In this document: positions 1-29,027 of the stretch, piece by piece
Numbering within the stretch: position 1 is the first letter of the stretch
Layout of the letters: the number at the start of each line of letters is the position of its first letter
IMG/VR virus record: IMGVR_UViG_3300007871_000003
Span: 1-29,027 of that record
Direction: 5' to 3' (one strand)
Length of the DNA stretch: 29,027 nt
Source: a virus
Program-made: the position numbers and the translations under genes
Notes under the pieces: model-generated
Database searches by the model: none
What the model saw: only the letters and a program-made list of their open reading frames with translations
What the model was told of the DNA's origin: nothing

Positions 1-909
1 TGGGGAGATACCGCCTCAGATTTCAATATAGCTGAATCCTACATAGCTGCTGATGAATTCAATAACTTCATAGGCCAAGGTAATACAGACTTCATGTCTA
101 TCTTAGGTGATCTATGGGACTGGGGAGAAGACGTATATGATTATAAGCTTAAAAATTCTAAGTCTGTTTATCTTAATAAGCCTACTGTATCTATTCTTGG
201 CGGGAACACTTCTACTGGTGTTAACATGTTATTCCCTCCTGATGCAATCGGACAAGGATTCTTCTCCAGACTTATCTTCGTACAAGCAGAATCAACAGGC
301 TTTAAAAGGACGTGGATGCCGCTACCAGACGAAGAGGTTGAGGAATCTCTTATAGAGGAACTTAAAGCTATTAAGGAAGTAATGCAAGGAGAGATTAAAC
401 TAACTCCTGAAGCTGATAGACTCTTACATAAGATCTATCATAGCTGGAAACCCTTAGATGATCCACGCTTTGGATCTTATTCTAATCGACGCTTCCCTAT
501 TCTACTTAAACTTCTTATAGTAATTTGTGCTAATAACAAGACACTCTATATAACTCCCAAAGAAGTGATCTATGCTAATACTCTTCTTACATTCACAGAG
601 CGTAATATGCCTGAAGCACTAGGAGAGTTTGGTAAAGGTAAGCACTCAGATGTTACGCATAAGATCATGAAGATGATAGAGCATACTAATAAACCCTTAG
701 AAGCTAGAGATATATGGGGTCAGGTTTACTCTGATCTTGAGAGAAGAGAACAACTCTTTGAGATACTAGGTAATCTAACTATGGCGCAAAAAGTGCAAGT
801 AGTGAATCATGGTTATCTACCTGTTAAAGAGATTATAGAGAATAAGAATACTGAGCTTCTTGATTGGAGCTTATTAACGAAAGAAGAACTAGGAGTGTAT
901 GAGCTATGA
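1..909 (+). CDS. DUF3987-type primase/helicase-like protein, C-terminal part (partial at left edge)
   Basis: The reading frame is open from base 1, so the gene starts left of the window; the first ATG in view (94) is internal. About 302 residues remain. The segment resembles the C-terminal half of DUF3987-type proteins, which in phages and mobile elements sit in replication modules and are related to primase/helicase-like AAA ATPases. Visible are the stretch before residue 94 of the frame with a DEFNNFIGQ-like run, then KPTVSILGGNTSTG and the helix-rich region with GFFSRLIFV, both typical of this family, and a C-terminal helical region that could be a winged-helix-like end. No Walker A motif is in view; it would lie upstream of the window. 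The stop overlaps the next start in an ATGA, so the two genes are translationally coupled. Family assignment is by recognition of motif pattern; the exact biochemical role is inferred. Confidence 0.7.
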   Translation, partial: WGDTASDFNIAESYIAADEFNNFIGQGNTDFMSILGDLWDWGEDVYDYKLKNSKSVYLNKPTVSILGGNTSTGVNMLFPPDAIGQGFFSRLIFVQAESTGFKRTWMPLPDEEVEESLIEELKAIKEVMQGEIKLTPEADRLLHKIYHSWKPLDDPRFGSYSNRRFPILLKLLIVICANNKTLYITPKEVIYANTLLTFTERNMPEALGEFGKGKHSDVTHKIMKMIEHTNKPLEARDIWGQVYSDLERREQLFEILGNLTMAQKVQVVNHGYLPVKEIIENKNTELLDWSLLTKEELGVYEL

Positions 910-1127
910 GTAAGTTACAAATGCCAGAACCCTTAGAAGAAAAGTCATACAACGATGCAACTTGTAAAGAATGCTTTGATGTTGGTTATCTGTGGGACTC
1001 TACTATACCGTGCAACAAATGTGATACAGGTAAAGCAAATGAGCATATTAGCAATAAGATAAGCCTAAAGATACACGAAAGAAGAGCAAAAGAATTACGA
1101 CGTAAGATTAAGGTTTATTCTACATGA
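906..1127 (+). CDS. Small four-cysteine zinc-finger protein
   Basis: A 73-residue protein with two CxxC knuckles (Cys20/Cys23 and Cys36/Cys39) separated by 12 residues, a spacing expected for a zinc ribbon of the DnaJ/treble-clef type. The second half (about residues 50-70) is basic and probably helical (KIHERRAKELRRKIK), which could contact nucleic acid or a partner. The start overlaps the end of the DUF3987-like gene (ATGA at 906-909) and its own stop overlaps the next gene the same way (ATGA at 1124-1127), placing it firmly in the replication/accessory operon. Function is not known; a role beside the primase/helicase-like protein is inferred only from position. Confidence 0.75.
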   Translation: MSKLQMPEPLEEKSYNDATCKECFDVGYLWDSTIPCNKCDTGKANEHISNKISLKIHERRAKELRRKIKVYST

Positions 1128-1285
1128 AGATCACAATAAGACTCTTCTCTCCTAAAGGAGACTTCTTAGAAGAACTAGAGATACAGGATAGACCTGTTGG
1201 ATTCATACTCTACAGAGGTAGACTCTTTCAACGTATACCCTTGAGTAATAACTTTATACAACGACAATACTTGGAGATAGATTGA
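1124..1285 (+). CDS. Hypothetical 53-aa protein
   Basis: A short gene that exactly fills the gap between its neighbours: its ATG overlaps the preceding stop (ATGA) and its TGA overlaps the next start (TGATG at 1283-1287). The product begins MKITIRLFSPKG and ends QRQYLEID; it alternates hydrophobic and polar residues in a way that suggests a small beta-sheet protein. Coupling on both sides and codon use like the neighbours support it as real. No family recognised. Confidence 0.65.
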   Translation: MKITIRLFSPKGDFLEELEIQDRPVGFILYRGRLFQRIPLSNNFIQRQYLEID

Positions 1286-1596
1286 TGAGCCATAACTCAG
1301 AGACACACCCTAACTGGGGCGATCCTAAGCACTTTAAATACTTTTCTCAGAACAGGATAAATCTAGCACAGGAACTTAAACACCATCCTGATATGATAGA
1401 ACTCATACAGAAGTATCCACAAGATGAATTCGAGATGATCATAGCTGAGATAGCAGGTCACTGTAAGGTAGCTCTTCATGGAGATTACTTTGAAGAAGAT
1501 ATGGATGAACTCTGTGGAGTGCTATGTGCGCGATTGAAGTATAAGAGAACTGGACTCTTGATTGCTAAGACTCTCCCACCCACTGAACCTAAATAA
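1285..1596 (+). CDS. Hypothetical 103-aa protein
   Basis: I chose the ATG at 1285, which overlaps the previous stop (TGATG), rather than a TTG one codon earlier. The product starts MSHNSETHPNWGD, is rich in His and acidic residues, and looks mainly helical (LAQELKHHPDMIELIQKY, then a helix around EMIIAEIAGHCKVAL). Two cysteines near the C-terminus (ELCGVLCARL) are not arranged as an obvious metal site. Nothing identifies a family. Its place between a zinc-finger gene and the SSB-tail gene suggests an early accessory role. Confidence 0.65.
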   Translation: MSHNSETHPNWGDPKHFKYFSQNRINLAQELKHHPDMIELIQKYPQDEFEMIIAEIAGHCKVALHGDYFEEDMDELCGVLCARLKYKRTGLLIAKTLPPTEPK

Positions 1597-1626
1597 CTAA
1601 AAGTCCTAACAAGGCAGGAACTAATA

Positions 1627-1980
1627 ATGAGACCAAAAGATAAAACCATCTGGGTAACAGCTACGATAGTTGTAGCACCCACTACTAAGAAAGCTTTCCT
1701 AGCGGCTTTCCATGATTCAGATGGAGAAGAGCTAGGACAGACTTGGTTACCTTACTCACAAGTTACACAAGTAGTAAGAGATTGTGGAGGTTTTACCGTA
1801 GAAGGAGAAGGAAGAGGAGTAGAAGTAACTCTTGAAGTTCCTCTATGGTTAACTGAGACTGAGCGGATGGAACCACTGATAAGAGAACAGCTCTTGGAGA
1901 AGGAAGCTGAGCCTGATGACAGCCCAGAAGGAGAGTATGAGCAGGGTGAGTTAGGCTACGATGATGATATACCATTCTAA
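1627..1980 (+). CDS. Small beta-domain protein ending in an SSB-type acidic tail (YDDDIPF)
   Basis: The 117-residue product has two parts. Residues 1-80 look like a compact beta domain of a kind common in phage replication neighbourhoods, with a central WLPYSQV strand (compare the WIPKS-like motif) and a closing VTLEVPLWL strand. Residues 88-117 are strongly acidic and end in YDDDIPF. That ending matches the conserved tip of bacterial single-stranded-DNA-binding protein, which recruits host replication and repair proteins. The N-terminal domain does not show a recognisable SSB OB-fold sequence, so this may be a divergent SSB or an unrelated domain carrying an SSB-tip mimic. A good ribosome site (GCAGGAACT) precedes the ATG. 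It lies two genes after a zinc-finger protein and close to the DUF3987-like gene, which suits a replication role. Confidence 0.7.
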   Translation: MRPKDKTIWVTATIVVAPTTKKAFLAAFHDSDGEELGQTWLPYSQVTQVVRDCGGFTVEGEGRGVEVTLEVPLWLTETERMEPLIREQLLEKEAEPDDSPEGEYEQGELGYDDDIPF

Positions 1981-2018
1981 CTGATATATAAACTAACAGA
2001 TCTAACAGAGGAACTAAT

Positions 2019-2285
2019 ATGAGAACTGAAAGAAAAGAATCTAAATCACCAACTATCTTCCAACGTATGGCTACAAGAAGAAACTGGCTTCTTAACTTTA
2101 CTCTACAGAAGATTCATATAGAGTATCAACCTGACTTAAAGCTATCTAAGGATACACTAGAGCTAGCACAAGAAATCAATGGACTGATAGATGTGCTTAA
2201 GTCTAGAATAGATAGAGACTGGAAGATTCAAAAGAAACAGATTAAGAAACACATGGCTAAGATAGCCCCACAGAATTCACTGTAA
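2019..2285 (+). CDS. Hypothetical basic 88-aa protein
   Basis: Preceded by GAGGAACTAATATG, nearly the same leader as the SSB-tail gene, which supports the start. The product is basic and predominantly helical, with a Lys/Arg-rich N-terminus (MRTERKESKSP) and a long amphipathic C-terminal helix (residues about 45-80, ending KKQIKKHMAK). This could bind nucleic acid or form a small helical bundle, but no family is recognised. Confidence 0.6.
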   Translation: MRTERKESKSPTIFQRMATRRNWLLNFTLQKIHIEYQPDLKLSKDTLELAQEINGLIDVLKSRIDRDWKIQKKQIKKHMAKIAPQNSL

Positions 2286-2326
2286 CCTATAACCACAACA
2301 AAGTCCCATGCGGCAGGAATAAGAAG

Positions 2327-2854
2327 ATGAATATAGGATATGCAATAGAAGCAGCAAAAGCAGGAGAGAAAGTAGCTAGACAAGGATGGAACGGTAAGAA
2401 CATGTTTATCGTTTATATGTCACCTCTCAATCTACCTCCTTATGATACGCAAGGAACAGAAAGAAAGGTGAATGACAGAACAGCTAAATGGATTGGTGAA
2501 AGTACACCGCTGGAAAGTCTTGGATACTTTGCTATGTTTACAGCTAATAAGAAGTGGCAGCCAGGTTGGCTTGCTAGTCAGTCTGATCTATTAGCTGATG
2601 ATTGGTTCATAGCAGAAGAGGAAGTAGAAGTATTAGAGCTACCTCCTATCCCACAAGCAGCTGTTACTTCCTACAGCAAGAAGGATAAGACTTATATGTA
2701 TCCTTATGAGATAGGTATGTCTATGCAGGGTATCTCACTAGATGAAGGGATTATACCAAGAGAGGGCGGCATGATAGCCTTTGATGACTCTAACGCTAAT
2801 GATAGGTGGTATCTAACACCAGAGTACCTTGAAGTTCACTACAGTAAAGATTAG
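2327..2854 (+). CDS. DUF2829 / Tad2-family protein with C-terminal extension
   Basis: Residues 1-97 match the DUF2829 pattern: a start of the form MNIGYAIEAAKAGEKVAR, then GWNGKNMFI (20-28), and near the domain end GWLASQSDLLADDWFIAE (80-97). DUF2829 includes Tad2, phage proteins that bind and sequester cyclic nucleotide-like signals of Thoeris (and related) immunity. Members are usually about 80-110 residues; this one has 175. The extra part, about 112-175, ends in a strand pattern (GGMIAFDD, then DRWYLTPEYLEVHY) like the short sheet domains often found in phage accessory proteins. It is the last gene of the plus-strand module, just before a terminator. Family assignment is fairly secure; the anti-defence activity is an inference from the family, as not all DUF2829 proteins have been tested. 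The leader GCAGGAATAAG supports the ATG at 2327. Confidence 0.8.
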   Translation: MNIGYAIEAAKAGEKVARQGWNGKNMFIVYMSPLNLPPYDTQGTERKVNDRTAKWIGESTPLESLGYFAMFTANKKWQPGWLASQSDLLADDWFIAEEEVEVLELPPIPQAAVTSYSKKDKTYMYPYEIGMSMQGISLDEGIIPREGGMIAFDDSNANDRWYLTPEYLEVHYSKD

Positions 2855-2877
2855 TTAGTAAAGCTCCTTAAGAAATT

Positions 2878-2924
2878 AAATACCACCTACAGGATATGAT
2901 ATGTATCTCATAGGTGGTATTTTT
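2878..2924 (+). terminator. Intrinsic terminator between convergent operons
   Basis: A 12-bp perfect stem, AAATACCACCTA (2878-2889) with TAGGTGGTATTT (2911-2922), encloses a 21-base loop and runs into TTTT. It follows the Tad2-like gene by 23 bases. The minus-strand late operon ends at 2942, so the hairpin lies between two converging transcription units and probably stops both, though the T-run is better on the plus strand. Confidence 0.85.
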
Positions 2925-2941
2925 ATGCCTTCTATATCCTC

Positions 2942-3139
2942 TTAAGTTGTTTTAAGTTCATATCCAAGTTTAGCAGCAAGCTCACCTAAATCCATACTAG
3001 GAATTTCATGTACCTCACCACTAAAAGTAGTAATTATGAGATTCTTCTCTCCAGGCACTACTGATTCTATACCTTTTGGATTCAACCATATATAGCCCAC
3101 AGTAGTTCTAAGCATCACTAGTATATCGTTCATTGACAT
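2942..3139 (-). CDS. Small hypothetical protein, FlbD-like sheet pattern
   Basis: Last gene of the minus-strand operon; 65 residues, overlapping the end of the secreted Fn3-like gene by 10 bases. The central part, with YIWLNPKGIESVVPG followed by IITTFSGEVHEIP and then a helix starting at SMDLGELAAKLG, resembles the small FlbD-type sheet domain (a residue-binding strand, an asparagine-proline turn, a threonine-rich strand, then a helix). This resemblance is weak and does not imply a flagellar role. An alternative ATG six bases inside would remove only two residues. Function unknown. Confidence 0.6.
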   Translation of the reverse strand: MSMNDILVMLRTTVGYIWLNPKGIESVVPGEKNLIITTFSGEVHEIPSMDLGELAAKLGYELKTT

Positions 3140-3510
3140 ATTACCTGTGGTTCACCTGGAGTTAGATATTCCATACAGAACAGGGGTGTCATGATACTTT
3201 CTATACCGTCAGTATCAACCGTTGTCATTGTATAACAATGCGGCTCAGGTTTAGTTTCATACCAGGCCATATAAGGATTACCTTCTTTAATACCCCATAG
3301 CTCAAACTCTCTGTGAAGAATAAGTCCTTGTTCTGGATCATTATAGTACACCCCAACGTATGCTATCTCCTCTATAAGAAGTGGTGTCCCATCTTCTCTT
3401 TCTGTGGCTGAGATCCATTGGACGCGTACAGTTCTATCTGCATAACTAACTGCTGGATATAATACCGATAATATTACTAGTAATGTAATTGATCTAATTA
3501 GTGAAATCAT
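3130..3510 (-). CDS. Secreted Fn3-like domain protein with signal peptide
   Basis: The 126-residue product begins with a clear Sec signal peptide: Arg6 after MISLI, a hydrophobic core (SITLLVILSVLYPAV) and a probable cleavage after SYA at residue 24. The mature part reads like a single fibronectin-III fold: VRVQWISAT, then EDGTPL, a strand around AYVGVYY, and a late PHCYTMTTVDTDGIES segment typical of Fn3 strands F-G. Three cysteines (in HCYT, FCME and the C-terminal ICQ) could form a disulfide in the periplasm. The gene overlaps the end of the 1706-aa gene by 17 bases and so is made with late virion proteins. It could be a periplasmic exclusion or lysis-related factor or a surface component; function is not established. 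There is no lipobox cysteine at the cleavage site. Confidence 0.75.
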   Translation of the reverse strand: MISLIRSITLLVILSVLYPAVSYADRTVRVQWISATEREDGTPLLIEEIAYVGVYYNDPEQGLILHREFELWGIKEGNPYMAWYETKPEPHCYTMTTVDTDGIESIMTPLFCMEYLTPGEPQVICQ

Positions 3511-6500
3511 TTAATTCGTAACCTCCCATTATAAGTTGCATATTTTTAGAGAAAGGACTGTTCAATGACCTTCTCAGTTCATTAGCTTGACTTGTATTCG
3601 CAGTAGTATACAGTTGCATCATCCAAGAATGAAACTCCTCAGACTTCCCACCTAACGCAGCATACTGAAAAGCAAAATCTTCCACCTGATCTCTAGATGG
3701 CTGTTGACCTGCAATGATAGTAGACTTAATAGTCTCTCCTAAGTTATTTCTCTTCCTTGAATCACTCAAAGCATAAGACTTAATTCTATAAGCTGCATCC
3801 GTAGCTACTGCTTCACCTAGAGGCTTACCGCCCATCATGCGACCCATATTCACTAGACTCAACATATCATTAGAACCTATAACATTACCCCTTTTACTTG
3901 TAGAGTAGGTTGCATTCTCAGGATTAGCTAAACCTTGAAGGGTCTGAGCTATACCAGCTAGAGGTCTTGATATACCATTATGCTCTAACCCCTGTAGGAT
4001 AGCAGTAGGTATATCTCCACCACCCGCAACCTTACGTGACGCATCCCAGATGTTACCAAAGAACTTACCAGCCGCCTGTACAATAGGAATGTTAGCAGGA
4101 TTAACTGGAACTACTGTTATATTCCTAGGATTGATATCACCACGTACGTAGAGATTAGTCTTAAGATCAGGATGTAAGAGCATATTAGATGCAAGTCCAT
4201 ACATTAACCAATCCCCTGCATCCTTACCTGCCGCACCATAAATAGTAGTATAAGCATCTTTGTGTTCATTATTACCAGAAGCTGTACCTATGATATGAGT
4301 ATTGATTGCATTGAAAGCTGGTAGACCATTGAGACCAAAGATAGTTCCCTGTAAGCCTATCAGTGTAGCTGTATCTTTAGCTGTTCCCTCACCTACATGA
4401 CGCAGAAGCTGCTGCATAAGATTGAACTGATAGGTCTGGAAGAGTCCAATACTTTGACCTACAGCTCCTTGGAATATCATAGGTCTCTGAGAAGCTAGAT
4501 AGTTACCTTGTGTTCTATTAACAAAAGTATTGATATAAGCCAGAGCTGAGCGAGAGTCCATTGCTCCATGAGCTACAGCTATATCTGTAATCTGCTTCAT
4601 TGAGTGAGCACTTATGAATCTATTGAATTCTTCAGCTAATCTATTCCCAGTCCAGCGTTCTCCTTTATCAACACCTTTGAGTACGATCTCTCTGGCTTTA
4701 GATAGTTTCGTACTCAACTCAAGAGCTGACTCAGTTCCATTAAGAGTCATGTTATCTATCACACTCTTATACTGATCAGAGATAGTAGTTACAAAGCCAT
4801 GATCCTTAAAGAACTTCATCTCAGCATTATCTCTACCGAATGCCTTATAAGCATTAGCCATTATCTTCTGTGGAGATATGATAGATTCTCCTGTACCAGG
4901 AACCTTTACATCTCTGAGAGCTGCAAGAGCACCTACTGCCTTCTCTCCGCCATCTCTATTAATAGCTCTCTGAATAGATTTCATCTCTGCGCCATAGAGG
5001 ATATTAGATGAGACTGCATTGGTAATAGCATTCATCATGTCTAAGCGGAGAATAGTAGTAGCTAAGATTGCATTAGACTTCTGTACAAAGTTCTGTAATG
5101 CACTCTTAGGAGCAGTATGATTAACAATGAACTCCATCTTAGCATCATATGCTGCTCCCTTATATCCAGACTTAGCAAGCTCTGTATTGATAGCACTCAA
5201 CTCCTCAACACTCTTAGACTTATAGAATGTAGCAGTTATCCTATCATACATATCTGAGACTTTCTTCTCAAGCTGTATATTAGCATTAACCCAGAAAGGA
5301 TAGTCAGCATAGTTCTTAACATCCATAGCTGTACGAATGTAATCCATATAAGGATTTCTAACTACATTCTCAGCGTGCTTAAGAGAAGCTGTACTATTAA
5401 ACTTAGATGTAGAGAGATTAGTGAACTCTCTGCCGCGTTGTCTTAGATACTCAAACTCTTTCTCATAGTTAGCATCTAGCATCTCACGAACTAGAGAAGT
5501 CTCTTGAGTAGAGTGCCAAGCATGAGTATCCTGTACTACCTTCACTGGATCAGTAGCTACGAACATAGGAGATGAGATACCCTTACGAGCCATTGCTGTA
5601 TCTACGTAGTTATCATTAAGAGCACGACCCTTCTCAAATGTACCAAAGGACTTAAAGTAATCTTCTGCATCCTTCTTAGTATATATCTTCCAGTTATCAG
5701 CTTGAAAGATATTACTACCTGGCCGCACAGGAGTACGAACACCTAGTTTACTAATCATAGTCTCAAGCTCAGCTTCACTATTCGCATAGATCATACTACT
5801 ATGACCTGTACCTGTGATAGAGTCATCTGTTACTATAGCAAAGAAAGGTACATCTTTAGGATTAATTGGGATAGGATAGAACTCATCAGCTTCTACTCTA
5901 ATCTCCATACCTTGAGCTGTACGCATCTCATTGGTAGCGTGTACTCTCTTACCATTAGCTAATACATGAGTACGAGCTAGTTCAATTGTCTGTGGATGCC
6001 GCATAGGAATAACATCTGGTGCGCCTTCAAACTTAGTAGGAGGAGGATCAAGACTTATACCTTCTACACCTTCCGCAGCCTGTCTCCTATGAAGAGCTAT
6101 CTCTTTCCTCTCTAGAAAGTTACCTTTAGGAGAGAGTACATACTTCTGTCCACCATAACTACGAATCTTAGCGTGTAAGGTAGACCATTCAATAGCAGCT
6201 TTTTGTGATCCAGCGATACCTACAAGAGATGGATTAAGCACCTCATTCATAGCATCTACTTTCTTACCTTTAATGATAGAAGTAAATCTACCTATAGCTT
6301 CCATATGATTAGCAAGAGAACCATAGTTAGCTGAGGCAGCAGTTAGGAACTTACTTCCTGCACCTAGTGAGTTAGCTAATCCAATAATACCTAGCTGCTC
6401 AGCATCTAACATAACATCTTTAGATATAGGAATCAGCTTATTAAAATCATCTCCAAAGTAATTAGCTGTTACATTCTGTACTCTCTGAGATAGAAGTCTC

Positions 6501-8614
6501 TCTTGCTGCTGTATGATTCCCATACCTTCTAAGAGCATACCGTTCATATCTCTAAAGGCAGCTGTATCGGTGGTAACCTTTAAAGTCTTAGGTTGAAGAT
6601 AGACTGGAGCCTCCTTAAGAAGTTCTTCTGCAGTCTTAGTTTTACCTGCAATCTGATTAACACCCAGACCTACTTGTCTCTCAGCATAATCAGCTGCATA
6701 ACCTTGTAGAGCAAAAACTGAGCGATCATAATCAACAGATCTAATTTCTGCATTAAGCCAACCAGGAGTTACATTTACAGACGCGGCAATCTCTTCATGG
6801 GTGAGAGGTACATCTCCTATTTTCTTATCTGCAATAGTTCTCTTAAGCATCTTACGTGCCACTAGATCTTTCTGCTCTAAGATAAACTTATACAACTCCT
6901 CTTGAGAAGTAAAGCCTAATCTTTCTCCACTTTCTAATTTAACCTTATGATCAATATGAAACTCACGATACATCTTCTCTAAGAGAGGTATATCATTTTC
7001 ATCAATTAGAACACCTATAGGTCTCTTAGGATCTTTAAGCTTAGCCTTAAGATCTGATGCAGATACAAAAGGTTTCTGTTGTAATGCCCAGATATGCCTA
7101 GCCTCATTATTAAGAGTAGAGTTCTTAGTCACATCATAATGAGAACCTGCTGTCTCCCTCTTAAGAGAATCATCAAAGCCTGCAATTCTCATGTTAGGTC
7201 GATCTGCTTTAATAGAGTCAGTATTAAAGTCGTAGCGAGTCTTACCTACAGTGATACCACTCTTACCTATCTTAATAGATTCGCCCACTTTAAGTGTATC
7301 TGACAGAGAAGTATAAATAGGAACTTCAGTTGTTCCTCTACCCATAGTAGCAGCTTCTCCCCATATATTAACATAGGAAGTTTCTACAGTACTCTTAAGA
7401 AGTTCATCAGCGTCAGTAGTTAAACCTTTACCTGCTTGAATTCTCTTAGTGATCTGATTAAGAAGCTTCTCTTCAGCTGTGAAATCTGTTCTACGAGAGA
7501 ACTTCTGTGCACCTAGGTAGTCTTTCCAAGCTTCCTTGCTCCCCTTCCCTGTCATCATCATATAGGCAGCAGCACCTAAATCTTTATCATTGCCTGCAAG
7601 GATGGTAAGATTCTTACGTATCTGGTTATCGTAGAATGCTTTCTGACCCTCAACACTAGCTTCAATAGTTTCTCTTGTTACATTACCTTGAGCTACTAAA
7701 TCATCTACTAATTGAGGAGGGGTATCTATAATCTTGTTAACTTGCTGTAAAGAGAAGGCCACCTTATTAGCAGGTGGTGCCGCCTCATGGAGTTGTAAGA
7801 CTTGGTTGAATCCAGTGGTAGCTAGATCGGCTTCAGCTTTAGCTCCCTTCACTTTGAAAGCACTTCTAACTACGCTTATGCCACCACCTATAGTTCCGAA
7901 GATACCTCCAAACACAGCTATGTTAGTAGTAATATCACCTAAATCTTGATGCTCTAAAACAGGGGAAGCAGATAGAGCAATAGCAGTAGCAGTCTCAAAG
8001 GCCGCCATATCTAATACAGCTGAGCCATAACCAGCAGCCATAGCTTTCATTGTATTAGTATTAGTAATTAGGGAGAGAGAATTAGTATTAGATACTTCTT
8101 TAACAGCCTTATCTAAGTACTGTTGACGCCGCGTAGTAGAAGCAAAACCAAAGCCAGCCTGTAGATTTTTACCTACACGACCTGTCATATTAGCTGTAGC
8201 TAGAGCTTTCTGCCCCATATTCAGAGCTTTAATACCAGCCATACCAGGCACTAGAGATGAGAGTAAGAAGCCCCCTACATCTACTGACTCTGCATGTTCT
8301 TCGTAATACTTACCTAGATCAGCATCTAAGGCTTGTATCACATCACCTGTTTTAGATAGCTCAAAGTCACCCCCTGCATAGTTACCTATTGTAGGCACTA
8401 TGTTATAAATTTGATTAAGACCTGATACAACTGAGGCGGCGAGATATGTAGGAATGTTAGTAGCTGTTTCAATAGCTCCCTCTATGAAGGACTGATTGTT
8501 ATTAGCTACAGAGTGATTATCAGCAGCTACCAGATATGAAGGCATACCTAAAGTACCTGCCTCTACCTCATCCTCTTGTAACTGAGCCATTAAAGCCTCT
8601 CTTGTTACTGACAT
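3494..8614 (-). CDS. Giant internal virion / ejection protein, 1706 aa
   Basis: The largest gene in the window. Its place at the end of the structural operon, after the 758-aa protein, and its size match the large internal proteins that podoviruses inject into the host with their DNA. The N-terminus (residues about 50-250) has several glycine/alanine-rich hydrophobic stretches (GGFLLSSLVPGMAGI, and around 226-250 IAVFGGIFGTIGGGISV) that could insert into membrane. The middle is long and mixed helical. The last third (about 1325-1480) contains FNRFISAHSM, then FVNRTQGNYLASQRP and GLFQTYQFNLMQQLLRHV, a pattern I associate with the large polyvalent protein (LPD38-like) domains of phage giant proteins. 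No lysozyme or transglycosylase active site was recognised. A strong ribosome site (AAAGGAGGC) lies in the end of the preceding gene and its ATG follows that gene's stop by one base. Confidence 0.75.
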   Translation of the reverse strand: MSVTREALMAQLQEDEVEAGTLGMPSYLVAADNHSVANNNQSFIEGAIETATNIPTYLAASVVSGLNQIYNIVPTIGNYAGGDFELSKTGDVIQALDADLGKYYEEHAESVDVGGFLLSSLVPGMAGIKALNMGQKALATANMTGRVGKNLQAGFGFASTTRRQQYLDKAVKEVSNTNSLSLITNTNTMKAMAAGYGSAVLDMAAFETATAIALSASPVLEHQDLGDITTNIAVFGGIFGTIGGGISVVRSAFKVKGAKAEADLATTGFNQVLQLHEAAPPANKVAFSLQQVNKIIDTPPQLVDDLVAQGNVTRETIEASVEGQKAFYDNQIRKNLTILAGNDKDLGAAAYMMMTGKGSKEAWKDYLGAQKFSRRTDFTAEEKLLNQITKRIQAGKGLTTDADELLKSTVETSYVNIWGEAATMGRGTTEVPIYTSLSDTLKVGESIKIGKSGITVGKTRYDFNTDSIKADRPNMRIAGFDDSLKRETAGSHYDVTKNSTLNNEARHIWALQQKPFVSASDLKAKLKDPKRPIGVLIDENDIPLLEKMYREFHIDHKVKLESGERLGFTSQEELYKFILEQKDLVARKMLKRTIADKKIGDVPLTHEEIAASVNVTPGWLNAEIRSVDYDRSVFALQGYAADYAERQVGLGVNQIAGKTKTAEELLKEAPVYLQPKTLKVTTDTAAFRDMNGMLLEGMGIIQQQERLLSQRVQNVTANYFGDDFNKLIPISKDVMLDAEQLGIIGLANSLGAGSKFLTAASANYGSLANHMEAIGRFTSIIKGKKVDAMNEVLNPSLVGIAGSQKAAIEWSTLHAKIRSYGGQKYVLSPKGNFLERKEIALHRRQAAEGVEGISLDPPPTKFEGAPDVIPMRHPQTIELARTHVLANGKRVHATNEMRTAQGMEIRVEADEFYPIPINPKDVPFFAIVTDDSITGTGHSSMIYANSEAELETMISKLGVRTPVRPGSNIFQADNWKIYTKKDAEDYFKSFGTFEKGRALNDNYVDTAMARKGISSPMFVATDPVKVVQDTHAWHSTQETSLVREMLDANYEKEFEYLRQRGREFTNLSTSKFNSTASLKHAENVVRNPYMDYIRTAMDVKNYADYPFWVNANIQLEKKVSDMYDRITATFYKSKSVEELSAINTELAKSGYKGAAYDAKMEFIVNHTAPKSALQNFVQKSNAILATTILRLDMMNAITNAVSSNILYGAEMKSIQRAINRDGGEKAVGALAALRDVKVPGTGESIISPQKIMANAYKAFGRDNAEMKFFKDHGFVTTISDQYKSVIDNMTLNGTESALELSTKLSKAREIVLKGVDKGERWTGNRLAEEFNRFISAHSMKQITDIAVAHGAMDSRSALAYINTFVNRTQGNYLASQRPMIFQGAVGQSIGLFQTYQFNLMQQLLRHVGEGTAKDTATLIGLQGTIFGLNGLPAFNAINTHIIGTASGNNEHKDAYTTIYGAAGKDAGDWLMYGLASNMLLHPDLKTNLYVRGDINPRNITVVPVNPANIPIVQAAGKFFGNIWDASRKVAGGGDIPTAILQGLEHNGISRPLAGIAQTLQGLANPENATYSTSKRGNVIGSNDMLSLVNMGRMMGGKPLGEAVATDAAYRIKSYALSDSRKRNNLGETIKSTIIAGQQPSRDQVEDFAFQYAALGGKSEEFHSWMMQLYTTANTSQANELRRSLNSPFSKNMQLIMGGYELNDFTN

Positions 8615-10890
8615 TACTTAGTGCCTCCTTTAGGTAAGGAATCTACAAAGCTATCAAATTCTCTTGGTGTTACATCTGGAACTCTACCGCCGGATACGCC
8701 TGCTGACTTCTGGAAAATAAAAGCTCTACGAATATCAGAACTATCTGTCATATCAAAGATAGTATCTTCTTTGGTAGTTTTAATTTCAGCTCCAGGAGCA
8801 ATGATAGCAACAACTCCAGATACAACTGCATCGGCAGCCTCTGTCTGCTTCTGCCAGATAGCACCAGCAATAGAACCTTTCAATCTAACATTATACTCAG
8901 ACTGTAAGGGAATACCCCAATCAGCTCTAGCTTGCTTAGTATTATTATGAACAATGGCTCTCTCGTAGATTAGCTGTATACCTTCTACTACCTGCTCGAA
9001 AGTAACTTTCTTATCATTGAAGGCTACTACACCTAGCTCTATAAGATCAGCAGAAGTAAGATCACGTACCTTAGTATCTGCACCTGTGACATAAGGAGTT
9101 ACAACCTCTGCAACAAACTTGTTATTACTCTCTATAAGACCAGGAGATTTAACAAGCTCACTCATAGGTATAGCTCTATTAGGATTAGTACTGCCTTCAG
9201 ATTCGTTAATTACTTCATGGAAGGCTTCAAAGGCTATAGTTACATCATTATCAAAAGCTGTTGCTGCGTTATCCTGGGTAAGAGGTACTGGATCAGCTGA
9301 GTGTCTCTCAAGCATAGTATCAAAGAGATTCTTATGTACATTTATGGCGCGATTAGTACCATCTCTTAATACAGCACTCTGATTAACTTGGAAGGACTTA
9401 AGAGCTTGGCTAGGAGTAGGAGTTACTACACGAGTACCAAGTAAGAAGTCATCTACTACAGATTCTCTTGGTTCGCCTTTAATATCCTTCTGTGCGAGTA
9501 TCTCATCATACTCTATCTTAAGAGCTTCTGGAGTAGCATCAGGATTATCAGAGATATTAGTCTGTCCTCTCTTCTTCCTACCTAAACGTACAGCTCGTAC
9601 GAAAGCATCATTAGTTTCTTTATCAGGATCACCCTGTAGATCTCTAATGATTTGTTCTCTTACTGATTTATTTTCAGATCTCTTCTGAGCTACAGATTCT
9701 GTATCACTTTGCTTCTGTGTGGTAGTAGTTCCACGAGTTGTAGCTTCACCCGCAGTTACCTTGATTTCTGCGGCCTTTAGAATTGAGATTTCTGTACTGA
9801 TAGCAGTAGAACTAGCACTCATAACAGCAGTAGCTGCTTGTGCGTTTGTCTGTTCATTCTGAGCTTGTTGAAGAGCTGCTTTAGATTGAGCTATCATGAG
9901 AACCTGAGATGTCTTAAGTGCATCCTGCGCATCAGTGGTATCCATAGTAATCTCTTGAGCCATCTTTTCAGCTTGAGAAGAGAATCCAGCAAGTGCATCC
10001 ATCTGAGCTCTATCTGCATCCATAGCAATCTTACGTACATTTAATTCTTCATTTAGTCCATTATTCCGAAAGAAGTAATTATTAAGCCATGAGAGAGGCT
10101 TATCTGTGAAGTCTACATCTGCCACAGCATTAATTTCATCTAACTTGTCATTATATCTTTGAGTAGATATAGCCAATCTCTCTCCTGCTACTTTATATTG
10201 AACCTCAAAATCTCCGCCAGCAGAAGCATCTCTAAAGAGTCTCTCTCTACTCTGTTTCTCTCTATCTAATCTATTCTGTTCAGACTGTAGAACAGCCTCA
10301 ACCTGAGATAGATTGTCATTGATAACAGTTGAACGATTCATAGCTTCAACAGTTCTGCTTGCGCCTGCTTCTATTTTATGCGCCTGCTGTTGAATGTTAT
10401 CTGCATCTTCTCTCATAGATTTAAAAGATCCAGGCTTGGTTACAAACTCTAAGAGTTCAGGATCAACAATATTCTTAGTTGTAGATACAGACCTATTCTC
10501 AGTAGCTTGTTGAGCTACAGTATCTACTTTAGTGGCGCTCTTAGCCATCTCAGTAGATTCAATTGTACCTCTCGTAGCTACTGTTCCTTTAGTGAGATCT
10601 TTACCTGTATCCATATTTAATCCGCCTGTTGCTTTGTTGGCTTGATTAACTTTAGGTGTAATAGGTTGATCTAAATGAGGAGCTGGCTTATCTAGAGCCT
10701 GTGAGACTATATCAGTAGCTACGCCATCCATAGCTACAGCAGCTTTTTGTTTTGTGGTCTCAGGAGAAGGCAAAGGATCAATAGTAGCACCAACGGAGAT
10801 ACTCCCTTCTACTGAGTCTAATACAGGAGATAAAGCTGCTGCAATAGCAGACTCTATACCTACATTTTCTTGTATTTCAGCTGTTGCCAT
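8614..10890 (-). CDS. Internal virion protein candidate, coiled-coil rich, 758 aa
   Basis: Located between a tail-hub-like region and the 1706-aa giant protein. The sequence is dominated by Ala, Gln, Thr, Ser, Asp and Glu, has very few aromatic residues, and has no cysteine noticed. Residues about 155-420 have long helix-forming heptad-like runs (for example AQSKAALQQAQNEQTNAQAA), indicating an extended coiled coil; the N-terminal 140 residues are low-complexity and probably disordered. This composition is typical of podovirus core or ejected proteins. No enzyme motif was seen. The start has a good AGGAGA site 12 bases upstream, and the stop directly abuts the next start. An alternative is a tail-fibre-like or scaffold-like factor. 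Confidence 0.65.
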   Translation of the reverse strand: MATAEIQENVGIESAIAAALSPVLDSVEGSISVGATIDPLPSPETTKQKAAVAMDGVATDIVSQALDKPAPHLDQPITPKVNQANKATGGLNMDTGKDLTKGTVATRGTIESTEMAKSATKVDTVAQQATENRSVSTTKNIVDPELLEFVTKPGSFKSMREDADNIQQQAHKIEAGASRTVEAMNRSTVINDNLSQVEAVLQSEQNRLDREKQSRERLFRDASAGGDFEVQYKVAGERLAISTQRYNDKLDEINAVADVDFTDKPLSWLNNYFFRNNGLNEELNVRKIAMDADRAQMDALAGFSSQAEKMAQEITMDTTDAQDALKTSQVLMIAQSKAALQQAQNEQTNAQAATAVMSASSTAISTEISILKAAEIKVTAGEATTRGTTTTQKQSDTESVAQKRSENKSVREQIIRDLQGDPDKETNDAFVRAVRLGRKKRGQTNISDNPDATPEALKIEYDEILAQKDIKGEPRESVVDDFLLGTRVVTPTPSQALKSFQVNQSAVLRDGTNRAINVHKNLFDTMLERHSADPVPLTQDNAATAFDNDVTIAFEAFHEVINESEGSTNPNRAIPMSELVKSPGLIESNNKFVAEVVTPYVTGADTKVRDLTSADLIELGVVAFNDKKVTFEQVVEGIQLIYERAIVHNNTKQARADWGIPLQSEYNVRLKGSIAGAIWQKQTEAADAVVSGVVAIIAPGAEIKTTKEDTIFDMTDSSDIRRAFIFQKSAGVSGGRVPDVTPREFDSFVDSLPKGGTK

Positions 10891-10906
10891 AGTAGTTATC
10901 TCCTAA

Positions 10907-11350
10907 TTAAAAGAAACCGAGAACAGAATCTATGATACCACTAGACTCTGAAGAGGTTTCAGTATTTATTGTACCTGTTTCTGTGCCTACTTTGGTAGCA
11001 GTAACTTTAGCTAGTTCTCCAGCAATCTTAGCTATAAGATCACCAGCACCGGCCTTAGCTCCAGAAGAATCAAATATTCCTGAGCCTGCTTCTTGACCAA
11101 AGATAGCTTCCAAGCCAGAGACGCCAGATAGGGCATCATCTAACATCTTAAATAGTGCTACATCATCTATCTCTAGAGTCTCTGTTCTTTTTAGGTCTCT
11201 AGTCTCTGCGCCTTTAGTGGTTGTGTCCTGACCAAATAGACCTGTATTTATGTCAGAGAAGCTAGTATTAAAATTAAGACTAGCTCCAGAGTTTAGTCCG
11301 TGCACACCTAAGCCTTCAACTCTTGTTATACCTAAGCCCATACGTTTCAT
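10907..11350 (-). CDS. Hypothetical glycine/serine-rich virion protein
   Basis: A 147-residue product, low in aromatics, with a Gly/Asn/Ser-rich N-terminus (MKRMGLGITRVEGLGVHG), a helix around DDVALFKMLDDALSG, and a Thr/Glu/Ser-rich C-terminus that ends in the hydrophobic VLGFF. It lies immediately ahead of the two large internal-protein genes and shares their composition, so it is probably a minor internal or ejected protein. AGAGGA precedes the start. No family recognised. Confidence 0.6.
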   Translation of the reverse strand: MKRMGLGITRVEGLGVHGLNSGASLNFNTSFSDINTGLFGQDTTTKGAETRDLKRTETLEIDDVALFKMLDDALSGVSGLEAIFGQEAGSGIFDSSGAKAGAGDLIAKIAGELAKVTATKVGTETGTINTETSSESSGIIDSVLGFF

Positions 11351-11390
11351 ATCAGTAATCCTCTTATATTATAAAAATTAAAGGCTATCA

Positions 11391-11564
11391 TTATAGCGGT
11401 GGAGCAGTACCAGTAGCTAAACGAATTCTTTCTATCTCTGCCTGTAAGATCTCAATAGCATTGTGAACTTGCTGTAATTCCTTCTCTAGATCTTCTCTAC
11501 TTCCATCACCTAAATCTACTAGAGTAGGTAGATCAGTATTTAATAAACTATCAACAGCAGCCAT
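11391..11564 (-). CDS. Small coiled-coil protein, 57 aa
   Basis: A short gene that fills most of the gap after the hub-like gene. Its ATG overlaps that gene's stop (TAATG) and a strong site, TAGGAGG, lies in the end of the upstream gene. The product starts MAAVDSLLNTDLPTLVDLG and then forms one heptad-patterned helix (about residues 22-49, with LEKELQQVHNAIEILQAEI). Such short coiled-coil proteins commonly occur in phage tail and virion operons, but a specific role cannot be assigned. Confidence 0.75.
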   Translation of the reverse strand: MAAVDSLLNTDLPTLVDLGDGSREDLEKELQQVHNAIEILQAEIERIRLATGTAPPL

Positions 11565-13183
11565 TATCTACTACCTCCTATTGAATATAGTAGCTCAATA
11601 GTAGAGAGTATAAACTCACCTATGAAAGCAAGAGAGTGATTTCTAGCGGATGAGAGGAGTTTAAACTCTCTAAATCCTACAGTACCAACTGTCTCTACAC
11701 CTGTAACAAGAGAGCTAATATTCCGCCCATCAAGAGATACCATATCAGTGAATGTAAAAGAATCTGCTGCATCTACATTCTCAGCTGTAACTCCTTGTAG
11801 AATTAAGTGCCGCCCTCTATGATGTTGATACTTACCTAAGATAAGTGCCCCTGTACGAGTAGTATCTACAGGATTAAAAGACATAACAGATACAGAACCA
11901 TCATTAGCCATGAATGCAATACTCTCTTTAGCTAGATCCCTAAAAGAAGTACCTAGCTTAACCTGTCTATGCTCAAATACATCCACATGGGTGATCTTAA
12001 CTTTACCCATCTTCTCTAAAGCTAGATCATATATAAGAGCATGAGTATATTCATTTATACCATATGAAATTATAAGATATCTAGTACCTATAAAAGCTAT
12101 TCTTTTAAGCATAAGCTCATCAGTAGCTACTTCTGTTATACTAAATACTTTAGTAGTCTCATTAAAGTCTTCAACAAGTCTTCCTGCTAAGAAGTCTGTA
12201 ACCTCAGGTAATAGAGTCTCAGCTTTAATGCTATTAACAATCTGCATACCACCTAACTCAGAGTACATAAATTGACCATAAGAATCAGTGTCATAGGCTA
12301 TTAAGCTATTAAGATTAGGAAAGCCACTAACATCTATAAATCTTGTATCTGAACCTTTAGATCCCTCTACAGGAGTAAACTTAAAAGGAAACTGTTTATT
12401 ACCTGTGTATACTGCAGCTACTACATTGTTCTTACAGTATACTAAGAAACCTTTAGAATTAGGAGCACAGAATAAGATCTCTCCTTTAGCTCCTTCAGGT
12501 TTACCATTACCTGCACCTGTTACTGCAGAGGGAGTTAGATCTAAAGGATTTATAAGAGAAGACCAAGCTATAAGTGTACTATTAACACTAGAAGTTGCAT
12601 CTGCACCCCAAGCTATAAGATAACCATTAGATTCTGTTATACCTTCTATAGCAGAGAAAGGAGAACCTATGAAAGCTTTAATATTTAGAGAGCCTAAGTT
12701 ATCAGCAGCTACAACTACATTAGGTCTAATTAATACATAACTAGCGCCTTTCACATTGGATACAGAGGGTTCAATTAAATTAGATCCACTTACAGTAGGC
12801 TCAAGAATCCAAGTAGTAGCTCCATAGAGATTAACATATAGATTATTAAGGGGTTCAGTAGTATAAGCTAACATTGCAGGTCTATCATTATACCATATTC
12901 CAGCCGCAGTACTGTTCTCTACATTCTCTATATGTAAAACCTTCTTAAATAGAACACTAGCTCCGCCGCTCCCAGGTGCAGTCATTATAGGCTTAAATCC
13001 TACACTCTGCATACCTCTATCAGTAGGCATTACATTATGACAGTATAAGACTTCAGGTACATTAGGCTCTTCATTTGTAGGAGTATTACGATTATTAGAA
13101 AGCAGCACAGTTCTACCTAACTCGGAAGTTAGCATAGGAAATTGAGCTTTCTTTAAATCTATTCTGTGATCAAATTGAGCCAT
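11564..13183 (-). CDS. Tail hub / stabilisation-like protein, beta-propeller pattern
   Basis: The 539-residue product consists almost entirely of short strand-turn-strand units with repeated elements (GIWYNDRPAMLAYT, SNGYLIAWGAD, GFLVYCKNNVVAAVYTG, GTRYLIISYG, SIAFMANDGSVSVMSF). This is the signature of a propeller-like fold found in podovirus tail hub, nozzle or P22 gp10-type stabilisation proteins, which sit below the portal-adaptor stack and receive fibres. It is large for a short-tailed phage structural protein of this class, follows adaptor and appendage genes, and precedes the internal proteins, consistent with that role. AAGGA lies upstream of the ATG. Fold class is inferred from the strand pattern; the specific homology should be tested. 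Confidence 0.6.
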   Translation of the reverse strand: MAQFDHRIDLKKAQFPMLTSELGRTVLLSNNRNTPTNEEPNVPEVLYCHNVMPTDRGMQSVGFKPIMTAPGSGGASVLFKKVLHIENVENSTAAGIWYNDRPAMLAYTTEPLNNLYVNLYGATTWILEPTVSGSNLIEPSVSNVKGASYVLIRPNVVVAADNLGSLNIKAFIGSPFSAIEGITESNGYLIAWGADATSSVNSTLIAWSSLINPLDLTPSAVTGAGNGKPEGAKGEILFCAPNSKGFLVYCKNNVVAAVYTGNKQFPFKFTPVEGSKGSDTRFIDVSGFPNLNSLIAYDTDSYGQFMYSELGGMQIVNSIKAETLLPEVTDFLAGRLVEDFNETTKVFSITEVATDELMLKRIAFIGTRYLIISYGINEYTHALIYDLALEKMGKVKITHVDVFEHRQVKLGTSFRDLAKESIAFMANDGSVSVMSFNPVDTTRTGALILGKYQHHRGRHLILQGVTAENVDAADSFTFTDMVSLDGRNISSLVTGVETVGTVGFREFKLLSSARNHSLAFIGEFILSTIELLYSIGGSR

Positions 13184-13199
13184 GTAGTGTAATCCTTAA

Positions 13200-13376
13200 T
13201 TATAGAGAAGATTTAACTTCATCAATAACATCTTCCTTATTGATACGTAAAGTATCCACTAATTGATCGTCAATATTATTATCTGTGCGGCGAGCTAAGC
13301 TAGCTAAAGCATCTAACAATATATCAAATAGAGTAGGAAGTAATGGTAGTAGTAAACGTATAAGCCAAACTTTCAT
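13200..13376 (-). CDS. Small membrane-associated protein, 58 aa
   Basis: Its ATG overlaps the stop of the 108-aa gene (TAATG). The first half is a hydrophobic, leucine-rich helix with basic ends (MKVWLIRLLLPLLPTLFDIL), long enough to lie in or on the membrane; the second half is polar with acidic residues (NNIDDQLVDTLRINKED). Short proteins of this type occur near lysis or tail genes in short-tailed phages. Possibly pairs with the preceding membrane protein. Function not established. Confidence 0.7.
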   Translation of the reverse strand: MKVWLIRLLLPLLPTLFDILLDALASLARRTDNNIDDQLVDTLRINKEDVIDEVKSSL

Positions 13377-13702
13377 TATTTATTCCTCTTAAAATTAGAC
13401 TCTAACTTATCCAATCTCTTCTCTACCTCTTTATGAAACTTCTGACACTCACCTACAGCAAGTACAACATGAGATATATCATTAGCTACTCTAGCATCAT
13501 GTATCTTAATATCTACTATAGCGGATAAAGCCTCAGTAAGTCTATCTTTTATATCGTTCATATTATTTATAAGAACAGTACTAAAAGCAGTACCTCCTAA
13601 GATTAATACAGCTAGGAGTATATTATTAATAGTAAGCCCTTTCTCAGCTGGCTTATCTCTTACTATGTATTGTATTTTACTTTCTGGTTCTAGCTCAGGC
13701 AT
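13376..13702 (-). CDS. Single-pass membrane protein with coiled coil (spanin- or holin-associated candidate)
   Basis: 108 residues: a polar N-terminus (about 1-24), one membrane segment (about 25-45, NNILLAVLILGGTAFSTVLI), then a long helix with heptad pattern to the end (KDRLTEALSAIVDIK and EVEKRLDKLESNFKR). The topology, cytoplasmic N-terminus, one anchor and a periplasmic coiled coil, is like that of an inner-membrane spanin, but no partner lipoprotein gene is seen and no endolysin lies nearby in this window. It could equally be a structural or exclusion protein. It is coupled to the 58-aa membrane protein that follows. Confidence 0.65.
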   Translation of the reverse strand: MPELEPESKIQYIVRDKPAEKGLTINNILLAVLILGGTAFSTVLINNMNDIKDRLTEALSAIVDIKIHDARVANDISHVVLAVGECQKFHKEVEKRLDKLESNFKRNK

Positions 13703-13725
13703 ATATAATCCTATTAATTATAAGT

Positions 13726-14253
13726 TTAAGTAGGAAGTTGACGAATTAAAAGAGAAACATTACCAACAACAAAAGTATTATTAACTGGGTCATCATGAAA
13801 TATTTTAACTCTTAATTTATCATATATGGTACGATCTAATATACCAACTCTTGAACCATTTATTAGAGTGCCAATAATAGCATTATTATATATACCAGTA
13901 AAATTTAAAAAGCTTGATATTTGACCATCAGAAATACGTAATCGTTCAATAACTAACTCTAAATTAGTACCAACTGCAAGTGGCGGTGTAGCTGAAAAAT
14001 CTACAAAAGCCTCAATAATAAAAGTATCTCCTGCTATTACTAAGGCTGGCATATTTATTACATCTGCGCCTACATCTACACGAGAATTTAAATCTCTTCT
14101 TGCGCCTAATGGAAATGGTGCTACTCCTGCTCCAACTGGTACAGCTGTAAAAGATAAGCTAACTACTAAAAACTCCCCATAACCTGAATTATTAAAAGCC
14201 CTACCTGGACTTCTAACAACCCCAAACTTAATTAAATTAGTTAAGAAAGACAT
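13726..14253 (-). CDS. Beta-rich virion protein, possible appendage (paralogue group)
   Basis: 175 residues with strong strand alternation, glycine turns and a C-terminal pair of strands (KLRVKIFHDD then FVVGNVSLLIRQLPT). The end is similar in pattern to the ends of the products of 15832-16425 (LRLSFKHAV ... SIVLERLP) and 15261-15797 (TRLDFRHNI ... VKAVELV), suggesting three related jelly-roll-like domains. Likely a head or tail decoration or fibre-like protein. AAAGGA is about 14 bases upstream of the start. Specific role unknown. Confidence 0.6.
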   Translation of the reverse strand: MSFLTNLIKFGVVRSPGRAFNNSGYGEFLVVSLSFTAVPVGAGVAPFPLGARRDLNSRVDVGADVINMPALVIAGDTFIIEAFVDFSATPPLAVGTNLELVIERLRISDGQISSFLNFTGIYNNAIIGTLINGSRVGILDRTIYDKLRVKIFHDDPVNNTFVVGNVSLLIRQLPT

Positions 14254-14268
14254 AATAGGGTATTTCCT

Positions 14269-14490
14269 TTAAGCAAAAGTTAAAGCAGCTACAGTACCTA
14301 GATCAGTAAATACTTGAGTAAACTGACCTCCATCTACCCACTCTATTCTATTAGTAGCAATATTCATACGATTAACTCGCCAATTAGGGTCTGTTAAAGC
14401 AGAAGCTGGACTAGCTTCACCAAAATAATTATAAGTAGCATCTGTATACTGAGCAAAAGCTAATGCGCCCTCAATGAATACACCTGACAT
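14269..14490 (-). CDS. Small conserved-type virion protein, 73 aa
   Basis: A small beta-rich product with a central PNWRVNRMNIATNRIEWVDGG stretch. Such short proteins with a W-x-[IV]-x-R ... W-x-D-G pattern recur among phage head and tail operons; function is not known. It lies between two beta-rich virion genes with only 15-25 bases on either side, so it is almost certainly expressed with them. Confidence 0.65.
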   Translation of the reverse strand: MSGVFIEGALAFAQYTDATYNYFGEASPASALTDPNWRVNRMNIATNRIEWVDGGQFTQVFTDLGTVAALTFA

Positions 14491-14514
14491 ATTGATATCC
14501 TCTTAACTAAACTA

Positions 14515-15261
14515 TTAAGGTCGTCCTGCCCAACCAGCAAATAACTCACCTGTACGCATCATCTCTGTACCTGCTATCTTCATCTCTTCATCACTAACAG
14601 GATCTTGAAAATCAAATACAAAGAAAGTTCTTAGAAACCAATCTGGAGTTATTTCATTAGTTAGCGGAGTGAAAAATACACTCTTAAAATCAGAGCCAAA
14701 TACAACTCTACCTGTGCTTATAGTAGTACCAGAACCAAAAGGTATTCCTTGTATTCCTTCAACAGGTTGCATAGTAGATATCTTAGGACTAGTTGTATCT
14801 ATAGTATCTACTTGAGCCATATTTAAAGTTCTCTGCTCTCCAGAAGTAGGAGGAGTAGGAATCATAGCTGGTGTATTAGCCATAAAACTACCAGCCGAAG
14901 TAAACATTAAGCCGCTAGTTGAAAGTTGAGGATATGAATTAGGAGCTTCACCTAGAGAACTTAATAGCTCACTGCTATTCTGCTCAAGTCTACCAGTTAT
15001 ACCTAGCATTATATGATTAGATAAAGAAGGAATATCTCCTATCTGTCTAACTATAGTATTAGCTTGATCTCCAGCCATACCTTCTTCTGGATCTACCCTT
15101 AAAGGATCTTTAAATATAACTTTAATCCCAGCAGCTCTATCTGTCCAAGATTGTTCACCTACATTATAATCCTTATGATGCCAGAATATCTTTAAAGCAG
15201 GAAACTTATCTACATCACTAGGCTTAGATGTTAGATAGTTAGAGTAGGGCTTCATAGACAT
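14515..15261 (-). CDS. Hypothetical virion protein, 248 aa
   Basis: Mixed strand and turn composition with proline-rich loops (about 125-140, AMIPTPPTSGEQ) and a C-terminal aromatic region (DWFLRTFFVFDFQDP). The N-terminal KIFWHHKDYNVG followed by SWTDRAAG faintly resembles the opening of laminin-G/lectin-like beta sandwiches, but I would not assign that. Start overlaps the upstream gene's stop (shared base at 15261). Probably a tail or appendage component by position. Confidence 0.55.
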   Translation of the reverse strand: MSMKPYSNYLTSKPSDVDKFPALKIFWHHKDYNVGEQSWTDRAAGIKVIFKDPLRVDPEEGMAGDQANTIVRQIGDIPSLSNHIMLGITGRLEQNSSELLSSLGEAPNSYPQLSTSGLMFTSAGSFMANTPAMIPTPPTSGEQRTLNMAQVDTIDTTSPKISTMQPVEGIQGIPFGSGTTISTGRVVFGSDFKSVFFTPLTNEITPDWFLRTFFVFDFQDPVSDEEMKIAGTEMMRTGELFAGWAGRP

Positions 15262-15797
15262 TACACTAACTCCACAGCTTTAACCAAGAAATCTAAAGTT
15301 ACTCCTGCGCCTATATTATGCCTGAAATCTAAGCGTGTAATTCCACCAAAGATAGGTAACTTAATCGGCTGAGGTAATATAAGTTGATGTGCGTATACAG
15401 CTCCATTACGTGTAGGCACAGGTGTAACATTAAATGCACCTACTTGTAATATATCTGCATCTCCATCAGCAGTAACTGCCGAAGGTAACATAATAGCAGC
15501 GGCTGCATCATTTATTGGATCTACTGCATATCTAATCATCCAATTAGCTTGTATGTTAGGTACAGTTCCAGCAGATACTGTGACAGCCATAACTTCTAAA
15601 CTATAGACAGGAGAAAGCCATTGAGCAGAGCCATTAGCAAGAACAGGTGCTGTATCATGAGGTACAGATATTATACGATTGCGAGCTACACCTACTACAC
15701 TATCAGTAGATAATAGAGCAGTTATTCCATCAGCTAGCTCTACTCCAGCTAATCCTTTAGTACTATCTCCAACATTAACAATGATACCGCCAGACAT
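15261..15797 (-). CDS. Beta-rich virion protein (paralogue group), 178 aa
   Basis: A strand-rich, aromatic-poor protein with several Val/Ala/Gly-rich turns and a C-terminal strand pair (TRLDFRHNIGAG and DFLVKAVELV). It shares this closing pattern with the products of 15832-16425 and 13726-14253, which suggests duplication of one beta domain. The stop overlaps the start of the 248-aa gene. Likely a virion surface or tail component; no specific family recognised. Confidence 0.6.
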   Translation of the reverse strand: MSGGIIVNVGDSTKGLAGVELADGITALLSTDSVVGVARNRIISVPHDTAPVLANGSAQWLSPVYSLEVMAVTVSAGTVPNIQANWMIRYAVDPINDAAAAIMLPSAVTADGDADILQVGAFNVTPVPTRNGAVYAHQLILPQPIKLPIFGGITRLDFRHNIGAGVTLDFLVKAVELV

Positions 15798-15831
15798 AAT
15801 AATTTACTCCTAAAATATAAGATTAAAATTC

Positions 15832-16425
15832 TTAAGTAAAACTGCCTTTAGGCAATCTCTCTAATACAATACTCTTAGATATAAAACTAAGATTAGCATT
15901 AGCAACAGCATGTTTAAAACTTAAACGTAAAGTACTGGCTATAGCTAAGTTCTCTACTAAAGGAGGACTTTCTCCAGAAGATAATTCTCCGTTAGGTGTA
16001 CCTACAATAGTACCCCAATTAAGAGGTAAATAAGCTCCGCCTAGTTCGTTTCTATAAGAGGCTGATTGAGATACTAAAGAAGTAATATTAATAGCAGCTT
16101 CAAATTTAACTAGTCTCCTATTAACAGAAGTATTAACTCCAGCTATAGCAGGAAAAACAGATACTATTATAGCTCCGGCAGCATTTAATAATAAACCCCA
16201 ACCAAAAGTTCTACCATTAGCATCATTATTAAGATAGCTGCCTAAAACAGTTAATAAGAGCTTATCATCTGGAGCTACAGTACCGGCTGGAATAGTAACA
16301 TTAGCTAACACTGTTTCAGCTGCTGTATTAACTATCTCAGTTTGTGTATTATCTGAATATAATATCTGTCCTGCTTCCGGTCTTCCAGTAGTTCTAGGTT
16401 GCCATACATTTGCATCATCAGACAT
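15832..16425 (-). CDS. Beta-rich virion protein (paralogue group), 197 aa
   Basis: Follows the head-tail adaptor gene closely. The product has an Ala/Thr/Val-rich strand pattern, including VLANVTIPAGTVAPDDKLLL, which resembles the opening strands of capsid-associated jelly-roll proteins, and ends with LRLSFKHAV and SIVLERLPKGS. It is longer than its two apparent relatives downstream. Likely a head fibre, decoration or tail appendage protein; the exact site in the virion is unknown. Confidence 0.6.
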   Translation of the reverse strand: MSDDANVWQPRTTGRPEAGQILYSDNTQTEIVNTAAETVLANVTIPAGTVAPDDKLLLTVLGSYLNNDANGRTFGWGLLLNAAGAIIVSVFPAIAGVNTSVNRRLVKFEAAINITSLVSQSASYRNELGGAYLPLNWGTIVGTPNGELSSGESPPLVENLAIASTLRLSFKHAVANANLSFISKSIVLERLPKGSFT

Positions 16426-16436
16426 AATAAATCCTC

Positions 16437-17027
16437 TTAATAACCATAATCAGGTACGGCGTTAATTTTAAGTTCTGCATACTGATCTGATACAAGCGCT
16501 CTCTGTGAATTAGATTCAGCTTGTTGAGCTGTAGTAGCAAATACAACTCTAGCAGCTTCATGTACTATAGCATAAGGATATAGATCAGCTACCCAACTAG
16601 AATAACCTACCTCTGTTACTATTGGATTAACATAAGAACCCAATATTATAGTATCAAATGTTACTAAAGATTTGATCTCTATGGTTCTACCAGCTACATA
16701 ACATATATCTGTGCGTTCTCTTCCCCACTCATCTAATATCTCTTCTGTAGTTAACATAGTAAAAAAGATATTAGGTTCCAATGTAGCTGTTTCTACTCTT
16801 CTCATATATTTCAGTGCACGATAATTAGGTAAAACTGAAATGATATCAAAAGACTGTATATACCCTGGAGTAAGAAAAGTATAATTTAACTCAAATATAT
16901 CCTTTGAATAAAAATCTGTTTGGTGGGCTTTAAGGGTAGCAGCCTTCACAGCAGACTTAGTAAGATCTACTAAATCAGCTCTACCTGTGATATTATATAC
17001 CTCTTGTAAAATCTCTGCGAAAGTCAT
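16437..17027 (-). CDS. Head-tail adaptor / connector protein
   Basis: 196 residues with features I recognise from the adaptor proteins of short-tailed phages: an N-terminal helical part (TFAEILQEVYNITGRADLVD, then LKAHQTDFYSKDIFE), a middle ALKYMRR with the IL-DEW-R-RTDICYVAG pattern, then a sheet with GSYVNP and a C-terminal helix. These proteins bind the portal and link it to the tail hub. Position between capsid and tail genes fits. No frameshift or missing part seen. Confidence 0.75.
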   Translation of the reverse strand: MTFAEILQEVYNITGRADLVDLTKSAVKAATLKAHQTDFYSKDIFELNYTFLTPGYIQSFDIISVLPNYRALKYMRRVETATLEPNIFFTMLTTEEILDEWGRERTDICYVAGRTIEIKSLVTFDTIILGSYVNPIVTEVGYSSWVADLYPYAIVHEAARVVFATTAQQAESNSQRALVSDQYAELKINAVPDYGY

Positions 17028-17059
17028 ACTACCCTACCCTTAAGTTATTTAACTAAATC

Positions 17060-17638
17060 TTACTTGCCAGAACCCGCAGCTAATGATGCAATGTCAGCAG
17101 TAGAGCCAGGAGTTAGTGCTTGTACTTCAGATTCAGATTGTGAAAGAGGTTCACCAGCTGCTATCTTACGAGCGGCTTCAGCCTGCATAGCTTTGAACTC
17201 TTTAAAATGCTCTTTACGTAATGAAGCTACAGGATCTAACTCAGTAGTTGTCATTACTTCTTGACCTGGTTTTACAGATAATCGTTTATTACCTAGAGCA
17301 ATCTCAGCTTGTAGATGCTCAATAGCTTCTGGACGATCTGTAATACACCTGTGATTTACAAAGATAACACGTCCACCTTTAGGTAGAGTCATGTTACAAT
17401 TAGCAAGTGTATGATAGAATACATGGAAAGTCTTCTCTGGTGCATCAGGAATTACTTTCAACTCAGTTTTAATCTCTTCAACCTTAACTTGATTAGCTAA
17501 GATAGCTTCATTGTTAGGTTCTACTTCTTCAATTCCCTGAGTTTCACCAACAGATTCATCACTGGCAGGAATAGGCTCTGCAGAAGCTAATCTTTTCAAC
17601 TTCTCGGCAGTTGTTTCTACTTTAGTTTCATCATTCAT
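17060..17638 (-). CDS. Conserved head-region protein of unknown function, 192 aa
   Basis: Begins with an acidic, low-complexity region (1-65, rich in Glu), followed by a compact segment (about 68-125) with FHVFYHTLANC, LPKGGRVIFVNHRCITDR and EHLQAEIALGN, and then a charged helix and an Ala/Gly/Ser-rich tail ending AAGSGK. The middle segment with a YHT-x4-C and later a H-R-C is like that in conserved proteins often found just after the capsid gene of tailed phages. A capsid-completion role is possible but not shown. A terminator hairpin separates it from the capsid gene. Confidence 0.6.
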   Translation of the reverse strand: MNDETKVETTAEKLKRLASAEPIPASDESVGETQGIEEVEPNNEAILANQVKVEEIKTELKVIPDAPEKTFHVFYHTLANCNMTLPKGGRVIFVNHRCITDRPEAIEHLQAEIALGNKRLSVKPGQEVMTTTELDPVASLRKEHFKEFKAMQAEAARKIAAGEPLSQSESEVQALTPGSTADIASLAAGSGK

Positions 17639-17669
17639 TATAGTTCTCTCTTAGTTATAAGTTTAAATT

Positions 17670-17699
17670 AAAAAAGGGCTCATCCTTAAACCCTTTTTT
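17670..17699 (-). terminator. Terminator hairpin after the capsid gene
   Basis: A 9-bp perfect inverted repeat, AAAAAAGGG with CCCTTTTTT, spaced by 12 bases, whose minus-strand reading ends in GCCC plus a six-T run. It lies 22 bases past the capsid stop codon. The hairpin likely lets part of the transcription pass through and so raises capsid expression over the genes that follow, as is common in phages. Confidence 0.8.
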
Positions 17700-17721
17700 G
17701 AGTTACAAATTACAGCAAATC

Positions 17722-18945
17722 TTAACCTACAGCTCCTGCATCCAAGTCATAGATAACAGCATTAGCAGGAGGATTCTTAACAATGGTAGTAAGCTCGGTA
17801 GTTAGAGTACCACCTACAGCATCAATACCATTATCCTGAGCAACATCACCTGACATGTTGAATTCCTTGTTCTGAGTCTTACGATCTCCAAGGTAAGCAA
17901 CACGGAAGGTAGCAAGATCAACTGCAACTGCCATCTGTGACCAGAAGATATTAGAGTTGAAGAGAGGATGCTCAATCAGACGGAAGGTACCACGACTCAT
18001 AGTAAGGGTCTTGAACTGCAAACCGAAGTTAGTCTGACCATCCATCAGTTGATAAGATCCATTCAAACGACCAATGGTATTAATGACAGTCATAGCATGA
18101 CCACCTACAAATAACACACGTTCGTTAGCACCTTTAGGATCAGTAGCCTGATCAAAGACAGGATCAAGAGCAGTTTCTAACTCAGTAAAGTTAGTAGTTG
18201 CACCAGCAGTGGTTATATTGGGGCCTGTATAGCTAGGGGGGTAGTTAGTAATATCACTAACCATGTTGATAAGGCCATCAGCAGTACGGAAGGGCTGACC
18301 ATTACGAGTAGACTGAGACTTCTGACCAAAGAACAACATCTTCTCAATATCTACTGCATGGAAGGCAGCACAATCTTGACGTGATTCAGCTACGTTAGTT
18401 TCACCTGCAATAACCTGAGTAGCACGAGCTGACTCTGAGATAGCCCAAGTATTACGGAAGGTCTGTGTCAGGTTAGTAATACGAACAGGAATAATGTTCT
18501 GAGCATTAGGACGAAGAGAAGACTCCTCAAATGCATTACCAACCTGATGTATATCTACGTTATCAGCAATAGCAGCACCTGCTACTGAACCAACACTACG
18601 AGTTACTTGTACCTGTGTGGCACTAATAACAGAGTCAATGATGATATTCTCAAACGTAGTACTTACACGCATGATCATACCTGGAAGGATGTTCACAGTG
18701 GTATCTACTGTGAAGATGTTAATAACACCATCAGCAATAGCACCATCTAGTTTCATCTCAGGGAAGAGCATAGTCTTAGTAAAGAAACCATGTTCAGTTT
18801 GAACTGCTGTTTCACTTGGTAACATAGAAGTTAGACCAAACAGAGGAGCTGAGCCATTAGGCATCAGCCTTGTAATCATTCCAGCAAAGGACTTCTTAGC
18901 TAGGTCCTGTGTGAGATTACCGGTATTAAAAAGTCCTGCGGACAT
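17722..18945 (-). CDS. Major capsid protein (HK97-fold, DUF5309-like)
   Basis: The 407-residue product matches the DUF5309-like group of HK97-fold capsid proteins: an N-arm with SAGLFNTGNLTQDLAKKSFAG-type residues (no cleavage signal seen), an E-loop region, then the motif VRITNLTQTFRNTWAISE (about 140-160), a helix with AAFHAVDIEKMLFFGQKS and the P-domain loops with GQPFRTADGLI. It follows scaffold and decoration genes and precedes a terminator, which supports the assignment as the abundant shell protein. The start is preceded by AGGAGAATTTAC. Assignment to the family is by motif resemblance; capsid identity is very likely. Confidence 0.85.
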   Translation of the reverse strand: MSAGLFNTGNLTQDLAKKSFAGMITRLMPNGSAPLFGLTSMLPSETAVQTEHGFFTKTMLFPEMKLDGAIADGVINIFTVDTTVNILPGMIMRVSTTFENIIIDSVISATQVQVTRSVGSVAGAAIADNVDIHQVGNAFEESSLRPNAQNIIPVRITNLTQTFRNTWAISESARATQVIAGETNVAESRQDCAAFHAVDIEKMLFFGQKSQSTRNGQPFRTADGLINMVSDITNYPPSYTGPNITTAGATTNFTELETALDPVFDQATDPKGANERVLFVGGHAMTVINTIGRLNGSYQLMDGQTNFGLQFKTLTMSRGTFRLIEHPLFNSNIFWSQMAVAVDLATFRVAYLGDRKTQNKEFNMSGDVAQDNGIDAVGGTLTTELTTIVKNPPANAVIYDLDAGAVG

Positions 18946-18986
18946 AGTAAATTCTCCTAAAGAATTAAAATATAATTAAAAGGTAA

Positions 18987-19012
18987 TAATATTAATATTA
19001 ATATTAATATTA
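18987..19012. repeat. Four tandem TAATAT copies between decoration and capsid genes
   Basis: Four perfect TAATAT units (18987-19010) followed by TA; the decoration gene's stop codon uses the last bases. Each unit is nearly self-complementary, so the array can form an AT hairpin in the message just ahead of the capsid gene. Purely compositional in origin is possible. Confidence 0.75.
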
Positions 19013-19414
19013 TGGAACAGCTATAAGATCGAAAGTAGCTGCACCTGTTTTAAGCAAAACAAACTCTGTAGCAGTGTTATTTGCTACAGTAGCAATACCT
19101 CTTACAGTAACTCCAGTACCGCCAACAAGTATAACAGATTGGATAATATCCAAGCATAAAACTTTGAAGCTGAAAGTATCACCAATATCCATACCAGAAA
19201 ATGCAGCAGCAAGTTCAGCACCTGTAGGTGTAGTATCTGTTCTATTAGCTGTCATGTTATCCCGAAGAATTAAACCTGAAGCTATCATTCCAGCAGTTAA
19301 TGCAACATTAGCATCAGTAGTAAGATCATAAGGTGCGTAATTAGCTGCTAAACCATCACCAGCTCGCATCTCACGAATCATACCATCTTGACGAACCAAA
19401 GCACGATTAAACAT
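19010..19414 (-). CDS. Head decoration-like protein, 134 aa
   Basis: Located directly between scaffold and major capsid genes, a usual spot for the head decoration or capsid-stabilising protein. The sequence (strands DTTPTGAELAAAFSGMDIGDTF, then SVILVGGTGVTVRG and TEFVLLKTGAATFDLIAV) has the short-strand beta-barrel pattern seen in such proteins. Rich in Ala, Thr, Leu and Val and lacking cysteine except one. Assignment is by position and pattern, so moderate. Confidence 0.6.
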   Translation of the reverse strand: MFNRALVRQDGMIREMRAGDGLAANYAPYDLTTDANVALTAGMIASGLILRDNMTANRTDTTPTGAELAAAFSGMDIGDTFSFKVLCLDIIQSVILVGGTGVTVRGIATVANNTATEFVLLKTGAATFDLIAVP

Positions 19415-19456
19415 ATTATAAATCTCCTATCTATTAAATTAAAGGTATTAAAAGGA

Positions 19457-20230
19457 TTAAACTTGATTCTCCCAGTTACTCCAATCTATTTCACCACTTG
19501 CATCTGTGGGATTAATAGGAGCTGGGGCTATTGATTCACCCAAAACCTTAACAAAGTTTTGAGCCATATCAGTTAGTTCGTCGGCAGTTGCATTGGGATT
19601 TTTAAGTTGTAGCTGATCCTTAACCGCTGAAATAACGGGTGCTACAGCAGGATTAGAAAAGATAGGATTTGATTTGTGAAGTGCGCTATTAACGCTCTGT
19701 TCTTTAACTAAGCCAGGTATCTGATCCATTATGGATTTTACTAGCTTAGCAGATTGTGTCTCAAACATCTTATTAGCAACAGTTGTAGATTGCATCAAAG
19801 TTTGTTGAGCCACTAAATTTAGAGCTTCTTGATTAGCCTTTACAGCATCCTCACCACCTACATTGATCCTTGCTTGTAACTCAGGAGTTATAACAGAAGT
19901 CATATTAACTTTAGATATAACTTCCTGTAACTTAGCTGGATCTATTGACTCAGGGATAAATCCTTGAGGTGTGTTCTCATTAGGCTTAGTATCCCATAAG
20001 TCCTTAAACTGGTCAAGAGGAGATTGTGGTGTTTCTACATTATCAGGTACTACACCATTAGCCGCAGTTCCAGGTGTTTGTACAGGTGTAACTGATGGAG
20101 TCTGATCAGCAAGCTTACCTGTAGCTGGATCAGGAGTTGCAGGAGCAGGTTGTGCAGGAGCTGCTGGATCAACTGGAGTCTGCGGTGCAGGTGTTGCTGA
20201 GGTAAAGATATTTTTAAATGGGTTAGGCAT
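19457..20230 (-). CDS. Scaffolding protein candidate
   Basis: 257 residues. The N-terminal 75 are Pro/Ala/Thr-rich and probably disordered (APQTPVDPAAPAQPAPA), the middle is Gln/Leu/Ala-rich and helical (about 100-200, ALNLVAQQTLMQSTTVANKMF), and the C-terminus ends in a short charged tail with SGEIDWSNWENQV. A helical middle with a compact C-terminal capsid-binding tail, just before the capsid genes, is what phage internal scaffolds look like. No protease catalytic residues were seen, so it is probably not a maturation protease. Confidence 0.7.
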   Translation of the reverse strand: MPNPFKNIFTSATPAPQTPVDPAAPAQPAPATPDPATGKLADQTPSVTPVQTPGTAANGVVPDNVETPQSPLDQFKDLWDTKPNENTPQGFIPESIDPAKLQEVISKVNMTSVITPELQARINVGGEDAVKANQEALNLVAQQTLMQSTTVANKMFETQSAKLVKSIMDQIPGLVKEQSVNSALHKSNPIFSNPAVAPVISAVKDQLQLKNPNATADELTDMAQNFVKVLGESIAPAPINPTDASGEIDWSNWENQV

Positions 20231-20237
20231 GATAGTA

Positions 20238-20522
20238 TTATTCCTGTGTGGTAGTGTTATCTATTAATATTTCAAGGGATGCGTTAGATGTATCTATTAG
20301 ATACTGTAGAAGCTCTATCTTACCTTTAAGACTAGCTTCATCCTGAGCAAAGAGAAGAGGATGTTCTGGATCATAGTCCAAAGCTATCTTCTCTTCTGCA
20401 TAAGATGATAGATGATTATGCAATACTTGTAACTGTAGTTCATTATAGATACTACCTTGTATTTGCTGTAAATCATCTAGTTTATATTCTGTAAAACTGT
20501 TAGGTACTAGTTCTGTTGACAT
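20238..20522 (-). CDS. Small hypothetical head-region protein, 94 aa
   Basis: An acidic, mainly helical protein with a Leu/Gln-rich stretch (DLQQIQGSIYNELQLQVLHNHL) and a second helix (LKGKIELLQYLIDTS). Lies between portal and scaffold, with 7 and 12 bases to its neighbours, so co-translated in the head operon. Could be a scaffold partner or head minor protein. No family recognised. Confidence 0.6.
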   Translation of the reverse strand: MSTELVPNSFTEYKLDDLQQIQGSIYNELQLQVLHNHLSSYAEEKIALDYDPEHPLLFAQDEASLKGKIELLQYLIDTSNASLEILIDNTTTQE

Positions 20523-20534
20523 TGTAGTTCTCTG

Positions 20535-22568
20535 TTATTGAGGATTAACTCTGTTATCTGGAAGTTCTCCTGCGGCAGGTTCAGCAGCTTCTGGTCTATC
20601 TTGACCAGCAGGATTATATCCAAAGTCTTGTGGTAAGGGTGGTTGTGGGATAGATTTAAGATCACCTCCTTTTTCAGCTACCGTAATAGCTACTTGTTGC
20701 CATTGAGTAAGTGCTTGTTCATAAGCCACTTGTTCTGGACTCTTCTCAAACTGATGTATCATAGCTCCTCTTACTTTCATCATATAAGAGAACATAGGAG
20801 CTAGATTAAAACCTCTTCCTAACTCAGGATTTGTACCTAAGACTTGTAGAGCAGTAGCCCAATCGTCAGTACTTATAATCTTATCAGAAGGAACTAATCC
20901 ATCAGATATCTTAAACTTAAGTATTGCTTTACGAAGTTCTAATGGATCAATCTCTACAGCGGTTTCTTTCTCTCTTGAATAGAGAGTAGCAGCTCCTTGA
21001 TATTGGAGAATATCTAACTTAAAGATAGTCTTCATAGGAGTAAATACTTGTGCTTCATAGAGTATAGATACAAGTTGATCACGACCATTAGCATTAGCCA
21101 TGATATCTTCAAACTCAGACTTAGTTCTATTACCTTTAGTAAACTGTCCTTGTCTCGCAGGATTCTGACCAGCTAAGATATTAGACATTTGAACTAATTC
21201 TCTTATCTGACTCATATTATTAGCTTGCTGATCCTCTCTATAAGGAAACTGATATACAGCATCAGCTACATTCTTACCATAAGCGGCGGGTCTAACAGGT
21301 ATCTTAGCTGCAGAGTTCTTAGCATTAATATGTGCTGAGAGTATACGAGATGGATCAAAGAGAACTCTATCTGAGATTGAACGTCTACGAGATTCAAGAT
21401 TAGCATTCATGAAAGCAGATGTGAGTTCTTGAAACTGCTTAGAGTTTCTTGCTAATGACTTAGTTTGATACTCTAAACCATCTTCATAGGGCTGACCAAT
21501 TAAGATAGGAATCCAACCATGAGCATTAGTCTGTCTTTCTGCGTAGATAATAACTTCATGATTGATGATAATAAGCTTCCAAATCTGTGGTGTATTCTTA
21601 GCTGGAACTTTAAGATCGAATTCAGATGGTAAGACTTTACAATAAAGAGTAGTCTTCTCATAAGTATTCTTATACTTAATAGTCATATTCTTAGCAGTCT
21701 GACCAGAAGTACCTAAGCCCGCCCAAGATAACCAGTTCATATTACCTTCGAATCTTTCGTGTATAGATTGCTCAGGATTAATATCTGGTATAAAGAAAGC
21801 TTCTGCTGTCTCTTGAGTAGTAGTTCCAGGAATAGCTGAGGAAGAAGACTCAAAAGCTTTAGTTATGTTCATAGTAATAGATCCAGACATACTAGATACA
21901 AACTCTTTAAGTTCTATACGAGATAAGAACTCAGTATATCCAGCAAACTCACCTTTCTTATAACATTCAGTAGGTGCTACTCTTGGATCTGCAAAAGTAT
22001 TATAGACACTTAAATGCTTAAGTTTATTACCTGACCAGATAGTATCTACTGGTTTACCTTGCTCAGGAGAGAATTCTATGTCAGTCTCAATAGATGCCAC
22101 TGTTTCTTTATCCCAGGATACTTCTATTGCAGACATGTTATATTTAAAACCGTCTCTAAAGAACATCATAAGTTCTCTTGTCCAGCCACCTAGTTCTGCA
22201 TTATCATCTAAGATAGTTTCCATCTGTAATGCAGCATCCATGAATTCATCATTAGCTACAACACCAAAGATAGGTACACCTGTAAGGAAGACAGAGGCTT
22301 GATATACAACAGCAGCTTCTACTTGCGGCATGACTATAGGAACAGTTACATTCTGTAGAACATCTTGATTACCGGCTTTATTAGCGCGCTTAGCTTGAGT
22401 TTGATGATCAGTTGTATCATTCTCTCGCATATAAGCTCTATCTATATCTATAAACTTATTACGCTGAGATGTTTGAGTTGCATTAACTGTTAGAAGAGTC
22501 TCTCTATAATACTGTATAAAGGAGTCTTGTGATTTCCTTGTTAATACAAAAGATGTGGAATTAGCCAT
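20535..22568 (-). CDS. Portal protein
   Basis: 677 residues, the size of the portals of short-tailed phages. Typical features seen: a long N-terminal helical region, VTVPIVMPQVEAAVVYQASVFLTG (about 73-96) as the start of the wing, a stretch with YNTFADPRVAPTEC in the middle as found in this portal class, and a long C-terminal Gln/Pro-rich tail. It forms the dodecameric ring through which DNA is packaged and ejected, and lies just after terminase large subunit, the usual order. The start is close to AGGAATAAAT. Confidence comes from the motif pattern, length and context. Confidence 0.85.
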   Translation of the reverse strand: MANSTSFVLTRKSQDSFIQYYRETLLTVNATQTSQRNKFIDIDRAYMRENDTTDHQTQAKRANKAGNQDVLQNVTVPIVMPQVEAAVVYQASVFLTGVPIFGVVANDEFMDAALQMETILDDNAELGGWTRELMMFFRDGFKYNMSAIEVSWDKETVASIETDIEFSPEQGKPVDTIWSGNKLKHLSVYNTFADPRVAPTECYKKGEFAGYTEFLSRIELKEFVSSMSGSITMNITKAFESSSSAIPGTTTQETAEAFFIPDINPEQSIHERFEGNMNWLSWAGLGTSGQTAKNMTIKYKNTYEKTTLYCKVLPSEFDLKVPAKNTPQIWKLIIINHEVIIYAERQTNAHGWIPILIGQPYEDGLEYQTKSLARNSKQFQELTSAFMNANLESRRRSISDRVLFDPSRILSAHINAKNSAAKIPVRPAAYGKNVADAVYQFPYREDQQANNMSQIRELVQMSNILAGQNPARQGQFTKGNRTKSEFEDIMANANGRDQLVSILYEAQVFTPMKTIFKLDILQYQGAATLYSREKETAVEIDPLELRKAILKFKISDGLVPSDKIISTDDWATALQVLGTNPELGRGFNLAPMFSYMMKVRGAMIHQFEKSPEQVAYEQALTQWQQVAITVAEKGGDLKSIPQPPLPQDFGYNPAGQDRPEAAEPAAGELPDNRVNPQ

Positions 22569-22594
22569 GTTTATTTATTCCTGTTAGATTTCTA

Positions 22595-24160
22595 TTAAAA
22601 TGCGGTATTAAATTCTTCTACTTCTAATGCATCGTATTCTTGAGCTTCCATGATAGTATTAGAGATAATGAATTCCATATACATCTCAATAGTCTTATTA
22701 GCATAGGTGAGTAGATCTAAGATACCATCTGTGTTATCTCGTCTTATAGGATTGAAAGAGATAATCTGAGCAAATGAAGCTGCTTTAGCATTCTTCTCTA
22801 TAAAGATCTCTCCTTTACCAAGAGATTTAAACATCTCTAATATGCGGGAATTCTTAGATCTTACTCCTGAGTATAATTCAACAGCTTCTATTCCTTCTAT
22901 ACCTAACTGTTGACATATGAAATTGAACCAGTAAAGAAGTGAATACTGATAAGCATTAGATTCAACTCCTATTAAGCGACAGTTATGAGTAAGAGCATAT
23001 TTAAGAGCTGTACGTATGGTATCACCTGGAGATAATCTATCTTCTGTTACTTCCATGAGACAGGGATAACCATTATGTATCTCAAAGTAACCTACTGATA
23101 CTTCATCAGATCCTATCTTATCCGTAGCAGGGTCAATAATGATAAAGTTCCCGCCAGGAATATCTCCCTCACTGTAAGGACTATCAGGTAGCTTAGATAA
23201 ATCGATAAGATTATTGCTACTAGCATTCTCGTCATTAAGTACTTCAGCATAGAAGATCTCCGGATGCCCTGAAGCTAAGTCGTTCTCAAACTCCTTCATT
23301 AACTGTTTAAGAGGTTGGAGTTTTTCCCACAAGGAAGTTCCATCTCTTAATATCCCACCAGCTATGAACTTAGTCCAAGTAGGATTGAGTTTAAGCTTAC
23401 GAAGAATGCTCCACTTAGTGGGATACATATTAGCTATGAATAAGAACATACAGCCATGAGGAGACTTAGCTTTCATAGCTGTACCTATCATCCACTTCTC
23501 AAGAGCAGTAGATATGACCTCTGATTCAGCATCTTCAGCTGATTGTATATCATCAAAGACCATTATATCTGGACGCTGATTCTTAATGTTAAGTCCACGA
23601 AGAGAGCTACCTGCGCCTAAGGCTGCTAAGGTAATGTTTCTTCCTCTGAAACCGAACTTCTTCATAGCTTGAGTATCTTTCTCCATACCCAAGCGCCAAT
23701 CACCGAAAACTTTCTTTATATTCGGTTCATCTAACATATCTGCTATGTCTGCAACTATAGCCTCAGCAAGCTTAGCAGAAGCAGATATAATGAGTATGAA
23801 TTTCTTATTAGTAAAGAGTATACAATAGACTATGAAGATCTTAATAAGTGTAGTCTTACCAAATCCACGAGGCAGACCTAATGCAAGTTGTGGAAATATA
23901 CGAGCTATATGTACGAAACTTAGAAGCCACACCCACACAGAAAGAAAGACTGTAGGAAATAAAAACTTAAAGACAGTGGGCATTATAAGAGCAGCTAGGA
24001 AGTTAAGATCTAACTTAGCAGCTTGTTGTATATCTGCTGCGGATGCTCCTATATCCTGTACATCTACCTGCTCTGCACCAGGAATCTCATTAGACTCTCT
24101 TATAGGAGTAACACCGCCGAGTTCTTCTAATAGATTCCTTGGCTCCTGTGAATCAGTCAA
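22595..24160 (-). CDS. terL: Terminase large subunit (ATPase-nuclease)
   Basis: 521 residues. Packages DNA by ATP hydrolysis and cuts it. Walker A is GLPRGFGKTT (about 95-104), Walker B IMVFDDI (199-205), and the nuclease domain has acidic residues at IIIDPATD (Asp343), GVESNA (Glu400) and NTDGILDLL (around Asp478/482), as in T4-like large subunits. The start is a TTG at 24160: there is no ATG before residue 60 in this frame, and an in-frame TGA lies just upstream, so a TTG start is the simplest reading; it overlaps the end of the 50-aa gene by eight bases and has CAGG just upstream. A longer or shorter start seems unlikely. The catalytic residues all look intact. Confidence 0.92.
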   Translation of the reverse strand: MTDSQEPRNLLEELGGVTPIRESNEIPGAEQVDVQDIGASAADIQQAAKLDLNFLAALIMPTVFKFLFPTVFLSVWVWLLSFVHIARIFPQLALGLPRGFGKTTLIKIFIVYCILFTNKKFILIISASAKLAEAIVADIADMLDEPNIKKVFGDWRLGMEKDTQAMKKFGFRGRNITLAALGAGSSLRGLNIKNQRPDIMVFDDIQSAEDAESEVISTALEKWMIGTAMKAKSPHGCMFLFIANMYPTKWSILRKLKLNPTWTKFIAGGILRDGTSLWEKLQPLKQLMKEFENDLASGHPEIFYAEVLNDENASSNNLIDLSKLPDSPYSEGDIPGGNFIIIDPATDKIGSDEVSVGYFEIHNGYPCLMEVTEDRLSPGDTIRTALKYALTHNCRLIGVESNAYQYSLLYWFNFICQQLGIEGIEAVELYSGVRSKNSRILEMFKSLGKGEIFIEKNAKAASFAQIISFNPIRRDNTDGILDLLTYANKTIEMYMEFIISNTIMEAQEYDALEVEEFNTAF

Positions 24161-24305
24161 AGCCTGTATGTCCTGTATCTCTCATAACCTTCTTAATAGA
24201 GTCTATCTGTATCACTAAAGCTATTCTAGTAGGATGACCTATATAATAGTCCTTCAGTCTATTCTGTAGTTCAGCTATATACATATGTGCGAATCTTTCA
24301 CTCAT
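24153..24305 (-). CDS. Small hypothetical protein, 50 aa
   Basis: A short gene between the 61-aa gene and terL. Its ATG overlaps the preceding stop (ATGA) and its TGA falls inside the first codons of terL, so the three are translationally linked. The product starts MSERFAHMYIAELQNRLKDY and is basic and helical. Codon use and position support a real gene, but no family is recognised. Confidence 0.65.
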   Translation of the reverse strand: MSERFAHMYIAELQNRLKDYYIGHPTRIALVIQIDSIKKVMRDTGHTGFD

Positions 24306-24487
24306 ACATCTACCTCCCTAAGAGGTCTCTTCTTAATAGCTGCCATGATATCAAGATCAGTTTGATCTCTCATAGAAGGAGAATCTAAGATCTCTACCAG
24401 ACGATCTAGACGTTTACGAGCTTTATGGTTATCTTTCATAGTATGTCTATTTAATTCAGGTTTTATATTTGATTTTAGTTTAGTCAT
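24302..24487 (-). CDS. Small hypothetical basic protein, 61 aa
   Basis: A basic, helical product (MTKLKSNIKPELNRHTMKDN, then RKRLDRLVEIL) with no identified family, sitting between the terminase small subunit candidate and the 50-aa gene. An alternative start is the internal Met at residue 17, which would leave 45 residues. The stop overlaps the next start. Possibly a terminase-associated DNA-binding factor by context only. Confidence 0.55.
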   Translation of the reverse strand: MTKLKSNIKPELNRHTMKDNHKARKRLDRLVEILDSPSMRDQTDLDIMAAIKKRPLREVDV

Positions 24488-24514
24488 AACTCTCTATAAG
24501 AGAGCACTACAATA

Positions 24515-25126
24515 TCAGAGGGAATCTAATAGTGTATTATTCTCTAGTATGTTAGGTTGAGGTGTAGGTTCTTCTACTGGTGCTTCTGATTCAGGTGGTG
24601 CATCTAAGTAAGCCTCTGGATGAGGACTCTCTATGCTCTTAAGTAATTCATTAGATTGTATAGTTGTTAGATCCTGATCTCCAGCTTTAACAACTTGATT
24701 AACTATGTTAGTAGTAAATTGTTGCACAATCTGAGTAGGCATAGTTATCTCTACTATATTCTGCTGTGCAATAATTGATTCTTTAGAGTCTGTGCCGCGT
24801 CTCTTAGCTTCATTAACTACTTTCAATGCTCTCATTATATCAAGGGGCTTGAAGAGAAGAGATGTAGAGTTCTTTAATCTAGCTAAGAGAGTATCTTCTA
24901 ATCCATCATATTTAGCATCTCTCTCAGTGTGCTTAGTTAGAGCTTCATACTTCCGCCGCGTAACTTCTGCTGCGAAGTCTCTATCAGATAGGAGTTGTGA
25001 GATATAAGATGGAGTTACACCTAAAGCAGACGCAACAGACTCCTGAGGAACACCTGAACCAAGAAGCTCAAGTGCACGCCCAGAGGTAGTTCCATGTGCT
25101 ATCATAGTATCTACTGCTACACTCAT
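24515..25126 (-). CDS. terS: Terminase small subunit candidate (helix-turn-helix)
   Basis: 203 residues. Residues about 17-48 form a helix-turn-helix (GVPQESVASALGVTPSYISQLL), as in small terminase subunits that recognise the packaging site. The rest has a long helical middle and a Pro/Glu-rich C-terminal tail, which often contacts the large subunit. It is the first gene of the late operon and lies two small genes before terL, the standard order. No other DNA-binding annotation fits as well, but a transcriptional regulator cannot be excluded. A strong ribosome site (GGAGGAC) precedes the ATG. Confidence 0.75.
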   Translation of the reverse strand: MSVAVDTMIAHGTTSGRALELLGSGVPQESVASALGVTPSYISQLLSDRDFAAEVTRRKYEALTKHTERDAKYDGLEDTLLARLKNSTSLLFKPLDIMRALKVVNEAKRRGTDSKESIIAQQNIVEITMPTQIVQQFTTNIVNQVVKAGDQDLTTIQSNELLKSIESPHPEAYLDAPPESEAPVEEPTPQPNILENNTLLDSL

Positions 25127-25158
25127 AAGAGTCCTCCACTTCTACAATAATACTAACT

Positions 25159-25187
25159 ATTATACGCCTATGTGATGAAAGAGGCAA
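25159..25187 (-). promoter_or_regulatory. Late operon promoter candidate (sigma-70 type)
   Basis: Read on the minus strand, TTGCCT (25187-25182) is followed by a 17-base spacer and a perfect TATAAT (25164-25159). Transcription would start near 25152, about 26 bases before the terminase small subunit ATG, which is preceded by GGAGGAC. The -35 matches the consensus at only the first three positions. Confidence 0.6.
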
Positions 25188-25313
25188 GCACGCAAGAGAG
25201 GGATCTTATGTATCTCCTATCTCCTATGTAATACACAAGAGTAAGGAGAGACCTCTCATAAAAAAGTTTAGAGATTTGTGGGAGCTTCAATAGGAATACC
25301 AATGTCACAGATC

Positions 25314-25343
25314 AAAAAAGGCTTCTATCCCCCCTCCTTTTTT
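25314..25343. repeat. Inverted repeat AAAAAAGG/CCTTTTTT
   Basis: An 8-bp perfect inverted repeat with a 14-base pyrimidine-rich loop, inside the divergent region. It resembles a terminator in both directions but follows no gene, so it may instead be a regulator site or a block against read-through. Confidence 0.5.
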
Positions 25344-25363
25344 CTACAGCTAAGATATACATT

Positions 25364-25369
25364 TATAAT
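25364..25369 (+). promoter_or_regulatory. Possible -10 box for the 247-aa gene
   Basis: A perfect TATAAT in the plus direction, about 137 bases before the ATG at 25506. The expected -35 position (25341-25346, TTTCTA) is poor, so this is only a candidate. Confidence 0.25.
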
Positions 25370-25485
25370 AGTTAGATAACTTAGATATGTAATTAAATGT
25401 AATAGGAGTGCGAAAGCAGTAGATATATTGAGTCGAGTGTGCTATTGTTTCTACTCAGGCGCAATACTGTGACCTGATTTAATCA

Positions 25486-25497
25486 ACCTATAAAGGT
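25486..25497 (+). promoter_or_regulatory. Shared leader: ribosome site inside an inverted repeat (247-aa gene)
   Basis: ACCTATAAAGGT: the AGGT ribosome site is complementary to ACCT upstream. The same AACCTAT...AGGTAT arrangement precedes the genes at 27507 and 28179. Suggests the start region can be partly masked. Confidence 0.55.
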
Positions 25498-25505
25498 ATA
25501 TTGAT

Positions 25506-26249
25506 ATGAATACAGATACACATACAACTAGTGCAACACCTGTCACTCCTCGTCAGCTCCTTACACGCGGGACTAACGTAGACGGTGATTATACATTCAT
25601 GCCCTATAGCCCAAAAGCACCCGTAACAGCGCCACAGGGCTATAGAGTAGCTAAAGTTATGTATAAGACTAACACGAAAACAGGAACTATCGCGGGTGAG
25701 AATAGCTGCGTTATAGTCCCTGTTATAGAGTCTGAAGTAGTGACTGCTAATATGGATAGACTGACTAAGCATGTCATTAATATGCTGGAAGCTGAGCAGG
25801 ATAAGATTGTGAAGGGTATACATACCAGTACTGATAATGAGGTAGTAGATAGGAATGCTATCACACTGGATGCAATCATAACTGCCTTAGAAGCTGAATC
25901 TGTTTCAGGCAGGCTTAATAAGGAACAAATAGAACAATGGTTTACTGCTCATGTTCAAGATAACTTAGCTATTCTATTCGCTGATAAGCTTGGCTGTGAA
26001 TTAACTGCTCTTGATGCGCCTAATAGTAAGCTGTCATTAACTGTTAAGGTTTATAAGGATATGCTTTCTAAGCTTGCAAGTAACACGACTGTTTATCAAC
26101 CTGAACAGGCAGAGAAATTGTTGCAAGCTGTGAATGTAACTTGTGAGGATGAAGCAAGTAAACAAGATGTAGTAACAATCAAGCTTACTGATAAGCTGAA
26201 TAAAATGATTAAACCTGTTAATGCTGAGGAGTTGCTTGGATTACTCTAA
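25506..26249 (+). CDS. Conserved-looking phage protein of unknown function, 247 aa
   Basis: A single-gene unit, read rightward from the divergent region and ending at its own terminator. The N-terminal 90 residues are strand-rich (LLTRGTNVDGDYTFMPYSP, then GYRVAKVMYKTNTKTG and SCVIVPVIE), followed by a helical part (about 85-220). It has more CGT/CGC and CTG codons than its neighbours, where AGA and CTT/CTA dominate. I do not recognise the family by name. The position next to the late promoter region and its own terminator suggest strong separate expression. Not a known helicase, polymerase or regulator. Confidence 0.75.
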   Translation: MNTDTHTTSATPVTPRQLLTRGTNVDGDYTFMPYSPKAPVTAPQGYRVAKVMYKTNTKTGTIAGENSCVIVPVIESEVVTANMDRLTKHVINMLEAEQDKIVKGIHTSTDNEVVDRNAITLDAIITALEAESVSGRLNKEQIEQWFTAHVQDNLAILFADKLGCELTALDAPNSKLSLTVKVYKDMLSKLASNTTVYQPEQAEKLLQAVNVTCEDEASKQDVVTIKLTDKLNKMIKPVNAEELLGLL

Positions 26250-26280
26250 AGTATTAATTAGTTAATCAAGCTTTAAAATT

Positions 26281-26308
26281 AGCCCTGCTTTCGAGTGGGG
26301 CTTTTTTT
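26281..26308 (+). terminator. Intrinsic terminator after the 247-aa gene
   Basis: AGCCC (26281-26285) pairs with GGGCT (26298-26302); the stem continues with two G-T pairs and a CT/AG pair closed by a TTCG tetraloop. Seven T bases follow. A textbook rho-independent terminator 31 bases past the stop. Confidence 0.92.
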
Positions 26309-26533
26309 CGTCTATCATTTATGAATGATTAATAGCTTAGAATGATTACTTACTTGTTAAGTGTGAATGATTGTAAGCTTGTTTACGCTGTTATTAGATT
26401 GAATTGATAGTTTAGCATTAGTTATGAATAAAGATTGCTTAGAAGTGATTAGAGAAAGAATGAGTTTAGATAGTTATTTCAGTTATAACAGCTTAATTCT
26501 GTAATATCTCCAAGGTTTAATGATTAGCTTATT

Positions 26534-26573
26534 TGTCATATTGTCATAAAAAACCAAAAATGACATTTGTCAT
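26534..26573. repeat. TGTCAT box cluster 1
   Basis: TTGTCATA occurs twice in direct tandem (26533-26540 and 26541-26548), then ATGACATTTGTCAT (26560-26573) forms an inverted pair. Four TGTCAT/ATGACA boxes in 40 bases look like binding sites for a regulator or initiator. Confidence 0.7.
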
Positions 26574-26815
26574 ACCCCCTCTGTGTCTCTATATCCGATT
26601 CTTTGTATATTCTATATCTATCTTCTTCTATTGTATATTTCTATCTAAGCTATCTATTTATCTCTCTTTATTAGTATGTATGTTCTGTGTTATTTTTAAA
26701 TAATATACACCCTTTAATATACTTCTATCCAGATTCACTATAGGTAGCTAGTTAGCTATTATAGGAGTTAGTTAGAGAGAATCCCCGGAATCGGACACAG
26801 ACACACAGGGAGGGT

Positions 26816-26838
26816 ATGACAATTGTCACTTATGTCAT
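26816..26838. repeat. TGTCAT box cluster 2 with TGACAATTGTCA palindrome
   Basis: A perfect 12-bp palindrome TGACAATTGTCA (26817-26828), followed by TATGTCATT (box 26833-26838). It lies about 60 bases upstream of the promoter at 26899 and 150 before the next gene. Confidence 0.7.
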
Positions 26839-26898
26839 TTTTAGCCAATACTCTAAATAAGCTGTTATTTTCTTTTGTATCTAACATTAAATTAATAC

Positions 26899-26929
26899 TT
26901 GACATGATAGGAGTCTATGTTATTATAAT
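26899..26929 (+). promoter_or_regulatory. Early promoter candidate for the 135-aa gene
   Basis: Perfect TTGACA (26899-26904) and perfect TATAAT (26924-26929) with a 19-base spacer, slightly long. The spacer contains ATAGGAGTCTAT (26907-26918), and a near copy, ATAGGAATCTAT, lies over the ribosome site (26951-26962). A TGACAT box also overlaps the -35. Confidence 0.7.
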
Positions 26930-26967
26930 GAGTCTAATAAAATCAACAACATAGGAATCTATCTACC

Positions 26968-27375
26968 ATGCCTAGCTCAGTACCTAAGTATAGACCTGCT
27001 TTCTCAGGTTCAGAGATAATGGAATTACATCATTATCTTAATAAACTACCTAAAGAACTCATACGAGAACAGAGTTTATATAAGAAACTTCTCTCTAAGA
27101 TAGTACTCTTAGCACTTAAGATAGATATGGGAGAAGCTTCAGCATCTTATACTATGACACCTAAGACTTCTCTTATGGAACAGTTAGGTGGATCTACTGA
27201 AGACTTTCCTAATCCACTCTTAGCTAAGACTACTAACTATACTAAGTATATAGCTACTCCAGGAGACTGTACTGAGGAAGAGATCTTAGATGCATTAGAA
27301 TATAAAGAGTATACTCTTAAAGAGAAGCTTACTGAAGAAGAGAGAGATCTTATAGATAAGTCATGGGGAATGTAA
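26968..27375 (+). CDS. Hypothetical early protein, 135 aa
   Basis: First gene of the right-hand module after a sigma-70-like promoter. Mostly helical (EIMELHHYLNKLPKELIREQ, then LYKKLLSKIVLLALKI) with an acidic C-terminal half (TEEEILDALEYKEYTLKEKLTEEE). No membrane segment or zinc motif. ATAGGA precedes the start. Small acidic-helical early proteins often modify host functions, but nothing specific can be stated. Confidence 0.7.
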   Translation: MPSSVPKYRPAFSGSEIMELHHYLNKLPKELIREQSLYKKLLSKIVLLALKIDMGEASASYTMTPKTSLMEQLGGSTEDFPNPLLAKTTNYTKYIATPGDCTEEEILDALEYKEYTLKEKLTEEERDLIDKSWGM

Positions 27376-27402
27376 GAGTTTATATAAGAAGTTCAATAGT
27401 TC

Positions 27403-27431
27403 TTGACATACTATATAGACTGTGATATGCT
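27403..27431 (+). promoter_or_regulatory. Early promoter candidate for the 73-aa gene cluster
   Basis: TTGACA (27403-27408), 17-base spacer, TATGCT (27426-27431): close to the sigma-70 consensus at ideal spacing. Transcription would begin near 27438, in a leader of about 70 bases before the ATG at 27507. Confidence 0.75.
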
Positions 27432-27438
27432 CACTAGA

Positions 27439-27459
27439 TGTGGAAGAATAACGCCCACA
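27439..27459 (+). other. Possible 5'-end hairpin of the early transcript
   Basis: TGTGG (27439-27443) can pair with CCACA (27455-27459) around an 11-base loop, exactly where the promoter above would start its RNA. Short stem, so low certainty; such hairpins can protect the 5' end from decay. Confidence 0.35.
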
Positions 27460-27485
27460 GAACTTGTAAGCTTTCTAAACTACTA

Positions 27486-27499
27486 ACCTATTAAAAGGT
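27486..27499 (+). promoter_or_regulatory. Shared leader: ribosome site inside an inverted repeat (73-aa gene)
   Basis: ACCTATTAAAAGGT, with AGGT as the ribosome site and ACCT as its complement. Matches the leaders before 25506 and 28179. Confidence 0.55.
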
Positions 27500-27506
27500 A
27501 TAAACT

Positions 27507-27728
27507 ATGATCTATACAGAATTCATGTCTATCTATGATCCAGCCTATAAGTGCTATGCTGTACATACAGATCCTAAGACACTTATTATAGAGAGAGATC
27601 TTATATTAGACTCTCCTCATTTCAGCCTTTCTAATGAACCTTACATACAAATTAATAATTTTCACAGTGCTGTATATCTTAGAGACATTACAGATATTAT
27701 TGTAACTAAGATGAAGGGGGTAGCTTAA
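27507..27728 (+). CDS. Hypothetical early protein, 73 aa
   Basis: A small, mixed alpha/beta product: MIYTEFMSIYDPAYKCYAVH, an IIERDLIL strand, and a closing YLRDITDIIVTK segment. Its stop is one base from the next start, so the two are coupled. No family recognised. Confidence 0.65.
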   Translation: MIYTEFMSIYDPAYKCYAVHTDPKTLIIERDLILDSPHFSLSNEPYIQINNFHSAVYLRDITDIIVTKMKGVA

Positions 27729-27729
27729 G

Positions 27730-28152
27730 ATGACTGACACATCTGATACTTATAACTATCGTAGATACTGTGCACTAAGGAGAGAAACTACTCTAATGAA
27801 TGAGCGTAATGATTGCTCTGTTAAAGCTATAGCTATGATTTATGACTATGATTATATAGACGCTCATATGCTTCTAACTAACTTAGGTCGTAAATATAGA
27901 CATGGCTTTGATGTAGACTTAGCTATTAAGTATTTAGGTAGAGCTAGTAAGAAACAGTATGTTAGACAACCTAATAAGAGTAAGTACACAGTAAAGACTA
28001 TAGCTAATACTATACCAGTAGGTAAGTATCTAGTCTTTACATCTGGTCATGTATTAGCTTGTATCAATGGTAAGATATATGACTGGACAGAAGATAGAAA
28101 GCATAGAGTCACCTACATTATAGAAATAGACTCTATGATGGACTTCCTTTAA
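27730..28152 (+). CDS. Papain-like cysteine peptidase candidate (phage accessory family)
   Basis: 140 residues. A catalytic-type pattern is visible: ERNDCSVKAIAM (Cys29 at the start of a helix), then about 78 residues later SGHVLACING (His107) and KIYDWTED (Asp118). A Cys helix followed by His and Asp on strands is the layout of the papain/NlpC-type fold, and short phage proteins with NDC...GH...YD occur in many phage genomes. Activity is inferred from these residues; it could be a non-catalytic relative. The AAGGGGG ribosome site is at the end of the preceding gene. Target unknown; may act on host proteins or be a regulator. Confidence 0.65.
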   Translation: MTDTSDTYNYRRYCALRRETTLMNERNDCSVKAIAMIYDYDYIDAHMLLTNLGRKYRHGFDVDLAIKYLGRASKKQYVRQPNKSKYTVKTIANTIPVGKYLVFTSGHVLACINGKIYDWTEDRKHRVTYIIEIDSMMDFL

Positions 28153-28159
28153 ACACATA

Positions 28160-28171
28160 ACCTATATAGGT
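28160..28171 (+). promoter_or_regulatory. Shared leader: perfect ACCTATATAGGT palindrome (DUF6011 gene)
   Basis: A perfect 12-base palindrome covering the AGG ribosome site, eight bases before the ATG at 28179. The strongest of the three shared leaders. Confidence 0.6.
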
Positions 28172-28178
28172 ATACATA

Positions 28179-28880
28179 ATGAACACAACAGTAAACTATC
28201 ACATAGCAGCTAATAAGACTATCCTACAGCTTATGCGTAAAGCTAACGAATCAATAAAGTATCCTAAGATAAGACTTAATGGTGGGTATGTATTATCCTT
28301 AGCAGGTAATAAATCTAAGTATAAAGGCTCTATTAATATAACAGATGGCCAACCTTATGGAGCTAATATCTGGTATGGTAGAATCAATACTAATGGTAAA
28401 CTTACTTATCCTAGATTCTTAAGTGAGGATTCTAAAGATCTATTAGAAGATGAGCTTATTGAGTTCTCTAAAGATCCAGCTAAATACGCTACACTCTATG
28501 GTAAACTACATAGCTCTTGTATGTTCTGTGGTAAAGAACTAACTAACCAACAGAGTATAGCTGTAGGATATGGGCCTATATGTGCAGGAAAGTATGGTCT
28601 ACCACATGGTGAGTTATCTAAGGTAGATGCTTATGAAGGTTCTCATGCTCAGATAGATATGTTAGATCTTACAGATCATGAAGCTACTATGAATGATATA
28701 AAACCAGATGAAAGTGAACGTATATCTATGGCTGCTTACTCTGGTATATCTACATGCTGTGAAGAGATGCTTACAGATAAACAGTATGCTGAGTTATATA
28801 AAGAACTAGAAAAGCATACAGATAACGTAGAAGTTAAATATCATATGATGGTCGATGCATTAGTAGAGTATACTCTTTAA
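28179..28880 (+). CDS. DUF6011-domain zinc protein, 233 aa
   Basis: Residues 114-142 contain the DUF6011 zinc motif: CMFCGKELTNQQSIAVGYGP and then ICAGKYGLP (Cys114, Cys117, Cys135, perhaps His143). Phage proteins with this motif usually carry an N-terminal beta domain as here (residues about 28-80, with RLNGGYVLSLAGN, KYKGSINITDG and YGRIN), which may bind nucleic acid or a partner. The C-terminal third is acidic and helical with another CC pair (STCCEEML). Function is not established in the family. In the early module with the peptidase-like gene. Confidence 0.8.
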   Translation: MNTTVNYHIAANKTILQLMRKANESIKYPKIRLNGGYVLSLAGNKSKYKGSINITDGQPYGANIWYGRINTNGKLTYPRFLSEDSKDLLEDELIEFSKDPAKYATLYGKLHSSCMFCGKELTNQQSIAVGYGPICAGKYGLPHGELSKVDAYEGSHAQIDMLDLTDHEATMNDIKPDESERISMAAYSGISTCCEEMLTDKQYAELYKELEKHTDNVEVKYHMMVDALVEYTL

Positions 28881-28892
28881 AAGTATTTAGCT

Positions 28893-28942
28893 TATAAGAC
28901 ATAGCATACAACTGTGTCTTATGAGATAGGAACTTCCCTATC
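28893..28942 (+). other. Two tandem hairpins in the leader of the last gene
   Basis: Hairpin 1: 12-bp stem TATAAGACATAG (28893-28904) with CTGTGTCTTATG (28912-28923), two G-T pairs, 7-base loop. Hairpin 2: GATAGG (28925-28930) with CCTATC (28937-28942). No T-run follows, so these are not ordinary terminators; they may be RNase III processing sites or a regulatory RNA structure. They lie 36-85 bases before the ATG at 28978. Confidence 0.55.
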
Positions 28943-28977
28943 ATACAATCAATCAATCCTAACATAGGAATATTACA

Positions 28978-29027
28978 ATGCCATATAAATCACAATCTAT
29001 AATACATAATGTATATAATCTAACATC
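28978..29027 (+). CDS. Partial gene at the right edge
   Basis: ATG after AACATAGGAATATTACA, the same leader type as the 135-aa gene (CAACATAGGAAT). Sixteen codons, starting MPYKSQSIIHNVYNLT, before the window ends. The product cannot be identified. Confidence 0.6.
   Translation, partial: MPYKSQSIIHNVYNLT

Follow-up and report, generated by a model that had tools for sequence, protein, structure and literature searches.

A Tad2-like phage protein carrying a diverged copy of an unnamed small phage domain

Introduction

Phages counter nucleotide-based immunity with sponge proteins, of which Tad2 is one of the main ones. Sequestering of defence nucleotides is established for other, characterised Tad2 proteins, and we infer it for the protein described here. 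To our knowledge, the solved members of the family are single small domains. In a 29-kb viral record whose ends are not closed (29,027 nucleotides, called the window), one gene encodes a Tad2-like protein with a long additional C-terminal region. This raises the question of what the additional region is, where it came from and whether it takes part in the activity of the Tad2 half. An earlier note on this DNA proposed that a second domain might alter ligand range or oligomer state or add another target. The explanation favoured here, and considered reasonably probable, is that of a phage anti-defence Tad2 sponge whose gene fused with an adjacent accessory gene, adding a second domain.

Gene and domain layout

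The gene lies at 2327..2854 on the plus strand and, in agreement with the earlier note, is an open reading frame of 175 aa with an ATG start and no internal stop. It encodes a Tad2-like domain (residues 1-97; 2327..2617, +), a proline/acid-rich linker, EEEVEVLELPPIP, defined from the translation (residues 98-110; 2618..2656, +), and a C-terminal domain (residues 111-175; 2657..2851, +). The protein was described as nearly twice the usual length, and it is indeed nearly double the 88-104 aa of most PDB chains matched. A separate strand-rich region had been proposed at ~112-175; the AlphaFold2 model of the full protein contains a separate domain at residues ~111-172 (block pLDDT 76 for 111-120 and 84-95 beyond), which consists of four strands (114-117, 121-126, 149-152 and 160-163) and a helix (165-171). 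The same layout was obtained when the C-terminal domain was modelled alone (pLDDT ~90).

A codon check revealed no in-frame ATG, GTG or TTG between codons 70 and 124, an interval that includes the linker. The first start codon inside the C-terminal domain is M124, ten residues into the fold. Thus, no separate start is apparent for the domain. The two-domain architecture is real and unusual. In the part of the literature that was searched, no description of a Tad2 protein carrying this C-terminal domain was found.

The Tad2-like domain

Residues 1-95 match the Pfam Tad2-like family PF11195 (DUF2829) with an E-value of 1.4e-22 and 80.4 bits (gathering score 25), over model positions 1-72 of 73, which bears out the assignment of the first ~97 residues to DUF2829. 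In a phmmer search of the PDB every match was a Tad2/AcrIIA7 chain, the best being SptTad2 (8wjd, E 2.9e-17, residues 1-97); further matches were HgmTad2/AcrIIA7 (8kbi, 9kzr), Myroides Tad2 (8v3e/9eib) and SPO1 Tad2 (8sme). KVP40-like Vibrio phages match this half of the protein at 60-66% identity. The 11 best Foldseek matches in the PDB were likewise all Tad2/AcrIIA7 chains (best E 1.6e-4), for a model of low confidence in this part. The weakness of the full-length model here (pLDDT 43-77 by block, pTM 0.44) is due to the small number of Tad2 rows in the alignment. MAFFT placed rows of the C-terminal domain family on the Tad2 half in two joint alignments, which were therefore not used for structure prediction.

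The gcADPR pocket of Tad2 is built by the beta1-beta2 loop and beta4-alpha3 (PMC12043709). Both pocket-forming segments, QGWNGKxMFI (here QGWNGKNMFI) and GWLASQxDxxAxDW (here GWLASQSDLLADDW), are identical or near-identical to those of SptTad2 and HgmTad2 in the alignment, and their placement on this sequence is our own reading. At 97 residues, the domain belongs with SptTad2 and HgmTad2 to the long-insertion type, the SPO1 and Myroides proteins having ~88. The insertion, LPPYDTQGTERKVNDRTAKWIGESTPL, at about residues 36-62, is similar in length to that of HgmTad2 and SptTad2 and different in sequence, which counts against the explanation favoured here. The insertion of HgmTad2/SptTad2-type proteins is a binding site for cyclic dinucleotides (PMC12043709). 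The insertion sequence seen here recurs in 41 of the 66 distinct Tad2 domains that the fetched loci contain, a frequency biased by the search pattern NDRTAKWI, which falls inside this segment.

The N-terminal domain would be expected to assemble like other Tad2 proteins, presumably as a tetramer. It would most likely bind and hold defence nucleotides, with a ligand of the cyclic-ADPR type at the conserved inter-subunit pocket and possibly a second ligand at the long insertion. While the nucleotide is held, Thoeris- or CBASS-type effectors would not be triggered.

Two other functions, both minor rivals, have to be weighed for this half of the protein. The close sequence relationship to 8kbi and 9kzr (E 1.7e-13 and 2.8e-13) would also suit an AcrIIA7-type Cas9 inhibitor in place of a nucleotide sponge. 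However, structures of AcrIIA7 itself contain bound cADPR and cGG (titles of 8kbj/8kbk), so that the sponge role extends to AcrIIA7, and Cas9 inhibition is considered very unlikely. Some DUF2829 proteins, including one plasmid-encoded relative, bear the name 'MW1434 family type I TA toxin'. The NCBIfam search returned no match to an MW1434 model and only an insignificant match to another family, and the gene sits in a phage replication operon; a toxin role is thus highly improbable.

Homology of the C-terminal domain

The origin of the second domain is less apparent from direct searches. Used alone, it had no significant match in Pfam, the PDB, NCBIfam or PHROGs, and Foldseek against the PDB returned nothing with E < 0.7. 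As a single sequence it also found no match among viral contigs, and a family alignment was needed to find its relatives. A tblastn search of the fetched loci with residues 101-175 matched two kinds of gene, both beside other tad2 genes. One encodes a protein of Tenacibaculum phage Gundel_1; the other is a 67-aa ORF directly upstream of the gene for an IGTK-Tad2 fusion in the L016 group of loci. IGTK denotes an unnamed module of ~75 aa (KxIGTKxIxAxPM...GYLVEY...YISWSPxxVFExAY) that precedes Tad2 in L016:4770-5294, L004, L012, L033 and other loci. These fusions are of the phrog_872/phrog_9467 type, and no Pfam model matches the module.

We assign the C-terminal domain, as a diverged copy, to an unnamed phage protein family of ~65 aa (the 'EMRPY/ARNPKNH' domain), which is named Cdom here. 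The family has the consensus xFKQYRRKxxSEMRPYVxGEDLxxISVSxxD...GDMIARNPKNHxDQWxVAxKYFEDN and the signature 'YKRKGLSEMRPY…GDMIARNPKNHxDQWxVAKKYFEDN'. The assignment is made because sequence, profile and predicted-structure searches agree. With an HMM from which the window sequence had been left out, the window domain reached 29.1 bits and the best of 1,862 scored shuffles 7.7, and hhalign of the single window domain against the family gave a probability of 97%. A scan of viral contigs, confirmed with the window domain itself, yielded 125 relatives (best E 2e-10). In addition, a Foldseek search with the domain model against predicted viral structures (BFVD) returned one match below 1e-3, which was again the Gundel_1 protein (E 8.4e-5).

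Cdom, Tad2, IGTK, Gp49 and crAss001_48 have similar W...F...Y endings; distant homology among them was considered and rejected, since all hhalign probabilities were about 1% or less.

Divergence of the window copy

The window domain is a strongly diverged homologue and not a typical Cdom member. Identity among the other 75 family rows reaches 90% or more in 23 columns, taken here as near-invariant. The window copy keeps 10 of the 23 and every other row at least 20, a comparison in which conservation is inflated and partly circular at the ARNP and EMR motifs, since most relatives were collected with these patterns. The near-invariant polar residues (window numbering) are R118, E123, R125, E131, D142, R152, N153, N156, H157, D159 and N171, of which two, N156 and D159, are kept. 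R152-N153-P154 has become F-D-D and H157 has become A. E131, D142 and N171 are lost although they lie outside the search patterns. The kept positions belong mainly to the hydrophobic and aromatic core (M149, A151, W161 and Y167, and also M124, P126 and Y127).

The loss of most polar residues makes a second working binding site in the C-terminal domain less likely than the earlier note implied, and the loss of the signature as a whole similarly lowers the likelihood of a conserved second activity. The domain folds in prediction, and the job of typical members is probably either not done or done with other residues. It is tentatively possible that the domain is a decaying passenger, a folded appendage left by a stop-loss fusion, with Tad2 doing all the work. 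Such decay would account for a copy that has lost so many near-invariant and polar residues and kept its core, yet the frame is unbroken and structure prediction still gives a fold at pLDDT ~90. Divergence may also reflect a new target, and the apparent conservation against which the decay is judged is inflated by the motif patterns used to find some of the relatives.

Occurrence of Cdom and its association with tad2

Scans reported up to 371 viral Cdom relatives in one pass, and 22 Cdom loci were found in bacterial and archaeal assemblies, many of them in Bacteroidota according to the record titles. Nearly all of the 168 distinct Cdom sequences fetched are stand-alone small genes, and about 160 have no adjacent tad2 gene. 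Stand-alone Cdom genes have no conserved neighbour, as no neighbour cluster occurred in more than four loci. Among these 168 sequences the order Tad2-Cdom is found fused in the window only, a single metagenomic example, and the reverse fusion, Cdom-Tad2, occurs in L113. Cdom is also fused to crAss001_48 in Gundel_1 (L001/L133/L341) and in L163/L240, and to IGTK and Gp49 in L105. The L105 protein (L105:4407-5213) has 268 aa and three modules, namely IGTK, Phage_gp49_66 (PF13876) and Cdom. In a further set of loci (L157:4007-4531, L169, L213:4001-4597, L234:2980-3501 and L303:1553-2107), the ORF continues beyond Cdom into a second domain (KNVKDIVFxGDGDxFxLISKASSxxEGWMKSTKAM...VQVTTQQ), which is conserved, unnamed and without a match in Pfam.

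About 1.02 Mb of sequence flanking 165 distinct Cdom genes contains five unfused tad2 genes, each sharing its strand with Cdom. Three of them abut Cdom (-6, 4 and 20 nt), and the other two are 521 and 2,774 nt away. L133 (Gundel_1) and L134 have the order of the window, tad2 before Cdom, the two genes being 20 and 4 nt apart, respectively; in L016, Cdom precedes tad2 with a 6-nt overlap, which is the order of the L113 fusion. The tad2 ORF directly upstream of Cdom in L134 (L134:3449-3958) appears by eye to start with a tandem Tad2-like repeat (MNYSEAMQALDLGANVKLPEWVGHWF...REDWAI).

Adjacent tad2 and Cdom genes in both orders, together with fusions in both orders, form the pattern expected from stop loss between neighbouring genes, which may have taken place at least twice. 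The fusion in the window would probably have arisen in this way from adjacent tad2 and Cdom genes, with the C-terminal domain then carried on a short proline/acid linker and displayed once per subunit.

The same pattern bears on whether the C-terminal domain works on Tad2, by forming a lid over the pocket, changing the oligomer state or widening the ligand range. Fusion in both orders and abutting genes in three lineages suggest a functional link. However, the great majority of Cdom sequences do not lie beside tad2, Cdom also occurs in fusions with crAss001_48, IGTK-Gp49 and a further unnamed domain, and the conserved polar residues have been lost in the window copy. An action on Tad2 is therefore considered unlikely, and the earlier suggestion of an altered ligand range or oligomer state sits poorly with a domain that is mostly stand-alone and is also joined to modules other than Tad2. 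Because of this distribution and the lack of a conserved neighbour, Cdom appears to be a mobile accessory of phages and not a partner specific to Tad2. In the favoured explanation of a sponge enlarged by gene fusion, the C-terminal domain would be an add-on and not a part of the Tad2 pocket.

A further reading is that Cdom is itself an anti-defence module, widespread in phages and mixed with Tad2, IGTK, Gp49 and crAss001_48, which would make the window protein a dual inhibitor. This is doubtful; if true, one chain would block nucleotide-signalling defence and a second defence. The analysis is most useful for having brought out the unnamed Cdom family, which repeatedly occurs in contact with tad2. 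The joining of Tad2, at its C-terminus, to a module that is otherwise a separate phage gene, together with the adjacent genes and the reverse fusion, leads to a short list of unnamed domains that accompany a known anti-defence protein, and these are good candidates for testing.

Genomic position

The gene closes a co-directional run, whose first member within the window is a primase gene (1..909, +; phrog_14296, E 3.4e-39) whose 5' end is cut by the contig start, the frame being open to base 1. An intrinsic terminator with a 12-bp stem followed by T5 (2878..2922, +; RNA fold -21.1 kcal/mol, z -4.37) stands between this operon and the convergent late genes. The location at the end of a replication operon just before a terminator, given in the earlier note, is thus borne out. 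The terminator may act in both directions, since its stem is symmetrical. A simple terminator scan missed this hairpin, probably because the outer stem encloses too long an inner stem and loop. The convergent late gene (3494..8614, -) encodes a 1706-aa homologue of a giant structural protein, with tblastn E-values of 4e-31 and 6e-30 to PaMx41/TF17 and 64% identity to the contig L219.

The portal (~29-32% identity) and primase (33-39%) relate the window to Polaromonas phage Tiera, EBPR podovirus 3 and the PaMx41/PaP2/TF17 group, which belongs to the family Fredfastierviridae. By these sequence identities, the phage is a distant relative of PaMx41-type podoviruses. In TF17, the product of the last primase-operon gene, which faces the giant structural gene, matches 8h2j with an E-value of 6.5e-53. 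The structure 8H2J is that of PaP2 Acb2 (PMC11722364). At the acb2 place, PaMx41 has a 36-codon ORF, which is consistent with the premature stop reported in its acb2 (PMC12657218). As the convergent 1706-aa gene is homologous to the giant gene, the Tad2-Cdom gene occupies the acb2 place. The end of the operon had been called a frequent place for anti-defence genes, and the presence of acb2 at the same place in related phages agrees with this.

The closest relative found, L219 (67% identity in the primase), lacks the Tad2-Cdom gene and its small neighbours (window 1627-3510 against L219:9300-9731), and its operon ends at the homologue of window 1627-1980. The small genes absent from L219 are 2019-2285 and 2327-2854 in the operon and 2942-3139 and 3130-3510 on the minus strand. 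A missing segment of this kind is as expected of an accessory insert, and it marks the region between 1627-1980 and the giant gene as a variable accessory spot. The place shared with acb2 marks a small locus where PaMx41-related podoviruses may swap nucleotide sponges. PADLOC returned nothing. Elsewhere in the window, 28179-28880 (+) encodes a 233-aa protein with a match to DUF6011 (PF19474, E 2.5e-12).

Comparison with known systems

The N-terminal 97 residues resemble SptTad2 (8wjd) and HgmTad2/AcrIIA7 (8kbi) over their full length, including WNGKxMFI and GWLASQxDxxAxDW. The window protein differs from both in its insertion, which is of the KVNDRTAKWIGE type, and in 78 additional C-terminal residues that contain a second domain. 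Tad2 proteins with an N-terminal module (phrog_872 and phrog_1048 type, e.g. IGTK-Tad2, of which the fetched loci contain 27 distinct sequences) similarly join Tad2 to a small phage domain. In these, however, the module is N-terminal and of other families, and IGTK has no profile similarity to Cdom.

The Gundel_1 protein (QQV91431.1) has an N-terminal part homologous to the window C-terminal domain in sequence and fold, and its gene lies directly downstream of tad2. In contrast to the window, it is encoded by a separate gene, its polar motif is intact and it is fused to PF21825 (crAss001_48) instead of Tad2. Acb2 of PaMx41-type podoviruses is likewise the product of the last primase-operon gene, facing the giant structural gene, but it bears no sequence relation to the window protein, and no Acb2 chain occurred among the PDB sequence matches of this protein or the best fold matches of its model. 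Acb2 is all-helical (PMC10419184), whereas the protein at the same place in the window combines a Tad2-like domain with a strand-rich one.
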